64,000 nt of DNA from Owenweeksia hongkongensis DSM 17368 (GTDB lineage: Bacteria > Bacteroidota > Bacteroidia > Flavobacteriales > Schleiferiaceae): the NCBI RefSeq assembly GCF_000236705.1, contig NC_016599.1, forward strand, positions 682,001 to 746,000, in the 5' to 3' direction. The notes below the pieces were generated by a model. The model saw nothing but the letters and a program-made list of their open reading frames with translations. It made no database searches and was not told the DNA's origin. Position numbers and translations under genes: made by a program. Below, in pieces: positions 1 to 64,000 of the stretch. The number at the start of each line of letters is the position of its first letter. The first letter of the stretch is position 1.

Positions 1-172
1 TATTCTTGAGTTTTTGGTTGAAAAATACGGTTGGGACGAGCTGGGGATGAAAATCGATATTCGCTCTTTCAACAATAACCCTTCTATTAAATCAAGCCTT
101 AAGTTTTTGCGCAGAACCCCTTGGGCAAGAGAGAAAGTTGAAAGGCTTTATTTGAGGGCGATTAAGAAGTAA
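1..172 (+). CDS. VF530-family (DUF2132) protein, 3' end only
   Basis: The window opens inside this gene, read in the frame that begins at base 2 and ends at a TAA at 170-172. The visible tail contains EKYGWDELG, then [20 protein letters not shown] and [10 protein letters not shown]. This is the conserved core and C-terminus of the short VF530 family, small proteins proposed to bind DNA. About 56 residues are seen of an expected 65-85, so only the N-terminus is missing. It converges on the minus-strand gene ending at 181. Family assignment rests on motif recognition; function in the cell is not established. Confidence 0.85.
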
Positions 173-180
173 TTCATTAC

Positions 181-840
181 TTACCGAGAACTTGCTACAG
201 CCCGGGGAGTGTTAATACTATCAAAATACACCTCATAGGACTTCTTATAGAACTCTGAATAAAACACCAATCGGTCTTTGTTCGCGCTAATAATTTCCGG
301 ACTCCAATTATGGTATCGGTATCTAACGTAATCTGAAGCTGAAGAACTAGTCCATTCAACTGTACTGCTTTTGAAAAGAAACTCAGAATTATCTAGGAAA
401 AAATATCCGCTGATAAAGTAAAGTCTTTCAAGGCGTTTAGATTTAGCTATTAAAGCCCTTTTACACGGTTTATTATGAAAATATCCTAGGGGTAAATATT
501 TGATATCTCCCTTTATTGGTTGAATTACATATCCATCAAAGTTGAACTCGAAAATATGAAGAGTATCTCCAGCAGTAGTTACCATGGTGTCATATGGAAC
601 TACATAGAAAGACAAGTATTCATCATCCGAAGGGTTTGGTAAAATAAAATTCAGAAACAGATGTAAATCCTTATAAAGTGTATCATTGTTAAAATAATCA
701 AAAGCTACATAGCTGTTTATGTTTCCAACGATTTGATGATATTCATCCTGATTGATATATCTCATATCTTGACTATAAGACTTCATTCCCAAAGCCAGCA
801 AAAGGAAGCCTAAGATTATTTTTTTCTTGATTTCTACCAT
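181..840 (-). CDS. Secreted protein of unknown function
   Basis: The 219-residue product begins with a lysine-rich N-terminus and a hydrophobic stretch ending in SYSQ, a typical SpI signal peptide, so it is probably periplasmic or outer-membrane associated. No family is recognised. The mature part is rich in aromatic residues and beta-prone segments, with no cysteine motif and no lipobox. Its stop lies 9 bp from the convergent VF530 gene and it is separated by 45 bp from the SRPBCC gene on the same strand. Confidence 0.6.
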   Translation of the reverse strand: MVEIKKKIILGFLLLALGMKSYSQDMRYINQDEYHQIVGNINSYVAFDYFNNDTLYKDLHLFLNFILPNPSDDEYLSFYVVPYDTMVTTAGDTLHIFEFNFDGYVIQPIKGDIKYLPLGYFHNKPCKRALIAKSKRLERLYFISGYFFLDNSEFLFKSSTVEWTSSSASDYVRYRYHNWSPEIISANKDRLVFYSEFYKKSYEVYFDSINTPRAVASSR

Positions 841-885
841 TAAATTTATTCAAGCTTTTAAAGTTAAATCACTACTCACAAAAGT

Positions 886-1335
886 TCACGACCACTGCAC
901 CCCTTCCGCAAATTCCTTAAACTGATCCATCCATTTTTGGCTTTGCTTTTGAAACATTCCCGAAAAGAGTTTGGCCATCAACTTGGGCATAAAGCCATTG
1001 AACTTGGTGTATTCTACCTCTGAAGTAAACCGCGTTCGGCTATCTGAAATTCTCTCAAACCGAGTAGTTTGAGTATTACTCATATGAATATGCTCATACA
1101 GTGCCTTTTTCTCCGTTGGGAGATTGTTGCTTATAATGGTTTCAATGAGCTCCAGCTTTCGCTTGCCCTGTTTAATAATGATTTTAGACTTTGAGCCTAC
1201 GGCATGCTTTTCACCGTCCAGCAATTCGATGGATTCAAACCCATCCTGCCATTCATCAAAATGATCTTCATCCGTCCATAGCCGAACGGTTTTTTCTACT
1301 GACAAATTGATGATGGTGGTACAGATGTATTTCAT
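886..1335 (-). CDS. SRPBCC-family (START/polyketide-cyclase fold) protein
   Basis: This 149-residue protein has the layout of a small SRPBCC lipid/ligand-binding fold. It starts with a strand (KYICTTIINLS), followed by the typical LWTDEDHFDEWQDGFESIELLDG segment, alternating strands, and a long C-terminal helix beginning near residue 120 (KLMAKLFSGMFQKQSQKW). Such proteins bind hydrophobic ligands or act as cyclases or aromatase-like enzymes, but no ligand can be read from the sequence. It is cytoplasmic, with no signal peptide. Confidence 0.75.
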   Translation of the reverse strand: MKYICTTIINLSVEKTVRLWTDEDHFDEWQDGFESIELLDGEKHAVGSKSKIIIKQGKRKLELIETIISNNLPTEKKALYEHIHMSNTQTTRFERISDSRTRFTSEVEYTKFNGFMPKLMAKLFSGMFQKQSQKWMDQFKEFAEGVQWS

Positions 1336-1407
1336 GCTATATGATGTAGTTCAAAGCGCTAAAATATTAATTCTTACCAGCCTGCTTCCCTTCTTAATCC
1401 TTCCACG

Positions 1408-1415
1408 TAGATTTG
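1408..1415 (+). promoter_or_regulatory. Bacteroidota -7 element (TAGATTTG) before the DEAD helicase
   Basis: TAGATTTG matches TAnnTTTG exactly and lies only 4 bp before the ATG of the helicase gene. There is no clear TTG at the expected upstream position. If the element is used, the transcript would start at or beside the initiation codon. Confidence 0.4.
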
Positions 1416-1419
1416 CCGG

Positions 1420-2730
1420 ATGTTAGACACCAGAAAAAATCAGCAGCGCATTTTAGAAAAGCTAGGAATTGAAAAACTCAATCCCATGCAGGAAGAAACT
1501 CATAAAACCATTCAGTCTTCTTCAGAAGTGGTTCTCCTATCCCCTACGGGAACCGGGAAAACACTCGCTTTTTTACTTCCCATAATTGAAATGCTGAATG
1601 CTGAAAACCCTGAAGTACAGGTTTTGATTTTGGCACCTTCGCGTGAATTGGCCATGCAAATAGAGCAAGTGGCGCGTGAAATGGGCTCTGGTTTTAAAAC
1701 CAATGCAGTGTACGGTGGTCGTCCCTTTAATCAGGATAAAATAGATTTGAAACACCGCCCTGCTATTTTGGTGGGCACACCAGGAAGAATTGCTGACCAC
1801 CTACGCAGAGGAACATTTAGCACAAAATCTATCAAAACTTTGGTACTTGATGAGTTTGATAAATCTCTGGAAATTGGCTTTGAAGAAGAGATGAGCGAAA
1901 TTACCTGGGCGTTAGAAGCTGTAGAGAAAAAGATACTTACCTCTGCTACACAGCGAGCCAAAATTCCAAAGTTTGTAGGAATAAAGAACCCAAAGAAAAT
2001 TAACTACTTAAAAGAAGGAGAATCACAGCTACAGCTAAAAACAGTAGTTGCTCCCGACAAGGATAAGCTCGAAACATTAGTGGATTTACTTTGCCATATT
2101 GGCGCTGAACCCGGAATCATCTTTTGTAATTTGAAAGATAGTATTGATGAAATCAGCGATTACCTTTATGATAAGCGAATAAGCCATGGTTGCTTTTATG
2201 GTGGCATGGAACAAATGGATCGTGAACGTGCCTTGGTGAAATTTAGAAATGGAACACATCAACTTTTGCTCGCCACTGACCTTGCAGCTCGTGGTATTGA
2301 TATCCCAGAAATGAAGTTTATCATTCACTTTCACCTTCCACTTAAAGAGCATGAATTTATACATAGAAATGGCCGAACAGCCCGAATGAATAGTGATGGT
2401 ACTGCTTATATTTTAAAGTATGAAAATGAAGTGCTCCCTGAGTATGTAAAAGAGGTAGAAGTTGAAGAATTATCTAAGTCACCACTTCCCGCCCCTTCCC
2501 TCTGGGAAACCCTTTACATCTCCGGAGGACGAAGGGATAAAATTTCTAAAGGAGACATTGCTGGCTTATTCTTTAAACAAGGAAAACTTAAATCTGATGA
2601 ATTGGGAGTAATTGAAATTCAGCCAGATCATGCTTTTGTTTCTGTGCCAAAAACCAAGGTCGATTCAGTAATCAAATTGGTAAATAACACAAAGCTTAAA
2701 ACTAAAAAAGTAAGGATAAGTGTACTATAA
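1420..2730 (+). CDS. DEAD-box RNA helicase with DbpA-type RNA-binding C-terminus
   Basis: ATP-dependent RNA helicase of 436 residues. The Q-motif region (LGIEKLNPMQ) is followed by motif I SPTGTGKT, Ia PSRELA, Ib GTPGR, motif II as DEFD, motif III SAT, then ATDLAARGID and motif VI HRNGRTAR. The last 75 residues (WETLYISGGRRDKISKGDIAG onward) resemble the DbpA RNA-recognition domain that binds the 23S rRNA hairpin 92 region, so a ribosome-assembly role is likely. Motif II carries Phe at the third position instead of Ala, which is tolerated in some family members. The gene stands alone. Confidence 0.9.
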   Translation: MLDTRKNQQRILEKLGIEKLNPMQEETHKTIQSSSEVVLLSPTGTGKTLAFLLPIIEMLNAENPEVQVLILAPSRELAMQIEQVAREMGSGFKTNAVYGGRPFNQDKIDLKHRPAILVGTPGRIADHLRRGTFSTKSIKTLVLDEFDKSLEIGFEEEMSEITWALEAVEKKILTSATQRAKIPKFVGIKNPKKINYLKEGESQLQLKTVVAPDKDKLETLVDLLCHIGAEPGIIFCNLKDSIDEISDYLYDKRISHGCFYGGMEQMDRERALVKFRNGTHQLLLATDLAARGIDIPEMKFIIHFHLPLKEHEFIHRNGRTARMNSDGTAYILKYENEVLPEYVKEVEVEELSKSPLPAPSLWETLYISGGRRDKISKGDIAGLFFKQGKLKSDELGVIEIQPDHAFVSVPKTKVDSVIKLVNNTKLKTKKVRISVL

Positions 2731-2851
2731 ATAAGCCAACCAAACCCCAGACTCTTTCAGCGTTTAAGGCTAAAACCTATCCAAACTCTGATGAGAAATT
2801 ATCAAGACAATGTCTATATTCGCACTACTTCAACTGATTGACATTTTTTTG

Positions 2852-3229
2852 ATGAAGGAGATCCTTACCCCAAAAGAACAAATGAAACTCCTGGACAGTG
2901 GTATTTTACACTGTTCTATTACTGAAAACGCCTACCTTGATGTTGAGGATGGGCGTGCAATTATAGAAGGTGTTCAAGCCATTTATAATGGAAAGAAAAT
3001 CCCGGTTTTTGTGGATATCCGTAATGCCAAGGGGGCCTCTTCAGAATGCCGTAGACTTTTTCAAGGAAAAGAAATAGCTAAATATCAAAATGCCTGTGCT
3101 TTATTAGTGGACTCTCCATTAACCAAGCTTTTGGGAAGCTTCTTTTTAGGTTTAAATAAAACCGAATTTCCTACACGTTTATTTACCAATCAAAACAAAG
3201 CCCTGGAATGGCTCAAATCATATGCATAA
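2852..3229 (+). CDS. STAS/SEC14-like (DUF7793-type) protein paired with a histidine kinase
   Basis: A small soluble alpha/beta protein of about 125 residues with an alternating strand-helix pattern (KIPVFVDIRNAKG, CALLVDSP, FTNQNKALEWLKSY) that fits STAS/SpoIIAA-like folds common in Bacteroidota. An upstream ATG at 2810 would add 14 mostly hydrophobic residues. The internal ATG at 2852 gives a start like that of related proteins and is preferred. The gene overlaps the following histidine kinase by 8 bp, so the two are cotranscribed, and a partner or regulator role for the kinase is inferred. Confidence 0.7.
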   Translation: MKEILTPKEQMKLLDSGILHCSITENAYLDVEDGRAIIEGVQAIYNGKKIPVFVDIRNAKGASSECRRLFQGKEIAKYQNACALLVDSPLTKLLGSFFLGLNKTEFPTRLFTNQNKALEWLKSYA

Positions 3230-4097
3230 GATGAATCAAACCATCCCAAATAAGACAGATACCCTAATAGAGATGATTGCTGCAATGGCTCGTTTGGATT
3301 TTTCTCAAAGGGTAAAAACTGAACTATCAGATGACCCAATGGATGTGCTAGCCTATGGCCTTAATATGTTAAGTGAAGAGCTAGAGCATAAAGTTGATGA
3401 AAAGAAGCGTCTTGAAGAAATAAACGAAAACCTCGATCGCTTTAGCTTTACGGTGGCTCATGATTTAAAATCTCCAATTTTAGCGTCCAATGGTTTAATT
3501 GACTTTATGCAGGATGAAGTCAATGAGAATGGTCACATTCCTTCAGATTCACTAAAAGAATATTTAGGCATTCTAAAAGATGCGAATACTCAAATTTCTA
3601 AATTGATAAATGGCATTTTACAGTATTCTCGCCTGGAGAATGACCGTATGGAAATGTCTTTTATAAGTCTATCGGACTTATGCTGGGAAGTATCAAAAAG
3701 TTATCAATCAAATGACAGTGTCAGTATTGAATATGCTCATGATTTACCAAAAGTCTTTCACAACGAAACGGCTCTTAGCCAGGTTTTTAGAAATCTTATA
3801 ACTAACTCAATAAAATACAGTGATAAGGAATTTTGTAAGATTCAAATCGAATATCGCGAATTTGACTCACATCACCAGATAGCAGTTATTGACAACGGCC
3901 CTGGCCTAAAGGATAATGAGAAAAAAATTATTTCCAATCTCTTTGAAAACCTTAGAAATGCCTCATACGAAAGTACAGGTGTTGGCCTCGCTATTGTAGA
4001 AAAGATTGTATCTAAAAGCGGGGGCAGAATTTGGGTAGAAGACATAGAGCCAACTGGAGCAAAGTTTGTATTTACAATCCCCAAAACAACTATTTAG
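3222..4097 (+). CDS. Soluble sensor histidine kinase
   Basis: This kinase has 291 residues. An N-terminal region of about 60 residues looks HAMP-like or coiled-coil. It is followed by the HisKA H-box FSFTVAHDLKSPI with phospho-acceptor His80. The HATPase_c N-box is QVFRNLITNSIKYSD, the G1 box is DNGPGL and the G2 box is GVGLAIVEK. No transmembrane segment or signal peptide is present, so the enzyme is cytoplasmic. It overlaps the upstream STAS-like gene by 8 bp (a second ATG at 3231 would avoid the overlap). No response regulator is adjacent. The partner gene may carry the sensory input or modulate the kinase. Confidence 0.88.
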   Translation: MHKMNQTIPNKTDTLIEMIAAMARLDFSQRVKTELSDDPMDVLAYGLNMLSEELEHKVDEKKRLEEINENLDRFSFTVAHDLKSPILASNGLIDFMQDEVNENGHIPSDSLKEYLGILKDANTQISKLINGILQYSRLENDRMEMSFISLSDLCWEVSKSYQSNDSVSIEYAHDLPKVFHNETALSQVFRNLITNSIKYSDKEFCKIQIEYREFDSHHQIAVIDNGPGLKDNEKKIISNLFENLRNASYESTGVGLAIVEKIVSKSGGRIWVEDIEPTGAKFVFTIPKTTI

Positions 4098-4182
4098 GTT
4101 TTTAATATTCCAATACCTAATCAATATTTCAATTTGTTTTGTTTTTAGTAAATAGGTAATTTGGTGGCTCACACATTATCTA

Positions 4183-4593
4183 TTGAAGTTAAAATCCAAA
4201 ATATCAGTATTTGCCATATTTTTTTGGCTTTGCCAGGTTGGCCTGTTTTATGCCTTGGTGATTTTACAGGGCTGGCCAAGCTGGACGATGGGTTTTGCTC
4301 CCATATACTTTTTGGTATACCCTTTTTTACTAAAAGGAACCACTTATCATTTTCAAGAAAATGCGCTTGTAATAACCAGTTGGCTGCACAGTAAAATAGA
4401 AATACCGTATACCAACATTGGAGAAATGGCCATTAAAGATGCTAGCTTTTTACAGCAGTTACTTGGTTTACCTAGAAGGGTGGTTACTGTGGACTACAAT
4501 AAATATGACTCCATTAATATTTACAATGCATCACCACGAATGCTCCGCAAATTGCTTCGTGTTACCGAAGGGGTATCCTTGGTAAAAGAGTGA
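4183..4593 (+). CDS. PH-domain (bPH_4-like) membrane protein
   Basis: A 136-residue protein with two hydrophobic segments in the first 50 residues (around SVFAIFFWLCQVGLFYALV and the next APIYFLVYPFLL). They are followed by a beta-rich domain (TTYHFQENALVITSW, KIEIPYTNIGEM, DSINIYNASP) typical of bacterial PH domains fused to membrane anchors. The only usable start in frame is a TTG at 4183; no ATG or GTG precedes the first membrane segment. The role is unknown. Confidence 0.7.
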   Translation: MKLKSKISVFAIFFWLCQVGLFYALVILQGWPSWTMGFAPIYFLVYPFLLKGTTYHFQENALVITSWLHSKIEIPYTNIGEMAIKDASFLQQLLGLPRRVVTVDYNKYDSINIYNASPRMLRKLLRVTEGVSLVKE

Positions 4594-4677
4594 TTTTTCA
4601 AAGTGAATTTCATTTTCTTTTCTATTCTTCCGTTTGTACACTAAGACGGTAGGAATTCACCCTTTTGAGTAAAATTC

Positions 4678-4685
4678 TATTTTTG
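4678..4685 (+). promoter_or_regulatory. Bacteroidota -7 element (TATTTTTG)
   Basis: TATTTTTG matches TAnnTTTG and sits 24 bp before the preferred ATG at 4710, a normal leader length for this phylum. A well-spaced TTG box is not seen. Confidence 0.4.
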
Positions 4686-4709
4686 CGGAACTCATTCATA
4701 TTGGCTAAC

Positions 4710-5357
4710 ATGAAAAAACTAACCCTACTTCTCTCCTTCTTCCTTTTCGGAACTGTTATTTTGGCTCAAGGCGAAGAAATTCAGCGGTTTAAACTTGATG
4801 ATATTAAAAAATCACAAGAAGATCCGCAATCTGCACTTACCCCCTATTTTTATTTGGGGCCTGGTATGGGCATCAATAATTATTCTGGACTTATTGGGGC
4901 TGTCTTTGAAGTTCCTATTGTTCCTCATTTTTCTGCCTTTGTTGTAGGTGGCTTAGGAGGCTGGGGCTACAAAGCTGGTGGTGGTATAATGTTTTACTTT
5001 AGGGAAAAGGAGTACCTAGGGTCTGCATTGGGCTTGGGTATTACCAATGCCTTTGGGCTTGACAATTTTGAAACCCAGTTATACTTGGAAGGAAAAGAAG
5101 GTTTGCAGCCAGTTACCTTAAACCTTCATAATTCACCAACTTTTAATTTAACCTACCAGTATCATATTCGAATGGGCCGAACCTCAAAATTTGGGATCGG
5201 TACTGGATATGCATTTGAAATGGTAGATTCACCCTACACTTTGGTGGAACCAGAAACTGAACAAATTAGTGATGCCAGTGAGCTTACCATGAAAATGATG
5301 CAGCCAGGGGGATTAATTATTTCGCTTACATTTCAGTTTGGCGTAGGTGCTAGATAA
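4710..5357 (+). CDS. Secreted outer-membrane beta-barrel-like protein
   Basis: From the ATG at 4710 the product starts MKKLTLLLSFFLFG and ends its signal peptide near ILAQ. The mature part alternates Gly/aromatic-rich strands (FYLGPGMGINNYSG, FVVGGLGGWGYKAGGG, FNLTYQYHIRMG) and finishes with LIISLTFQFGVGAR, as in small outer-membrane barrels. An upstream in-frame start at 4665 would put 15 residues before the signal peptide and would lie upstream of the -7 element, so it is rejected. Specific function unknown. Confidence 0.75.
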   Translation: MKKLTLLLSFFLFGTVILAQGEEIQRFKLDDIKKSQEDPQSALTPYFYLGPGMGINNYSGLIGAVFEVPIVPHFSAFVVGGLGGWGYKAGGGIMFYFREKEYLGSALGLGITNAFGLDNFETQLYLEGKEGLQPVTLNLHNSPTFNLTYQYHIRMGRTSKFGIGTGYAFEMVDSPYTLVEPETEQISDASELTMKMMQPGGLIISLTFQFGVGAR

Positions 5358-5365
5358 GTATTAAA

Positions 5366-5396
5366 AAAGCCCTTTCGGGAATTCCAAAAGGGCTTT
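5366..5396. terminator. Bidirectional hairpin terminator between barrel gene and htpG
   Basis: Perfect 10-bp stem AAAGCCCTTT / AAAGGGCTTT with an 11-nt loop. An A-run precedes it and T-rich DNA follows, so it can serve the two convergent genes on either side. Confidence 0.85.
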
Positions 5397-5424
5397 AATT
5401 TATAATTGCATTAAGTATACCTAA

Positions 5425-7311
5425 TTAACCTTTGGTCAAGCTATTAAATGACCTTTCAACAAAGTTGGTAAGCTCCTCACCTTGCAATAGATTTTGAGAA
5501 AGCAAAGCCAAATCAGTTCCCTGTTTTATCATCGCTTTTTGCTTTTCTTCATCGCTTTCGCTCAAGATGTTGTTTACAAAATCGTGATTGGTATTCACCA
5601 CCAAATTGTACATATCAGGCATGTTGCCCATTCCCATCATTCCGCCACCAGTCATGCTCATTTCTTTCATTCTTCGCATAAACTCAGGTACGGTAATAAT
5701 AAAGGGACTTTCATCAGAGCTCAGGTTTTCCATCATTACGGTAAACTTAGCTTTATCTACTGACCCTTCGATGATTGGCTTAAGAGTATTTATTTGCTCC
5801 TCAGTAAGCTTGCTTGGCTGATCCTCATCTTTCTTGATTAATTTATCAATAGAGTCAGAATCCACACGTGCAAAAGTCAGATTCTCATTGCTGGTTTCCA
5901 ATCTTTGCATCAAGTGGCTCACAATTGGGCTATCCATTAGCAATACGTCATAACCTTTGTCATGCGCGCGCTTTATAAAACTATGCTGACCATCTTTATG
6001 CGCAGCATATAGCATTACCAACTTTCCGTCCTTGTCAGTCTGTAGATCCTTTACTTTCTCTTTATATTCTTCAAAGGTGAAATACTCCCCTTTTACATTT
6101 TGATAAAGAGCAAATTTCTGTGCACGAGCAAAGAACTTTTCATCACTAAGCATTCCATACTCAATGATTACCTTGATGTCATCCCACTTGCTTTCAAAGT
6201 CCTTGCGGTCATTTTTGAAAAGTTCGTCCAACTTATCCGCTACCTTTTTGGTAATGTGGCTGCTGATTTTCTTTACAGCACCATCACTCTGTAGATAAGA
6301 ACGAGAAACGTTCAATGGAATATCCTTAGAATCAATCACACCATGCAGCATGGTCAAGAAGTCAGGAACGATGCCTTCCAAATTATCAGTTACAAAAACC
6401 TGGTTTTGGTACAACTGAATTTTGTTGCGATTAAGCTCCATATTTGGCTTCACACGTGGGAAAAATAAAATTCCTGTAAGGTCAAATGGGTAATCTACAT
6501 TCAGGTGAATGTGGAATAATGGCTCTTCAAAAGTGTGTGGGTAAAGCTCCCGGTAGAAGGTTTTATAATCTTCATCCTTCAGATCACCTGGAGCTTTTGT
6601 CCAGGCTGGAACAGGATTGTTGATGATATCATCAACCACCTTCTTTTCTTCTTTGGCATCCTCGCCCTCGCCTAAAGTTTCGGTAATTTCTTTAGTTCCA
6701 AACTTAATCGGCACTGGAAGAAACTTGCAATACTTATTCAGCAGCTCACGGATTCTTGCTTCTTCCAAGAACTCTAGCGAGTCATCATTTATATGCAAAA
6801 TGATATCTGTTCCACGCTCGGCCTTTTCCGCTTCCTCAAGTGTAAATTCCGGATCGCCTTCACATTCCCAATGTGCAGCTTTTGCCTCAGCATTGTGGCT
6901 TTGTGAAAGTATTTCCACTTTTTTGGCTACCATAAAGGCTGAGTAAAATCCAAGACCAAAGTGACCAATAATGGCAGCTCCGTCAGCCTTGTCCTCATAT
7001 TTTTTTACAAATTCCTCAGCACCTGAAAATGCTAATTGGTTGATGTATTTATCTACTTCTTCTGTAGACATACCCAATCCTTTATCGCTTACGGTAAGGG
7101 TTTTTGCTTCTTTATCTATCTTGATCTCGATGGTAAGATCACCTAGCTCAGTTTTTGATTCGCCAATGCGAGTCAAGGTTTTTAGCTTAAGCGTAGCATC
7201 TACCGCGTTTGAAATAAGCTCCCTCAAAAAGATCTCATGATCAGAATACAAGAACTTCTTGATGATGGGAAAAATGTTGTCGGCCGTTACATTAATCTTT
7301 CCGTTTGACAT
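5425..7311 (-). CDS. htpG: Hsp90-family molecular chaperone HtpG
   Basis: ATP-dependent cytoplasmic chaperone of 628 residues, the normal bacterial length. The N-terminal GHKL ATPase shows ELISNAVDA (ATP/Mg-binding Asn), DKGLGM and GHFGLGFYSAFMVA. The middle domain includes FFPRVKPNMEL and LNVSRSYLQSD. The C-terminal dimerisation domain contains a Met/Gly-rich patch (MTGGGMMGMGNMPDM). The start ATG at 7311 is unambiguous because the first residues (SNGKINVTADNIFPIIKKFL) are conserved. It is monocistronic and shares a bidirectional terminator with the gene downstream. Confidence 0.97.
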   Translation of the reverse strand: MSNGKINVTADNIFPIIKKFLYSDHEIFLRELISNAVDATLKLKTLTRIGESKTELGDLTIEIKIDKEAKTLTVSDKGLGMSTEEVDKYINQLAFSGAEEFVKKYEDKADGAAIIGHFGLGFYSAFMVAKKVEILSQSHNAEAKAAHWECEGDPEFTLEEAEKAERGTDIILHINDDSLEFLEEARIRELLNKYCKFLPVPIKFGTKEITETLGEGEDAKEEKKVVDDIINNPVPAWTKAPGDLKDEDYKTFYRELYPHTFEEPLFHIHLNVDYPFDLTGILFFPRVKPNMELNRNKIQLYQNQVFVTDNLEGIVPDFLTMLHGVIDSKDIPLNVSRSYLQSDGAVKKISSHITKKVADKLDELFKNDRKDFESKWDDIKVIIEYGMLSDEKFFARAQKFALYQNVKGEYFTFEEYKEKVKDLQTDKDGKLVMLYAAHKDGQHSFIKRAHDKGYDVLLMDSPIVSHLMQRLETSNENLTFARVDSDSIDKLIKKDEDQPSKLTEEQINTLKPIIEGSVDKAKFTVMMENLSSDESPFIITVPEFMRRMKEMSMTGGGMMGMGNMPDMYNLVVNTNHDFVNNILSESDEEKQKAMIKQGTDLALLSQNLLQGEELTNFVERSFNSLTKG

Positions 7312-7505
7312 ATTTACTCAGTTTTAGAGTTTGAAAATGATTGTTCAAAAATTCGGGAACAGTAAAAGCAAGCTACGTGCCGCTGCTGCTCAAAGTGACA
7401 AACTGACTGTTTATAAATGAGAGGTAAGAAATTGTCTCCTTAAATCTTTTTGAAGATTGAGTTGTTGTACACTTTATATCAATTTTAATCATCCAAATTG
7501 TACAC

Positions 7506-7658
7506 ATGACAAAAGTTATCGGAATACTATTTATCGCTGGCCTAATTCTACTCGCGCTCAATCTTTTAAAAATATTGGGAGGTATCCTGCTGTTAGCAAT
7601 TAGCATAATTTGCTTACTAGCAGCTGTGGTGCTTTGGGTGGCGCATCATGTACGGTAA
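7506..7658 (+). CDS. Small membrane protein, 50 residues
   Basis: An ATG at 7506 opens a 50-residue frame ending in TAA at 7656-7658. Almost the whole product is two hydrophobic helices (VIGILFIAGLILLALNLL and ILLLAISIICLLAAVVLW) joined by a short KILGG turn, with a charged end HHVR. The composition and symmetry are those of the short two-helix membrane proteins common in bacteria. No function can be assigned. It lies between htpG (divergent) and the first barrel gene. Confidence 0.55.
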   Translation: MTKVIGILFIAGLILLALNLLKILGGILLLAISIICLLAAVVLWVAHHVR

Positions 7659-7827
7659 AACTTGTAACACCATTCCCATTTACAACATTCGAGTGAAGAA
7701 ACTAGCTTGTTTTTTTAGCGATATCAGTGTAGTAATCAACGCCAAGCGGATCGGTAAATGAGGTGGCAGTCCATGGGCGGGGCTAATTCGTCAAGCTTCA
7801 AAGTGTTATAAGAAAATGTTAAAATTC

Positions 7828-7857
7828 TTGAAAGGCATAGGATTAGTCCTACTTTTG
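7828..7857 (+). promoter_or_regulatory. Promoter of first tandem barrel gene
   Basis: TTG at 7828-7830, a 19-bp spacer, then TACTTTTG at 7850-7857: an exact match to the Bacteroidota sigma-A layout. The leader to the ATG at 7949 is about 85-90 nt. No gene is seen between 7659 and 7948. Confidence 0.7.
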
Positions 7858-7948
7858 CCCCTCTATTTGGCAAAAACGAAATTGCCTTATACAACTAAAC
7901 TTCTATACGATTAACTAAACAAATAGGCTGAAAAGTCTAAGAACGAAA

Positions 7949-8596
7949 ATGAAAAAACTCACAACTTTTGCAATTATAGCTTGTACAGTATTACTCAGCA
8001 GAAATGCTGTTGCTCAAAAAATTAATGTTAATGCTGGATTGAACATTTCAAGCATCACTACCAATCTAGGGTTTTCTGAACCAAAACTTAAACCTGGGTT
8101 TCACATAGGAGCTTCTGTAGATTATGCGGTTTCCGACTTATTTTCGATTGACGGTGGTCTACTATTGAGTTCGATGGGGTACCGTATTAATAACGATTTT
8201 GACTACGGGTTTGGACCTGAACATGTAGAGGGAAATATTAGCCCTTATTATCTAACTATTCCTATTTTACTTAAAGCCAACTTTGAGTTAGGCAACATTC
8301 AGGCTTTTGCAGGGGTTGGTCCATACGCAGCATTTGGACTTTTTGGTAATGTTGATAGGAAATATACTCCCGCTAATGGAAATTCAGAGGATTTAAGTGG
8401 TGATATTGAGTGGGGTGAAAATGGTATGAATAGGTTTGACTTTGGTTTACAGGCAAAAGTAGGTTTAGAGTTTGACAAGATAAATGTTGCTTTATTTTAC
8501 GGGCAAGGCTTGGTGGATGTGATATCTGTTGAGGATGAATATTTTCTAAACACAGTATTTGGTCTTACCGTTGGGTATACTCTATTTGAGAAGTAA
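7949..8596 (+). CDS. Outer-membrane beta-barrel protein (porin-family, PorT-like), copy 1
   Basis: The protein has 215 residues. It starts with a signal peptide MKKLTTFAIIACTVLLSRNAVAQ. The mature barrel shows the family pattern: INVNAGLNISSI, GFHIGASVDYAVSD, GGLLLSSMGY, YYLTIPILLKANFELG, FAGVGPYAAFGLFGN, RFDFGLQAKVGLEF, and a closing strand VFGLTVGYTLFEK. It is a close paralogue of the gene at 8862. Each copy has its own promoter and terminator, so they can be controlled separately. The transport or binding role is unknown. Confidence 0.85.
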   Translation: MKKLTTFAIIACTVLLSRNAVAQKINVNAGLNISSITTNLGFSEPKLKPGFHIGASVDYAVSDLFSIDGGLLLSSMGYRINNDFDYGFGPEHVEGNISPYYLTIPILLKANFELGNIQAFAGVGPYAAFGLFGNVDRKYTPANGNSEDLSGDIEWGENGMNRFDFGLQAKVGLEFDKINVALFYGQGLVDVISVEDEYFLNTVFGLTVGYTLFEK

Positions 8597-8622
8597 AAAT
8601 CAGAACTAAGGCTACATAAAGA

Positions 8623-8660
8623 AACCCGATATTTTATATTGAGATATCGGGTTATTTTTT
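8623..8660 (+). terminator. Rho-independent terminator after barrel copy 1
   Basis: Perfect 10-bp stem AACCCGATAT / ATATCGGGTT, loop of 11 nt, followed by ATTTTTTT. Its stem is very similar to the terminator after copy 2. Confidence 0.9.
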
Positions 8661-8739
8661 TGATACGGACACATTAAAATCAATATTCATTAGCTAAAAC
8701 TGATGCAAAGGAGCTGTTCATTTCAGTTGCTAATACCTC

Positions 8740-8769
8740 TTGTACACATTCGATATTCTTGTAAATTTG
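8740..8769 (+). promoter_or_regulatory. Promoter of second tandem barrel gene
   Basis: TTG at 8740-8742, 19-bp spacer, TAAATTTG at 8762-8769. The layout and leader length (about 90 nt) match the promoter of the paralogue upstream. Confidence 0.7.
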
Positions 8770-8861
8770 ACAGCAGAAATATAGCTATGAAGGCTATATA
8801 ACTGAACTATCACAATTAAAATGTTTAACTAATTGAAGGGGTTTTCCTTCCGACTATTACT

Positions 8862-9533
8862 ATGAAAAATATCTCAAAACTATTTTCCTTAGGCCTGTTA
8901 CTTTGTGCAAGCACCGTGACCTTTGGACAAAAGATTAATGCTGCTGCAGGTTTAAACTTCTCAAGCATCATGCAATCGGCTGATGCATCAGCTGGAGTCT
9001 TACCCGACCCTAAGATCAGGACAGGATTTCATGTAGGTGCTACAGTCGATTACCCACTTACCGATCTGATATCAGTGGATGGAGGACTTCTCTTTAGTTC
9101 TATGGGATATAAGTTTGACGAGACAGTTGCTATCGTTGACGTGAGTGGCACACTCAGTGCTTATTATCTAACCATTCCCATTTTGGCAAAAGCTAATTTT
9201 GAAGTAGCAGATATCCAGACGTTTGTTGGAGTTGGGCCGTACATTGGAGTTGGGCTATTCGGAAACTCAGAGACGGAAACAACAAGCTTTTTTGGAACCC
9301 AAAAAAGTGATGATAAAATAGAATGGGGAAATGAAAAAGACGAGGATCAATTAAAACGTTTGGATTTTGGATTACAAGCTAAGGCAGGTGTTGAGTTTGA
9401 TAAAATTAGTGTTGCTTTCTTTTACGGCTTGGGTTTAATAAATATAGCTACAGAAAATAGTGGCAATGGTGATCTAACTGCTAAAAACACTGTATTTGGC
9501 TTAACAGTTGGATATACTCTTTTCGAGCTGTAA
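8862..9533 (+). CDS. Outer-membrane beta-barrel protein (porin-family, PorT-like), copy 2
   Basis: A 223-residue paralogue of the protein at 7949. It shares INAAAGLNFSSI, GFHVGATVDYPLTD, GGLLFSSMGY, YYLTIPILAKANFEV, VGVGPYIGVGLFGN, RLDFGLQAKAGVEFDKISVAFFYG and VFGLTVGYTLFEL. The signal peptide ends near TFGQ. Differences concentrate in predicted extracellular loops (around residues 40-50, 80-90 and 135-160), which suggests divergence in surface recognition or ligand rather than in the barrel. Confidence 0.85.
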   Translation: MKNISKLFSLGLLLCASTVTFGQKINAAAGLNFSSIMQSADASAGVLPDPKIRTGFHVGATVDYPLTDLISVDGGLLFSSMGYKFDETVAIVDVSGTLSAYYLTIPILAKANFEVADIQTFVGVGPYIGVGLFGNSETETTSFFGTQKSDDKIEWGNEKDEDQLKRLDFGLQAKAGVEFDKISVAFFYGLGLINIATENSGNGDLTAKNTVFGLTVGYTLFEL

Positions 9534-9556
9534 TAGTCATCTCTTTTAAAATACAA

Positions 9557-9591
9557 AACACCCGGTATTTCCTTATGAGATATCGGGTGTT
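9557..9591. terminator. Hairpin terminator between barrel copy 2 and pirin gene
   Basis: A 12-bp stem AACACCCGGTAT / ATATCGGGTGTT with one G-T pair. It sits between convergent genes and is followed by T-rich DNA on the plus strand. The core resembles the terminator at 8623, consistent with duplication of gene plus terminator. Confidence 0.85.
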
Positions 9592-9603
9592 CTGTTTTAT
9601 ACA

Positions 9604-10479
9604 CTATCTATCCTCTGGCAGTGGCACATAACCATCATCTCCTGATATTTTTGAAAATTTATGATTTTTCCACCTTTCTTTAGCTGCTTCAATTTTGTCT
9701 TTTGAGGAAGCTACAAAGTTCCAGTAGATGTGTCTTTCTTCTTCGAACGGTTCTCCACCAAAGATTAAAATGTGTGAACCTTTTTCTACAATAAAACCGC
9801 ACTCATTAGGCTTCTTAGAAACCAGTACATTGCCTTTTGGAATAATTTGATCGCATGCTTTTACACCGCCCTCTAAAACATAAATCGCTACTTCTCCCCT
9901 TACTTTATCTACAAGATTGATTTCACTTTCTTCATTAGTGTGAACTTCCATTAGAAACAAATCAGAGTAAACAGGCACAGGAGATTCTTTGCCAAAGGCT
10001 TTCCCCGCAATCAGCTTAAAGTCAAGATTTTTACCTTTCCAAGTTGGCAACTGATTAGCTTCAATATGATGAAACGAAGGTTCTATTTCTTCATGCTCCA
10101 AGGGAAGCGCTACCCATATTTGCAAGCCATGCATGCGGTTTATCTTTTCCACAGGATCTTTTGGAGAGCGCTCAGAATGCACAATGCCACTACCGGCTGT
10201 CATCCAGTTTACCGCACCTGGCTTAATGGTTTGTTCCGTTCCTAAACTATCGCGATGTACAATTTTACCTTCCAGCAAATAGGTAAGCGTAGAAAGCCCA
10301 ATGTGTGGGTGAGGCCCGATATCCATGCGTTCATTGGATCCAAACTCCTTTGGCCCCATGTGATCAAAATATATGAATGGCCCAACCATACGCTTTTTGC
10401 GAAAGGGTAAAATCCGGCCAACCAGAAAGTCGCCAATATCACGACTGCGTTCTTCTATAATTAGGTCTGTGTTACTCAT
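9604..10479 (-). CDS. Pirin-family bicupin protein
   Basis: The N-terminal cupin contains the metal-binding set of pirins: GPFIYFDHMGP, then DIGPHPHIGLSTLTYLLEGKIVHRDS and GAVNWMTAGSGIVHSER. The second cupin holds VAIYVLEGGVKACDQII. Pirins bind one metal; some act as quercetinases or as transcription-linked redox sensors, and this sequence does not tell which. The preferred ATG at 10479 (MSNTDLIIEERSRDIG) overlaps the upstream SdpI-like gene by 8 bp; an in-frame start at 10503 would extend the overlap. Confidence 0.9.
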   Translation of the reverse strand: MSNTDLIIEERSRDIGDFLVGRILPFRKKRMVGPFIYFDHMGPKEFGSNERMDIGPHPHIGLSTLTYLLEGKIVHRDSLGTEQTIKPGAVNWMTAGSGIVHSERSPKDPVEKINRMHGLQIWVALPLEHEEIEPSFHHIEANQLPTWKGKNLDFKLIAGKAFGKESPVPVYSDLFLMEVHTNEESEINLVDKVRGEVAIYVLEGGVKACDQIIPKGNVLVSKKPNECGFIVEKGSHILIFGGEPFEEERHIYWNFVASSKDKIEAAKERWKNHKFSKISGDDGYVPLPEDR

Positions 10480-10837
10480 CTTTATTGCTGTTTTTGTTAT
10501 CAAACTTCTTCAAAGCCTTTTCCGTACTGATGATTGGGTACATCATCAATAGAAATAATAGGACAACAACTGTAACCACCGTAGTTGTATCATCGCTTGG
10601 AATGATTGGGCTGGCAACAGCAATCAAAAGAAAAACCATACCAGCTTTCATCATTTCTTTGGCAGAAAATCGTTGAGCAAAATTCCAGTTTAGCTCATTC
10701 TTCATTGCACGCCCAGTGCGGTATCCGTATAAGTAATTAGGCCACTTTGGTGGAAATTTAATCATTAGCCATCCAGCAATAATGTAAATTAATCCCAGTA
10801 ATAAAGAGGTTATAAAGAAGGGGTTTGTAAAATCCAT
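10472..10837 (-). CDS. SdpI-family membrane protein
   Basis: Integral membrane protein of 121 residues with an N-terminal helix (FITSLLLGLIYIIAGWLMI), the SdpI signature NYLYGYRTGRAMKNELNWNFAQRF, and two further helices (GMVFLLIAVASPII and VVTVVVLLFLLMMYPII). Bacillus SdpI is an immunity protein against the SdpC toxin, but most homologues outside that operon have no known toxin, and none is seen here. Cotranscribed with the pirin gene. Confidence 0.8.
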   Translation of the reverse strand: MDFTNPFFITSLLLGLIYIIAGWLMIKFPPKWPNYLYGYRTGRAMKNELNWNFAQRFSAKEMMKAGMVFLLIAVASPIIPSDDTTTVVTVVVLLFLLMMYPIISTEKALKKFDNKNSNKDE

Positions 10838-10943
10838 AGCTCAAAAGTTGAGTTGCTAATTTATAAAGCAATTCTGAGCATCACCGCAGATTTGTTATAT
10901 TCGAAGGAGTTGATAGCCAATTTATTTACAACCAAACCAACCT

Positions 10944-11879
10944 ATGATAACCAGACGCCATCTACGCCTTGATACCGCCATTCGCTATTCATGGAAAAAT
11001 ATTTTCTTCAGCTTAATTTGTAGCATTGCCGCGTATGTGGTGCATATTGTGATTGGGTGGGATGCAATTACAATTCCACTTGGAGTGGTTGGAGTATTAG
11101 GAACAGCACTGTCTATTATCCTTGGTTTTAGAAACTCATCCGCCTATGACCGCTGGTGGGAAGCCAGAAAAATTTGGGGTGGTGTGGTAAACGAAAGTCG
11201 AACGTTTACCCGACAAGGTCTTACCATTGTAGATCCTAAAAATGTGCCTGAAGAGTTGTGGAGAAAATGTACTCGTATTGTCCATTATCAAATAGCATGG
11301 GTAAATGCACTTAGGCTGCAGCTGAGGGAGCAAAAAGATGAAGCACTTTGGCAAAAGGAAGTTGGCTATTATCTCCGCAAAAAGGACTTTGAGCAAATTA
11401 TGCAAAAAACTAATAAGGTTACCCAGATAGCGATGCTCAACGGTTATGCCATCAAAGAGCTGAATGCCCATGACATAATGGATATCTACAGTTATATCCA
11501 AATGGATGATACTTTGACGCGACTTACTGATCTACAAGGCCGTGCCGAAAGAATTAAGGCAACACCCCTTCCCCGCCCTTATGATTATTATACACTGGCT
11601 TTTCTGAGCACATTTATACTATTCTTACCATTTTCCCTTATCGAAACCTTCATTTCAATTTCTGCCCCGCTGCTTGTGGTTCCGGTTACAATTATTGTAG
11701 GATGGATATTCTACCAAATTTATGTGTTGGGGCTTTCTATGTCCAGTCCATTCCAAAACTGGAAAACAGATGTTCCACTTTCTGCAATTTCTACGGTTAT
11801 TGAAATTGACCTCAAAGAAATTATTGGAGATGCCGATGTGCCTAGCCCATTAAAAGAAGATGGTGGAGCGCTGATGTGA
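10944..11879 (+). CDS. Bestrophin-family channel-like protein
   Basis: 311 residues. Motifs of the bacterial bestrophin/YneE family are visible: LGFRNSSAYDRWWEARKIWGGVVNESR near residue 60, RIVHYQIAWVNALRLQLR, and LPRPYDYYTLAFLSTFILFLPFSLIE. Transmembrane helices lie near residues 15-55 and 215-265. Bacterial homologues form pentameric ion channels. The gene diverges from the SdpI/pirin pair. Confidence 0.88.
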   Translation: MITRRHLRLDTAIRYSWKNIFFSLICSIAAYVVHIVIGWDAITIPLGVVGVLGTALSIILGFRNSSAYDRWWEARKIWGGVVNESRTFTRQGLTIVDPKNVPEELWRKCTRIVHYQIAWVNALRLQLREQKDEALWQKEVGYYLRKKDFEQIMQKTNKVTQIAMLNGYAIKELNAHDIMDIYSYIQMDDTLTRLTDLQGRAERIKATPLPRPYDYYTLAFLSTFILFLPFSLIETFISISAPLLVVPVTIIVGWIFYQIYVLGLSMSSPFQNWKTDVPLSAISTVIEIDLKEIIGDADVPSPLKEDGGALM

Positions 11880-11911
11880 GAATTACCTTCATTTAATCCT
11901 TTTTCTATTTT

Positions 11912-12508
11912 GTGAGTCAAAGTTGTAAGACCACAACTGACCGACATCTAAAATTGGAAAGCCACCAGCAGATATTACTAAATGTAGCCGATGGAAGCCA
12001 AAAGGCTTTTAAGGACTTGTACGACCTATACATTCAAAAGGTCTACAACACGGCTATTAGTTACCTTCAAGATGAGAAGGATGCTGAAGAAGTCACCCAG
12101 GATGTCTTCATGACCATTTTCCGTAAGGCGAAACAGTTTGAAGGTAAATCTTCAGTAAGCACTTGGGTTTACAGAATTACCATCAACACATCTATCAACT
12201 TCAGTAAAAAGAAAAAGAGGTTTACGCTATTTCGCCTAAGCGAGCAGGAAACCGAAGTCAGCCATTTTGAACATCCCGGTGTCTTATTGGAAAATAAAGA
12301 AGACACCGCCTATCTTTTTAAAGCCATTGAAAGTTTGCCCGAAAGTCAAAAAGCGGCCTTTGTCTTGAGTTTTATTGAAGGCCTGCCAAGACAAGAAGTA
12401 GCCGATATTTTAGAAACGTCTTTAAAAGCTACCGAGTCTCTATTGCAGAGAGCCAAAGGAAACCTTAGAAAAAAATTAGAAATTATTCATCCCCACCGAA
12501 GGAATTGA
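11912..12508 (+). CDS. ECF-type RNA polymerase sigma factor
   Basis: Region 2 reads AFKDLYDLYIQKVYNTAISYLQDEKDAEEVTQDVFMTIF and region 4 reads SLPESQKAAFVLSFIEGLPRQEVADIL...SLLQRAKGNLRKKL, the two-domain sigma-70 family ECF layout (198 residues). The longest frame starts with GTG at 11912; an in-frame TTG at 11954 gives a start closer to other ECF factors (ESHQQILLNVADG). It heads a compact run of envelope genes whose coding regions overlap, so it probably controls its own operon. Confidence 0.92.
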   Translation: MSQSCKTTTDRHLKLESHQQILLNVADGSQKAFKDLYDLYIQKVYNTAISYLQDEKDAEEVTQDVFMTIFRKAKQFEGKSSVSTWVYRITINTSINFSKKKKRFTLFRLSEQETEVSHFEHPGVLLENKEDTAYLFKAIESLPESQKAAFVLSFIEGLPRQEVADILETSLKATESLLQRAKGNLRKKLEIIHPHRRN

Positions 12509-12543
12509 TACAATTGGGATGTCTAAAGAATAAGCTTACAAAA

Positions 12544-12828
12544 ATGAAGAGAGAAGATCCGATAGATAGAATAATAGACAGCGCTGGGAAAATACAGCGA
12601 GCAAAGCCAAGCACTTCATTATTTGATAAAATAGACAGTGCCTTATTTCAGCAGGAAGCCCAAGTGATTCCAATGTACTGGCTTCGTATTGCTTCGGTAG
12701 CAGCAGCCTTGATAATAGGATTTAATATTTATGGAATAGTACGCTACGAACGAACTAATGATTCGGTTAACACTAGCGTGGAAAAAGATTCGAGTCCACT
12801 AATTTCTAACTACAATCTTTACGACTAA
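12544..12828 (+). CDS. Short single-pass membrane protein, likely anti-sigma partner
   Basis: The preferred ATG at 12544 gives about 94 residues: a charged cytoplasmic-looking N-terminus (MKREDPIDRIIDSAGKIQRA), one transmembrane helix (YWLRIASVAAALIIGFNIYG) and a short outer tail. This topology, directly after an ECF sigma gene, fits an anti-sigma factor, but no zinc-binding HxxxCxxC motif or known anti-sigma fold is seen. The next gene begins in its stop codon (TAATG). Confidence 0.6.
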   Translation: MKREDPIDRIIDSAGKIQRAKPSTSLFDKIDSALFQQEAQVIPMYWLRIASVAAALIIGFNIYGIVRYERTNDSVNTSVEKDSSPLISNYNLYD

Positions 12829-13325
12829 TGAAAAAGTTAGAATTCTATAAAATTGGCCTTATCACAATGGTTGTTTTAAATCTGGGATTAGTGAGTTTTT
12901 TGGTTTTCAACAACCCTCAAAGTCATTCCCACAGCCATGATGGAGAGGATGGTCATTTTAGAAAAAGGGCAATTCAAATTTTGGATTTAGATAAAGAACA
13001 GCTGAAGCAGTTTGAAGAACTGGCAACCTTACATCATATGAAAATGATAAAAATGGAAGATCAGCAGAAGGAACTTTTGAGGCCATATTTTAACCAGCTA
13101 TCTACAGGTGATGGAGTATTGAATGAAGATTCCCGCAAGAAAGTATCGGAGCTGGATCGCCAGAAACTTGAATTAACCTACAATCATTTTAAAGAGGTAA
13201 ATGCAATTCTTCGCCCTGATCAATACCCAAATTTTGAGATTTTTTTAAGTCAGGCAATCGATGAGTTATTGATGGACGAAAAAAGTTCTCCTCCACCTCC
13301 GCACCTTCGAAGGAATCATAAATAA
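12828..13325 (+). CDS. Spy/CpxP-like periplasmic stress protein
   Basis: An N-terminal membrane anchor or signal (residues 8-30) precedes a His-rich stretch SHSHSHDGEDGHF and a helical domain of Spy/CpxP type (LDLDKEQLKQFEELATLHHMKMIKMED...LNEDSRKKVSELDRQKLELTYNHF). Family members are periplasmic chaperones or metal-responsive sensors in envelope-stress systems. The Pro/His-rich tail (SPPPPHLRRNHK) is unusual. The His clusters suggest metal binding (inference). It overlaps the upstream gene by one base. Confidence 0.75.
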   Translation: MKKLEFYKIGLITMVVLNLGLVSFLVFNNPQSHSHSHDGEDGHFRKRAIQILDLDKEQLKQFEELATLHHMKMIKMEDQQKELLRPYFNQLSTGDGVLNEDSRKKVSELDRQKLELTYNHFKEVNAILRPDQYPNFEIFLSQAIDELLMDEKSSPPPPHLRRNHK

Positions 13326-13361
13326 CCGTTGTCTAAACCAGTATAATTACATAAATAGAAT

Positions 13362-14189
13362 ATGAAACTTAAACACACATTCGGAGCTTTCGCCATTTTT
13401 GGATTGACCACCGCTTTTTTAGCATGCAGCAAAGATGATGATTCAAATACTGACAGCACACCATCAGGTTCAGAGCTCCACGCAGCTTTCGCTGAATTTG
13501 ACGAGGATAATTTCAACATCTATCTTGATGGTGATGAAGTAATTCTGGAATCTAATGGGATGCCAAACCATACTTCGCCTTATTGGTCAAATACTACAGA
13601 AAGAACCAGCACTGGCCCTAATGGAGGAACTTTGACCACGCCCGCTGCGGCAAGCAATCATCCACTATTCGTAGAGCCAACTGTTACTTCGTACCAAAAC
13701 ATGGCACCCGGCAATATTGATGATTTTAATGGCTCATACACTTTGCGTATATCTGCTAATCCTGAAAAAGCAAGTAGTCCTAGCAGCACCGGCCTTGGAG
13801 CAATTGGTATGGCGGTAAGTGGCGCTATGATTTATAATGATGAAGAAGGCCCCAATGTACCTATTGACAATGCCCTTCCTTCATTAGATTATTCAGCAGC
13901 CCATACTGGTCCTCAGAGTTATCATTATCATCTGGAGCCACACGCATGGAGCGAGGATGATGATAAACTGATTGGTATTATCGCTGATGGATTTTTCCTG
14001 TATGGCAGAAAATGCAATTCTACAGGAGACTACCCTACTGACCTGGATGCTTCTGGAGGTCACACCAGTCCTACACAACACAATAGCGAATCAGAATATC
14101 ATTATCACATCCAAAATGAACTTTACCTGAATTCCTACTACATTTTATTCCCGGGAGATTATCAAGGAACAGCTAGTGCCATTCAGTAA
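13362..14189 (+). CDS. YHYH-domain surface lipoprotein
   Basis: The 275-residue product has a lipobox (LTTAFLACSKDDD): Cys followed by acidic residues, the form that in Bacteroidota directs lipoproteins to the cell surface. The mature part carries two copies of the namesake motif, SYHYHLEPHAW and EYHYHIQNELY, separated by DGFFLYGRKC. YHYH proteins are widespread but functionally unassigned; the paired His motifs suggest metal binding. It lies between the Spy-like gene and a MORN lipoprotein and overlaps the latter by 14 bp. Confidence 0.85.
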   Translation: MKLKHTFGAFAIFGLTTAFLACSKDDDSNTDSTPSGSELHAAFAEFDEDNFNIYLDGDEVILESNGMPNHTSPYWSNTTERTSTGPNGGTLTTPAAASNHPLFVEPTVTSYQNMAPGNIDDFNGSYTLRISANPEKASSPSSTGLGAIGMAVSGAMIYNDEEGPNVPIDNALPSLDYSAAHTGPQSYHYHLEPHAWSEDDDKLIGIIADGFFLYGRKCNSTGDYPTDLDASGGHTSPTQHNSESEYHYHIQNELYLNSYYILFPGDYQGTASAIQ

Positions 14190-14772
14190 AATCATAATAT
14201 TCATATTGTGCCTACCACTTTTTGCTTGCCAGCAATCTACTGTGGCTGGTGAAATTACTTCAGAAACCGCGGAAGACACAGTTTTACAAAGTAACTTGAG
14301 GTTGGACCCAAATAAAGGGCTTGTTTATTATCAGAACAGGCCCTTTAGCGGGTTTTCTATTTCGTATTATCAAAATGCCATTCCCTCCGAAACCATTCAA
14401 TATCGAAAAGGAAAGAAAGAAGGCAAACTAAAAAAATGGTTTTCGGATGGAACCTTGAGCTTTGAAGCTACTTATGCTGATGGCAAACTACACGGCATTA
14501 CAAAATCATGGTGGAGCAACGGATATCAGCGCTCAGAAACAAACTATGTAGAGGGAAAAGTAGACGGCAAACTTACCCAATGGTACAATACGGGTGATAA
14601 GTTTAAAGAACTAAACTACACCATGGGTCAGGAAAATGGAATGCAAAAAGCTTGGCGCAAAAACGGAAAACTTTATTCAAACTATGAAGCCAGAGATGGT
14701 AGAATTTTTGGCTTAAAGCGTGCCAACCTTTGTTATGAGCTAAAAGATGAAGAAGTACAATTCAGTGAATAA
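14176..14772 (+). CDS. MORN-type (YwqK-like) repeat lipoprotein
   Basis: GTG start at 14176 inside the preceding gene. Signal and lipobox: IIIFILCLPLFACQQ. The mature protein has tandem MORN-like units, such as YRKGKKEGKLKKWFSDGTL, YADGKLHGITKSWWSNGY, VEGKVDGKLTQWYNTGD and MGQENGMQKAWRKNGK. Members are often called YwqK-like antitoxins, a label with little support; here the lipobox makes an envelope role more likely. It overlaps the SCO1-like gene by 26 bp. Confidence 0.82.
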   Translation: MPFSKIIIFILCLPLFACQQSTVAGEITSETAEDTVLQSNLRLDPNKGLVYYQNRPFSGFSISYYQNAIPSETIQYRKGKKEGKLKKWFSDGTLSFEATYADGKLHGITKSWWSNGYQRSETNYVEGKVDGKLTQWYNTGDKFKELNYTMGQENGMQKAWRKNGKLYSNYEARDGRIFGLKRANLCYELKDEEVQFSE

Positions 14773-15415
14773 ACTTAGCATTTACATATTTGCTCTAGTA
14801 CTGTTTGGCTGTGGCCAAAAGGAGAAGAAAGCTTCCACAGAAATTGCACTACCCTATTACAATGAAACTACCTTTACACCTCGTTGGCTAGCCAAGGACA
14901 GTGATGACTTAAATGATTTTCATCAAATCCCAGAATTCAGTTTGGTAAACCAGAATGGTGAAATTATCACCAAGAAAACCTTAGAGGGAAAGATTTATGT
15001 GACCAACTTCTTTTTCACGTCCTGCCCTGGTATTTGCCCCAAAATGACCACCAATATGGTTTTGATTCAGGAAGCATTTTTACATGATGATGACGTGCTC
15101 CTACTCTCCCACTCCGTAACTCCCGATTTTGACTCAGTGCCTGTTTTAAAAGAATATGCAGAGAAAAAAAACGTGGTGAGCGGAAAGTGGCATTTGCTTA
15201 CCGGAGACCGTGATCAGATTTATAGCCTTGGCCGAAACAGCTATTTTGTAGAAGAAGACTTAGGACTTGAAAAAGACAATGACGACTTCCTGCATACCGA
15301 AAATGTAATCTTGGTTGATCAAAATGGCTATATCCGTGGAATCTACAATGGTTTAAATCAAGCTTCGATGGATCAACTTATCGCAGATATTAGAGTGTTG
15401 AAAAAAGAAAGCTGA
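14747..15415 (+). CDS. SCO1/SenC-family copper chaperone (lipoprotein)
   Basis: Lipobox LVLFGC at Cys22, then a thioredoxin-like domain with the copper-binding pair in SCPGICPKM (Cys93 and Cys97) and the partner His in DDFLHTENVILVD. SCO proteins deliver copper to, or reduce cysteines of, the CuA site of cytochrome oxidase, or act in thiol-redox control. The ligands are all present, so it is probably functional. It is the last gene in the overlapping run headed by the ECF sigma gene. Confidence 0.92.
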   Translation: MKKYNSVNKLSIYIFALVLFGCGQKEKKASTEIALPYYNETTFTPRWLAKDSDDLNDFHQIPEFSLVNQNGEIITKKTLEGKIYVTNFFFTSCPGICPKMTTNMVLIQEAFLHDDDVLLLSHSVTPDFDSVPVLKEYAEKKNVVSGKWHLLTGDRDQIYSLGRNSYFVEEDLGLEKDNDDFLHTENVILVDQNGYIRGIYNGLNQASMDQLIADIRVLKKES

Positions 15416-15526
15416 TTTCCTTTCCAAATCACCCTACTTCCAGACAATTGAATATTTTTGAAAGGTCTCATAATTGCTACGGCTTTATAGACATTTATTA
15501 TTTTTTGAAACAAAATCTACTCCATA

Positions 15527-15973
15527 GTGAATTACCTAATTGCTCTGAATCTCATAACTGTATTACTATTCTCCTCTCCTTTTTCTGTGGTTAAATCCGA
15601 GAAAACAAGCGTTACCGTTGAAATTTCAAACCTTAGAAATAATAAAGGTACTGTGGCGCTGGGTGTATACAAGGACAATGAAACTTTCAAAAAAGAGAAA
15701 GAATATCTGCTTAAGGTTTTTCCAAAAACAAAAACCACTGATGATGGTGTTTTGCACGTGGAGTTACCTCTCACCCCTGATACTTATGGAATTGCTTTTT
15801 TGGATGACGAAAACGACAATGGTGAAATGGATTATGGCTGGGTACTTCCAAAAGAAGGATTTGGTTTTTCCAATTATGAGCACTCAGGTATGTCAATGCC
15901 AAACTTTGATGATTTCAAATTTGAAGTTGGAAACTCACCTACCAAAGTGTATATAAAGGTGAAATATATGTAA
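15527..15973 (+). CDS. DUF2141-family secreted protein
   Basis: GTG start, then a signal peptide (LIALNLITVLLFSSPFSVVKS). The mature domain has the DUF2141 hallmarks: NNKGTVALGVYKD, YGIAFLDDENDNGEMDYGWVLPKEGFGFSNY. The domain is probably an immunoglobulin-like beta sandwich exported to the periplasm; function unknown. It follows the SCO1-like gene after 111 bp. Confidence 0.88.
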   Translation: MNYLIALNLITVLLFSSPFSVVKSEKTSVTVEISNLRNNKGTVALGVYKDNETFKKEKEYLLKVFPKTKTTDDGVLHVELPLTPDTYGIAFLDDENDNGEMDYGWVLPKEGFGFSNYEHSGMSMPNFDDFKFEVGNSPTKVYIKVKYM

Positions 15974-15991
15974 GTAATACTTTTTAAAATC

Positions 15992-16450
15992 ATGAAACAT
16001 ATTACTACCATATTAGCTCTAATCTTCACTACGATATCTGCTTCGGCAATGAATTGTGAAAAGTGTGCAATTGAGAATGTAAAACTGATAGCGGAGAATT
16101 TAGATTCTTTGACAGTTGAATTAATCAAGGACTTTTTCTGCACTTTTGACAAATCCTGTCAGAACAATAGCGAGTACTCGGAATGGAGTAACGAAATCGT
16201 TTTTGAACTACTTGACCATGACGCCAAATTATTTTTGACCGTTTTAAAAGCTGAAAACCTTGAGACAAAAAAAATGATAATTAAAGAGATTGAAACACCT
16301 AGTCACGAAGTTGACTTGAATAGAATTTACAAAAAGATCGAATCAACCAACTATGAAGGGACTTTAAAGAAAGAGGTACTAGAGGCGGTTTCAATTGCAA
16401 CAAAAAAAAACTTAAAAATGGAAAGTACCGGACACGAGTCTAATTTCTAA
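15992..16450 (+). CDS. Secreted protein of unknown function with Cys pairs
   Basis: 152 residues with a signal peptide ending at ASA, then MNCEKCAIENVK and a second pair FFCTFDKSCQ, so two disulphides or a metal site are possible. The rest is mostly helical and charged. No family is recognised. It is 18 bp downstream of the DUF2141 gene and probably cotranscribed with it. Confidence 0.55.
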   Translation: MKHITTILALIFTTISASAMNCEKCAIENVKLIAENLDSLTVELIKDFFCTFDKSCQNNSEYSEWSNEIVFELLDHDAKLFLTVLKAENLETKKMIIKEIETPSHEVDLNRIYKKIESTNYEGTLKKEVLEAVSIATKKNLKMESTGHESNF

Positions 16451-16527
16451 AACGAGATCAGCAAGCTGCTTTTTTATACAACCTTCTAAAAACGTAAATT
16501 TCAAGGAAATTATAATCCTCCATCTTT

Positions 16528-17793
16528 ATGTTTAACAAGATCGCTTTCTGCTCTCTCATCGTAGTCACATTCTCTGCCTGCAATTCCACTTTTATTTACA
16601 AAGATGAACCACTCACTCCAGAAACCAAATTAGATTCATCTCGAGGCTATGGAAAAGTAAACCCTGATTCATTGGCAGAGCCTTTCTCCACCAAGTCTGT
16701 TTATAATTTTAGTTCGGTACAAGGCTGGGAAGAAGGCCAAACGCCAAAGGCACCAGAGGGATTTAATGTTGAGCTTTTCGCAAAAGAATTGGATCAACCG
16801 CGATGGCTTTATGAATTACCAAACGGTGATATAGTTGTTTCAGAATCAAAAGCAGATCGTCTTAGTCTTTTTAGAGATTTGAATGGTGACGGACTGCCCG
16901 ACACTTCTTTTGTTTTTAAAGATGACTTGAACAAACCCTTCGGAATGCTCCTGATGAACAATCAGTTTTACCTGGCAAATACTGATGCGGTGCTTCGTTT
17001 TCCGTACAGTGATGGAGATATCTCATTAAAAGGCAATGGAGAGAAAATACTGGACCTACCTGCTGGTGGTTACAATAATCACTGGACGCGAAACCTTATG
17101 GCAAGTCCGGATAATTCCAAGATTTATGTTTCTGTAGGTTCGGCCAGCAATGTGGGCGAACATGGCATGGAAGTAGAAAAACGCAGGGCGGGTATTTTGG
17201 AAATAAACCCAGATGGGACAGGCGAGAAAGTTTACGCTTGGGGTTTGCGAAACCCTGTGGGAATGGATTGGAACCCTGAAAATGGAAAACTCTGGACTGC
17301 GGTAAACGAGCGCGATGCTTTGGGTGACAACCTTGTTCCAGATTATATAACTTCAGTGCAAGAAGATGGTTTTTACGGCTGGCCCTACACCTATTTTGGA
17401 AACCATATTGACCCACGCTGGGCGGATGATATGCCTAATGATTTTTCCAAAGCTATCGTTCCGGATTATGGTGTGGGTTCACACACCGCCTCTTTAGGTT
17501 TGGCTTTTTATGATAAAAGTGCCTTTCCCAAAAAATACCAAAACGGAGTTTTTATAGGCCAACATGGCTCGTGGAACCGCACCACCTTAAATGGTTACTG
17601 TGTGCTTTTCGTTCCTTTTGAAAATGGAGAGCCATCCGGCAAACCGGAATACTTTCTCACCGGCTTCATTTCTGATTTAAAAGATGAAAAAGTGTATGGT
17701 CGTCCTGTGGGAGTTTTTATTCTGAAAGATAGCTCGATGCTGGTAACGGATGATGGCGGGAATGTGATTTGGCGGGTGACTGCAAATCAATAG
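16528..17793 (+). CDS. PQQ-dependent sugar (sorbosone-type) dehydrogenase, lipoprotein
   Basis: A 421-residue lipoprotein (VTFSACNS lipobox) with a six-bladed propeller of soluble-glucose/sorbosone dehydrogenase type. Diagnostic stretches are NHWTRNLMASPDNSKIYVSVGS, YAWGLRNPVGMDWNPENGKLWTAVNERD, DGFYGWPYTYFGNHIDPR and IGQHGSWNRT. Members oxidise sugars or aldehydes with PQQ in the periplasm. Whether this organism makes PQQ cannot be seen here; related proteins exist without proven PQQ use. Confidence 0.85.
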   Translation: MFNKIAFCSLIVVTFSACNSTFIYKDEPLTPETKLDSSRGYGKVNPDSLAEPFSTKSVYNFSSVQGWEEGQTPKAPEGFNVELFAKELDQPRWLYELPNGDIVVSESKADRLSLFRDLNGDGLPDTSFVFKDDLNKPFGMLLMNNQFYLANTDAVLRFPYSDGDISLKGNGEKILDLPAGGYNNHWTRNLMASPDNSKIYVSVGSASNVGEHGMEVEKRRAGILEINPDGTGEKVYAWGLRNPVGMDWNPENGKLWTAVNERDALGDNLVPDYITSVQEDGFYGWPYTYFGNHIDPRWADDMPNDFSKAIVPDYGVGSHTASLGLAFYDKSAFPKKYQNGVFIGQHGSWNRTTLNGYCVLFVPFENGEPSGKPEYFLTGFISDLKDEKVYGRPVGVFILKDSSMLVTDDGGNVIWRVTANQ

Positions 17794-17841
17794 GCAAGTC
17801 ATTAATTTATCTTGAAGAATCCCCATCTTGCGCTCTCCTTT

Positions 17842-20775
17842 ATGAAGCCGCAAAATCCCAATACCAAAAACTTAGAAAACGCAGAAAACTACGAGCCCTA
17901 TAGCTCCGGAGAAACTTCCGTGGAAAAGCATTTGGCCAATTACCCTTCTGCCAAAAAGGAACCGGAAAGTGAAGGAAAAACCATTGTGGTTATTGGTCAG
18001 CATCGCTATTATAAGCTTTTTAGCGCCCAGCTCATTCAATGCAAATTGACAAAAGGCGCGCAGCTCAAAAACCCTTTAAATATTACCAACCCCATAGATT
18101 TTATGTGGCAGGCTGAGCGGCCTGAAGAGTTGAAATTTTATGCGGCTATTTCTAAGTTTCAGACTTTTTATGATAAATCCGAAGCCGACAAGGAAGCACT
18201 TCGATTGCTCTTTAAAAATCCTGCTCGCTATCAATTTTATGAGCATGACCATCGCATTTCTGAAAAGGTAAACATCCGCTCTGTTTCTCCGGTAAGTGTT
18301 AGCGTTCCTGCCATTGACTTTCAAATTCGCGTGGAGCGAAATGCCAAAATGTATTCAGTATTTGGCGAACTCACTATTAATGAAATGCCTTGCCTGCTTC
18401 ATGAAATAGAGGTTCGCTTGGGGCAATTCATAACTCGCGGAAGCAGCTGGTATTTGTGTGAAAACCATGAAATACTTGAAGCAATTTCATATTTCAAGAA
18501 GCATGAAAATGAATTTAAGTTAAAAGAGAAATCATTTGAAGCTTTCCAGCGCGATGTACTCTCTGAAATGGAAAATTACATTCCTGTAAACAGGACGTAC
18601 ATAAAATCCATAAGTAAAGAATTTACCCAAGAAGTTAACGCACAGCTCGCCCCGCAAAAACTGATTTACATTGCTGAAGATGGCGATTACATTTCCCTCA
18701 CTCCCGCCATGCGCTACGGCAATCAGGAAGTGGCTTTGCGTTCCAAAAAGCAACTGTATGGCTTGGATACACGAGGTGATACATACTTCATAAAAAGAGA
18801 TGATACGGCCGAAGACCAATTTTCGGCTATGCTCATGCGGCAACACCCGCATTTACCTGAGCAAATGGAAAATGAGCTTCAGTATTATTATTTACATAAA
18901 GCTCATTTTTTGGATGAAAATTGGTTTTTAAAAGCTTTTGATGAATGGCAGCAAAATGATATTCAGGTTTTAGGTTTTAATGAAATAAAAGGAAACAAAT
19001 TCAACCCCAATAAAGCCAAGGTAAATATTGAGGTAACAAGCGGTTTGAATTGGTTTAACACCAATGTGGAAGTGAAGTTTGGTAACCAAAAAGCCTCCTT
19101 AAAGCACCTGAGCAAAGCTGTAAAAAATAAAAGCCGATACGTTCAGCTGGACGATGGTACGATGGGAATAATCCCCGAAGAATGGTTGCTGAAGTTTGCC
19201 AAATATTTCAACTCAGCTAAGATTCAGGAAGAAGCTCTGATTATTCCTAAAATGAGCTTTACGGCAGTAGAAGAAATGTATGACGAGCAATTGCTCGATA
19301 GTCAGGTTTTAACCGAAATTGCAGACTACCGCTCGAAGCTGACGAACTTTAAAGAAGTTGAAACTGTGTCCGCTCCAAAGGATTTGCAAGCATCCCTCCG
19401 CTCTTATCAATTGCAAGGTTTGAGCTGGCTCAATTTTTTGGATGATTTCAATTTTGGTGGCTGCCTGGCTGATGATATGGGCTTGGGAAAAACCATTCAG
19501 GTGATTGCCTTTATACTGCACTTACGTGAAAAACGTAGCCGCAAGACACATTTTTTGGTTTTGCCCACATCCCTCATTCACAATTGGGAAATAGAGCTGG
19601 AGAAGTTTGCCTCTTCCATAAAGTATAATCTTCACCATGGGCCAAACCGCCCCAAAACCACCGACCATTTTTCCGATTATGATTTGGTGATTACCACCTA
19701 TCAAACCTTGGTTTCAGATGTTTCGTTTATCCGAGAATTTACTTTTGGCTATGTGTTTTTGGATGAATCTCAAAATATTAAAAACACAACTTCACAACGC
19801 TACAAAGCAGCGTGCTTATTGCAATCACTCAATCGACTGGTTCTAACAGGAACACCGATTGAGAACAATACTTTTGATCTATATGCGCAGCTGTCTTTTG
19901 CTTGCCCGGGATTATTAGGAACCAAAACCTTTTTTCGCCACACCTATGCCGTGCCTATTGATAAATTCAAAAAGCGGGATAGCGCCAAAGCTCTCCAGGA
20001 TACGGTAAGTCCGTTTATTTTGAGGCGAACTAAAAAGGAAGTAGCGAAGGAATTACCAGAAAAAACCGAAGTGACCATCTTCTGTGAAATGGGGCCCGAG
20101 CAGCGCAGAGTTTATGATGCTTACGAAAAGGAATTCCGCGAATATCTTTCTGCGCATGATGACGAAGAAATTGACAAAAATCCAATGCACGTATTACGTG
20201 GCATCACACGCTTACGTCAAATTTGTAATGCTCCGCAACTAGTAGGCGAAGATAAATTGAAGGGCGAAACGCCCGCCAAAATTGCAATGCTAATGGAACA
20301 GCTACGCAGCATCACCGGAAATCATAAAGTGCTGGTGTTTTCACAATTCGTCTCCATGTTGGATCTCATCCAAAATGAACTGAAAACTGAAAAAATAAAG
20401 CACGTAAGCCTGACGGGAAGCACCAAAAATCGCGGAGCTGTGGTCAAACAATTTCAGGAGAATGAAGATACCCGAGTGTTTTTGATAAGCCTAAAAGCTG
20501 GTGGCACCGGCCTCAACCTTACCGCTGCCGATTATGTTTTCTTAGTTGACCCTTGGTGGAACCCTGCTGTAGAAAATCAAGCCATTGATCGTGTGTATCG
20601 AATAGGCCAGGAAAAACACGTGATTGCCGCCCGTCTTATTTGCCCTGATACAGTTGAGGAAAAAATTCAATTGATGCAGGAAGATAAGTCGCACTTGGCG
20701 AAGAAGTTGGTTGGAGAGAGTAAGCCTTTTTTGAAAGGTATGGGTAAGGAAGCAATGTTGGGGCTGGTGAGGTAG
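17842..20775 (+). CDS. SNF2-family DNA-dependent ATPase/helicase
   Basis: About 977 residues from the ATG at 17842; an upstream TTG at 17812 adds ten residues. The C-terminal half is a complete SWI2/SNF2 motor: DDMGLGKTIQ (motif I), LPTSLIHNWEIELEKF, LDESQNIKN (motif II as DESQ), VLTGTPIENN (III), FSQFVSMLDLI, LKAGGTGLNLTAADYV and QAIDRVYRIGQ (VI). The N-terminal 500 residues are not recognised. Bacterial members remodel protein-DNA or protein-RNA polymerase complexes. Stand-alone gene, with no restriction or defence neighbours. Confidence 0.9.
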   Translation: MKPQNPNTKNLENAENYEPYSSGETSVEKHLANYPSAKKEPESEGKTIVVIGQHRYYKLFSAQLIQCKLTKGAQLKNPLNITNPIDFMWQAERPEELKFYAAISKFQTFYDKSEADKEALRLLFKNPARYQFYEHDHRISEKVNIRSVSPVSVSVPAIDFQIRVERNAKMYSVFGELTINEMPCLLHEIEVRLGQFITRGSSWYLCENHEILEAISYFKKHENEFKLKEKSFEAFQRDVLSEMENYIPVNRTYIKSISKEFTQEVNAQLAPQKLIYIAEDGDYISLTPAMRYGNQEVALRSKKQLYGLDTRGDTYFIKRDDTAEDQFSAMLMRQHPHLPEQMENELQYYYLHKAHFLDENWFLKAFDEWQQNDIQVLGFNEIKGNKFNPNKAKVNIEVTSGLNWFNTNVEVKFGNQKASLKHLSKAVKNKSRYVQLDDGTMGIIPEEWLLKFAKYFNSAKIQEEALIIPKMSFTAVEEMYDEQLLDSQVLTEIADYRSKLTNFKEVETVSAPKDLQASLRSYQLQGLSWLNFLDDFNFGGCLADDMGLGKTIQVIAFILHLREKRSRKTHFLVLPTSLIHNWEIELEKFASSIKYNLHHGPNRPKTTDHFSDYDLVITTYQTLVSDVSFIREFTFGYVFLDESQNIKNTTSQRYKAACLLQSLNRLVLTGTPIENNTFDLYAQLSFACPGLLGTKTFFRHTYAVPIDKFKKRDSAKALQDTVSPFILRRTKKEVAKELPEKTEVTIFCEMGPEQRRVYDAYEKEFREYLSAHDDEEIDKNPMHVLRGITRLRQICNAPQLVGEDKLKGETPAKIAMLMEQLRSITGNHKVLVFSQFVSMLDLIQNELKTEKIKHVSLTGSTKNRGAVVKQFQENEDTRVFLISLKAGGTGLNLTAADYVFLVDPWWNPAVENQAIDRVYRIGQEKHVIAARLICPDTVEEKIQLMQEDKSHLAKKLVGESKPFLKGMGKEAMLGLVR

Positions 20776-20979
20776 TACCACCCCTGGCCCCTCCTTTCTG
20801 GAGGGGAAATCAGATCAACTTGATTCGAAATAAAATTAAAATTTCAGGATTCAATTACATAAGAAGTCGCCACTCGTAAGTTGTGTTACTGCCAATAGGC
20901 AATCTGCTTAAATTTTTCCAGCAACTTTTAGAAAATCACAGGCCATCTCCCCTCCTTTGAGGAGGGGCTGGGGTGGTAC
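20775..20979. repeat. Pair of inverted palindromic repeats flanking 140 bp
   Basis: The unit begins GTACCACCCC at 20775 and ends with its exact complement GGGGTGGTAC at 20970-20979. Next to each end is a hairpin: CCCCTCC-TTTCT-GGAGGGG at 20788-20806 and CCCCTCC-TTTGA-GGAGGGG at 20949-20967. The two halves are inverted copies, like a REP doublet. The right half encodes the last residues of the DUF559 gene; the left half begins in the stop codon of the SNF2 gene. No transposase is present. Confidence 0.8.
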
Positions 20980-21328
20980 TAAACTCCGCGCGAATTGCCT
21001 CAAGTACCATCCCAAGCTGGGATCGAACTGACTCATTGAGCACTCGCAAAACCTTAATTCCAATACTATTCAAATAGGCATCTCGCTTAGCATCAGCAAT
21101 CTGTACAGACTCGTTTCGGTGATAACCGCCATCCACTTCTATTACGAGCTTTTCGGAAGGACAATAAAAATCGACAATGTAATTAGCAATGCTATGCTGA
21201 CGCCTGAATTTACGCCCATCGAGCTGTGAACCTTTTAAAGCTTTCCATAAACGTGCTTCTGAAATTGTGAGATTGGATCGTAAATCACGTCTATATTTCT
21301 TGAGATATTTTCGGTTGTGGAGAGGCAT
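20936..21328 (-). CDS. DUF559 (Vsr/restriction-endonuclease fold) protein
   Basis: A 130-residue protein. The N-terminal part (RKYLKKYRRDLRSNLTISEARLWKALKG) and the nuclease-like core (KFRRQHSIANYIVDFYCPSEKLVIEVDGGYH...RDAYLNSIGIKVLRV) match DUF559, which has a very-short-patch-repair-like fold with Asp/Glu acids in the D...EVDG core. The final TTPAPPQRRGDGL is read entirely from the palindromic repeat, so the C-terminus is repeat-derived and the ancestral stop is probably lost. Likely cytoplasmic DNA-acting enzyme; activity unproven. Confidence 0.85.
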   Translation of the reverse strand: MPLHNRKYLKKYRRDLRSNLTISEARLWKALKGSQLDGRKFRRQHSIANYIVDFYCPSEKLVIEVDGGYHRNESVQIADAKRDAYLNSIGIKVLRVLNESVRSQLGMVLEAIRAEFSTTPAPPQRRGDGL

Positions 21329-21426
21329 AGCTTAAAAATAAAGGATTTACTCGACTTTCAACAAATTATCCAATCCACCCTTCAACCACACACTATCATT
21401 TATATTAGCCCTCCAATTTTTATACT

Positions 21427-23556
21427 ATGTCCTCTACCCTTATTCCTATTATTTCCAAGTCGCTTGGCATCAATGCCGGACAAATTCAAAACACTATAAA
21501 CCTACTGAACGAAGGTGCTACCGTGCCTTTTATTTCGCGTTACCGCAAAGAAGCCACAGGTAGTTTAGATGAAGTTCAGATTGGTAACATTCAGGAGGAA
21601 TGGAAAAAATTGCAGGAGCTGATAAAAAGGCGTGAGTTCATTTTAGAAAGTATAAAAGGTCAAGATTTACTAACGCCTGAGTTAGAGTCTAAAATCAACA
21701 GCTGCTGGAATACAACCGAACTGGAAGACCTTTACCTTCCGTATAAGCCTAAGCGAAAAACGAAAGCTTCTGTAGCTCGTGAAAAAGGTTTAGAACCTTT
21801 GGCGGGAACACTGATGAAGCAGGAGATCACTGATGTGGAAGGCTTTGCAATGCGTTTTGTAAAAGGTGAAGTTACCGATGTGGAAGATGCCCTTTCTGGT
21901 GCTCGTGACATAATTGCCGAATGGGTAAATGAAAGAGCTTTCGCCAGAAATAAGGTTCGCCAGCTATTTAGCCGAAAGGCTGAGATAAGTGCCAAAGTGG
22001 TAAAGTCAAAAGCTGATGAGGCTGAGAAATATCGCGACTACTTTGATTTTGCGGAACCTTTGAAACGCTGCCCTAGCCACCGTATGTTGGCCATAAGACG
22101 TGCCGAAGCTGAAGGTTTGCTTCGTGTGCATATTCTCCTGGATGAGGATGAAGCTTTGGATATACTCGACAATATTTTTGTAAAAGGTAGAAACGAGGCT
22201 TCTGAACAAGTGCAGATTGCTGTGAAAGATGCCTACAAGCGACTACTTGCTCCTTCGCTGGAAACAGAATTTAAAAACAGCTCAAAGGAAAAAGCGGATG
22301 ATGAAGCGATAAAGGTTTTTGCCGAAAACCTCCGTCAGCTATTGATGGCTCCTCCCCTAGGTCCCAAGAGGGTTTTGGCTATCGACCCGGGTTTTAGGAC
22401 AGGCTGTAAAGTGGTGTGCCTGGATGAACAAGGCGGACTGCTGAGCAATGAAAACATATACCCTCACCCACCGCAATCGGAGAGCGGACAGGCAGCTGCT
22501 AAACTCAGCCGATTGATGGAGTCATATAAACTGGAAGCTATTGCTATTGGCAATGGTACTGCTGGTCGAGAAACTGAGGATTTTATTCAACGAAAAATGC
22601 ATTTGCCGAAAGGCACAGAAGTGTACGTGGTGAATGAAGCAGGGGCATCGATTTACTCAGCCAGTAAGGTGGCGCGTGAGGAATTTCCAACCTATGATGT
22701 AACGGTGCGTGGTGCGGTTTCTATTGGTCGCAGACTGATGGATCCTTTGGCCGAACTGGTAAAGATTGATCCGAAAAGTATCGGTGTGGGACAATATCAG
22801 CATGATGTGGATCAAAATAAGCTGAAGCAAAGTTTGGACAATGTGGTGGAAAGTACGGTGAACCAAGTTGGCGTAAACCTAAATACCGCCAGCAAGCATT
22901 TGCTTACTTATGTTTCGGGTCTGGGCCCAAAGTTGGCCGAAAACATAGTAAAACATCGCGATGAAAACGGAGCTTTTACTTCTCGAAAAGAATTGAAAAA
23001 AGTCGCAGGTCTTGGCCCAAAAGCTTTTGAGCAGAGTACAGGTTTTTTACGAATAGCTAACGGTGACAATCCTTTGGACAATTCTGCTGTACACCCTGAA
23101 AGCTATAGTATTGTTGAAAAAATGGCGAAAGATATGGGGCGCCAAGTAAGCTCTATGATTGGTGCTACCAAAAAGCTTGAGGAAATTGATTTATCGAAAT
23201 ACATCACAAAAGATGTTGGGCTTCCTACCCTGAAAGACATTATTTCTGAACTGGGGAAAGTAGGCCGTGACCCGCGTGGTAAAACAGAAGTTTTCTCTTT
23301 TGATCCAAACATTAGGAAAATGGAAGATCTGCGCGAAGGCATGATTTTACAAGGTTTGGTGAGTAATATTACCAAGTTTGGCGCCTTTGTGGATATAGGC
23401 GTAAAGCAAGATGGACTGGTTCATATTTCGCAGCTAGCCAACAAGTTTGTGAGTGACCCCAATGGAATAGTAAGGCTTCAGCAACAGGTTACCGTTAAGG
23501 TAACGGAAGTAGATATTCCAAGGAAAAGAATACAGCTGAGTATGAAGGATGTGTAG
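21427..23556 (+). CDS. Tex-family RNA-binding protein
   Basis: 709 residues in the classical Tex order: N-terminal helical domain, YqgF-like RNase H fold (VLAIDPGFRTGCKVVCLD), helix-hairpin-helix pair (GLGPKLAENIVKHRDENGAF and VAGLGPKAFEQ), and a C-terminal S1 domain (EGMILQGLVSNITKFGAFVDIGVKQDGLVHISQLA). Tex binds nucleic acid and influences transcription and RNA decay. Length and motifs are complete. ATG at 21427 fits the conserved N-terminus. Confidence 0.95.
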   Translation: MSSTLIPIISKSLGINAGQIQNTINLLNEGATVPFISRYRKEATGSLDEVQIGNIQEEWKKLQELIKRREFILESIKGQDLLTPELESKINSCWNTTELEDLYLPYKPKRKTKASVAREKGLEPLAGTLMKQEITDVEGFAMRFVKGEVTDVEDALSGARDIIAEWVNERAFARNKVRQLFSRKAEISAKVVKSKADEAEKYRDYFDFAEPLKRCPSHRMLAIRRAEAEGLLRVHILLDEDEALDILDNIFVKGRNEASEQVQIAVKDAYKRLLAPSLETEFKNSSKEKADDEAIKVFAENLRQLLMAPPLGPKRVLAIDPGFRTGCKVVCLDEQGGLLSNENIYPHPPQSESGQAAAKLSRLMESYKLEAIAIGNGTAGRETEDFIQRKMHLPKGTEVYVVNEAGASIYSASKVAREEFPTYDVTVRGAVSIGRRLMDPLAELVKIDPKSIGVGQYQHDVDQNKLKQSLDNVVESTVNQVGVNLNTASKHLLTYVSGLGPKLAENIVKHRDENGAFTSRKELKKVAGLGPKAFEQSTGFLRIANGDNPLDNSAVHPESYSIVEKMAKDMGRQVSSMIGATKKLEEIDLSKYITKDVGLPTLKDIISELGKVGRDPRGKTEVFSFDPNIRKMEDLREGMILQGLVSNITKFGAFVDIGVKQDGLVHISQLANKFVSDPNGIVRLQQQVTVKVTEVDIPRKRIQLSMKDV

Positions 23557-23568
23557 ATTTGTTGAAAA

Positions 23569-23616
23569 GTGGTTTTGACTTGTGGTTTTGACTTGTGATT
23601 TTGACTTGTGATTTTG
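23569..23616. repeat. 13-bp tandem repeat, about 3.7 copies
   Basis: Consecutive units GTGGTTTTGACTT, GTGGTTTTGACTT, GTGATTTTGACTT and the partial GTGATTTTG lie 12 bp after the tex stop codon. No spacers separate the units, so it is a short tandem repeat and not a CRISPR array. Confidence 0.85.
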
Positions 23617-23673
23617 CAAAGTTTTTCCAAATCAATGTGTTGCATTAAATTGCATCAACTCTAATTCGATACA

Positions 23674-25764
23674 ATGAAAAACGCCTGGTTCAACTTCTCT
23701 CTATTTCTACTTTTATCGTTAGCACTTTCACAATGTGATATAAACCAAGAAACGAACTCCTTAAAGGTTGCAGCTTCTGATCCTTTCAAAGAATCCATAG
23801 TTCCAAGCCAAAGTTTTGAGATAACTGGTAAAATGGATACCGTTTTACAAGGTTCAAACGGGACTATGATAGTCATTCCAAAAGGAGCTTTTATGGATTC
23901 CTATGGGAATACTATTATTGGCGAAATCAAGATAGAATTGGCCGAAGCACTAAGCCTTGATGAGATGATATTTTCAAATCTCACAACCCAATCCAGCGGT
24001 CAACCTCTGGAAACCGATGGCATGATCTATATAGATGCAATATCAAACGGTGAACATCTTAGGATCAATCCAAAGAATCCCATTTACATAGAAATACCAA
24101 CGAAAGAAAAGATTCCGGGAATGATGGCCTACAAGGGAATCAGGGATTCTGAGGGTAACATGAATTGGGTAGATCCTCAACCGATTGAGAACTATTTAGT
24201 CACGGTCGACATTAATCTATTAGATTTTTATCCCAATGGTTTTGAAGATGAAATTGTTAAAGGACTACCATTTAGAAAACATGACACACTAACTAAAAAC
24301 CTTTCAGATAGCCTTTATTACAGTCTGTCTGTTTATAAACTTGGAGATCTACCTGAAATAGCTGAAGAAATTATAATGAATGAACCTTACTATAACAAAC
24401 AAAGTAAGGTCGTAAATGGAAAGTATACTGAGCAATCTTACTATCAATATTACAATGCGAAAACCCAACAAGAGGAAGTTGGATTTGATACTTCTAAGGC
24501 CAAATGCTGTGGCATAGACCCGGCAATGATTAAAGTTTTAAAATCTGGTAAATACGACAGTACCCTGATCGCAACTCGTGAATTTCAAACCAGACTTCAA
24601 TCCATTTTTGAAACCTGTGAAAATGAAATATTGGAGGTTTATGTCAATAATATTGGTCTAGACCTCTATAAACTTGACAGCATGGCTGCCTATAAGTTGA
24701 GAGCTCATAAGATGGCTAAAACATTTGAAAACTATAGCCACGATAAACTCACAAATGTTAGAAATGCCAACAAGTATGTAAGGTTATTGAGAGGATATTA
24801 CGGAAAGGAACTATCAAAAACCAAAAAGGAACTAGAGAAACTTAGAAGAAAAGCCTTAAAGCAATTGGATAGAGAAAGTAAGGCCTTTGAAAAAGTCGCT
24901 GGCGATTACCGCAAACTTCTTTTCAAACGTGAAAAACACCGCATGCAGAAATATGGTTTTGAATGGGCTTCTACCGGATGGATAAACATTGATAAAGGAA
25001 CTCAACCTAAAACTTGGTTTGCTCAGCCATTAGAGGTGAAGCTTGATAGTAAAGTTGAATTTGATAGAGTGTATTGCTATGCTGTTTATACTTCAATTAA
25101 AAGCATATACAGGCTTAATACCGATGATGGTGAAACATTTTATGTAGGCAATGGTGATGATAAGGAAATGCTAATGCCTAACAATGGTTTTGGAGAACTT
25201 ATAGGCATTGGATACTTGGGTGATAAAACCTATTTCGCTAGGGAAACCTTCATTCCTGGTAAGGACATCTTTCTTAATCTGAAATGGGAAGGAAAGAACA
25301 TGAATGATATAAAAGATGAAATCAGGGAATTCGAAAAATTTGGTAAAGAAAACCGGATAAGTAAGGATTTGGAATACATGGCGATTTTCGAAAAAGAAAA
25401 ACAGCGACAGCAAAAGCTTGTAAAAGAGAAAAAATTCATAGAAACACTCCATGATATTGCTTTTCCTTGTTGTCCGATAAATCCTGACGGGAAAGTTTTA
25501 TACGAAGAAAACTGTAGTAGTTGCCATAAGATCAACCAAAAATTGATTGGACCAGCATTGCATGATGTTACTGCTAAACATGATATAGCGTGGTTATTAG
25601 CGTTTACACGGAACAATAAAAAGTTAAGAGATGAAGGTAATCTTGCAGCCCAAGCAATTTTTGAAGAATATAACGGTTCGGTAATGCCTAGGTTTGATTT
25701 GACTAATTCTGAAATTGAAGCTATCTACGACTATATCGATGAGTATAACTCGGTAAACCTCTAA
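23674..25764 (+). CDS. Large lipoprotein with C-terminal cytochrome c domain
   Basis: 696 residues. Lipobox near LSLALSQCD. Residues about 50-150 form a beta-rich domain (GTMIVIPKGAFMDSYGNTIIGEIKIELAEAL) resembling ZU5-like or carboxypeptidase-regulatory folds of Bacteroidota surface proteins. A long basic coiled-coil follows (around KTKKELEKLRRKALKQL). The final 85 residues are a monohaem cytochrome c: GKVLYEENCSSCHKIN with haem motif CSSCH and a later Met ligand in SVMPRFD. A haem-bearing envelope protein is clear; partner and reaction are unknown. Two small haem lipoproteins follow. Confidence 0.8.
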   Translation: MKNAWFNFSLFLLLSLALSQCDINQETNSLKVAASDPFKESIVPSQSFEITGKMDTVLQGSNGTMIVIPKGAFMDSYGNTIIGEIKIELAEALSLDEMIFSNLTTQSSGQPLETDGMIYIDAISNGEHLRINPKNPIYIEIPTKEKIPGMMAYKGIRDSEGNMNWVDPQPIENYLVTVDINLLDFYPNGFEDEIVKGLPFRKHDTLTKNLSDSLYYSLSVYKLGDLPEIAEEIIMNEPYYNKQSKVVNGKYTEQSYYQYYNAKTQQEEVGFDTSKAKCCGIDPAMIKVLKSGKYDSTLIATREFQTRLQSIFETCENEILEVYVNNIGLDLYKLDSMAAYKLRAHKMAKTFENYSHDKLTNVRNANKYVRLLRGYYGKELSKTKKELEKLRRKALKQLDRESKAFEKVAGDYRKLLFKREKHRMQKYGFEWASTGWINIDKGTQPKTWFAQPLEVKLDSKVEFDRVYCYAVYTSIKSIYRLNTDDGETFYVGNGDDKEMLMPNNGFGELIGIGYLGDKTYFARETFIPGKDIFLNLKWEGKNMNDIKDEIREFEKFGKENRISKDLEYMAIFEKEKQRQQKLVKEKKFIETLHDIAFPCCPINPDGKVLYEENCSSCHKINQKLIGPALHDVTAKHDIAWLLAFTRNNKKLRDEGNLAAQAIFEEYNGSVMPRFDLTNSEIEAIYDYIDEYNSVNL

Positions 25765-25828
25765 ACAGAAAAGACGTTTTCAAATTTCATAAAATATTAC
25801 CTTCAACCCTCCAAAAACCAACAAACAA

Positions 25829-26212
25829 ATGAACCGCATTTTGCCTTCTATCCAAAAGACAATTGTACTGTCAGGTATTATAGTTTTTGTGGCAGCTTGT
25901 TCACAAAAAACAGCTCCTGCTTCCAAAGTCGAAAAGCCGTATGATGGCCCAAAAGTGACATATAATGAGCATATTGCCCCACTTATGGAGCGTAGTTGTT
26001 CTCCTTGTCACTATCCATCCAAAAATGGTAGAAAGCAACCTTTTGACACGTATACCTCTGTGAAAGAAAGGCATGATGATATCCTATATCGAGTTCAGCT
26101 ACCCTCCAATAATTTTAGGCACATGCCTTACATGAATGAAAACCCAAGTCTGACTGCTGAAGAAATACAAATGTTGAAAAACTGGGCACACGGAGGTTTT
26201 TTAGAAAGTTAA
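25829..26212 (+). CDS. Small monohaem lipoprotein, copy 1
   Basis: 127 residues with lipobox VFVAACSQ. One haem motif is in IAPLMERSCSPCHYPSKNGRKQPFDTY and a candidate Met ligand in FRHMPYMNE. This layout is the short c-type cytochrome domain found in Bacteroidota and Planctomycetota envelope proteins. It is 64% or more similar by eye to the next gene, from a recent duplication, and 64 bp downstream of the large cytochrome lipoprotein. Confidence 0.82.
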   Translation: MNRILPSIQKTIVLSGIIVFVAACSQKTAPASKVEKPYDGPKVTYNEHIAPLMERSCSPCHYPSKNGRKQPFDTYTSVKERHDDILYRVQLPSNNFRHMPYMNENPSLTAEEIQMLKNWAHGGFLES

Positions 26213-26287
26213 TTGAACTATATAAGCGCAGTAGGCTTTAAGAAACTTAGAAATCCTTAGCTTCCATTTTTTACAAACTACAAAGCC

Positions 26288-26671
26288 ATGAATCACATCT
26301 TTCACTCTATTAGCAAGATTATAGTGCTAGGTAGTGTCGTCTTCTTTGTAGTTACATGTTCACAATACACAGCCTTTGCGGCAAAAGCTAAAGAGCCGTT
26401 CGATAGCACCAAAGTGACTTATAAAGCAGACATTGCTCCTATTATGGAGCGCAGTTGTGCCCCTTGCCACTTTCCTAAAAAAGATGGAAAGAAGAAACCT
26501 TTGGACACTTATACTACTGTAAAAGGCAAAATCGAAAAAATACTGGACCGCGTTCAATTGCCGCCAGACCATAGAAAACACATGCCCTATAAAAATGCAA
26601 CACCAGGTTTTTCTGCTGAAGAAATTCAAATGCTGAAGAACTGGGCGCGTGACGGTTTTATAGAAAGTTAA
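26288..26671 (+). CDS. Small monohaem lipoprotein, copy 2
   Basis: Paralogue of the preceding gene with identical length. Shared segments are MERSCAPCH, HMPYKN and SAEEIQMLKNWARDGFIES. The lipobox is VVTCSQ. The charged linker is more lysine-rich (PKKDGKKKPLDTY), so the two copies may dock to different partners. Haem motif CAPCH and Met are intact. Confidence 0.82.
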   Translation: MNHIFHSISKIIVLGSVVFFVVTCSQYTAFAAKAKEPFDSTKVTYKADIAPIMERSCAPCHFPKKDGKKKPLDTYTTVKGKIEKILDRVQLPPDHRKHMPYKNATPGFSAEEIQMLKNWARDGFIES

Positions 26672-26737
26672 TCTAAGGTCTATTCATGCGCATCCCTACT
26701 GTAAAACTTCGCATCTTTGCAGCCTCAAAGAGACATT

Positions 26738-27565
26738 ATGGAATTAGGTAAATACAATAAACTCACTGCTGCCCGCTACACTAGCGTTGGACTTTTTTTG
26801 GAAGATACTGAAGGAGAGTCGATTCTTCTTCCCATGAAATGGGTGCCAAAAGACGTGCAAGAAGGTGATGAAGTGGAGGTATTTATTTACCTCGATTCTG
26901 AAGAACGCCCCATTGCTACTACCATGAAGCCTGCTGCTCAGGTTGGAGAATTTGCTTATTTGCAAGTAAAACAAACCACAAGCATGGGCGCCTTTTTAGA
27001 TTGGGGTTTGCAAAAAGATTTGTTCGTTCCCTTTATTGAGCAAGAAGGCCGAATGCAAGCCAATCACTGGTATACAGTGTATTTGTACATCGATCCGCTA
27101 ACCGATCGTATCACCGCCTCCGCGCGAATTGAAAATTTTCTGGAAAAGGAAAACGTTGAATTGCAGCCAAATCAAGAAGTTGATCTTTTGGTGGCCAGCC
27201 AATCCCCTTTGGGTTACAATGTGATTATCAATCAAAAGTACATGGGGCTTGTGTATGAAAATGAGGTATTTAAAAACCTAAAACTTGGTGATAAGCCAAA
27301 AGGCTACATTAAGCAAATACGCGAAGACAATAAGATTGACGTAAGTCTGCAGAAGCAAGGCTACGGTAATGTAGAGCCCAATACTCAGGTTATTTTGGAT
27401 AAATTGAAAAGTGCAGATGGCTTTTTACCTCTAAATGACAAAAGCTCTCCAGAAGAAATCACTGCTCAACTTGAAATGAGCAAGAAAACTTTCAAAAAAG
27501 CAATTGGTGGTTTGTATCGCGAAAAGCAGATTACAATTGAAGACGATGGAATAAGATTGGTTTAA
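26738..27565 (+). CDS. CvfB-like S1-domain RNA-binding protein
   Basis: Three S1-like modules followed by a winged-helix-like C-terminus (EEITAQLEMSKKTFKKAIGGLYREKQITIEDDGIRLV), the CvfB plan; S1 marks include FAYLQVKQTTSMGAFLDWGLQKDLFVPF and VYENEVFKNLKLGDKPKGYIKQI. CvfB influences virulence and envelope genes in Firmicutes through RNA binding. ATG at 26738 is chosen because a near-consensus -7 box, CATCTTTG (26712-26719), overlaps the alternative TTG at 26717. Its last 4 bp overlap the convergent ACP gene. Confidence 0.9.
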   Translation: MELGKYNKLTAARYTSVGLFLEDTEGESILLPMKWVPKDVQEGDEVEVFIYLDSEERPIATTMKPAAQVGEFAYLQVKQTTSMGAFLDWGLQKDLFVPFIEQEGRMQANHWYTVYLYIDPLTDRITASARIENFLEKENVELQPNQEVDLLVASQSPLGYNVIINQKYMGLVYENEVFKNLKLGDKPKGYIKQIREDNKIDVSLQKQGYGNVEPNTQVILDKLKSADGFLPLNDKSSPEEITAQLEMSKKTFKKAIGGLYREKQITIEDDGIRLV

Positions 27566-27819
27566 TCCTTTTTATCCAAAAGATTTTCAGTGGCCGTAAT
27601 GGCTTCTCCCACGGTTAGCATTTTTTCCGCTGTTTCGTCATCTATTTCAATGTCGAAATGCTCTTCCATATCCAGAATAATATCTACCAAGTGAGCAGAG
27701 TTTATCTGTAAATCCTGTAGCATATCCGTTTCCGGAGAAAGGTTTTCAAAGGCCTCCTCGTTTTGCACGTAAGGCTTGATTATAGTTTTTAGTTGAGCCT
27801 CTATTTCTGAGCGCGTCAT
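27562..27819 (-). CDS. Acyl carrier protein of the type III PKS cluster
   Basis: 85 residues with an ACP helix pattern and phosphopantetheine site Ser41 in LQINSAHLVDIILDMEEHFDIEIDD. The usual DSL is here NSA, an unusual environment that suggests a specialised rather than housekeeping ACP. It overlaps the upstream ketosynthase gene by 4 bp (ATGA type), so the pair is translationally coupled. It presumably holds the growing acyl chain for the KS, DH and SDR enzymes of this operon. Confidence 0.9.
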   Translation of the reverse strand: MTRSEIEAQLKTIIKPYVQNEEAFENLSPETDMLQDLQINSAHLVDIILDMEEHFDIEIDDETAEKMLTVGEAITATENLLDKKD

Positions 27820-29102
27820 GCACGGTATTTTTTAAAAATGATACAGGAATTCACATCGCCAAAGCCGAAGCTCGACTTAGCAATAATAGTATTTTCCTGC
27901 TGTATTAATTCATGTGGAATACAGGATTCATCAATTAATTCAAGGATTTTTGGGTGAACCTCCTCACAATTGATGGAAGGGTGAGCATAATTTCCTGCAA
28001 GCTGCAGCACACAAGCCACAGATTCTATGCTTCCTGCTGCACTCAGGCAATGGCCAGTCATTGATTTTAAGGAATTCACTCTTGGAAATTTCTTTCCGGA
28101 AAGCCTCAAAGCTGTGCTCCAATTTTCTATTTCAGGAACATCACCCATTGTAGAAGTAAGGTGGCCAGAGATAAGGTCAATTTCATGAGGTTCAATTTTA
28201 GAATCCCTCAAAGCACCTTCAATGCACTTTTGTATGCCCATAGAGTTTGGTGCCGTCATAGTGCCTCCTCCCCTTTGCCCGCCTGAGTTTACAAAGCCTC
28301 CGGCTATTTCACCATATATTTTTGCACCTCTCGCTTTCGCTGAATCGAGTGACTCCAGAACCAGTGCTCCTGCTCCACTGCCTGGCACAAATCCCGAGGC
28401 ATCGGCAGCCATTGGTCGTGAAGCTGCTTTTGGATTTTCATTGCTTTTATAATTCAGAACACGCATCGCATCAAAGCCTCCCCACACGTGTGGGCTGTCG
28501 GCATCGCAACTCCCTGCTAACATAATCTGAGCTTTGCCGTCTCTTATGCGCTCATAGGCCATTAAAATGGACTCTGTGCCAGTGCTGCATGCCGAAGCAT
28601 TGGTAGTTACCTGGTTTCCCAAACCCAACTTCCCGGCAAGGAAAGCACTAATAGCGCTGGGCATAGTTTGTTCCACCATGGTAGTTCCAAGTTTGCGCAC
28701 CTTCAAGTCATCGGTTCTGTAAATGGCATCACGCAAGGTATTGATGCCGCTTATCCCGGATCCGAAAACTGTTCCATATTCCCATTTGGGCTCGGCATCG
28801 CTTTCCGCAAAAGTTAGGTCAGCGTCTTTCCAAGCTTCCAATCCAGCTAATATTCCATAAATCACACCTTTAGCCGAAAGGCGCTTTAGCTCAAGTTCCG
28901 TAAAGCTGGCAGATAGTAATTCGTCTGTAATCTTTGGTACCCCTCCAACCTGGCATCTAAAGTTGAGTTCCTCCAGTTCGGAAATAAACTCAATCCCAGA
29001 CTGGCCAGCCTTTATAGCTTTCTCAAAATCAGGAATGCCAACACCATTTGGCGCTACCACGCCAAGGCCTGTTATTACTACTCTATTTTTATGCTTTTCC
29101 AA
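27816..29102 (-). CDS. FabF-like beta-ketoacyl-ACP synthase
   Basis: 428 residues. Catalytic Cys172 is in NASACSTGTES, and the two His are in SGHLTSTMGD (His314) and SMTGHCLSAAG (His351), so the Cys-His-His triad of elongating ketosynthases is complete. The N-terminus VVITGLGVVAPNG is typical. The first His loop lacks the NAHGTST form (here ISGHLTSTMGD), placing it outside housekeeping FabF. Within the operon it would extend the chain on the neighbouring ACP. Confidence 0.92.
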   Translation of the reverse strand: MEKHKNRVVITGLGVVAPNGVGIPDFEKAIKAGQSGIEFISELEELNFRCQVGGVPKITDELLSASFTELELKRLSAKGVIYGILAGLEAWKDADLTFAESDAEPKWEYGTVFGSGISGINTLRDAIYRTDDLKVRKLGTTMVEQTMPSAISAFLAGKLGLGNQVTTNASACSTGTESILMAYERIRDGKAQIMLAGSCDADSPHVWGGFDAMRVLNYKSNENPKAASRPMAADASGFVPGSGAGALVLESLDSAKARGAKIYGEIAGGFVNSGGQRGGGTMTAPNSMGIQKCIEGALRDSKIEPHEIDLISGHLTSTMGDVPEIENWSTALRLSGKKFPRVNSLKSMTGHCLSAAGSIESVACVLQLAGNYAHPSINCEEVHPKILELIDESCIPHELIQQENTIIAKSSFGFGDVNSCIIFKKYRA

Positions 29103-29111
29103 ATTCTTGGT

Positions 29112-29597
29112 TTAACTTTTTGTGATTATTCCACTCAGTTCTCCGCTACAAACCCGCTCACCTGCTTCATTGTACATTTCTACCCGGCATTTTAGTTTGC
29201 CCAATCGCCAGTACTTTTTGGTGGAAATTACTTTTACTTTTTCTCCAGGGTATACTGCTTTTTCAAACAAGACCTTGGATTCTGAGAATACAAATGCGGT
29301 TTGTCCTTCGTTTTCAGCCTTCAATACAGTTCGGCTTGATGCCGGACCACTCTGGCTGACATTTTGCCCAATGAGGAAAACACCTAAACACACAAGTCCA
29401 ATTTGAGCCATGCATTCCGTAAGAATAACACCGGGTGTTACCGGATGGTTTTCAAAGTGACCTTGATAGAAATATTCGTCTTTTTTGAAAGTATAAAAAC
29501 CTTCGCAGCCTTGCTCATCAACATGAGTCAATTCATCCACAAAAAGAAAAGGATGCGCGTAAGGAAGTTGTTGAACTATAGTTTTAAGTAAACTCAT
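29112..29597 (-). CDS. FabZ-like hydroxyacyl-ACP dehydratase (hotdog fold)
   Basis: 161 residues. Active-site pair His47 and Glu61 in GHFENHPVTPGVILTECMAQIG, preceded by LPYAHPFLFVDEL, as in FabZ. The HFPG of housekeeping enzymes is HFEN here. It would dehydrate beta-hydroxyacyl-ACP in the operon. Its ATG shares one base with the stop of the SDR gene (TAATG), so translation is coupled. Confidence 0.88.
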   Translation of the reverse strand: MSLLKTIVQQLPYAHPFLFVDELTHVDEQGCEGFYTFKKDEYFYQGHFENHPVTPGVILTECMAQIGLVCLGVFLIGQNVSQSGPASSRTVLKAENEGQTAFVFSESKVLFEKAVYPGEKVKVISTKKYWRLGKLKCRVEMYNEAGERVCSGELSGIITKS

Positions 29598-30412
29598 TAA
29601 CTAATTGATTCACCACCATCTACTGGTATTATTGCACCATTAATCCATTGTGCTTCCTTTAGCGAAAGCATGTAGACCACGTTGGCCACATCTTCGGGTA
29701 AAGTAAGCCTCCCAAAAGGGCTTCGTTGAATAGCTTGATTTACCAAATAACTACTCCCTGGAATCATTCTCAGCGAAGGGGTATCGGTTATTCCAGGTTG
29801 TAAAATATTAGAACGGATACCATAAGGTGCTAGCTCCAGAGCCATGTTTCGTGAAATAGCTTCGAGCATGGCCTTAGCGGAAGATACAGCCGCATAGTTT
29901 CTCCAGGCTTTTCTACCACCTTCGCTTGTAAGCGCCACACAAGATGCTTGTGCATCAAAACAGCCATTGTCCAGCAGTGCCTTGGCCCAATTGTAATAAC
30001 TCACCGCCATTGCCTGTGCTGTAAGTAAAAAGTCATCTTCTTTCAAAAAGTTTGATTCTCCACGAAATGCACCTTGCAAACCCGCTGGCAACATATCAGA
30101 GTTAAGAATGGGCGCCATCAGTTTTAAGTTTCCTTTTGCAATGGAGTGTAAAAGCAGCTTTATAGAAACGCCTCTTTCCTTTAGTTCGCTTACTATTTCG
30201 GTCACAACCCCCACTTTCAAGGCATCCTTGTTAAAAGTCAGACATTCTACACCAAGTTCTTTTATAGCTTGAAATTCCTTTTCGGCTATAGCTTCATCCG
30301 CCTTTCGCGCTCTATACACGATGCATAGATTGACACCTTCGGCAGCCATCTTTTTAGCTGTAGCCAAACCAATACCGGAGCTTCCGCCTAATATTAAAAC
30401 CCAATTTCTCAC
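29597..30412 (-). CDS. Atypical FabI-like short-chain reductase
   Basis: 271 residues. The nucleotide motif is the classical GGSSGIG (residues 9-15), but the active site has Tyr173 and Lys180, the Y-x6-K spacing of enoyl-ACP reductase FabI instead of Y-x3-K. LLLHSIAKGNLK also recalls the FabI HSI segment. It may be an enoyl- or ketoacyl-ACP reductase of the operon; no other ketoreductase is encoded in it, so one SDR may do the ketoreduction or FabG (55305) may supply it (inference). Confidence 0.85.
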   Translation of the reverse strand: MRNWVLILGGSSGIGLATAKKMAAEGVNLCIVYRARKADEAIAEKEFQAIKELGVECLTFNKDALKVGVVTEIVSELKERGVSIKLLLHSIAKGNLKLMAPILNSDMLPAGLQGAFRGESNFLKEDDFLLTAQAMAVSYYNWAKALLDNGCFDAQASCVALTSEGGRKAWRNYAAVSSAKAMLEAISRNMALELAPYGIRSNILQPGITDTPSLRMIPGSSYLVNQAIQRSPFGRLTLPEDVANVVYMLSLKEAQWINGAIIPVDGGESIS

Positions 30413-30446
30413 AACTTTTAACTTTTAACCTTAAACTTTTTACCTG

Positions 30447-31514
30447 CTACTCCCATTCCAACAAAACTCTCTGAGCCGAAAACCCAGGGCCGAAACTCAA
30501 CATCAATCCCTTCTCACCAGCAGGTATTTCTTTATTGAGATACTCTTCCAAAACATAGAGCACTGTTGCGCTACTCATGTTCCCATAAATGCGAAGGACT
30601 TCTTTTGTAATGTTAATATTCTTACCCATATCATGCAGCAAGTCTTCCACCATTTTTACAATTTTCTTTCCGCCTGGGTGAAATATAAAATGCTCCAAAT
30701 CCTTTATTTCAAGCTGGTTTCTCTCTAAAAACGGAAGCAAAATATCATCAAAATGCTCTTGTATTTTCTCTGGCACCGAAGGGTCTAGAACCATTTGTAA
30801 TCCGCCATTGGTAAGGTTGAAGCCCATCATGTGTAGCTCATCAAAAAAATGATACATGCCCGTATCTTTTATCACCGGCAGCACTTTATCATCACTAGGG
30901 CCCAGAATTGTTGCCGCCACTCCATCTCCAAAAATTGCGGCACTCACCATATTCGTCATGGAGAAATCATCCAGCTGAAAGGTAGATGTTGGCGACTCTA
31001 AAGCCACAATTGCCGCCCGTTTCCCAGGATTCGACTTCAATAAATCATGTGCATAAATAAGCGCTGAAACACCGGCAGCACAGCCCATTTCGGTAATTGG
31101 CATGCGTACCACATCTTGTTTCATTTTAAGGCTATTAATAAGGAATGCATCTACCGAAGGAATCATAATACCCGTGCAGCTTGTAGTGATAATGAAATCA
31201 ATATCGGTGGGTTGTAGCTCTGCTTTATCCAAAGCTTTTTGGAGTGCAAGCTCCGCCAGCTTGGTCATTTCTATTGCATAATGCTTATTCTTTTCCTCAA
31301 ATGAAGTTTTGGTAAACACATCTTCCAAATCCATGATGCTGTACCTTCGATCTACCTGAGCGTACTTAAAAATGCGCAAAACTTTATCCCGAAACCTCTT
31401 GGGTTGCTCTGCTAACCACGCTTCTACTACCGGTAAAATTTCTTCAGTTGTTTTAGTGTGTGGCGGCAAAGCCTTGGCTGTTGCTAATATTTTAGTAGTG
31501 GGGTTAGTATTCAA
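30447..31514 (-). CDS. Type III polyketide synthase (chalcone/stilbene-synthase family)
   Basis: 355 residues. Catalytic triad Cys145 (EMGCAAG), His279 (IFHPGGKK) and Asn312 (YGNMSSAT), with the terminal GPGFSAQRVLLEW of the family. Such enzymes use a CoA- or ACP-bound starter and malonyl-CoA to make resorcinols, phloroglucinols or alpha-pyrones. The starter here is probably the acyl chain made by the operon's ACP line. It is 34 bp downstream of the methyltransferase gene. Confidence 0.95.
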   Translation of the reverse strand: MNTNPTTKILATAKALPPHTKTTEEILPVVEAWLAEQPKRFRDKVLRIFKYAQVDRRYSIMDLEDVFTKTSFEEKNKHYAIEMTKLAELALQKALDKAELQPTDIDFIITTSCTGIMIPSVDAFLINSLKMKQDVVRMPITEMGCAAGVSALIYAHDLLKSNPGKRAAIVALESPTSTFQLDDFSMTNMVSAAIFGDGVAATILGPSDDKVLPVIKDTGMYHFFDELHMMGFNLTNGGLQMVLDPSVPEKIQEHFDDILLPFLERNQLEIKDLEHFIFHPGGKKIVKMVEDLLHDMGKNINITKEVLRIYGNMSSATVLYVLEEYLNKEIPAGEKGLMLSFGPGFSAQRVLLEWE

Positions 31515-31548
31515 TGGGATTTGAGTTTTGTCTTTTTATGTTTAAACT

Positions 31549-32247
31549 TCAATATACGATAACACGGTAGCGAAAGGCCCAACACCATTCTATAGTGTAG
31601 GTTTTTATTTCAGCTCTTTCCATGATCCTTTTCCAATCTGCTCTGGTAAAGGCTTTTTTAATGGATAAAAGCCCGTCATGCCTACTAATCCTTGAGAAGC
31701 GCAAAAGTTTAGAGGTCAGCCTAAATAAGTGATACGCTAAGCTAGACCGCTGCAAATCATTGATTAAAATAACAGCACCCTGCGCATTACAGTTTTTGAT
31801 AATCCTCAAAATTTCATCATCCTCAAAATGGTGCAAAAACAAATTGAACAGATAAATGTCAGCCTTACTTTCTTCAAATTCCTTGGAAAAAATATTTTGA
31901 ATCTTGTATTCAATGTCTGGTGTAACCAATGATTCTTGCCTTGAAAAAGCGATGGCGTGTGAATTAGCATCAACACCTGTTAGTTTTATTTTAAAACTTT
32001 GATTTTTAAATACATGATAAGCTTCACGTAAAGTATCACCTCCACCGCAACCTACATCTACAACATGCCAATTTTGCTGTTCAGGCTTTTGCTTAAAAAT
32101 GGCTTTTAAACCATTCATTACTACGGAATAACCACCTAAGTAAGTATTTACAGATTTTAGCTCACGAAGGTTTTCAGAAAGTTCATTTCCTTGTAAATCA
32201 AAATCATCTAAAATTTCCTTCTCGTTACTTCTGTAAGCTAAATTCAT
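31549..32247 (-). CDS. SAM-dependent methyltransferase of the PKS cluster
   Basis: Class I methyltransferase: SAM-binding WHVVDVGCGGGDTLRE with D/G-rich loop, then DIYLFNLFLHHFEDDEIL. The ATG at 32247 (MNLAYRSNEKEILDDFD) is preferred because it avoids overlap with the FAD gene; a start at 32283 would overlap it by 20 bp. In analogous clusters the partner methylates a phenolic or pyrone oxygen, but O- versus C-methylation cannot be read from sequence. Confidence 0.88.
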   Translation of the reverse strand: MNLAYRSNEKEILDDFDLQGNELSENLRELKSVNTYLGGYSVVMNGLKAIFKQKPEQQNWHVVDVGCGGGDTLREAYHVFKNQSFKIKLTGVDANSHAIAFSRQESLVTPDIEYKIQNIFSKEFEESKADIYLFNLFLHHFEDDEILRIIKNCNAQGAVILINDLQRSSLAYHLFRLTSKLLRFSRISRHDGLLSIKKAFTRADWKRIMERAEIKTYTIEWCWAFRYRVIVY

Positions 32248-32263
32248 TTTACTTGAATTAGTA

Positions 32264-33394
32264 TTAAAGCACTTCTTTACCATGCGAAAGCTGGACAGCC
32301 TTATTCAAAAGCCCAGGAAACTTGCTTAGCACGTTTACTCCTAAATTAGAAAGAACGGGCTTACCAAACATCCCTTGAACAGCTTTTCCAAAGTTTAACC
32401 TAAAATCAAAAGCTTGACCCCACTCCTGCTCATATCTATTTTCCATTTCCTTGCGGGAAATACGCTGTTGCAAGAATGCATCAACCACACCTGAGCAAAT
32501 TTTTGCCGAATGAATAGCAATGGCCATCCCATTTCCGCATAGCGGATGGATTAAGCCTGCGGCATCACCGCTCATCAACACATGGTTCTCAACACTTTTC
32601 TTGGCCATAAAGTTGACCTGACTTATCACTAGTGGTTCAAATACGGACTCTGCATTTTCTAAAAACCTTTTAAGGTGTGGGTTTTGAGAAAGATGCTTTT
32701 CTTCAATATCCTGTATACTGCCGTATTGCTTAAAAACCTTTGTGGTAGTTAGGTAACAAAGGTTTACATGGTTGTTTTCTACACGGGAAAGCCCACAGTA
32801 GCCACCTACAAAATTGTGAAGTGCCACGAGGTCTTCAGGGAAATCAACTTTAAAATGATGCTTCACGCCTACATAATCTGTTTTCTGATTAAAGAATTCC
32901 CGTCCCAGTTTTTTATCCAAAACAGAACGTTTGCCAAAAGCTCCAATAACTACTCGTGCAATGAAAGTTTCACCATTCATAAGGGTCACGGTAAACTCAT
33001 CATTCTCAAAAGAAACATCATTTACAGTGGTGTTTAGCATAAACCTAACACCCAACTCACTGGCTCTTTCAAAAAGAAAATTATCAAATGCATATCGGCT
33101 TATACCAAAACCGCCCATTTTCATGCTACAGGAGGCTATTTTACCGGAAAGTGAGGAAATCTCAAAGCGATTGATACTCTTAGGTTGTAAAGTCTCTGGA
33201 AATGCACCAAGCCTTTGTAGGTAAGGTTTTACTTCATTAGAAACATACTCTCCACAAACTTTATGAAATGGGTATTCTTTCTTCTCAATTAACATCACTT
33301 CATAGCCTCGCAATCGCAAATCAATAGCGTTTGTAAGGCCAGCAAGGCCACCACCAATGATTAATATATCCGGACTAGTTTGAATGTTTAACAG
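32264..33394 (-). CDS. FAD-dependent oxidoreductase (geranylgeranyl-reductase-like), non-ATG start
   Basis: The coding frame runs up to a stop at 33404-33406. Translation upstream of the first TTG (33319) reads SPDILIIGGGLAGL then TNAIDLRLRGYEVMLIEK, which is the FAD-binding GxGxxG; the TTG start would discard it. No ATG, GTG or TTG is in frame before the motif, so a CTG (33394) or ATT (33385) is the likely initiator, or there is a sequencing error. Other marks are VCGEYVSNEVK, SGDAAGLIHPLCGNGMAIAIHSA. It resembles flavoprotein hydroxylases and prenyl reductases. First gene of the operon. Confidence 0.85.
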   Translation of the reverse strand: MLNIQTSPDILIIGGGLAGLTNAIDLRLRGYEVMLIEKKEYPFHKVCGEYVSNEVKPYLQRLGAFPETLQPKSINRFEISSLSGKIASCSMKMGGFGISRYAFDNFLFERASELGVRFMLNTTVNDVSFENDEFTVTLMNGETFIARVVIGAFGKRSVLDKKLGREFFNQKTDYVGVKHHFKVDFPEDLVALHNFVGGYCGLSRVENNHVNLCYLTTTKVFKQYGSIQDIEEKHLSQNPHLKRFLENAESVFEPLVISQVNFMAKKSVENHVLMSGDAAGLIHPLCGNGMAIAIHSAKICSGVVDAFLQQRISRKEMENRYEQEWGQAFDFRLNFGKAVQGMFGKPVLSNLGVNVLSKFPGLLNKAVQLSHGKEVL

Positions 33395-33423
33395 TATTAC
33401 ATTTCACAGCTATAAAGAAATAA

Positions 33424-33431
33424 TATTTTTG
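33424..33431 (+). promoter_or_regulatory. Bacteroidota -7 element (TATTTTTG)
   Basis: TATTTTTG matches TAnnTTTG and ends 8 bp before the ATG at 33440. The downstream gene has a second in-frame ATG at 33449, so the transcript may be nearly leaderless or use the second start. Confidence 0.45.
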
Positions 33432-33439
33432 TTGGCTAA

Positions 33440-34801
33440 ATGTTTTTAATGCGCAATTCTCAACTTCTACTTCTCTCTCTGCTCATAAGCCTTAATATGT
33501 TTGGCCAAGGGTTTACGGCTAACCTCAGTAAATTGGAAATATCCGCGCCTCTCACCTTTAGTATTGATAGTGTGATTTACGCCAGAGAAAACAAGGAAAT
33601 ACTAGGTTATATCGCCAATAAAAAAACCAAATATTACTCTACCGTATTTCCCTCTGAACCTGTCAGCATAGCTATAAAAAGAGCCTTTGGTAAAAGTAAA
33701 GGGGAGGAAAAACTCATTTTACGCATAAATAAATTGTTTGTTTACCAAACTCTACAAGATGATAGTCGGTTTTACAATATTGACTTGAACGTTAGTTTTA
33801 TTTCCAGAATGGATAATAAATACATGGAACGTTTTACCTCTGCTCAAACCTTAAAGTTTAGAGCAAACTATGGAAACAGATATGTGGTATCTACCATTGG
33901 AGAGCTTTTGGATGGTGCATTTGCAGAGTATCAAAACCTTAAGAAAGAAGGAGAGCTAAGAGACAAAGAAATTCCTCAAAGTGAAGTAATTCGCAAAAAG
34001 GATCTCACACCACCTAAAAAGATAAATGCCACTGGCAAACGTGGGCTTTATTACAACGTATACGACCTTAGGGATGGAATTATGGATACGGTAACCCAAT
34101 TCAGCTTTGAGCCAACTAAAACAAAGGATAATGAACCTGCGGAAGGTAAATTGAAATTGAACCAAAAAAGTGCTTCTTGGAAAGATGTCTACGCTTTTTC
34201 AGATGGCAATGATATTTACCTACAAGTTGGTCGAAAATATTTTCAATTAACGGATAGTGCGGGATATTTTTGGCTTGACTTTTACCCTGGCTATACCCAA
34301 TCAGAAAGCTATAGTGGAGGCATGGTGGTAAGTGGTATAGTTGGAGGTTTAATAGGCGTAGGTATTTATGCGCTGGCTGCTACTTTCCCCAAAGGCCACG
34401 ATGCATATTATTTAGATTTTGAAAGAGGAACTGTAGTTCCGATTAGTTATTTGGACACAGAGAAAATGGCGAGTCTCACCTACTTTTACGGCAGCAGTTT
34501 TTTGGATGATTCTGACACTTTATTAGTTACCATCAATAGCAGCGTTCCATTTAAGCTTGGAAAAAATCAATTTGTGGTGGTTGAATCCGATTACAAATGT
34601 GAGCCTATTGAATGCTGCATTATTGGTATTAATGAAAATACTTGTAAAACGGTCACTCCTATTCTTTTTAAACCTCAAGTGTTTCGCTGCACTAAGCGGA
34701 GAACTGATAAGTATAGAATTGACAATGTGCAGGGAAGCGAAAGAGCGGGTATAATTCATACTATACAATCTGGAGAAGCAGATGAAATTTTGGTTGAATA
34801 A
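33440..34801 (+). CDS. Secreted protein of unknown function
   Basis: 453 residues. Signal peptide ends near MFGQ; the second ATG (33449) gives a cleaner start MRNSQLLLLSLLISL. The mature part is beta-rich. A hydrophobic Gly-rich segment near residue 295 (GGMVVSGIVGGLIGVGIYALAA) could be a membrane-spanning or amphipathic element. A Cys-rich tail region (KCEPIECCIIG) suggests disulphides. No family recognised. Divergent from the PKS operon. Confidence 0.6.
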   Translation: MFLMRNSQLLLLSLLISLNMFGQGFTANLSKLEISAPLTFSIDSVIYARENKEILGYIANKKTKYYSTVFPSEPVSIAIKRAFGKSKGEEKLILRINKLFVYQTLQDDSRFYNIDLNVSFISRMDNKYMERFTSAQTLKFRANYGNRYVVSTIGELLDGAFAEYQNLKKEGELRDKEIPQSEVIRKKDLTPPKKINATGKRGLYYNVYDLRDGIMDTVTQFSFEPTKTKDNEPAEGKLKLNQKSASWKDVYAFSDGNDIYLQVGRKYFQLTDSAGYFWLDFYPGYTQSESYSGGMVVSGIVGGLIGVGIYALAATFPKGHDAYYLDFERGTVVPISYLDTEKMASLTYFYGSSFLDDSDTLLVTINSSVPFKLGKNQFVVVESDYKCEPIECCIIGINENTCKTVTPILFKPQVFRCTKRRTDKYRIDNVQGSERAGIIHTIQSGEADEILVE

Positions 34802-34814
34802 ATGATGACGAAAT

Positions 34815-35336
34815 CTATTCAGGAACTATCTGCTCCAATTCATCCTCTCCCACGGCATTCTTAAAAAAAACCATCAACTGTTTCATTTGCTCCTGAGCTT
34901 TTCTTTTTCCGGCAATAGCGGCAAAGTAAAATACTAGAAACACTACCGCACCAATTGGGATCAACCATAAAAAGAAAGTACCCTTTCCCAAACTAAACTG
35001 AGAATATCCCAAAACAATTCCTGCAAGTACAGCTAAACCGGCAACGGTATAAATAAACATAAACATAGTCCAGATGGAAGCTTCGGGCCCTATGAGTAAG
35101 CGTATTGTTGTTTTTTCCTCAGCTCCTTTTTCAAGATTTACATCTAAAGTTGGGCTCCAAAAATGACGGTGTATTGCAGGAAATGAAATGATAAGATGAT
35201 GACTTACTGAGCGATATTGTAGGCTGAAAATATTGAGATGATCATCCTTTAAAGCAGTTTTTAGCCTCTCTCTGACTTCATCAATGCTAAGTTGAGATGA
35301 AAATTTATAGCGTGGTCTCAGGGCGGTTTCATTCAT
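34815..35336 (-). CDS. Two-helix membrane protein of unknown function
   Basis: 173 residues. An N-terminal soluble beta-rich domain of about 90 residues (SHHLIISFPAIHRHFWSPTLDVNLE) is followed by two transmembrane helices (FMFIYTVAGLAVLAGIVLGYS and FLWLIPIGAVVFLVFYFAAIA) and an acidic C-terminal tail. This layout recurs in Bacteroidota but no function is known to me. Confidence 0.6.
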   Translation of the reverse strand: MNETALRPRYKFSSQLSIDEVRERLKTALKDDHLNIFSLQYRSVSHHLIISFPAIHRHFWSPTLDVNLEKGAEEKTTIRLLIGPEASIWTMFMFIYTVAGLAVLAGIVLGYSQFSLGKGTFFLWLIPIGAVVFLVFYFAAIAGKRKAQEQMKQLMVFFKNAVGEDELEQIVPE

Positions 35337-35608
35337 AGGATTAATGTAGAAAAATTTTAAATGAACTTTATTTACAGGTTAGGCATCATAAGATGTTGTT
35401 TAAAAGATTTTTTTGAAAAAATTATATATTGCCTAACTAAACAATTACTTAACAACGCGAATCTCTACTCAAACCTTAGCCCTTCTATAGCTGAAGCTAC
35501 TTTTCTTGTAGTTACACTTAATTTAATTATACCGTCATTTTTCCAAATGCAGATGGGTTAAAGAAAGTTTGGGGATTTTGCAATCGTGACCTGAGAAACC
35601 TTTACATC

Positions 35609-38338
35609 ATGAAACAAGCATTACTATTTACACTAATCATTTTCGGTTTATTTAACTCCCATATCCAAGCTCAATGCCGATACGACTCAAAAGTTCAAGA
35701 ATTCAGAAACAAGGCTAATAATGCCGGAACCAAAGAAAGTAGCAACGGTTCTCAAGGCTATTTTCAATATGCCAATTATTACGAACAAATGTGTTGGTGC
35801 GAGAGCGAGCTATCTGACGCTGACATGGAGAGGCTTGTAGCCACAATAAATGGATGTGTTCAAATTGTAAACTCCCAATATTCAAGCTTGGCAGGAAAGT
35901 TACCCACCATGACGAAAGCAAAGTGCAAAGGGATGTCAAAAAGTAGCAGCACTAACAATAGCACCAATTCTAATTCTCAAAGCCCTTCTCTACAACAAGA
36001 TATGATGCAGTTGATGAATAACTTTAACAATGCCATGTCACTAAAGCGTCAAGGTGAGGCTATGGCTCATGCTTTTGCCAATGAGGTTAAACGCTTTGGA
36101 GAATTAGGCACTGCCTCCAACCCACAAGAGCTCCTGAATAATTTCAACCACAACATGTCTCAGATCTCAGAATTGCAAGCACAAAACAAGATAGATAACT
36201 TAAATCAAATTGGTAATACAGCAGTAAGTGCACTTAACGATTTAAATTCCGGAAATACTGATGGGGCACTACTGAGTGCTGCTGCATATCTCGATCAACG
36301 AGAAGCTCAAAAGGAAGCTCAACGCGAAGCTGAGTATCAAAAGCAAAAACTTATTCAGCAGCATAAAGAAAAGATGTCTCAGTTTTACTGGAAGGCAGTA
36401 GAGTTAAATGATCAAAGTATTAATGCCTACTACAGAAATGCTGCTTTTACTTTTTCAAAAAATGAAGAAAACTACAACCTCGCCTATGTAGCCCACCATC
36501 AGTGTTTTGCTGATTATATGAAGAATAATTTCAGCTACAGTAATACGTTGTGGACACAAAACAACTGCGCAAAACCACAGGAAACATTTTCTCTTGAAAA
36601 CAACCTTATCCCACTGGATGTGCAGTATATCAATACCGCAAAGCGCAAATACCAACTTTATACAAGCACTGGCAGCACCTACTTCAAGGAAGCTGCGGTG
36701 CGTTTTGCAGGCTCCGCTGTAGATGAAAAACCTTCCGCTGAGTACTTCTACTTAATGGGACATTATGCTGGTATTGACGACCCCATTGTAGCCTTTACAG
36801 CTTTTGAAACTGCCAAAGAAATGGATGCAGGCATGTTTAATTCAACTGAAAAGTATGAGGAGTATATGGGGGTTAAGCTACGTCTCTCCTATTTATTAAA
36901 GGAGGCGATTGATAATAATGATGTGAACTATTTAAAAATCGCTACCGCTGCTAGTCTTCACAAAACAATCGATGTATATGGTATGCCTGCCATTGCATAT
37001 GCAATTCAGCAAGACAATCCTGATGCCGTACAGCTCTTTTTAAATGACTATATCAAAGATCAAACACAATATAAAGTGAAAGTTCAAGTGCGTGAAACCA
37101 TGATCATTGCTGCTATCAATAACTCAGAAGCTACGTTACAACGCTTTGTAGAAATGGACTTTTCTGTAGATTATAAAATAAAGAGCCAGACACCATTTGA
37201 GGCTGCACGAAAAGCTCAGGCAAATGATGCAGCAATTCTTATCGCAATAAACTCCAAACACACCACTAAATATCAAACACAAATTATTGATGCAGCAGCT
37301 GAAGCTCACGACTACATTACTCTGCGCAAGCTACAGCGAAAAACCTCCAGTACGGAGCATAGCCAGCGTATTACAAACCTCATGACTGATTTTGATGAAA
37401 AAGCTTATGCAAAAGCCTCTGAAATAAACACCAAAGAATCATACGAATACTACATTTCTAACTTTCCTCTTGGAAAATACCTGAATGATGCCAGATCTAG
37501 AATTTCAAAGATCGAAGAGACCCGTAGTTACAATCTAGTTGTAGAATATAAATCTATTGATAGAGCTAAGGAATTTCTTCAGAACTATCCAGAAAGCAAA
37601 TATGCAAAGGAAGTTCAGCTATTATTATTCGACCAACTGTATGAACAAGGAAATTCTGAATATGCCAGTAAGGAGACTTTTAAAGCGAAGAGCAGTTATA
37701 AGGCAGCTTACGAATTAAAAGAGGCTGTTGAAAATGAACGGCCTAAGGAACTGAGAAACCTAAAATCACAAATTAATACTCTCAACTCTCATGTGGCTCT
37801 GCACTTTGAGTTTGACAGTAACGGAGGTTTTGGATTTGGAACTATTGGCTTAAAAACCAAAGGAGTCGGTTTTTATTGGACTGGCAGTTTAAACGTTCCT
37901 TACGCGTTTAGTGAAATACCCATTTATATCTTAGATGAGGATAATGTTCTCAAAAAAGATGCTGGTGGCCCTGAAAACAGCTTCATCATTTTGGACAAAA
38001 CAGAAAGTATTCGCAGTGCAATCTGGTTAGGGTTATCATTAGGTGCAACCTACAAAATTGCCAAACCACTATGGCTATCAGCAGGTGTAGGTGTGGGAGC
38101 CTATGGTCAAGTGGATAGCTATACCTTTAAGGAAGCCAATAATCCATCGGATTTACCCACAGCAGAAGTGCAAACACAAGAGGTTCATAACAAAGTTGAA
38201 TCGGGCGCTGTAGTATATTTTGAAGCTGGTGCTTACTTCCGGATTACCAAAGGTTTGTTTCTCAAAGGTGGAGTAACTACCTCTTCCAAAATGACGTTTG
38301 TACAATTTGGTATTGCAACATCTATTTTCAAGTACTAG
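35609..38338 (+). CDS. Large secreted protein: helical region, ankyrin-like repeats, C-terminal barrel
   Basis: 909 residues with a signal peptide ending at IQAQ. Residues 90-260 are Ser/Asn/Gln-rich and coiled-coil (EAQKEAQREAEYQKQKLIQQHKEK). Residues about 440-600 hold ankyrin-like units (IAYAIQQDNPDAVQLFLNDY, MIIAAINNSEATLQRFVEM). Near 620-700 are Tol/Pal-linked TPR-like segments (FPLGKYLNDARSRI, YPESKYAKEVQ). The final 170 residues are beta-strands ending VQFGIATSIFKY, as in a small outer-membrane barrel. The combination suggests a periplasm-spanning assembly, but no homologue is named. Confidence 0.7.
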   Translation: MKQALLFTLIIFGLFNSHIQAQCRYDSKVQEFRNKANNAGTKESSNGSQGYFQYANYYEQMCWCESELSDADMERLVATINGCVQIVNSQYSSLAGKLPTMTKAKCKGMSKSSSTNNSTNSNSQSPSLQQDMMQLMNNFNNAMSLKRQGEAMAHAFANEVKRFGELGTASNPQELLNNFNHNMSQISELQAQNKIDNLNQIGNTAVSALNDLNSGNTDGALLSAAAYLDQREAQKEAQREAEYQKQKLIQQHKEKMSQFYWKAVELNDQSINAYYRNAAFTFSKNEENYNLAYVAHHQCFADYMKNNFSYSNTLWTQNNCAKPQETFSLENNLIPLDVQYINTAKRKYQLYTSTGSTYFKEAAVRFAGSAVDEKPSAEYFYLMGHYAGIDDPIVAFTAFETAKEMDAGMFNSTEKYEEYMGVKLRLSYLLKEAIDNNDVNYLKIATAASLHKTIDVYGMPAIAYAIQQDNPDAVQLFLNDYIKDQTQYKVKVQVRETMIIAAINNSEATLQRFVEMDFSVDYKIKSQTPFEAARKAQANDAAILIAINSKHTTKYQTQIIDAAAEAHDYITLRKLQRKTSSTEHSQRITNLMTDFDEKAYAKASEINTKESYEYYISNFPLGKYLNDARSRISKIEETRSYNLVVEYKSIDRAKEFLQNYPESKYAKEVQLLLFDQLYEQGNSEYASKETFKAKSSYKAAYELKEAVENERPKELRNLKSQINTLNSHVALHFEFDSNGGFGFGTIGLKTKGVGFYWTGSLNVPYAFSEIPIYILDEDNVLKKDAGGPENSFIILDKTESIRSAIWLGLSLGATYKIAKPLWLSAGVGVGAYGQVDSYTFKEANNPSDLPTAEVQTQEVHNKVESGAVVYFEAGAYFRITKGLFLKGGVTTSSKMTFVQFGIATSIFKY

Positions 38339-38359
38339 CACCGCTAATTACCTCTAGCT

Positions 38360-39334
38360 ATGACCAAGCATCTTATAATCGCTATTTGCCTAATAGCCAA
38401 CTTCACCCATGCCCAAGAGTTAACTGACAAAGAAATCCTCAGGAAAATGCAAGCCAAAGAAATCATTTGGGGTGAATTTTACGGTACCGAGGTAGCTTTG
38501 GTAAAAATGAAAAGCACCAAAAAGTGGGGTATGTACGAAGTAGATAGGTACATGTATGAAGAAAATCTGCAGTATAAAGAAATCGTTCCTCCCCGATTTG
38601 ATTCCATTGGTTGGTTTGAGGATAAACCTTTTGCCATAGTAAAGCGGAAAAAAAAGTATGGCATCCTTCTCAATCCACAAGAGATTTACGATGCGGCCAC
38701 CAAAGTGAAATGTGACTACGATGATATTAAAGTAGTTGAAAAGGATTATGAATATTACCTTAAGGTAAAAGTGGATTCTAAATGGGGTCTGCTAGACTGG
38801 TTTGATGGAATATATGTCCTTGACCCTTCATTTGATTCTGCTGAAGATGTCCCACTTTTCAAAATTGACGATTGGAATCTAGATACTTATAAAAACGCCA
38901 AACAAACTCTGAATGCAGACATCGTGGTATTTGACAAAAACAATGGTGATGGTGTTTTTAAAGCCCGTTCTCGCGAAACACAAAAGTGGGGTCTATTTCA
39001 AAGTTTAAGCAGCGAGGCCATTGACGAGTTGATTCCCATGACCTATGATAGCCTCAGGTTTACTCCTGTTAACAATCCCTACACCATTGTCTATCAAAAC
39101 GGAAAGCTTGGTGTATACCTTTCTAAATGGACTTTTGATGATGAGGCCAAACAAACGGTAGAATGTATATATGAGGATTACAAGCGTTATGATGCAGAAG
39201 GTAAACCCGCGTTGGCTGTAAAGAAAAATGGAAAATGGGGCTGGGTTGATTGGAAAACAGGAGAAGAAAAATCTGAATTTAGCTTTGATACACCTGAGGA
39301 ATTACCCTTTCCCTTATACACACAGGATTATTGA
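38360..39334 (+). CDS. KWG-repeat secreted protein
   Basis: 324 residues with a signal peptide ending in THAQ. At least five degenerate KWG units can be read: KKWGMYEVD, KKYGILLN, SKWGLLDW, QKWGLFQS, GKWGWVDW. KWG/WG repeats occur in surface and regulatory proteins of many bacteria and their role is poorly known. It lies 21 bp after the large barrel-tailed gene and may share its transcript. Confidence 0.82.
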   Translation: MTKHLIIAICLIANFTHAQELTDKEILRKMQAKEIIWGEFYGTEVALVKMKSTKKWGMYEVDRYMYEENLQYKEIVPPRFDSIGWFEDKPFAIVKRKKKYGILLNPQEIYDAATKVKCDYDDIKVVEKDYEYYLKVKVDSKWGLLDWFDGIYVLDPSFDSAEDVPLFKIDDWNLDTYKNAKQTLNADIVVFDKNNGDGVFKARSRETQKWGLFQSLSSEAIDELIPMTYDSLRFTPVNNPYTIVYQNGKLGVYLSKWTFDDEAKQTVECIYEDYKRYDAEGKPALAVKKNGKWGWVDWKTGEEKSEFSFDTPEELPFPLYTQDY

Positions 39335-39385
39335 TTGATGTTTAAAACATCAATACCTCTACTACTCTATTCCAAAGAATACCCG

Positions 39386-39393
39386 TACTTTTG
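39386..39393 (+). promoter_or_regulatory. Bacteroidota -7 element (TACTTTTG)
   Basis: TACTTTTG matches TAnnTTTG and precedes the ABC-F ATG by 19 bp. The following GCAGCCTCAAA resembles the leader of the CvfB-like gene at 26720. No TTG box at the exact spacing. Confidence 0.5.
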
Positions 39394-39409
39394 CAGCCTC
39401 AAAATTTAG

Positions 39410-41038
<1,629 letters not shown>

Positions 41039-41057
41039 TACTCTTTCTATAATAAGG

Positions 41058-41096
41058 AAAGGCCCAAAGCTGATTAGTCATCAGTTTTGGGCCTTT
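41058..41096 (+). terminator. Hairpin terminator after ABC-F gene
   Basis: Long stem AAAGGCCCAAA / TTTGGGCCTTT, extended by CTGAT/ATCAG in the loop region, ending in TTTATC. It lies between convergent genes and can act on both strands. Confidence 0.85.
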
Positions 41097-41122
41097 ATCG
41101 TTTTGGCTAAGCCAAAATTATT

Positions 41123-41584
41123 TTAGACCACCTGAGATATTTTAACCTCTTGTCCATTGAAGGATATGCTGTCTCCCTCGGTTTTTCCCTCCAGCGCTTC
41201 GTAAATGGGGCTCTTAGTTGAAATGCCTGTAAATTTTTCACCCTCTACAGTAAATTCATGTTCAGGTACAGCCACCACAAAATTGCCGATACTAGTTTTC
41301 ACAATGCATGACGGCCCTACTTTTTCCCTGTTTTTAAAGGATTTATAGTCTTCCAAAAAGTTAACCTCTTCCTTTAGATGATCAAGCGACTGACTTTCTG
41401 TACGCATTTCACGCATCATGTTTTCTGTCTGGCTTTCTATCATTTCACTTTTATCAAGATCAGCCTCATTTATACTTTCTAACTGATCTTGTTGATACTT
41501 ACTTATTTTCTCAAACTCGGCCTTTTTCTGGCTCAAAAGAGCTTCGAAAACAGCATGTTTCAATTTCAATTTATCTGCACTCAT
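41123..41584 (-). CDS. Gre-factor-like protein (coiled coil plus FKBP-like domain), copy 1
   Basis: 153 residues: an N-terminal antiparallel coiled coil (KKAEFEKISKYQQDQLESI then MMREMRTESQSLDHLKEEV) and a C-terminal FKBP-like domain (VGPSCIVKTSIGNFVVAVPEHEF...DSISFNGQEVKISQVV), the GreA/GreB plan. In place of the GreA acid tip there is ADLDKSE, so residues able to chelate Mg at the RNA polymerase active site may be present. Divergent from a second Gre-like gene 146 bp away. Confidence 0.75.
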   Translation of the reverse strand: MSADKLKLKHAVFEALLSQKKAEFEKISKYQQDQLESINEADLDKSEMIESQTENMMREMRTESQSLDHLKEEVNFLEDYKSFKNREKVGPSCIVKTSIGNFVVAVPEHEFTVEGEKFTGISTKSPIYEALEGKTEGDSISFNGQEVKISQVV

Positions 41585-41730
41585 TCTATATTCTTATTTG
41601 TTGATTCTAAATATTGAACCCTCAGAAACGGTATTTGTTTTTACAACAGCACTCAAATTCAGGTATTCATATTTTGGATTCACTCCGATTCATTCTAATA
41701 TCAGTTCTTTGCTAGCTTAAAAACCGGTAC

Positions 41731-42177
41731 ATGAACAAAAAAGAGCTTTTTGAAAACCTCAATAGTATTCTTGAAAACAAGATCTCAATACTGAAAGAAG
41801 CATTTGCTGAAAAACGTGAAGATCTTTTAAGCGAAAGCAAAAGCACGGCTGGTGATAAGCATGAAACGGGCAGAGCTATGATTCAACTGGAGCAGGAAAA
41901 GTTAAGTTCTCAATTAGTTCAATTACAAAAGCAGCGCGATATGCTCATTAGGATAAATCCTAAAAAGCAATGTAATACTGTGCAAATGGGAGCTTTGGTA
42001 GAAACTGATAAAGGAGCCTATTTTATTTCCACAGGCTTAGGGCAAATTAAGCATGAGGGAAGCTTGATTTTTGCTATTGCTCCTACTTCTCCTGTGGCGC
42101 AAGCTATGCTTGGCAAATCTGTGAATGACACTTTTGAATTTAACTCAACTAAGCAAACCATTCACTCTATTGCGTAG
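41731..42177 (+). CDS. Gre-factor-like protein, copy 2
   Basis: 148 residues with coiled-coil tip STAGDKHETGRA. Asp42 and Glu45 keep the D-x-x-E spacing of GreA Asp41/Glu44, the acidic pair that stimulates transcript cleavage. The C-terminal FKBP-like domain reads MGALVETDKGAYFISTGLGQIKHEGSLIFAIAPTSPV. Such short Bacteroidota proteins are often mislabelled 3-oxoacyl-ACP synthase. Its end overlaps the convergent PrsW-like gene by 11 bp. Confidence 0.78.
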   Translation: MNKKELFENLNSILENKISILKEAFAEKREDLLSESKSTAGDKHETGRAMIQLEQEKLSSQLVQLQKQRDMLIRINPKKQCNTVQMGALVETDKGAYFISTGLGQIKHEGSLIFAIAPTSPVAQAMLGKSVNDTFEFNSTKQTIHSIA

Positions 42178-43678
42178 GCTGGTATTGCATCAACATGCTT
42201 GGCAATCCTTTTACTTGATTTAAATCTAATTCTACCTCGTTTATGTCTTCTTCATTTTTTATAAATCCAACATGCACAATATGATCTTTCTGATCTTTTA
42301 GGTTTCTATCAAACTTGGCGGGGCAAATTATGATTTGAACACCTAATTCACGAAGCGATTCATCATACTGCGCAGGTGTAAAATAATACCAGTTGAAATT
42401 TTGGTTTACCACCAACCTTTTGCTAAAATGTCCTTTTAAGGGAAGTAAATCTACCAACAGTTTCACTTCGTCCAAAGGCTCTCTAGTTGTTGGCTTCAAT
42501 ACAAAAGGAAGTCCTAAATAATTTGGGTGGCGATTGATTAAAGGCAGGAAAAACCGTGTACCCAGCTTTATTGGAGCTACATAACCATTCACCACATTTA
42601 TACTTCCAAAACTTACGGCCAAGTACACCAGGATATAACTGTTGTAAAGTAGGCCATCCTTGATAAAAGCATTAGCTGCCCCACTGCCATTTATCAGATA
42701 TATCGCCACATAGCCGCCAAACATTATAAAGAGAAGCAGATTAAAAAGTCTGAACTTATTTCTATCGGCCTCTACCCTTTTAGTATCATCAAAATATTCT
42801 GAAATATTGATAAGATTATTTTTCATGATAGTAAAGATGTGAATGCTGGCTAGAAAAAACGCAATAGTAACCATAGGGTATTGGTAGCCTTCGCTGATTA
42901 GCCAAAAATCATAAAAGCCATGAGCAACACTAGCCAGCAAATAGCCGTAGAGCATCGCTACTAAAACGTTTTTCTTTTTATAACGTGCCATGGCCATGCT
43001 GTAGCAAATTATTCCGGTATCAAACATGTGGCTCACAGTGCTAATCATAGCTCTTCCGTTTAGCACAAAAAGGTCAGTATTTCTCAGATAAAGCGAATTC
43101 TCAACCGCAGCAAATCCTAAGGCACAAATGCCACCGTGAAGAATGTAATCGTATGATTCATTAATTGCTTTGGTAAGCTTTAGAATAATAAGGAACGGTA
43201 GAATTTTCACAAATTCCTCTATCATCCCAATATTTACAATACAATACTGCAGGTCGTTCCAAAAAGTACCATCCAAGCTATAAGTATGGGGATGCACCAA
43301 ATCACCAATTGGAAACACTAAAAATGAGCTAGCTGCCGCTAAAATGAAGGTTAAAATAAGTGTTCCCACTTTTTCCTTCTCGTAGATGTCAAGCCACGAA
43401 AGATATGTGTACCAGATGAAGGATATGAGCAGCGAAAAGCCGATGGCGATTCCTAGTACTGTTTTTCGGTCTGAAGACAACGCAAACTCAGCACCAAGAA
43501 TATGTGGAAGTATCAACAAAACGAGAAGCAGTGAAGAAACTATAACTCCGATACTAATAAATATTCCGCGCTTTTGAAGTCTTAGGGCTTTTACATTTCC
43601 CGTTGATTTGGCATCAGAATAATCCTGTAATCCAAGATATCCGAATAAGAGAAGTGCGCAGATTGCCAGTATAAGCAT
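42167..43678 (-). CDS. PrsW-like intramembrane metalloprotease with extra C-terminal domain
   Basis: 503 residues. About ten membrane helices carry the PrsW marks: MIEEFVKILPF (EExxK), ALGFAAVENSLYL, VSHMFDTGI and AHGFYDFW, which supply Glu/His metal ligands. The last 150 residues (from about NRHPNYLGLPFVLKP) form a soluble domain not seen in PrsW of Bacillus, where the protease cleaves an anti-sigma factor. Here the substrate is unknown; the only anti-sigma candidate in the window is 30 kb away. Confidence 0.82.
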   Translation of the reverse strand: MLILAICALLLFGYLGLQDYSDAKSTGNVKALRLQKRGIFISIGVIVSSLLLVLLILPHILGAEFALSSDRKTVLGIAIGFSLLISFIWYTYLSWLDIYEKEKVGTLILTFILAAASSFLVFPIGDLVHPHTYSLDGTFWNDLQYCIVNIGMIEEFVKILPFLIILKLTKAINESYDYILHGGICALGFAAVENSLYLRNTDLFVLNGRAMISTVSHMFDTGIICYSMAMARYKKKNVLVAMLYGYLLASVAHGFYDFWLISEGYQYPMVTIAFFLASIHIFTIMKNNLINISEYFDDTKRVEADRNKFRLFNLLLFIMFGGYVAIYLINGSGAANAFIKDGLLYNSYILVYLAVSFGSINVVNGYVAPIKLGTRFFLPLINRHPNYLGLPFVLKPTTREPLDEVKLLVDLLPLKGHFSKRLVVNQNFNWYYFTPAQYDESLRELGVQIIICPAKFDRNLKDQKDHIVHVGFIKNEEDINEVELDLNQVKGLPSMLMQYQPTQ

Positions 43679-43699
43679 ATATCGAGATTGGTTTTGTGA

Positions 43700-44137
43700 T
43701 TATTGCTTCACAAAATTGAAAGTCTTGGATTTGCCACCACCAGAAATTGTAGCCGTTAAAACATCACCATCATACTGATATTCTATCTTCTTAGGAAAGT
43801 CGTTTTGTGGATTTCCACATATAAAACCACTTTTTGTGGATTTAACTATTTCAAAACTAACCGGCTCTTCATTACCAGGAACATCTGCAGTATAATGCAT
43901 TACTCCATATATATTGGCTATTGAAAGCTCCTCCACAAAAGTGGTGTCACCATCTTTTAGGCTATATCCCATACCTTGATAAGTATCCTTGCCTAACTTT
44001 TCCCACACTTCAAATGTTTGCTCCGTTTCGGTATTATTTATTTCTGCCCAAGTTCCTACTAGCCAGTCAAAATTTGAATTATCAGGTTGTGGCTGCGCGG
44101 TAATATAGAATGAAAGCAATAGAGATAGATAAAGCAT
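43700..44137 (-). CDS. DUF6265-like secreted protein
   Basis: From ATG 44137 (MLYLSLLLSFYITAQ) the product has a short signal peptide and a beta-sheet lipocalin-like domain (FDWLVGTWAEINNTETEQTFEVWEKLGKDTYQGMGYSL, then SFEIVKSTKSGFICGNPQNDFPKKIEYQ). A start at 44215 would precede the signal by 26 residues and is not preferred. Assignment to DUF6265 is by pattern; function unknown. Confidence 0.7.
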   Translation of the reverse strand: MLYLSLLLSFYITAQPQPDNSNFDWLVGTWAEINNTETEQTFEVWEKLGKDTYQGMGYSLKDGDTTFVEELSIANIYGVMHYTADVPGNEEPVSFEIVKSTKSGFICGNPQNDFPKKIEYQYDGDVLTATISGGGKSKTFNFVKQ

Positions 44138-44207
44138 AGTAAGGGGTTTTAATGATTCGGCTAAAGATATAGTTTTCCTTTTCTCGCAAAAGTTTAGGCA
44201 TAAAAAA

Positions 44208-44236
44208 ACGGGCAAACTTCAGTGAAGCTTGCCCGT
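44208..44236 (-). terminator. Terminator of the DEAD-box gene
   Basis: Stem ACGGGCAA / TTGCCCGT plus inner CTTC/GAAG; on the minus strand it is followed by TTTTTTTA. Confidence 0.85.
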
Positions 44237-44258
44237 CATGCTTTATAAAAAGAGTGCT

Positions 44259-46082
44259 CTAAAAGCGCCCTTTACGGTTACCACCTCTTTGTGGTTTTCC
44301 TTTTCCACCACCGCGTTTTCCTCCAGAAGGACGTTTGCGCCCCTTGTCGTCATCACGGTTTACTCTGATATCTCTACCGTCATATTGCTTTTCATTAAGG
44401 CTAGCAATTTTTGCTGAAGCATCTTCGCTTACATCAAATAATGTATGACGCTGGTCTAAAGAAATACGTCCAACATCACGACTGGTAAGGCCTGTGTTAT
44501 CACAAATAAAACGAAGAAGACCACCTTTATTAAGGTTATCCATAGTACCTAGATTGATAAAAAAGCGATGCATTCCTGCCTCTCTTCCATCTCTATCACG
44601 ACCACCACGCTCTCCTCGTTCACCTCTATCACGTCTTCCTCTACCTCTATCATCACGGCCACCTCTATCATCTCTAGATGATGAACGGGATGTATCATTA
44701 AGATCACTGATTGAGTTTTTCTTGGTTACTCTATCAAGCTGTCCGCTAATGAATTTAGCAATGATTTCTTCGCGAGTAAAAGCTTGTAGAGCCATTTCTG
44801 CAGTTTGCATCATTTCAAACTCAAGCATTTTGCTGATCTCTTGGTTAGCCAATTTATCAGCCCAATGCGAAACTCTATTCTTTGCGATTTCAGCGATTTC
44901 AGGAATTAGCGCTTTTTCAAACTTAATTCCCAATTTGCTTTCTAGATATTTTACCCTACGCATATCACCTTTGGTGATTAGAGAAAGAGATACTCCTTTT
45001 TTACCAGCACGAGCGGTGCGACCACTTCGGTGTGTGTAATATTCGGGATCATCTGGCAATGCAAAATGTACTACGTGAGTAAGATTGTCTACATCAATAC
45101 CACGAGCTGCCACGTCTGTAGCAATAAGCATTTGTAGTGTTCCGGCTCTAAATCTTCTCATTACAGCATCACGCTGTGCCTGCGAAAGATCACCGTGAAG
45201 AGGCTCAGCGGCATAACCACTTTCAACCAAATCTTCGGCTACTTTTTGCGCATCACGCTTGGTACGGGTAAAAACTACACCATACATGGCAGGGTCAAAA
45301 TCCAAAAGCCTGCGAAGGGCTTCAGTTTTGTCTGATGCCTTAAGTACGGCATATTGATGTTCAATATTTGTATTTACAATGTTCCCCTGGTTTACTTTTA
45401 CTTCAGCCGGGTTTACCATGTAATTTTTTACAATACGCTTAATTTCAGCTGGCATTGTAGCCGAAAAAAGCCATGTGATTTTTTCTTCAGGTGCTTGCGC
45501 CAAAATGTAATCCAAATCATCCTTGAATCCCATATTCAGCATTTCATCAGCTTCATCCAGAATGATATATTCAAGACTGGAAAGCTTTACAGCTCCACGT
45601 TTGGTGAGGTCAATCAATCGACCAGGAGTCGCCACAATAATTTGTGCCCCCCTCCTAACTTCTGACATTTGGCCGCTAATGCTGGCCCCGCCAAAAACAC
45701 ATACTATGTTTAGGCGTCCCAAGTGCTTAGAAAAGTCCGCTAACTGCTTTCCTATTTGCTGCGCCAATTCACGAGTAGGCGCCAAAATAAGGGCTTGTGT
45801 GCGTTTTTCTTCTACCTCAATAAGATCGATAAGCGGCAAACCAAATGCTGCTGTTTTTCCTGTGCCTGTTTGTGCAAGACCTATAAAGTCTTGAGGCTTA
45901 GAAAGTAACAACGGAATGGCTTGGCTTTGGATCTCGGTAGGGTTCTCAAATCCCATTTCACTAAGGGCTTTAAGAACAGGTGACGAAAGCCCTAAGGCTT
46001 CAAAATTCTTCAAATCTATTATCTTAAAATTGGGCGCGAAGATACCATTTGTTTTTTCAACTCTAACTATACTCCTCTTCAT
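44259..46082 (-). CDS. deaD: Cold-shock-type DEAD-box RNA helicase (DeaD/CsdA-like)
   Basis: About 607 residues from ATG 46082; further in-frame ATGs extend to 46145 and the exact start is uncertain. Helicase motifs are AQTGTGKT, PTRELA, ATPGRL, DEAD, SAT, ATDVAARGID and HRSGRTAR. After residue about 410 comes an RNA-binding domain of DbpA/CsdA type (MHRFFINLGTMDNLNKGGLL) and an RGG-rich region (RDDRGGRDDRGRGRRDRGE and GKRGGGKGKPQRGG), which adds non-specific RNA affinity. The homologue unwinds structured RNA in ribosome assembly and in the cold. Confidence 0.93.
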   Translation of the reverse strand: MKRSIVRVEKTNGIFAPNFKIIDLKNFEALGLSSPVLKALSEMGFENPTEIQSQAIPLLLSKPQDFIGLAQTGTGKTAAFGLPLIDLIEVEEKRTQALILAPTRELAQQIGKQLADFSKHLGRLNIVCVFGGASISGQMSEVRRGAQIIVATPGRLIDLTKRGAVKLSSLEYIILDEADEMLNMGFKDDLDYILAQAPEEKITWLFSATMPAEIKRIVKNYMVNPAEVKVNQGNIVNTNIEHQYAVLKASDKTEALRRLLDFDPAMYGVVFTRTKRDAQKVAEDLVESGYAAEPLHGDLSQAQRDAVMRRFRAGTLQMLIATDVAARGIDVDNLTHVVHFALPDDPEYYTHRSGRTARAGKKGVSLSLITKGDMRRVKYLESKLGIKFEKALIPEIAEIAKNRVSHWADKLANQEISKMLEFEMMQTAEMALQAFTREEIIAKFISGQLDRVTKKNSISDLNDTSRSSSRDDRGGRDDRGRGRRDRGERGERGGRDRDGREAGMHRFFINLGTMDNLNKGGLLRFICDNTGLTSRDVGRISLDQRHTLFDVSEDASAKIASLNEKQYDGRDIRVNRDDDKGRKRPSGGKRGGGKGKPQRGGNRKGRF

Positions 46083-46204
46083 TTCAAGCATTAACTTTTT
46101 GATTTTCATAAAATTAATGTTTGGTATCGCACTTTTTCCTTTCAAAAAAATAGAGGAATTTGAAACTTAAAGACATATTCCTGCTTTGTATTTTAGCCAA
46201 CAAT

Positions 46205-46726
46205 ATGGATTTTGAAAAGCTTTTAGAAGAGAGGTATTCCAAAGAAACAATTCACAGCATTGCAACTTTTTTGGTGGAACACCCTGAAAATCTGAACTCT
46301 TACCTTCAACTTATTGAAACTAGCGAAGCTGGAACATCACAGCGCGCGGCTTGGGCTCTAGGCCATGCAGGTGTAATGGATAAAACCCTCTTGATAGCCT
46401 ATTTACCAAATCTCATTCGACTGTTGGAAAAACCGCGACACGACTCTGTGGCCCGAAACATTTATCGAATACTCCAGTTCTTAGATATTCCAGAAAATTT
46501 TGAAGGTATTATTTATGACTTATGCATTCGTGATTTACTTGATCCAAAGCAACCAATTGCTGTAAAATGCTTTGGGATGACTACTGCTTTTAATATTTGC
46601 AAAAAGCATGTAGAACTTCAGCCTGAGCTGAAAATTGTAATTGAGGAAAACTTAGAGGATGCGTCTGCTGGTTATAAATCCAGAGCTAGGAAGATATTGC
46701 CAAAGCTAAAGTCAGCGGAGTTCTAG
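46205..46726 (+). CDS. HEAT-like repeat protein
   Basis: Starting at ATG 46205 (MDFEKLLEERYSKETIHSIA) the product has about 173 residues of paired amphipathic helices with HEAT-like spacing: GTSQRAAWALGHAGV, LLIAYLPNLIRLLEK, VARNIYRILQFLDIPE, PIAVKCFGMTTAFNICKK. No enzymatic motif. An upstream TTG at 46160 is possible but weaker. Possibly a protein-binding scaffold. It ends 4 bp inside the convergent barrel gene. Confidence 0.7.
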   Translation: MDFEKLLEERYSKETIHSIATFLVEHPENLNSYLQLIETSEAGTSQRAAWALGHAGVMDKTLLIAYLPNLIRLLEKPRHDSVARNIYRILQFLDIPENFEGIIYDLCIRDLLDPKQPIAVKCFGMTTAFNICKKHVELQPELKIVIEENLEDASAGYKSRARKILPKLKSAEF

Positions 46727-47466
46727 AAATAAGCTGGCATCGCATCCTTATTCTTTTTGGTAAAAGTATAGCTAATGCCTGCTCCCACATGGTAATGCCC
46801 TACGTTTAGCAAACCTCCTGTATATACCAGGGAGCCGCCATTTTCAAACTCTACAGTGGGCTCATAAATAAAGGTGGGCATTATGGAAGCGGCAATCATT
46901 ATTCCCCAATTGTCATCTGCTTTGTACTGCAAACTAGCATGAATATCAACTCCTAAAGTGCCGCCCTTTAGAGCATATTTATACCCAGCAGCATTAGTTT
47001 TGCTTTCGTAATTAAGGTAGCCTACAGATATTCCAGGGCGTAAATACATGAAGTCACCGAGTTTAATTCTGGCATTTAGCCTTGGTCCAAAAAAGCTCTG
47101 GTTCACTCCTTCCACCAAATCTCCATATAAATTGAGGGTATCTCCTTTAGGATCTACTACTAAAATATTTACGTCTTCTACCGTATGTGAAGTGGTTAAG
47201 CCTGCGAAAGTCAGACCTATTTCAAAATATTCTCCAAAGTGATATAAGGCCGAGAAGTCATATCTAATACCTTGGCTAATGGCTTTCAAGTGGTCATATT
47301 GCGTAGGAGATAATGAATCATCAGGCTGCTGAATGTTCCAGTATTTGCCAATTCTAGCTTCAAGTGTTACCACAGGCTTGTCATGCACTACCTTAAATAG
47401 CGACTTCTGCCCAAAGGAAGAGCCCGCAAATAAACATATCATAAATAACGTAAGGTGCTTACTCAA
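46723..47466 (-). CDS. Secreted outer-membrane-type beta-barrel protein
   Basis: 247 residues with a signal peptide ending in SSFGQ. Mature part contains repeated beta-strands (YFEIGLTFAGLTTSHTVE, FMYLRPGISVGYLNYES, LGVDIHASLQYKADDNWG, VGHYHVGAGISYTF) and a predicted basic C-terminus (KKNKDAMPAYF). Barrel class fits; no porin subfamily is assigned. A -7 element lies 18 bp before its ATG. Confidence 0.72.
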   Translation of the reverse strand: MSKHLTLFMICLFAGSSFGQKSLFKVVHDKPVVTLEARIGKYWNIQQPDDSLSPTQYDHLKAISQGIRYDFSALYHFGEYFEIGLTFAGLTTSHTVEDVNILVVDPKGDTLNLYGDLVEGVNQSFFGPRLNARIKLGDFMYLRPGISVGYLNYESKTNAAGYKYALKGGTLGVDIHASLQYKADDNWGIMIAASIMPTFIYEPTVEFENGGSLVYTGGLLNVGHYHVGAGISYTFTKKNKDAMPAYF

Positions 47467-47483
47467 GACACTTTGTGTTTTGC

Positions 47484-47491
47484 CAAATATA
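47484..47491 (-). promoter_or_regulatory. Bacteroidota -7 element (TATATTTG, minus strand)
   Basis: On the minus strand the bases read TATATTTG, matching TAnnTTTG, 17 bp before the ATG at 47466. No TTG at the 19-bp spacing. Confidence 0.45.
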
Positions 47492-47573
47492 ACGGCTTAG
47501 ATTTTTGAATATTAGAGCATTGACAATCAACTATCAACAATGTTATCAAGGTTTGCTGCGGCATCCGGTGCAA

Positions 47574-48068
47574 TTAAAACCCCATATAAATGAAATATAG
47601 AATTACGCCTAAGTAGATTAACCAAAAGGGCCGAACCTCATTTGGATCTGATCCAAAAAGTGCTTTGGTAAGCTTGAACAAGAAATTGCGGTTCTTTTCC
47701 ACCCAGCTATAAGCCTTGTCACTCAAGGATTGAAGCCATTTTTTATTTTCATACCAAGCATCTAGAAAACCCCATTTGCTACCATAGGTAAAGGTGCGAT
47801 AGGCTGATCGGGGTCCGCTATATACACGCCCATCTGGTTCTATAAGTCTGCTGGCCTGTCTGAAGTGTACTTCGTCAATATCTTCAAATCTTTCAGAAGC
47901 CGTTTGATATGGCTCATAAATTACTTTGGTGCCAGTAAATTTAGACCAGCGTGTGGTCCAGTATTTACAAAAACCACACTCCCCATCCCAAACCATTATA
48001 GGTTTTGAATGAGGAGCGTATTTTGTTTTATCAATTTTTTGGAACAATAGTCTTTTGCTTTGGCGCAA
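47574..48068 (-). CDS. DCC-family thiol-disulfide oxidoreductase (DUF393)
   Basis: TTG start; 164 residues. The family mark is VWDGECGFCKYWTTRW, where the Cys-x-x-Cys and preceding Asp-Gly-Glu are conserved, followed by RLIEPDGRVYSGPRSAYRTF. A C-terminal helix (PFWLIYLGVILYFIYMGF) may anchor it to the membrane. The reaction is unproven though thiol exchange is plausible. It starts 2 bp after the end of the NAD(P)-binding gene, so the two are an operon. Confidence 0.88.
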   Translation of the reverse strand: MRQSKRLLFQKIDKTKYAPHSKPIMVWDGECGFCKYWTTRWSKFTGTKVIYEPYQTASERFEDIDEVHFRQASRLIEPDGRVYSGPRSAYRTFTYGSKWGFLDAWYENKKWLQSLSDKAYSWVEKNRNFLFKLTKALFGSDPNEVRPFWLIYLGVILYFIYMGF

Positions 48069-48070
48069 AT

Positions 48071-48715
48071 CTAAATGTTTCCGATAGCATCTGGAATAGG
48101 AGTTTTACCATTTATCAATTCAATCACCTTTTGATGGGTGTTTGGCTTGTCCAATATTTCTACCAGAGCCGTGGCCACATCTGTTCTACTAATAGAGCTA
48201 TCTGAATAGTCTTTAAGTTTTTCAGCGGCTTGTACACTTCCTGTCCCACTATCATTTTTAAGCATCCCCGGTCTTACAATGGTATAATCCAAGCCACTTT
48301 GTACCAGATGCTGGTCAGCCGAAGATTTGGCTAATAGATATGGACGTAATTCCTCAGGCCCACTTTCAGGATTATCCGTCCCTATAGAGCTTACAATTAG
48401 ATAGCGTCTTACATTATGTTTTACCGCTTCATCAATAGTTTTTTTGGCCCCTCTATTATCTATAGCCTCAGTTTTATCCACACCAGTACCAGCTCCACTT
48501 CCGGCTGCAAAAATTACAGCATCTAGCTTTTCACCAAAAGCAGGGCTTAGATCTCCTTCCAAATCTGCCACCACGGCCTTCACATTTTTTCCTTCCACAT
48601 TAGATCGCTGTTCCTCCTTTCGTACCATTGCTAAAACCTGATGGTTGTGGTCAGCTAGTTTCTTTACTACTTTATTGCCTATTTGGCCATTTGCTCCTAC
48701 TACTAATACTTTCAT
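48071..48715 (-). CDS. NAD(P)-binding Rossmann oxidoreductase (atypical SDR, YwnB-like)
   Basis: 214 residues: nucleotide motif VLVVGANGQIGNKV at the N-terminus, then AVIFAAGSGAGTGVDKTEAIDN and RYLIVSSIGTDN, LDYTIVRPGML. This is the atypical SDR group with NmrA-like and biliverdin reductase-like members. It presumably uses NADPH; the substrate is unknown. Operon with the DCC protein. Confidence 0.85.
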   Translation of the reverse strand: MKVLVVGANGQIGNKVVKKLADHNHQVLAMVRKEEQRSNVEGKNVKAVVADLEGDLSPAFGEKLDAVIFAAGSGAGTGVDKTEAIDNRGAKKTIDEAVKHNVRRYLIVSSIGTDNPESGPEELRPYLLAKSSADQHLVQSGLDYTIVRPGMLKNDSGTGSVQAAEKLKDYSDSSISRTDVATALVEILDKPNTHQKVIELINGKTPIPDAIGNI

Positions 48716-48761
48716 TTTTTCTATTTAGTGTTAAACTTACTTCTCTGTTTTGTACTACGGA

Positions 48762-48992
48762 CTATTGCATAGTATCCATTATCGGATCTTCATCTGAATC
48801 CATTTCTGACTTACTATTGATATTATCCTTTAACTCCTCATCTATAGGAATGTTTGGCTCATCAACCTCCGTTTCGTCTGCCGGAGCTTCTAGTTTGTCC
48901 TCATTAGCTTTTACTTCTTCTGTACCTTGCATGCATGAAGCTAATCCAAAGCATACTAATGTTGCCATTAAGACCATTTTTATCGTTTTCAT
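48762..48992 (-). CDS. Small acidic lipoprotein
   Basis: 76 residues: lipobox LVCFGLASCMQG, then a mature tail that is almost entirely Asp, Glu, Lys and Pro (about 30% acidic). It lacks a folded domain and is probably unstructured on the cell envelope. No homologue recognised. Confidence 0.65.
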   Translation of the reverse strand: MKTIKMVLMATLVCFGLASCMQGTEEVKANEDKLEAPADETEVDEPNIPIDEELKDNINSKSEMDSDEDPIMDTMQ

Positions 48993-49071
48993 AATGCTAA
49001 TGTTTAATATTTAAGCTGTTAACATTCGTTATGACAAAATGTTCTTTGATGAGGGAGTTGTATAAAAAAGT

Positions 49072-49104
49072 AAACGCGATTTCGGAAAATCCAAAATCGC
49101 GTTT
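49072..49104 (-). terminator. Terminator after the 49-residue gene
   Basis: Perfect 11-bp stem AAACGCGATTT / AAATCGCGTTT with an 11-nt loop; the minus strand reads TTTTTT after it. It lies 28 bp beyond the stop of the small gene at 49132. Confidence 0.85.
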
Positions 49105-49131
49105 TACAAGCGTTCGAGTGAGAAAGATTAT

Positions 49132-49281
49132 TTAACCAACCTTTAAGTATTTATGAATATCCTTTTCAGGATCTTCATCACGTAGCATTTTTCCTCGACT
49201 AATTTCCAGAGTCTTAGCTTCATTTTGAAGAAAATCGCGTACAATGTTGGTAACGTTAATTAATGAGTTAGAGTTTTTCAT
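49132..49281 (-). CDS. Small protein of 49 residues, tandem member 2
   Basis: ATG at 49281, TAA at 49132. The product runs MKNSNSLINVTNIVRDFLQN, then EAKTLEISRGKMLRDEDPEK and DIHKYLKVG. It is soluble, helical and charged, without signal peptide. A good terminator follows directly, supporting a real transcript. It shares V-x-x-x-VR-(F/Y)-LQ spacing with the neighbouring 49-residue gene, and both have exactly the same length. No family recognised. Confidence 0.6.
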   Translation of the reverse strand: MKNSNSLINVTNIVRDFLQNEAKTLEISRGKMLRDEDPEKDIHKYLKVG

Positions 49282-49337
49282 GACCAGTTTTGAGTTTTTG
49301 AGTGAGTAATTAATTGTAGAGAATTACAAATGGATTG

Positions 49338-49487
49338 TTATAACCCTCCAAGGTTTTTTACCTGCTGAGTAATCCGTTGATAATTTTCTACTATCTCTTT
49401 ACTATTTGGCATTGCACCTCCCGTATTTTCTTGAAGGTATTGCCGAACAGAAAGAGCCACTTTAATGGCTTTTGATACGTCATTCAT
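49338..49487 (-). CDS. Small protein of 49 residues, tandem member 1
   Basis: ATG at 49487, TAA at 49338, 56 bp upstream of a second gene of equal length. It reads MNDVSKAIKVALSVRQYLQE, then NTGGAMPNSKEIVENYQRIT and QQVKNLGGL. Soluble and helical. A near-consensus promoter (TTG, 18 bp, CATTTTTG) lies just upstream. Position between promoter and terminator makes translation plausible although the gene is below most callers' length cutoffs. Confidence 0.55.
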   Translation of the reverse strand: MNDVSKAIKVALSVRQYLQENTGGAMPNSKEIVENYQRITQQVKNLGGL

Positions 49488-49515
49488 ATTAATGTTTCAT
49501 GGTTTAGAGTGATGA

Positions 49516-49544
49516 CAAAAATGAAAAATTTATTTACAACTCAA
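49516..49544 (-). promoter_or_regulatory. Promoter of the 49-residue gene pair
   Basis: Minus strand: TTG (49542-49544), 18-bp spacer, CATTTTTG (49516-49523), one base from TAnnTTTG. The rest of the 354-bp gap 49488-49841 holds only this and the terminator at 49780; nothing else was recognised. Confidence 0.4.
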
Positions 49545-49779
49545 CAGTATCTACGAGGCTAAATACCTTATTGGATGGACGTTGACTAATAAAAAATCAG
49601 CAAACCATGTGGGCTTGGATAGCTATAAAATGAAACTGCTTGCCTTAAAGCACCAGATGATTAAAAAGGCTCTTTCAGGATGTTAGCCTCTTTAAATGGA
49701 GAAAAAGTTATAATGAATTGGAGGTATGGAATACTGGTGTTTTTTCTACAGAAAAAAAATGACTTTTTTTCAAAAAAAA

Positions 49780-49807
49780 TGGAGGTCTCTTCTGAAAAGA
49801 GCCTCCA
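49780..49807 (-). terminator. Terminator of HMG-CoA lyase gene
   Basis: Stem TGGAGG..CTCTT / AAGAG..CCTCCA with a single bulged base and 5-nt loop. On the minus strand a run of eight T follows. Confidence 0.85.
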
Positions 49808-49841
49808 TTCAACAATTCAAACGTTATTTCTAGGTTTTCGC

Positions 49842-50708
49842 TTACATCGGAAATGTCTGAAGCGCCTTGTTATAAGCACTTTCAAAAGCTAGCATATTTA
49901 CGTTTCCGGCTACTTTCTTCTCTTGTGCAAAAGACAGAAGTTTTTCCATCGGCATATTTCCTACCAAATCGTCAGCGGCCATTGGGCAGCCCCCAAAACC
50001 TTTTATAGCGCCATCAAATCTGCGGCAGCCATTATCGTAAGCTGATTTTACCTTTTCATGCCAGGATTCAGGTGTGGTATGCAAATGAGCCCCAAACTCC
50101 ACCTCTGGTAATGCTGGAATAAGATTGGAAAACAGATAGCTAATACTCTCAGGATTTGATGTTCCAATAGTATCGGAAAGAGATAAAATGCGAACGCCCA
50201 TTTCAGCTAGTCTACGGCTCCACTTCTCTACTATTTCTACATTCCAGGGTTCATCGTAAGGATTTCCAAATCCCATGGAAATGTAAACCACCAACTCTTT
50301 ATTTTGCTTGGCGCAAATATTAATCAGCTCACCAACCAAAGCTTCAGATTCAGCTATCGACTTATTGGTATTACGCTTTTGGAAAACTTCTGAAATAGAA
50401 AAAGGGTAACCTAAATAAGTGATTTCATCAAATTGGACAGCCTCTTCTGCCCCACGCTGATTTGCCACAATAGCTAAAAGCTTAGAAGTAGTTTTATCCA
50501 GCTCCAAGCCGTTTAAAACGTCAACAGTATCCTTGAGCTGAGGAATGGCTTTGGGCGAAACAAAACTTCCAAAATCTATAGTGTCAAACCCTACACGAAG
50601 TATAGAATTGATGTAATCAATTTTTTGAGAAGTAGGAATAAACTCGTGGATGCCCTGCATAGCATCGCGGGGACATTCCACAAGTTTTAATGTTTTATCA
50701 GAATTCAC
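49842..50708 (-). CDS. Hydroxymethylglutaryl-CoA lyase (DRE-TIM family)
   Basis: 288 residues, a TIM-barrel of the HMGL-like family. The substrate loop is KLVECPRDAMQGIHEFIP, metal site HLHTTPE replaces the usual HxHDT, and the late loop is GAIKGFGGCPMA with a conserved Cys. Cleaves HMG-CoA to acetyl-CoA and acetoacetate in leucine or ketone-body catabolism; no leucine-pathway gene is beside it. It has its own terminator. Confidence 0.87.
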   Translation of the reverse strand: MNSDKTLKLVECPRDAMQGIHEFIPTSQKIDYINSILRVGFDTIDFGSFVSPKAIPQLKDTVDVLNGLELDKTTSKLLAIVANQRGAEEAVQFDEITYLGYPFSISEVFQKRNTNKSIAESEALVGELINICAKQNKELVVYISMGFGNPYDEPWNVEIVEKWSRRLAEMGVRILSLSDTIGTSNPESISYLFSNLIPALPEVEFGAHLHTTPESWHEKVKSAYDNGCRRFDGAIKGFGGCPMAADDLVGNMPMEKLLSFAQEKKVAGNVNMLAFESAYNKALQTFPM

Positions 50709-50752
50709 TGGTTTCTATTTTTTGCCTTTAAACAGAATTGCTTTCGCCTAAA

Positions 50753-52219
50753 CTAGTTTTTAGCTGGAATACGTTTCAAAGCTTCTTGTAAATATCCCCA
50801 GAACTTTTGAACTGAAGAAATACAAACTCTCTCATCAGGTGAATGTGCACCTCTAATGGTTGGCCCAAAGGAAATCATCTCTAAATTAGGATAATGCTGA
50901 CCTAAAAGTCCACACTCCAAACCTGCATGACAAGCCAAAACGTCCGGTTGTTCGCCAAAAAGCTCAGCGTACAAATCCTTCATCATACCAAGCATCCTTG
51001 CGTTTGGGTCAAGTTTCCAACCTGGGTAAGAACCGCTGTGTTCCACATTTGCTCCAATCAACTTAAATGGTGCAGCTACAGCAAAAGCTAAATCCCACTT
51101 GGCAGACTCACGGTCGCTGCGAGTAAGACATTTCACTTCCATTTTACCATCTTGTAACAACACGCGAGCTAGGTTATTTGATGTCTCCACTAAGTCTTCC
51201 ACATCAGGGCTCATGCGTCTTATTCCATCCTGGCAAGCCTGTATAGCGTATAAAAATTTCTTCTGGTCAGCCTCGTTCATAAAGTTTCCGGAGCGGACTT
51301 CAGAAGAAGCGTATTCAATCTTCGCTTTAGGATCGGTGGTGGCAAATTCCTTGGTAAGGTCAACAATGAGGTTGTCCCAAAAGTGCTGCACTGATTCTAC
51401 TTTTTCATGCTTTACAGCAACTATAGCGCTTGCCTCGCGAGGAATAGCATTGCGCAAACCACCGCCATCAAAACTCTGGATGCGTAAACCAAATGCTTCG
51501 TGAGTTCCTAAAAGCATACGATTCAAAATCTTATTGGCGTTACCCAATCCTTTGATAATGTCCATACCACTGTGGCCACCGCTCAATCCACTCACACTTA
51601 CCTTATAAGCTGCGTAGTCTCCAGTAAGCGGCTCTTCAGTGTAAGTCCAATCTATGTTACTATCTACACCACCGGCACAACCAATGCTGAGCTCATCATC
51701 TTCCTCAGTATCTAAGTTTAAAAGGATTTCTCCTTTCAGCCAGTTGTGCTTTAAGTGCATGGCACCGGTCATTCCAGCTTCCTCATCTACTGTAAAAAGA
51801 GCTTCAATAGCTGGGTGAGCAATATCTGTAGATGAAAGCACCGCCATGATAGCCGCTACTCCCATTCCATTATCCGCACCAAGCGTGGTGCCCTTTGCTT
51901 TTACCCAGTCTCCATCTATGTAGGATTGAATTCCCTGCGTGTCAAAATCAAAATCGGTATCCGCATTTTTTTGGTGAACCATGTCCACATGCGCCTGCAT
52001 TATAATAGGCTTGCGATTTTCCATTCCCGCAGTAGCGGCCTTTTTTATTACCAAGTTTCCTATATCATCCTTCTCAAAAGGTAAATCAAGGCTGCGGGCA
52101 AATCCTTCCATAAAGGCAATTACACGCTCCTCTTTTTTAGATGCTCTTGGTACAGCATTCAAATCTTCAAAATGATTCCAAACAGACTTTGGTTCCAACT
52201 GTCTTACTTCGGTACTCAT
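50753..52219 (-). CDS. pepD: Beta-alanyl/aminoacyl-histidine dipeptidase (PepD, M20 family)
   Basis: 488 residues, the normal PepD length. Metal-binding and catalytic segments are MQAHVDMVHQ, LGADNGMGVA, TVDEEAGMTGAMHLK and GAHSPDE. Hydrolyses Xaa-His dipeptides such as carnosine. A palindrome AGTCACA-G-TGTGACT lies 15 bp before its ATG and may bind a regulator. Confidence 0.92.
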   Translation of the reverse strand: MSTEVRQLEPKSVWNHFEDLNAVPRASKKEERVIAFMEGFARSLDLPFEKDDIGNLVIKKAATAGMENRKPIIMQAHVDMVHQKNADTDFDFDTQGIQSYIDGDWVKAKGTTLGADNGMGVAAIMAVLSSTDIAHPAIEALFTVDEEAGMTGAMHLKHNWLKGEILLNLDTEEDDELSIGCAGGVDSNIDWTYTEEPLTGDYAAYKVSVSGLSGGHSGMDIIKGLGNANKILNRMLLGTHEAFGLRIQSFDGGGLRNAIPREASAIVAVKHEKVESVQHFWDNLIVDLTKEFATTDPKAKIEYASSEVRSGNFMNEADQKKFLYAIQACQDGIRRMSPDVEDLVETSNNLARVLLQDGKMEVKCLTRSDRESAKWDLAFAVAAPFKLIGANVEHSGSYPGWKLDPNARMLGMMKDLYAELFGEQPDVLACHAGLECGLLGQHYPNLEMISFGPTIRGAHSPDERVCISSVQKFWGYLQEALKRIPAKN

Positions 52220-52233
52220 ACTCCTAATTTATC

Positions 52234-52248
52234 AGTCACAGTGTGACT
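52234..52248. promoter_or_regulatory. Perfect dyad (AGTCACA/TGTGACT) before pepD
   Basis: A 15-bp palindrome AGTCACAGTGTGACT sits between the prohibitin stop (52256) and the pepD ATG (52219). The arms are too near for a good hairpin, so an operator is more likely than a terminator. Confidence 0.35.
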
Positions 52249-52255
52249 ATTCGTT

Positions 52256-53071
52256 TTACTTATTTCCTAAAATGATTGGCATTCCATCTTTACCACTTCC
52301 AATAATCACCGTTTTACTATTTGGTGATTCGGCCAATTTCAATGTGGCTTCAATTCCTTTTTCTTTCAAAATATTTTCTGAAAGTGAGGAGTTAATAATA
52401 CGGTTTGCCGTAGCCTTACCTTCAGCTTCAATCTCTTGACGCTGTGCTTCTTTTTTCGCTTGTTGCAGCTTAAACTCATACTCCAATGAAGCCTGCTCTT
52501 GCTCAAGCTTACGCTCAATGGCTGCTTTAAGATTTTGCGGAAGCTCCACTTCTCTAATCAAAACTGCGTCAAGCAGAAGGTTTTTTTCTTTCATCCCAAC
52601 CTCTGTACGCTGAAAAATCTCATCTTGAATAGATTCTCTTTTTGATGAATACAGCTCTTCCGGCAAATATTTACCAATAACCTCACGTGTGGCCGAGCGT
52701 ATTTCGGGAACAATAATTTGCTCATGATAATCCGGGCCAATCTCATTGTGAAGATATCCTACCTTACTTTCTAATGGCTTATAGCGATAGGAAAGTTCAG
52801 CAATAATGGTCAATCCATTTTTACTCAAAACCTGCATCTTGCTTACCGATTCCTTGATTCTCACATCATAAATGAAAACCTTATCCCAAGGCCACTTTAC
52901 GTGAAATCCCTGACCATAAATATTTTCTTTATCCAAACCTCCCTGAAACTTACGGAACATGATTCCTTTCTCCCCTGTGTTTACCGTATAGGTAAAGGAA
53001 TTCCAAGCCAAGACCACCACCACAAAGGCGATAAATCCGGCTACAATTAATGCTGTCTTCTTTTGATTCAT
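52256..53071 (-). CDS. Prohibitin/SPFH-family membrane protein
   Basis: 271 residues. One N-terminal transmembrane helix (ALIVAGFIAFVVVVLAWNSF), then an SPFH domain (NTGEKGIMFRKFQGGLDKENIYGQG) and a long coiled coil rich in Glu and Gln (LKAAIERKLEQEQASLEYEFKLQQAKKEAQRQE). Such proteins form membrane ring scaffolds that modulate FtsH proteases. It follows the VWA gene by 15 bp and probably precedes pepD on the same transcript. Confidence 0.9.
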   Translation of the reverse strand: MNQKKTALIVAGFIAFVVVVLAWNSFTYTVNTGEKGIMFRKFQGGLDKENIYGQGFHVKWPWDKVFIYDVRIKESVSKMQVLSKNGLTIIAELSYRYKPLESKVGYLHNEIGPDYHEQIIVPEIRSATREVIGKYLPEELYSSKRESIQDEIFQRTEVGMKEKNLLLDAVLIREVELPQNLKAAIERKLEQEQASLEYEFKLQQAKKEAQRQEIEAEGKATANRIINSSLSENILKEKGIEATLKLAESPNSKTVIIGSGKDGMPIILGNK

Positions 53072-53086
53072 AATTTTATTCTTGTT

Positions 53087-55132
53087 TTAATAATTGCCAA
53101 AATATTTTCTCAAAGCCCATTCGATAGTCAGAAATAGGACAAATAATGCAAATAGCCATTTTTCGTTTATCAAGCTGTCGGTAGAGGTTTCTTCATAAGT
53201 GTACGTGGTAGCCTTGGTATTGGCAATCAAGTTTTCTGTTAAAGCTTCCATTTGTGAAGCATTGTAAAACTTCCCTCCACTTTCGGTGGAAATCTTGCGT
53301 AAAACGTGATGACGCGCTACACCATCCGCTTGTTCCAAATAGCTTTTTTCAACCAGTACACTGCCTTGGCGGCTAAATGTTTCATCGCCCAAAGTTACCG
53401 TGCTTTTATAGTTATACAAGCCTTCCGGCAAACGGCCAGCATTTAGGCTGTAGGTATTTTGGTCTTTGGCAAAGCTAAACTCGTACTCCGAGGCATTCTC
53501 AGCGGTAAAAGTTATTTTTAAATCCGGCTCATTGGTAAGCTCCAGCGAGCGATTGTAAAGACGCGCTTCTGCTCTAAGTTGCTCCCCCTGCTCCACTCTA
53601 TCCGGCATGTCCACTACAAACCTTTGCCTGCGGGCATCGGTTGTTAGGTATTGTACCGTTTTAGAAATCAGTCGGTCAAAAGCCTCGTGGTTTTCAGTTT
53701 CCTTAAAATCATAAATACGCCAGCGCCAGATTCCTGTTCCCAGAATAACTGCTTGTCGCTGATTTTCTTCCTGAGTAAAAAACCATAGCGGTGAGTTTGT
53801 GGCCACTCTACCTATCTTTTTGGTAAACAAACTATAAATAGGCTTTTTGGAAAAAATTTCACCAAAAGGAGAATTTAAAGGCGGCATTTCATCCAGCTGC
53901 AGCTGATATTGGTCGTCAGTATTAAAAAGATTGAAACCAGAACCCGCCACAGGATAAACTTCTTCAAAAGAGCCACTCTCGGTACGTAAACCGGTAAGCT
54001 TTGCAAATGCATCAGCAGAAGTATTGGAACCATAAATTATCCAAACTGGCTTTTTACTTTCACTGAATTTGTCCAAAATCACAGAAGAAGGATCGTGCAA
54101 AATGTACAAATCGGCATCACCTATATTGCCATCCCAATCTTTCTGAATCATCGTTTTCACCTCATAACGCTCCAAAGTTTTAAGTGATTGGTTGAGCGCC
54201 CCAATGTCAGGATGAGGGCCGTAGCCAATGATGCTGATTTTCTTTTTATTGTCCAGCACTTCTACTGAAAATACAGCGGTGTTATTGGTAATATTCACTT
54301 CCCCGGAAACGGGACCAACACTTACCGTGTAGCGCTGCACACCAGCCTTTTCAGCTTTTATGAAAAAGTTTACCCGCTCAAAATAATCCTGTGAACCAAT
54401 ACTTAGTTTCTTGGAAAAAACTGTACTTCCATTGGCGGACTTTACGGTAAGTTCATAAGGTAAGCCTTCCAATTGGCGAGCTCGCAAATAAAGCTCTACC
54501 GGCATTTTATTATTTAGGTAACTCACCTTATTGCTGATCACCCTTTCTATAAAAAGATCCTTTTGCAGAGTGGTGTCACCATAACCAACCGTGTAAATTG
54601 GGTAAGCCAATCCGCTGGCTACATACGATGGATTTCCACCACGGTTTCCTATCCCATCCGAATGAAGCACCACCGCACCTACATTCTGGTTATAATATTT
54701 TTCAGAAGCCTCCTGAAGCGCTTCGTATAAATCTGTGCTCAGCCCATTAAATGAATCGCTGGGCTCGGTGAGCTTATCGCTAAAGTCGAAATACTGAATG
54801 TCGTATTTGCTGCTAAGCGAAGAAGGAATCTTAAAGTTGTTGAGATTTTCAATCACCGCTGCGCTATCATTTGCGCTAAGCATAGATGAAGAGTGGTCTT
54901 CGAGCCAAACTAAAATTGGCTTTTCCTCTCTTGTTTTGGTAGACTTTAAAAGAGGAGAAAGAAGGAGAAAGCCCAAAAAGAAAAGCGTAAGAAACCTAAA
55001 CACAGAAAGGATTTTACGCTGATTGGGTGTAAACATCTTACCTCGAAAATAGAGCAACCAAGTTGCCAATGCTGCCACCCCGGCAATAGGGATAAGCCAC
55101 AAAAGAGAATTTTCAAGGATTATTTCTGTCAT
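53087..55132 (-). CDS. VWA-like membrane protein
   Basis: 681 residues. Two N-terminal membrane helices and one near the C-terminus (WLFALFVLFLTIEWALRKYF). A VWA-like core follows the first helices (PILVWLEDHSSSMLSANDSAA, then VGAVVLHSDGIGNRGGNPSY), with the Ser-x-Ser MIDAS form altered to SSSML. The extracytoplasmic part contains beta-sandwich segments. Members of this class are unassigned; the repeat element upstream and prohibitin downstream are the only context. Confidence 0.8.
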   Translation of the reverse strand: MTEIILENSLLWLIPIAGVAALATWLLYFRGKMFTPNQRKILSVFRFLTLFFLGFLLLSPLLKSTKTREEKPILVWLEDHSSSMLSANDSAAVIENLNNFKIPSSLSSKYDIQYFDFSDKLTEPSDSFNGLSTDLYEALQEASEKYYNQNVGAVVLHSDGIGNRGGNPSYVASGLAYPIYTVGYGDTTLQKDLFIERVISNKVSYLNNKMPVELYLRARQLEGLPYELTVKSANGSTVFSKKLSIGSQDYFERVNFFIKAEKAGVQRYTVSVGPVSGEVNITNNTAVFSVEVLDNKKKISIIGYGPHPDIGALNQSLKTLERYEVKTMIQKDWDGNIGDADLYILHDPSSVILDKFSESKKPVWIIYGSNTSADAFAKLTGLRTESGSFEEVYPVAGSGFNLFNTDDQYQLQLDEMPPLNSPFGEIFSKKPIYSLFTKKIGRVATNSPLWFFTQEENQRQAVILGTGIWRWRIYDFKETENHEAFDRLISKTVQYLTTDARRQRFVVDMPDRVEQGEQLRAEARLYNRSLELTNEPDLKITFTAENASEYEFSFAKDQNTYSLNAGRLPEGLYNYKSTVTLGDETFSRQGSVLVEKSYLEQADGVARHHVLRKISTESGGKFYNASQMEALTENLIANTKATTYTYEETSTDSLINEKWLFALFVLFLTIEWALRKYFGNY

Positions 55133-55174
55133 ATAGTTTTCGTAAAAGCAGATGATTCCACTTCATATCTTTTG

Positions 55175-55295
55175 GTTCTCGACTCCGCTCGAACAGACAC
55201 TTATCAAGAAACCAACAATCGTATTATAAAATATTCTCGACTCCGACCAAAGAGGCAAACGATAGACGTGTGCCCGTTCGAGCGAAGTCGAGAAC
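55175..55295. repeat. Inverted TTCTCGACTCCGCTCGA-type repeats
   Basis: GTTCTCGACTCCGCTCGAAC at 55175-55194 faces its near complement GTTCGAGCGAAGTCGAGAAC at 55276-55295, with a third partial copy TTCTCGACTCCG at 55234. The two arms differ at one position. The element fills most of the gap between fabG and the VWA gene. Unrelated to the GTACCACCCC repeats at 20775. Confidence 0.8.
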
Positions 55296-55304
55296 AATTT
55301 GTTT

Positions 55305-56051
55305 TTAGGTCAACATTCCGCCATCAACGTTCATTACCTGTCCGGTAACGTAAGCTGATAAGTCAGAAGCTAAGAAAAGACAAGCATTTGCTACATCCTC
55401 AGGTGTACCACCTCTTTTCAAAGGAATAGCATCTCTCCAACCTTGAACAGTTTTCTCGTCAAGTTTTCCGGTCATTTCAGTTTCGATAAAACCTGGAGCA
55501 ATAGCATTGCAACGGATGTTTCTTGAACCTAGCTCCAAAGCGATAGACTTAGTAAAGCCAATAATTCCGGCTTTTGAAGCTGCATAATTTGATTGTCCGG
55601 CATTACCCTTTACTCCTACTACAGAGCTAATGTTGATAATAGAACCGCTGCGCTGCTTAAGCATGGTACGCTGTACGGTTTTGGTAAGGTTGAATACAGA
55701 CTTCAAGTTGATTTGAACCACTTTGTCAAAATCCTCTTCCGTCATACGCATCAAAAGATTGTCGCGAGTAACACCAGCATTGTTGATTACAATATCAATA
55801 CTACCAAAATCTTCAAGTACACTATTTACAAGCTCTTCGGCTGATGCATACACTGAAGCATCGCTGCGGTAGCCCTTTACTTTTACTCCTTTAGAGCTCA
55901 ATTCTTTTTCAAAAGCCTCGGCTGCTTCTACACTTGAGAGGTAGGTAAAAGCTACATTGGCGCCATTATCGGCAAAAACTTCGGCTATACCTTTCCCAAT
56001 TCCTTTGGAGGCGCCAGTAATAATTGCTGTTTTTCCTTGCAGTAATTTCAT
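55305..56051 (-). CDS. fabG: 3-oxoacyl-ACP reductase FabG
   Basis: 248 residues: TGASKGIGKG nucleotide site, NNAG, catalytic Ser-Tyr-Lys in ISSVVGVKGNAGQSNYAASKAG and closing VTGQVMNVDGGML. The Y-x3-K spacing is normal, unlike the SDR in the PKS operon. Housekeeping fatty-acid reductase; it may also serve that operon. Stop at 55305 lies 9 bp from the repeat element. Confidence 0.95.
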   Translation of the reverse strand: MKLLQGKTAIITGASKGIGKGIAEVFADNGANVAFTYLSSVEAAEAFEKELSSKGVKVKGYRSDASVYASAEELVNSVLEDFGSIDIVINNAGVTRDNLLMRMTEEDFDKVVQINLKSVFNLTKTVQRTMLKQRSGSIINISSVVGVKGNAGQSNYAASKAGIIGFTKSIALELGSRNIRCNAIAPGFIETEMTGKLDEKTVQGWRDAIPLKRGGTPEDVANACLFLASDLSAYVTGQVMNVDGGMLT

Positions 56052-56250
56052 CGGTTATTTTTTTGATTCTCACCACTTTCGAAATCCGGTTTCCCCATTT
56101 GCCGCAAGGCTAGCGGGCATTTCCCAAATCATCCAAAATAGGTTGCCCAAAGATATAATTACATTTTACACTGAGAGGGATTCCAAATTGGAAGATTAGA
56201 TGATTGTCGCACAAGCCTAAACTCCCCAATAGTCCTACAATTTTATGTTT

Positions 56251-56258
56251 TATTTTTG
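56251..56258 (+). promoter_or_regulatory. Bacteroidota -7 element (TATTTTTG)
   Basis: TATTTTTG matches TAnnTTTG in the 266-bp gap before the T9SS cargo gene; leader length about 55 nt. Confidence 0.45.
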
Positions 56259-56317
56259 TCAAGCATCCTTTACTGCCAATAAAGTGTCATTAAGTAAATA
56301 CCCAAAAACATAAAACC

Positions 56318-57358
56318 ATGAAAAAAGCCTTATTCCTTTTTATTACCGCTATTAGCTTATCGAGCTCCGCGCAGGTTGTGGATCCACTGAGTCAGTTTTT
56401 CAACAACTCCTTTTTTCCAAACATTGTGGTCCATGATTCTATTACGGTTTCAGCAGATTCTGGAAGTCAATTTAGTGCTATAGCTACAGGCTACCAGCAT
56501 TATTTTGTAAATGGTAAAATAGATACCTTAACCATAACCCAGAGTAACATGGTAGCGGCTCAATACAAAGGTGTTACCACCCACGATTTTAATAAGACCA
56601 CCATTGCCGGCTATAACAACATCCAACAAGACAGCATTGACAAGATTGTTTTCATCTTAGATAAGCAGTACCGTGACAGCGCTGTTTCTTATTATGCTTA
56701 TCAAAATGGCCAATTTGAACAACTCTTTGAAGCTCGTATAAACTACGCTCCCAGCGGAGAAGCTAGTGTGATTGATATTTATGCAAACCTGGGTACAGGA
56801 TCTATTAAAATTGGTGACTATAAATACTTCTATAAACAAGGACTTTTAGATAGTCTCTTTTACACAGTAAGCCTGGGTGGTCAAGATGATGGATACTTTA
56901 AATACAACTATGACCCTGCTAATAGTGGCCGATTGCTTACCATGGACGGATTTCAGGATGTGGATAATGACGGTGAACTGGATTTAGTTCAGCGTTTTAT
57001 TTGCACAAGCAATCAACTAAATCAAATTATAGAAATCACAGAGTTGAGTGCCGACAATAATCTCAACCTTATTTTGGCTGGTGAATTTCGTTTTGACAAG
57101 CAAACAAACAGCACTATATCTCTAAAAGAACTTACCGCCACCAAAGTAAGTTTGTACCCCAACCCTACTTCAGATTACCTCTTGGTAGATTATAACCCCA
57201 AAGAACTAAAGGAGTACCAGATTTTTGATATTAACGGAAAACCTGTACAGCAAGGAACCCTGAGCGAAAAGCTTGATGTAAGGCTTTTGCCTAAAGGTGC
57301 TTTTCAAATTTTGCTTGATGGCAAATCAAAATCCTCAGCTACTTTTATAAAAGAGTAA
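56318..57358 (+). CDS. Secreted T9SS cargo protein
   Basis: 346 residues with a signal peptide (MKKALFLFITAISLSSSAQ). The last 75 residues are a type IX secretion sorting domain: VSLYPNPTSDYLLVDY, then YQIFDINGKPVQQGTL and LPKGAFQILLDGK. The protein is therefore exported to the cell surface or medium. Central region (about residues 50-250) has repeated YxGYNNIQQD and aspartate-rich segments without family match. Its terminator follows at 57379. Confidence 0.88.
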   Translation: MKKALFLFITAISLSSSAQVVDPLSQFFNNSFFPNIVVHDSITVSADSGSQFSAIATGYQHYFVNGKIDTLTITQSNMVAAQYKGVTTHDFNKTTIAGYNNIQQDSIDKIVFILDKQYRDSAVSYYAYQNGQFEQLFEARINYAPSGEASVIDIYANLGTGSIKIGDYKYFYKQGLLDSLFYTVSLGGQDDGYFKYNYDPANSGRLLTMDGFQDVDNDGELDLVQRFICTSNQLNQIIEITELSADNNLNLILAGEFRFDKQTNSTISLKELTATKVSLYPNPTSDYLLVDYNPKELKEYQIFDINGKPVQQGTLSEKLDVRLLPKGAFQILLDGKSKSSATFIKE

Positions 57359-57378
57359 AACCCAGTAGATATACTTGT

Positions 57379-57406
57379 ACAAAACCTCGGATTTCCGGGG
57401 TTTTGT
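57379..57406 (+). terminator. Terminator of T9SS cargo gene
   Basis: Stem ACAAAACC..CGG / CCG..GGTTTTGT with short loop, ending in GTTTT. Confidence 0.8.
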
Positions 57407-57512
57407 GTTTTAAGAGGTTGTGGGAATATTTATCTTTCGAGAAATATCACAAAAATTATATAATAGATATAACGGGAGTTCCCGTTAGCCACTAGTTAGC
57501 AAATATTAAAGA

Positions 57513-57983
57513 ATGACGAAGCTATTAATACCCCTAGTTTGTTTCATTTTGTTTTCATGCACGCATGAAAGTGATAAGAATGAATCCCTAAATATTGAAT
57601 TAAGTCGGTTAGAAAAAAACGTTGGAATTCCTTCAGTTCCTGATCAAACTATCACAGAGCGTCTTAAAGCAATTAACTCAAGATTCATAAAATATGGGAC
57701 AACATCATCCGTCCTTGTTTTACCAGAAAAGGAAGTCTATAATCAAAAAGACACCGTAAGAGTTTTAATTTGTTACATGAAGCACACCTTAAAGTCTGAA
57801 CGCTATACCGAAATTGTTTTAAATGATTCTATACACTTTACGATCGAGGACGAGCCAAAAAATGGAATTTTTGAATTTGAAACAGTGGACTTTAAATCTG
57901 GTCCTAACAAGTTGAAGGGAAAGGTAGTCGAATCCATTCTGGGAGATACCGCTTATTATGAAAACACTATACTGGTAAAATAA
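57513..57983 (+). CDS. Small lipoprotein of unknown function in a cassette-like setting
   Basis: 156 residues with lipobox FILFSCTHES. The mature part has a beta-rich domain (EVYNQKDTVRVLICYMK...YTEIVLNDSIHFTIEDEPKNGIFEFETV) of no known family. CCGTTAGCC lies 23 bp upstream and a 160-bp inverted-repeat element follows the stop. AT content is higher than that of neighbours, hinting at recent arrival. Confidence 0.65.
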   Translation: MTKLLIPLVCFILFSCTHESDKNESLNIELSRLEKNVGIPSVPDQTITERLKAINSRFIKYGTTSSVLVLPEKEVYNQKDTVRVLICYMKHTLKSERYTEIVLNDSIHFTIEDEPKNGIFEFETVDFKSGPNKLKGKVVESILGDTAYYENTILVK

Positions 57984-58002
57984 ACACATTTGCTAACAAA
58001 AC

Positions 58003-58171
58003 CTATACGCAATGCGGGCTGAAGGAATAACCGAAGGGTCTCGTCCCCTATCCCGCCAAAGCTCCGCTTTGGTATTTTATTATGATTAAGTTTAAAATCC
58101 AAAATCGCAGCTTTGGCTTGCTAACGAGCACTATTGAAAACTACCGCTTTTCAATCCCACACTGCGCATAG
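58003..58171. repeat. Imperfect inverted-repeat element after the small lipoprotein
   Basis: Left arm CTATACGCAATGCGGG (58003-58018) pairs with right arm CCCACACTGCGCATAG (58156-58171), 13 of 16 positions complementary. The outside right flank GGGCCGTTACC resembles CCGTTAGCC at 57482. GCTAAC (57992) and GTTAGC (57484, 57495) give further short inverted copies. No coding sequence lies in 57984-58264. Confidence 0.65.
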
Positions 58172-58264
58172 CCGGGCCGTTACCAGACGTAAAGAAAAAA
58201 ATGCCGCCATAAAGGACTACAAAGATTTTTTTGTACAAATTTCAAAGTCTTGAAAACCACCAAA

Positions 58265-58642
58265 ATGAACTTAGAACAAAACAAGAAAAACGCCATAGCC
58301 TTTTATAAAACTGCTTATTTGGGCAAACCAAAAGAAGCGATTGAGAAATATGTGGGCAAGGAGTACATTCAGCACAACCCGGATGTAGCCAATGGCACGC
58401 AGGGTTTTATAGACTATTTTGAAAGGATGCAAAAAGAATATCCGGACAAGTCAATTGAGTTTGTACGCTGTATTGCTGAGGGCGATTTAGTGGCTTTGCA
58501 CACCCACCAAACCTGGCCGGGTAATGACCAATATGTAACTATGGACTTTTTTAGGTTTGATGATAATGGAAAGATTTGCGAACATTGGGACAGCATTCAG
58601 CAAGTACCCAAAAACTCAGCTAATGGGAATAGTATGTATTAA
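58265..58642 (+). CDS. SnoaL/NTF2-like protein, copy 1
   Basis: 125 residues from ATG 58265. The NTF2-like cone fold is indicated by AIAFYKTAYLGKPKEAIEKYVGKEYIQHNP, DFFRFDDNGKICEHWDSIQQVP, typical of SnoaL-like polyketide cyclases and related ligand-binding proteins. No catalytic claim is possible. A paralogue follows after 15 bp. Confidence 0.85.
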   Translation: MNLEQNKKNAIAFYKTAYLGKPKEAIEKYVGKEYIQHNPDVANGTQGFIDYFERMQKEYPDKSIEFVRCIAEGDLVALHTHQTWPGNDQYVTMDFFRFDDNGKICEHWDSIQQVPKNSANGNSMY

Positions 58643-58657
58643 AAGAGCTAGAATAAA

Positions 58658-59020
58658 ATGTCCAGAAAAGAAATAACCAAACATTTCCTTACCCTATGCG
58701 CTAAGGGAGATTCGCGAGAAGCATTTAAACTATATGCCAGCGAAAACCTAAAACACCACAATGCCTACTTTAAAGGTGATGCTGAAACCCTGATGCTGGC
58801 CATGGAAGAATCGCACAAGCAAACACCCAACAAAGTTTTTGAAATACAGCGAGCGCTGGAAGATGGTGACACGGTGGCCGTACATTCGCGAATTGTGCAG
58901 GGAGATCAAGAACTGGCAGTAATGCATATCGCCAAATTTGAAGAAAACAAAATTGTAGAACTTTGGGATTTTGGTCAGGCAGTACCTAAAGACATCATAA
59001 ATGAAAATGGAATGTTTTGA
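58658..59020 (+). CDS. SnoaL/NTF2-like protein, copy 2
   Basis: 120 residues related to copy 1: AFKLYASENLKHHNAYFKG, DTVAVHSRIVQGDQE and KFEENKIVELWDFGQAVPKD. Its lone alternative start is the ATG used. With copy 1 and the VOC lipoprotein it forms a short plus-strand run, possibly a small metabolite-handling unit (inference). Confidence 0.85.
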   Translation: MSRKEITKHFLTLCAKGDSREAFKLYASENLKHHNAYFKGDAETLMLAMEESHKQTPNKVFEIQRALEDGDTVAVHSRIVQGDQELAVMHIAKFEENKIVELWDFGQAVPKDIINENGMF

Positions 59021-59043
59021 CCAAAAAGTAGAAACCCTTTAAA

Positions 59044-59589
59044 ATGAAAAACTTCCTACCTCTTCTGTTTCCTATGAGCTTGCTAATGGCTTGCTCCTCT
59101 CCCACTATTGAGGAAAACTCAAAAACTGAAACTCAGAATAATACCACTGAAAGCACAAAGATTATGAGAGACAATACGCCTAAAGTTACCGGTATAGGTG
59201 GAGTATTCTTCCGCACCAAAAACCCAAAAGAAACCCGCGAGTGGTATGGCAAACATTTGGGTTTGGCTATTAATGAATATGGCTCGTCATTTGAAACTCG
59301 AAATGCCAATAACCCTGACGAAATCAACTATACACAGTGGAGCCCCTTTGCTGAGGATACGGAGTATTTTGAGCCGTCAGAAAAAGAATTTATGATAAAC
59401 TACCGTGTGCAAAATATTGAGGCATTAGTGGAAAAACTTCGCGATAGTGGAGTAACCATAGTGGATAGTATTGAAGAGTACGAGTATGGTAAGTTTGTCC
59501 ATATTATGGATAATGATGGTAACAAGCTGGAGCTTTGGGAACCTGTAGATAAGGTGTTTACCGAAATGGGCGGAGAGACTACCAAGTAA
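59044..59589 (+). CDS. VOC-fold (glyoxalase-like) lipoprotein
   Basis: 181 residues. Lipobox LLMACSSP, a linker, then one VOC module: VTGIGGVFFRTKNPKETREWYGKHLGLAINEYG and KFVHIMDNDGNKLELWEPVD. The metal-binding Glu near the end is present. VOC proteins are normally cytoplasmic, so a lipobox is unusual; a non-lipidated start at MRDNTPKVTG (59164) is an alternative that would leave the usual domain only. Confidence 0.82.
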   Translation: MKNFLPLLFPMSLLMACSSPTIEENSKTETQNNTTESTKIMRDNTPKVTGIGGVFFRTKNPKETREWYGKHLGLAINEYGSSFETRNANNPDEINYTQWSPFAEDTEYFEPSEKEFMINYRVQNIEALVEKLRDSGVTIVDSIEEYEYGKFVHIMDNDGNKLELWEPVDKVFTEMGGETTK

Positions 59590-59613
59590 ATTTTATTGCC
59601 CATTAGTGTAAGT

Positions 59614-60078
59614 ATGTATTCCACGCTTCTGCCCTTACATTCCCTTTTCCGATGGTTGGTTTTGCTGAGCCTGCTGTTTGCTATTTATCGCGCATTTACC
59701 GGCTGGAAGGGACAAAAACAATTTACCAAACTAGATAACTTTATCAGGCACACCACAGCCACCATCGTGCATATTCAAATGCTGCTGGGCTTAGTTCTTT
59801 ACTTTATCAGTCCCATGGTAGAGTACTTTTTAGCTAATCTGCCAGAAGCCATGCATGAGCGTGAAATTCGGTTTTTCGGAATGGAACACATTACCATAAT
59901 GATAATTGCTGTGGTGGTGATTACTATGGGTTCGGCTAAGTCCAAAAGAAAAGTTGATGACTTGGAGAAGTTTAAAACTATGGCCATTTGGTTTTCTATC
60001 GGATTATTTCTGATCCTAACATCTATACCATGGGAATTTTCACCACTTACTAGTCGTCCACACTTTAGAGGGTTTTAA
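59614..60078 (+). CDS. Four-helix membrane protein (cytochrome b-like)
   Basis: From ATG 59614: about 154 residues with four helices (LFRWLVLLSLLFAIYRAF, TATIVHIQMLLGLVLYFIS, MEHITIMIIAVVVITMG, MAIWFSIGLFLILTSI). His in helices 1, 2 and 3 (LHS, VHIQ, MEH) could ligate haem, as in small cytochrome b-like proteins of Bacteroidota. Haem binding is inferred only. Confidence 0.65.
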   Translation: MYSTLLPLHSLFRWLVLLSLLFAIYRAFTGWKGQKQFTKLDNFIRHTTATIVHIQMLLGLVLYFISPMVEYFLANLPEAMHEREIRFFGMEHITIMIIAVVVITMGSAKSKRKVDDLEKFKTMAIWFSIGLFLILTSIPWEFSPLTSRPHFRGF

Positions 60079-60149
60079 TATCCATACTACGTTCCTATTT
60101 TGAGTTTAATAGAAAAATAGAAGTCGCTGGAACAAGCTGAAAATTTAAA

Positions 60150-60320
60150 TCAACTGTTTTTCTTAAGCAATCCAATACCGGATGAAAAGAAAATAACTCC
60201 AATGATAGCTAATGCCCAAGGGCTTATATTTACTAGGCTTTGCCCAAAAATACCTATGATGCCTACTACTAGAGATATGGCTCCAAGAATTGTAAAAATA
60301 AGTGAAAGTGCTTTTATCAT
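60150..60320 (-). CDS. Small two-helix membrane protein, 56 residues
   Basis: The ATG at 60320 gives MIKALSLIFTILGAISLVVG and a second hydrophobic segment ending in IGLLKKNS. An upstream in-frame start at 60458 would add a hydrophilic stretch and is less likely. Function unknown; similar small membrane proteins are common. Confidence 0.5.
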   Translation of the reverse strand: MIKALSLIFTILGAISLVVGIIGIFGQSLVNISPWALAIIGVIFFSSGIGLLKKNS

Positions 60321-60559
60321 AACGGTTAGTTTATAAGGCACTAACCATAGTTTTATGAAAATGTTGGAAGTAGCCCATATAAAGTCAAAATTAATTGCTG
60401 TAACTCCTAAGTAACTGGTTTCCTTACTTGGCTTGGCATCAAAAATTCGTTGCCTCAATCATATAATCTAAGGTTTTAAATCTTCCTTACTTTCGTCCAT
60501 AGAAATTTGCATTTATTACCCAAGCAATATCTGCTTCCCATAAATTCTAAACATATCGC

Positions 60560-61114
60560 ATGAAACTTTTTAAGGTCTCTCTTCTATTTATATCTCTCAC
60601 ACTTTTTAGTTGTGACAATGTTGAACCTACTATTTACAACAAAGTACTAACGCACGGAGAAATTGGTTTTAATATTTCCACTACTCCTGATGGTGGAGCT
60701 GTAAAACTCACCATTGCTCCTTTTGGTCTTTCTGTAGACAATACTCCCTTCATAAAAAATATAAGCGGAAAAGTTACCAATTCAGAAATTGGAGACATGA
60801 ATGGTGATGGCTTCCCAGAACTTTTGGTGTACACCAAGGCAGGCGAGAATAATACTGGTAATGTTGAAGCTGTATTTACTAATGGAGGAAAATCTATTAG
60901 TTTGATATACTTCAGGCCGACTGCTGAAGACAGCAGAATAAGCACCGGGTACAATGGCCTTGATGAATTTAAAGTGATAGACAACCAGCTGCGCCAGCGC
61001 TTTCCAATTTATGAAAATGGAAAAGCTACAGGGCGTACTCGCCAAGCGATGTACTCATTTGAGAATGGTGAGGACATGGGCATTTTTAAACTTGAAAATG
61101 TAAGTGAGTATTAG
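60560..61114 (+). CDS. PliI-like (I-type lysozyme inhibitor) lipoprotein
   Basis: 184 residues with lipobox LTLFSCDN. The mature part matches the PliI pattern: GKVTNSEIGDMNGDGFPELLVYTKAG, then STGYNGLDEFKVIDNQLRQRFPIYENGK and RTRQAMYSF. PliI proteins are periplasmic or outer-membrane inhibitors of invertebrate-type lysozyme. Assignment rests on the GDMNGDG...LRQRFPIY motif run; moderate confidence. Confidence 0.6.
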   Translation: MKLFKVSLLFISLTLFSCDNVEPTIYNKVLTHGEIGFNISTTPDGGAVKLTIAPFGLSVDNTPFIKNISGKVTNSEIGDMNGDGFPELLVYTKAGENNTGNVEAVFTNGGKSISLIYFRPTAEDSRISTGYNGLDEFKVIDNQLRQRFPIYENGKATGRTRQAMYSFENGEDMGIFKLENVSEY

Positions 61115-61119
61115 CACCC

Positions 61120-61368
61120 CTAATTATTCCTTAAAGCTTTTATTAGTTCAGCTTTGGTCATTTTAGAACGCCCCCCTATGCCTACTTCTTTAGCTTTATC
61201 ATAAAGTTCTTCTTTGGTTCTATCCTCATAATTTTCCGCCTTTCCTCCCTTTTTGCCAGAGTTTGGGTCATTTGCTATTCGAGCTGCCTTTTGCTTACTA
61301 TAGCCTTCATCTCGTAAGGCTTCATATTGCTCGTCATTTTTTATAGATGGTCCGTGATTCTTAGCCAT
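61120..61368 (-). CDS. Rho-N-like small basic protein (DUF7218-type)
   Basis: 82 residues from ATG 61368 (MAKNHGPSIKNDEQYEALRD). The second half, RTKEELYDKAKEVGIGGRSKMTKAELIKALRN, is a Rho termination factor N-terminal-like helix bundle. The protein is basic and soluble; nucleic acid binding is likely. The longer start at 61392 is not preferred. Confidence 0.8.
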   Translation of the reverse strand: MAKNHGPSIKNDEQYEALRDEGYSKQKAARIANDPNSGKKGGKAENYEDRTKEELYDKAKEVGIGGRSKMTKAELIKALRNN

Positions 61369-61588
61369 GGTTCTAAACTTTAATTTCTTCACTCTTTAAC
61401 AGATAAAATCAAAGCATGTTTACAAAAGTCTTATGGTAAATCTTTTACATTTAAAGTTTACAATAATATCATAGCTCAATATTGAAAGTCCTGAAACCCT
61501 TATCATTCGTCCTACTATTTTCACGAAGACATGACCTAGATGTAGAATAACTGCTCCAAAAACGTAATATGAACAAAAACTATTGGCT

Positions 61589-61987
61589 ATGAAAATCGAC
61601 CCAGAAATACTGGAGTACAACAGAGCACAACCTGGGGAATATCAACAGGTTTGTGATATTCTATTTCGAGAAATAAGTGCAAACTTACCTGAAGCTGAAA
61701 ACAAAATATGGCACGCCCATCCTGTTTGGTTTCTGGATAAAAACCCTATTGTGGGCTACAGTAAGCAAAAGAAAGGCATCCGGTTAATGTTTTGGAGTGG
61801 AGCCGACTTTGATGAAGATGACCTTTCCGAGAGAGGCAAGAAATTTAAAGATGCTTCCATTTTTTTCACTTCAGTAAAACAAATCAATGTGGATGATTTA
61901 ATCCGGTGGATTCAAAAGTCTAGGGACATTCAATGGGATTATAAGAATCTTGTAAAAAGGAAAGGTGTTTTGGAGCGTTTGAAATAA
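61589..61987 (+). CDS. DUF1801-domain protein
   Basis: 132 residues from ATG 61589. Domain pattern: EISANLPEAENKIWHAHPVWFLDKNPIVGYSKQKKGIRLMFWSG and DIQWDYKNLVKRKG. DUF1801 proteins are related to YdhG and resemble the frataxin-like fold; function unknown. Confidence 0.83.
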   Translation: MKIDPEILEYNRAQPGEYQQVCDILFREISANLPEAENKIWHAHPVWFLDKNPIVGYSKQKKGIRLMFWSGADFDEDDLSERGKKFKDASIFFTSVKQINVDDLIRWIQKSRDIQWDYKNLVKRKGVLERLK

Positions 61988-62015
61988 AAGGCTTTCTCGA
62001 ATAATGGCACAAAAA

Positions 62016-62043
62016 AAAGGCCGTGAATCTCTTCACAGCCTTT
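62016..62043 (-). terminator. Terminator of argS
   Basis: Stem AAAGGC..GTGAA / TTCAC..GCCTTT with one mismatch and a 4-nt loop; the minus strand continues with eight T. Confidence 0.85.
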
Positions 62044-62086
62044 CTAATATCTATCGTCTTAAATCTAATCCCGATAACTATCGAAA

Positions 62087-63871
62087 CTACATTCTTTCTG
62101 GAACATCAATCCCCAAAATTCGCATTCCGGTTTTTACAACTTCAGCGGTGCTAGATGAAAGATTTAAGCGGAAAACTATTGCTTCCTTATTATCATCTGT
62201 CATTATTGGCAATTGCTGATAAAGAGCATTGTACGCCTTTACCACTTCATACACATAGTTGGCCACCACTGCCGGACTGTGTTCATCTGCTGCGGTAGTT
62301 ATTATCTCAGGAAACTGCGCCAATAACTTTACCAACTCCCTTTCGCTTGGTTGAAGCTCGGTGTAACTTGGCGTTCCTTCTGCTGGCCAAATTCCTTCAG
62401 TTTTTCCTCTTCTCAAAAGAGATTTAATACGAGCATGTGTATATTGAATAAATGGCCCTGTATTCCCTTGGAAGTCTACTGACTCCTCAGGGTTAAACAT
62501 CATTCGTTTTTTAGGGTCTACCTTTAGCATAAAGTACTTCAAAGCACCCATTCCTACCATTTGGTAAAGCGATTGCTTATCCTCTTCTGCCATGCCTTCG
62601 GTTTTGCCCAGCTCTTCAGAAATTGCCTTGGCCGTATCCTCCATTTCCTGCATCAGATCGTCCGCATCTACTACGGTTCCTTCACGGGATTTCATTTTAC
62701 CACTAGGTAAATCTACCATACCGTATGAAAGGTGATACAGGTTCTTAGCCCAATCATAGCCCAATTTTTCCATAATAATGAACAACACTTTAAAGTGGTA
62801 ATCCTGCTCATTACCCACGGTGTAAATCATTCCGTCAAGGTCAAAATCCTCAGCACGCTGAATGGCGGTACCTATATCCTGCGTCATGTATACGCTGGTG
62901 CCATCACTGCGAAGAAGGATTTTTCTATCCAGCCCTTCGGCTGTAAGATCTATCCAAACCGAACCATCACGGTCTTTTTCAAAAACACCTTTTGCAAGGC
63001 CTTCTTCCACTACTTTTTTACCTAATAGGTAAGTGTTGCTTTCATAATAATATTTGTCAAAATCAACGCCCATGGTTTTGTAGGTTTTCTCAAAGCCATC
63101 ATACACCCAGCCGTTCATTTTTTCCCAAAGAGCAACTACTTCAGCATCGCCATCTTCCCATTTTTTGAGCATCTGGCGAGCTTCTAAAATTATTGGTGCT
63201 TGATCTTTGGCTTCTTTCTCTTCTTTTCCTTGAGAAATCAGTTCTTCAATTTCCTTTTTGTAAGCTTTATCAAACTCTACATAGTACTTACCTACTAGCT
63301 TATCGCCCTTCATACCAGTAGACTCCGGAGTTTCACCATTGCCAAACTTCTCCCAGGCCAGCATACTTTTACAAATATGAATACCACGATCATTGATAAT
63401 CTGAACCTTCTTTACCTTTTTACCCGCAGCTTTTAAAAGCTCAGCTACAGAATAGCCCAAAAGGTTATTGCGAACGTGACCTAAATGCAAAGGTTTATTG
63501 GTATTTGGAGAAGAGTATTCTACTAGTATGGTTTCATCGCCTTCCGGCTGAATGCCATAGTTTGGTATATTTCCAATCTCGGCCAATTGTGAAGCCCAAA
63601 CAGCATCACTTATTACCAGATTTAAAAAACCCTTTACTACGTTAAATGCACTTACCTCATCTATTGAGCCTACCAGAAACTCGCCTAGATCATTAGCTGT
63701 TTGTTCTGGTCCTTTCTTGCTAGCTCTTAGATATGGAAACACTACAATGGTAAGATCTCCTTCAAAGTCCTTACGGGTTTGTTGTAAATCTACAGCTTCT
63801 ACATCCAGAGCATAGAGCTCCTTCAGGGCCTTTACGGCACCTGCTTCTATTTTTTCCTTCAGCTCAATCAT
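62087..63871 (-). CDS. argS: Arginyl-tRNA synthetase
   Basis: 594 residues, normal length. Class I synthetase motifs: HIGH as KPLHLGHVRNNLL, KMSKS-like as SGKMKSREGTV, and C-terminal anticodon-binding YTHARIKSLLRRGK...VANYVYEVVKAYNALYQ. Charges tRNA-Arg with arginine using ATP in the cytoplasm. It follows the arginase-family gene by 12 bp on the same strand. Confidence 0.97.
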   Translation of the reverse strand: MIELKEKIEAGAVKALKELYALDVEAVDLQQTRKDFEGDLTIVVFPYLRASKKGPEQTANDLGEFLVGSIDEVSAFNVVKGFLNLVISDAVWASQLAEIGNIPNYGIQPEGDETILVEYSSPNTNKPLHLGHVRNNLLGYSVAELLKAAGKKVKKVQIINDRGIHICKSMLAWEKFGNGETPESTGMKGDKLVGKYYVEFDKAYKKEIEELISQGKEEKEAKDQAPIILEARQMLKKWEDGDAEVVALWEKMNGWVYDGFEKTYKTMGVDFDKYYYESNTYLLGKKVVEEGLAKGVFEKDRDGSVWIDLTAEGLDRKILLRSDGTSVYMTQDIGTAIQRAEDFDLDGMIYTVGNEQDYHFKVLFIIMEKLGYDWAKNLYHLSYGMVDLPSGKMKSREGTVVDADDLMQEMEDTAKAISEELGKTEGMAEEDKQSLYQMVGMGALKYFMLKVDPKKRMMFNPEESVDFQGNTGPFIQYTHARIKSLLRRGKTEGIWPAEGTPSYTELQPSERELVKLLAQFPEIITTAADEHSPAVVANYVYEVVKAYNALYQQLPIMTDDNKEAIVFRLNLSSSTAEVVKTGMRILGIDVPERM

Positions 63872-63883
63872 CCTTGGGCTTTC

Positions 63884-64000
63884 TTACTTTAAGTTGGATT
63901 CTATTTTTTCAATTACTGGCTTTATCACTCTAAAAGCGGCTTCGGCCATGGAGTTTCCTTTATCATCAAGCAAAGGATTCACTTCGGTAGTTTCAAAGCA
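63884..64000 (-). CDS. Arginase-family protein, 3' end only
   Basis: The window ends inside this gene. The visible 38 residues read FETTEVNPLLDDKG, NSMAEAAFRVIKPVIEKIES, which is the C-terminal EVNPxLD...A segment of arginase/agmatinase/formimidoylglutamase enzymes. The metal-binding His/Asp motifs lie outside the window, so the exact activity (arginine, agmatine or formimidoylglutamate hydrolysis) is open. Operon with argS. Confidence 0.7.
   Translation of the reverse strand, partial: CFETTEVNPLLDDKGNSMAEAAFRVIKPVIEKIESNLK

Follow-up and report, generated by a model that had tools for sequence, protein, structure and literature searches.

Genes of the DUF559 nuclease family are specifically associated with REP-like palindromes of a type common across phyla, and gene and palindromes are found jointly inserted in frame in other genes, at sites where relatives carry empty, solo-palindrome or decayed alleles. 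The encoded proteins display a conserved active site and a fold matching that of a homing endonuclease. Our preferred reading, to which we assign a probability of about 0.68, is that DUF559 forms the coding core of a selfish element delimited by palindromes, from which solo REPs and inverted doublets derive as non-autonomous versions or remnants. Together, these finds point to a type of mobile DNA that has so far been overlooked. We lean a little less strongly towards the wider claim that REP-bounded DUF559 cassettes constitute an undescribed class of mobile elements in many phyla, in which a nuclease of the Vsr/EDxHD fold copies itself from palindrome to palindrome, seeds non-autonomous REPs and persists through in-frame, unspliced insertion in loops of essential enzymes. 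If this is true, REP palindromes have a second, transposase-free origin.

The locus under study belongs to Owenweeksia hongkongensis DSM 17368; the window, i.e. the whole stretch analysed, comprises 64,000 nucleotides (NC_016599.1, positions 682,001 to 746,000). Features are listed in Table 1.

Table 1. Palindrome doublet, DUF559 gene and neighbouring genes (positions within the window)
Feature	Position	Strand	Remarks
SNF2 helicase, upstream neighbour	17812..20775	+	stop codon abuts left REP foot
Inverted palindrome doublet	20775..20979		
Left REP half	20775..20806	+	foot GTACCACCCCTGG and hairpin CCCCTCCTTTCTGGAGGGG
Inter-hairpin spacer, 142 bp	20807..20948	.	final 13 bp are DUF559 stop and last codons
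DUF559 nuclease gene, 130 aa, PF04480	20936..21328	-	E24, D53, E64, D66, H70 kept
Last 13 DUF559 codons	20939..20977	-	ten wholly or partly from right REP half; beyond Pfam domain
Right REP half, inverted	20949..20979	-	hairpin CCCCTCCTTTGAGGAGGGG and foot CTGGGGTGGTAC
Tex (YqgF/HHH/S1) protein, neighbour	21427..23556	+	

The preliminary description had reported two inverted palindromic halves beside the DUF559 gene, and these are confirmed, with 18-nt outer arms that are 89% complementary. The left hairpin reads CCCCTCC-TTTCT-GGAGGGG and adjoins the foot, whose first base is the last base of the helicase TAG stop. In single-stranded state the 209-nt doublet folds with -37.6 kcal/mol, compared with -20.8 +/- 3.3 for shuffled sequences (z -5.2; 0 of 200 as good). 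The doublet is situated between convergent genes, and the DUF559 gene is accompanied by palindromes at its 3' end but not at its 5' end. Its product matches PF04480 over residues 8-115 (E 4e-33), and with 113.8 bits against a gathering cut-off of 20.6 it qualifies as a DUF559 member; the other Pfam match, MTES_1575, is sub-threshold. The protein ends with ..STTPAPPQRRGDGL. The earlier proposal that its last 13 residues are read from one half holds for ten codons, nine contained wholly and one partly, but not for the last three, which lie just past the hairpin. Confidence in the structural model is lowest for the ten C-terminal residues (pLDDT 68 vs 90.4 overall). The Tex/SNF2 locus of 40 relatives was considered as an empty site for this copy and discarded, gene order being unconserved; the 13 relatives shown give absence only, with no DUF559 ORF seen by eye upstream of their Tex genes.

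Within the same genome (4.0 Mb), CCCCTCCTTTNNGGAGGGG with up to two mismatches has four sites, two of which are the window doublet, and the reversed control pattern has none. All three DUF559 genes of the genome adjoin such palindromes; the corresponding estimate (0 of 200,000 draws) is circular, since it was next to DUF559 genes that both palindrome families were originally recognised. Solo REPs lie within open frames at 4 of 11 palindrome loci, namely in those of a 2-hydroxyacid dehydrogenase, HsdM, an Eco57I-type protein and methylmalonyl-CoA mutase (homologues not compared).

The association was examined in Bacteroidota at DUF559 loci chosen regardless of their flanks. A pyrimidine-armed hairpin is present within 250 bp in 48 of 56 such loci (60 further loci fetched, 4 clipped ones dropped; 50/60 before dropping). 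A second DUF559 set (32 loci, 3 clipped dropped) yields 24 of 29, giving 72 of 85 for both sets. The same kind of hairpin occurs in only 4 of 112 distant control windows, and within 250 bp of none of 27 Y1 (RAYT-type) transposase loci (32 Y1_Tnp loci, best-scoring and mostly one per genome, of which 5 short ones were dropped). Enrichment near DUF559 genes, which the preliminary description had named as a check, is thus found. The 60 loci comprise the first 40 listed rows without an earlier locus, own genome skipped, and 20 consecutive rows near the end; all have E of ~1e-28 or better, and weaker DUF559 members are unsampled.

In 80 DUF559 loci from many phyla, hairpin density reaches 4.0 per kb within 200 bp on one side and 3.4 per kb on the other, compared with 0.15-0.31 at 1-4 kb. 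Palindromes were detected upstream of 27/59 DUF559 genes vs 13/179 control ORFs and on both sides of 12/59 vs 1/179; the downstream contrast is modest (17/59 vs 22/179, p 0.0045). This 80-locus set is biased: four of the five loci behind its query A2 were REP-flanked, and of at least 570 matches all but the 80 best were discarded; the 60 flank-blind Bacteroidota loci correct for this bias. Similar palindromes also border DUF559 genes from Pseudomonadota, Cyanobacteriota, Chloroflexota and further phyla. The pairing suggested for Bacteroidota therefore exists there but is not confined to them. On the level of genomes, at least five palindromes occur in 47 of 102 genomes with a strong DUF559 match vs 17 of 145 others (OR 6.4). 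These 17 genomes reach that number without a strong match, and 5 of 19 informative families oppose the trend.

The cassette of palindrome, DUF559 and palindrome is often found in frame within host genes, housekeeping or essential and restriction-modification genes alike. Host Pfam domains flank DUF559, or are split by it, in LeuRS, IleRS, MetRS, MetH, HrpA, UvrD-type, HsdR, MmeI and type ISP proteins; in HsdM, Eco57I-type, other methylase and PurL-type proteins a host domain is found on one side only. No self-splicing (Hint-type) intein domain was detected in 28 host ORFs scanned (E 1e-5 or 1e-6), so the insert would be expected to stay in the protein. For LeuRS and the UvrD-type helicase, relatives with empty, solo-palindrome or decayed and scarred versions of the site were identified. 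The LeuRS gene of genome G274, for example, contains a solo REP where compared relatives are empty (40 genomes, 30 loci fetched, 29 with both anchors; L165 lacks them). Anchors of the UvrD-type junction matched 5 of 30 fetched loci, drawn from among the matches listed; "AddA-like" as a name and the interpretation of REP-encoded peptides both rest on inspection by eye. Cassette and palindromes are hence present or absent as a unit at one place, which gives good support to the earlier suggestion that DUF559 moves with the palindromes. The preliminary description had also named co-variation of gene and repeat between strains as a check; at these two sites they co-vary between genera and species, with a solo palindrome or a scar in a relative. 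No target duplication was seen at the UvrD-type junction, and the two closest filled alleles of this gene give no sign of a recent jump (insert 86% identical in nucleotides, flanks ~89%). Two copies on Synechocystis sp. B12 plasmids were rejected as a recent-jump pair, being just 75% identical over 162 bp. One of these plasmid copies is bordered by outward REPs.

The active-site residues E24, D53, E64, D66 and H70 are invariant or nearly so. The closest PDB matches are 3hrl (DUF559-like) and then I-Bth0305I, 3r3p (profile E 6e-7, Foldseek E 8.5e-5), followed by weaker Foldseek matches to AbaSI (2.2e-3) and Vsr 1vsr (1.6e-2). By fold, sequence and active-site residues, DUF559 is a Vsr/EDxHD-fold endonuclease. 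In the literature, the family has been called Vsr-like (PMC12907096) and EDxHD homing-like (PMC9403480), and the Caulobacter DUF559 protein VsrA is reported to be needed for an SOS response (PMC12907096). Hotspot segments with transposase and DUF559 are mentioned in the accessible text of PMC12308824. No description of the DUF559-palindrome pairing was found in the titles, abstract openings and passages searched.

These features suggest how such an element might work. Its ends would be REP-like palindromes, each with a foot CACCCC/CCTCACCCC and a hairpin CCCTCTCCC..GGGAGAGGG or variants. A full element would read REP-DUF559-REP, at times with a doublet on each side, and the window doublet may be a non-autonomous or remnant form. 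The nuclease is presumed to cut DNA at the palindrome or at the empty target, whereupon break repair would copy the palindrome-bounded cassette into the gap in a homing-like manner. Inserts that keep the frame could survive even in essential genes, remaining as unspliced extra domains. Palindrome cutting, copying by repair, active movement, absence of splicing in the cell and mobilisation of bare REPs in trans are inferences only; there are no cleavage data, and sequence analysis leaves the earlier suggestion that DUF559 acts on the palindromes undemonstrated.

Could the palindromes instead be ordinary REPs, moved by a RAYT/Y1 enzyme encoded elsewhere, with DUF559 a mere bystander in REP-rich spots? 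RAYTs are the known partners of REPs (available text of PMC3733652), the doublets resemble BIME/REPIN architecture, and three Y1_Tnp genes are present in the own genome. However, one of these three loci has unrelated hairpins only and two have none, and the palindrome type that accompanies most DUF559 loci (72/85) is missing from the Y1 loci (0/27). Among DUF559-positive genomes, presence of Y1 does not raise palindrome counts (OR 1.5, p 0.59), and six DUF559-positive genomes without Y1 possess at least five palindromes. On these locus and genome counts RAYT as mobiliser is strongly disfavoured and was rejected; we consider it very improbable.

Two other explanations are unlikely, to a nearly equal degree. 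DUF559 might serve the host as a Vsr-like nuclease, structure-specific or active in repair, by trimming or policing palindromes, and the repeats would collect beside its gene for regulatory reasons, e.g. as terminators. The Vsr-type fold, the position of the window doublet between convergent genes and the functional link of Caulobacter VsrA to cytosine methylation (accessible parts of PMC12907096) are in line with this, yet it leaves unexplained why 5'-side hairpins are as frequent as 3'-side ones, why palindrome cassettes sit in frame in LeuRS, MetH and UvrD-type genes, and why relatives differ in whether one and the same site is occupied. Marginally less improbable is passive spread, with DUF559 between REPs shuffled by RecA recombination and the nuclease serving another role such as defence. 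Many hosts are indeed restriction-modification genes, there is no sign of a recent active jump, and REP scars are compatible with inter-repeat recombination. Against it stand housekeeping hosts without defence logic (LeuRS, MetH, MetRS, IleRS), the specific DUF559-palindrome pairing across phyla and the fold match to a homing endonuclease.

The selfish element that we favour shares properties with several known systems. As in the REPtron (RAYT/TnpA_REP with GTAG-tagged REPs), a dedicated nuclease gene is bordered by REPs, inverted doublets occur, gene-less copies exist elsewhere and some REPs lie inside genes. In contrast to the REPtron, the enzyme is of Vsr/EDxHD fold and not an HUH/Y1 transposase, the feet are CACCCC/CCTCACCCC instead of a GTAG tag, and the whole gene is inserted in frame in housekeeping genes. 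The likeness to REPs and RAYTs noted in the preliminary description consequently applies to architecture but not to the enzyme. I-Bth0305I, the nearest non-DUF559 PDB relative by fold and sequence, is likewise encoded within conserved genes; available passages place it with the endonucleases of group I introns and credit it with additional DNA-binding parts, whereas DUF559 is a bare, REP-bounded domain without an intein domain. Of homing by DUF559, just the pattern of filled versus empty sites is documented, cleavage of empty alleles and copying of the gene into them being inferred. Inteins with homing endonuclease domains similarly place a nuclease in frame in essential genes, patchily among relatives, but their splicing domain was not detected in the 28 DUF559 host ORFs scanned. 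Rickettsia palindromic elements (RPE) are also read in frame in protein genes (RPE sequence not compared). Among REPs, which are repeats common in bacteria, the superfamily with CGTC tags is reported to be without a dedicated transposase (available text of PMC3733652 and PMC10969869). RPE and CGTC-tagged REPs differ from the DUF559 palindromes in tag and stem by eye, and no nuclease partner for them is mentioned in the accessible portions of these two papers. Neither an unpaired GTAG nor a CGTC tag was seen by eye at palindrome ends of the DUF559 loci shown.

As a widespread nuclease family of unknown function is tied to one palindrome type, the maker of these repeats becomes directly testable. 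An apparently selfish nuclease carried as an extra domain by essential enzymes such as LeuRS represents a route to new protein domains. DUF559 "fusion" proteins, restriction enzymes included, should be regarded with caution, as they may be insertions and not functional fusions.

The arrangement is not uniform. At a relaxed threshold, 17 of the 80 many-phyla loci lack a hairpin within ~220 bp, a few of them on short contigs; 14 of these 17 fall into one poorly resolved group of 29 rows, which includes flanked members too. A supported clade of four (L062, L081, L087, L089) has no flanking hairpin at all, though the DUF559 tree is poorly resolved, with 57 of 109 inner branches open. The nearest hairpin is oriented outwards in 32 cases, inwards in 35 and undecided in 21; since both orientations are about equally frequent, an outward REP-gene-REP unit is too simple for all loci. 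Feet read by eye on the loci shown are GTACCACCCC, GTCCACC and CCTCACCCC, and both inverted REP doublets and single REPs are found beside DUF559 genes.

The preliminary description claimed a palindrome doublet in the window and a DUF559 gene (PF04480) reading its end from one half. Both claims hold. The two halves were located and folded; each consists of a foot and a GC-rich hairpin, they are mutually inverted, and 142 bp separate their hairpins. It is the right half that contributes to the gene: ten of the last 13 codons are contained in it, entirely or in part, and the final three come just past it. The corresponding 13 residues fall outside the Pfam domain, and the last ten are the least confident part of an otherwise confident protein model (pLDDT 68 vs 90.4 overall). 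Examination of the locus revealed no palindrome on the 5' side of the gene; the window copy may represent an element keeping its doublet of REPs (short palindromes of foot and hairpin) on the 3' side only.

Features of the window (coordinates relative to the window)
Feature	Position	Strand	Remark
SNF2 helicase gene	17812-20775	+	
Doublet, left half	20775-20806		family A
Doublet, right half	20949-20979		family A
DUF559 gene	20936-21328	-	130 aa
tex	21427-23556	+	
Short tandem repeat	23569-23616		13-bp unit GTGATTTTGACTT x 3.7, just downstream of tex

The complete 4.0-Mb contig containing the window carries three DUF559 genes, of which a frameshift splits one. Doublets of a second palindrome type (family B: GTCCACCTCCG..CACCTCCGCCAGCGGAGGA / TCCTCCGCTGGCGGAGGTG..CGGAGGTGGAC) lie on both sides of gene 2 (L002); they are similar, their halves being 98% and 88% alike. 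Gene 3 (L003) is adjoined by one such doublet. Genome-wide, the family A pattern gave 5 matches at 4 sites (reversed control 0) and the family B pattern 17 matches (control 1). Together they form 13 clusters in 4 Mb, and the three DUF559 loci account for three of these. Since both families were first read beside DUF559 genes, this overlap cannot by itself count as independent evidence. Eleven other palindrome loci of this genome were examined, and in 4 of them a solo REP lies within a long open frame (2-hydroxyacid dehydrogenase, HsdM, Eco57I-type protein, methylmalonyl-CoA mutase). The hairpin core of family B, CCTCCGCTGGCGGAGG, also occurs at a DUF559 gene from another family of the class (L289, genome G122).

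PF04480 was found in 138 of 247 Bacteroidota genomes, and most of the 30 best loci possess hairpins like CCCTCTCCC-nnn-GGGAGAGGG with a CCTCACCCC-like foot. Further, an independent sample of 60 PF04480 rows was chosen regardless of flanks. A pyrimidine-armed hairpin was present within 250 bp of DUF559 at 50 of these loci, and some hairpin at 57 under a relaxed threshold; the strict threshold left hairpins at 39 (on both sides at 18), with a density of 2.16 per kb near vs 0.15 per kb far. With a uniform length filter, pyrimidine-armed hairpins accompany 48/56 and 24/29 DUF559 loci vs 4/112 distant windows of the same loci, so that the enrichment proposed as a check on the pairing is indeed present. 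Beside loci of Y1_Tnp, the RAYT-type transposase family, none were detected (0/27, same filter). Any hairpin under the relaxed threshold was found at 54/56 and 27/29 DUF559 loci, 15/27 Y1_Tnp loci and 21/112 distant windows; hairpins of Y1 loci are therefore of other kinds.

The same trend is seen in whole genomes. At least 5 copies of the pattern CCCTYYYCN(1-9)GRRRAGGG occur in 47/102 genomes with a strong DUF559 match (E 1e-15 or better) vs 17/145 others (OR 6.4, p 1.7e-9), or 46/98 vs 16/95 without family f18 (OR 4.4). The effect persists after splitting by Y1 (OR 7.3 with Y1; OR 4.1, p 0.06 without), and Y1 itself has no effect on palindrome counts in these 247 genomes. Because the genomes share ancestry, the p values give no more than a guide; when families are counted instead, 14 of the 19 informative ones follow the trend and 5 go opposite.

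The pairing had been put forward as a plausible undescribed one in Bacteroidota. The pairing stands, and a search limited to open-licence papers found neither it nor the in-frame cassettes described; it is not confined to Bacteroidota. A contig scan, from which the best 80 named loci of 570 or more were taken, covers Bacteroidota, Pseudomonadota, Cyanobacteriota, Chloroflexota, Thermodesulfobacteriota, Myxococcota, Verrucomicrobiota, Ignavibacteriota and others. Around these best 80 loci, the flanking 200 bp contain 4.0 and 3.4 hairpins per kb on the two sides, compared with 0.15-0.31 per kb at a distance of 1-4 kb. Hairpins lie within 400 bp at 58/80 (14% of 2,049 control windows) and on both sides at 34/80 (0.6% of controls). 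Among the 59 scorable DUF559 ORFs of this set, hairpins are upstream of 27, downstream of 17 and at both ends of 12, vs 13, 22 and 1 for 179 control ORFs. The nearest hairpin points outward in 32 cases, inward in 35 and neither or both in 21. By eye, a common foot-hairpin grammar, CCTCACCCCnn-CCCCTCTCCC..GGGAGAGGGG, is recognizable in Gallionella relatives, Anaerolineae, Cyanobacteria and Bacteroidota. Relaxing the threshold gained 5 loci (63/80); the other 17 of the best 80 show none to a distance of about 220 bp, some being on short contigs. Fourteen of these 17 sit in one poorly resolved, mostly Bacteroidota tree group of 29 rows that also holds flanked members. No palindromes were found near a supported clade of four within this group (L062, L081, L087, L089; Parabacteroides and Paludibacter relatives), which may have another role.

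DUF559 frequently lies inside long host frames. Among the 30 best Bacteroidota loci, 12 have it in a frame of over 600 aa; among the best 80 many-phyla loci, 18 have it in one of over 500 aa; and among the 60 further loci, 11 have it in one of over 450 aa, each of these 11 with pyrimidine-armed palindromes. Pfam recognized host domains in 27 of 28 long frames, L073 being the exception, and no intein domain in any of the 28. Host domains stand on both sides of DUF559, or are split by it, in LeuRS (L031, L115, L135), IleRS (L094), MetRS (L103, L131), HrpA (L066), UvrD-type helicases (L057, L125), HsdR (L035, L037, L068), MmeI (L113) and type ISP (L029); in MetH (L038, L054, L095, L110, L126), DUF559 is always between B12-binding_2 and B12-binding. 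One side only is occupied in HsdM (L047, L074), Eco57I/MmeI-type (L082, L120), type ISP (L107), methylases (L030, L092) and a PurL-type protein with DUF559 as C-terminal extension (L042). In several host proteins, palindrome-encoded peptides such as PSPQPSPSGRG and PSPLPLGEDLGEG flank DUF559.

Thirty LeuRS loci were retrieved for 40 relatives of genome G103, 29 with readable junctions: 3 filled (G103, G268, G247), 1 with a solo REP, 1 with another palindrome and 24 short. In G247 (L140), DUF559 is decayed with changed catalytic residues, yet kept in frame; no obvious palindromes were evident at the insert ends shown. The solo REP occupies the same position in G274, from the family of the window's genome, and is likewise in frame. 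Because the in-frame insert of G250 (L147) derives from a different palindrome (..CGTCATTCCGAACTTAATTCGGAATCC..) in the same loop, the loop may be a hotspot for insertions in general. The single contig of G103 has no other strong LeuRS among the matches listed, so the insert-bearing LeuRS is presumably this genome's working enzyme. Further apparently REP-encoded peptides (SSPSGRLGG, SSPLGRSGG, PPSEGLGK) occur elsewhere in the LeuRS of L034, L115 and L031.

A UvrD-type helicase (AddA-like by eye) was surveyed in 81 Flavobacterium genomes, the genus being inferred from the group's position. Among the matches listed, frames with DUF559 measure 1240-1286 aa (G218, G313, G352, G341) vs about 1045-1104 aa for most others. 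In two filled vs three unfilled alleles, borders fall at palindrome feet, TTCCT|CCCCCCAGCCCCCTCCGAAGGAGGGGG...TCCCTCCCCTTCGGGGAGGGTTGGGGAGGGG|AATGCC, and no target duplication is apparent. G372 retains an eroded palindrome scar at the insertion site; the site is clean in G316 and G310. Flanks of unfilled G316 (90.5 and 92.5% nt) are nearer to filled G313 than those of filled G218 (88.8 and 88.5%), and cassette presence therefore does not follow flank similarity. Since the inserts of G313 and G218 (86%) are no more alike than their flanks, nothing points to a very recent transfer.

Residues E24, D53, E64, D66 and H70 show no variation in 15 DUF559 sequences and little or none in 50, solitary and in-frame copies included. 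A PDB profile search retrieved 3hrl (DUF559-like protein), then 3r3p, the catalytic domain of homing endonuclease I-Bth0305I; Foldseek gave the same order, with AbaSI and Vsr lower. In the available part of one report, the Caulobacter DUF559 protein VsrA is responsible for the SOS response in cells without cytosine methylase (PMC12907096), which would fit an enzyme of this kind damaging DNA in vivo. One tree group of 19 rows (support 90, drawn open) unites in-frame copies from LeuRS, IleRS, MetRS, MetH, UvrD-type and PurL-type proteins with four solitary copies, including gene 2 of the window's genome; restriction-modification and HrpA copies lie elsewhere. Within it, LeuRS copies interleave with UvrD-type and PurL-type ones, and MetH copies with IleRS and MetRS ones. 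Since host labels interleave and at least 21 label changes are needed on the tree (no shuffled comparison), repeated moves between host genes fit better than a single inherited fusion, most branches being weak.

The best reading is that DUF559 is a palindrome-bounded selfish nuclease, homing-like, with homing itself inferred. Its pairing with palindromes, shared palindrome type, joint insertion, in-frame persistence, conserved active site and fold are established. By inference, the nuclease would cut at palindromes or empty targets, repair would copy the palindrome-bounded cassette, the insert would remain unspliced in the cell, and bare REPs, as non-autonomous or remnant forms, would be mobilised in trans. 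In how it works, the element resembles a homing endonuclease gene; because homing is only inferred, it is not classed as one. The accessible portion of PMC9403480 already places a DUF559 gene in the EDxHD homing family. The in-frame habit is common to DUF559 palindromes and RPEs (PMC10969869, seen in excerpt). CGTC REPs have no dedicated transposase in the available text of PMC3733652; palindromes beside DUF559 differ from them by eye, the enzyme gap being of the same kind.

The likeness to RAYT-linked REPs noted in the preliminary description survives only in part: the element works like a REPtron, but checks for RAYT, the REP partner enzyme, and for the GTAG tag showed both to be missing, and it is therefore not classed as one. 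Two of the three Y1 genes in the window's genome lack flanking hairpins at the threshold used. The third (L026) is surrounded by unrelated hairpins of its own (CGACCCCGCTGGGGTCG and similar), and is possibly part of a true RAYT-REP pair.
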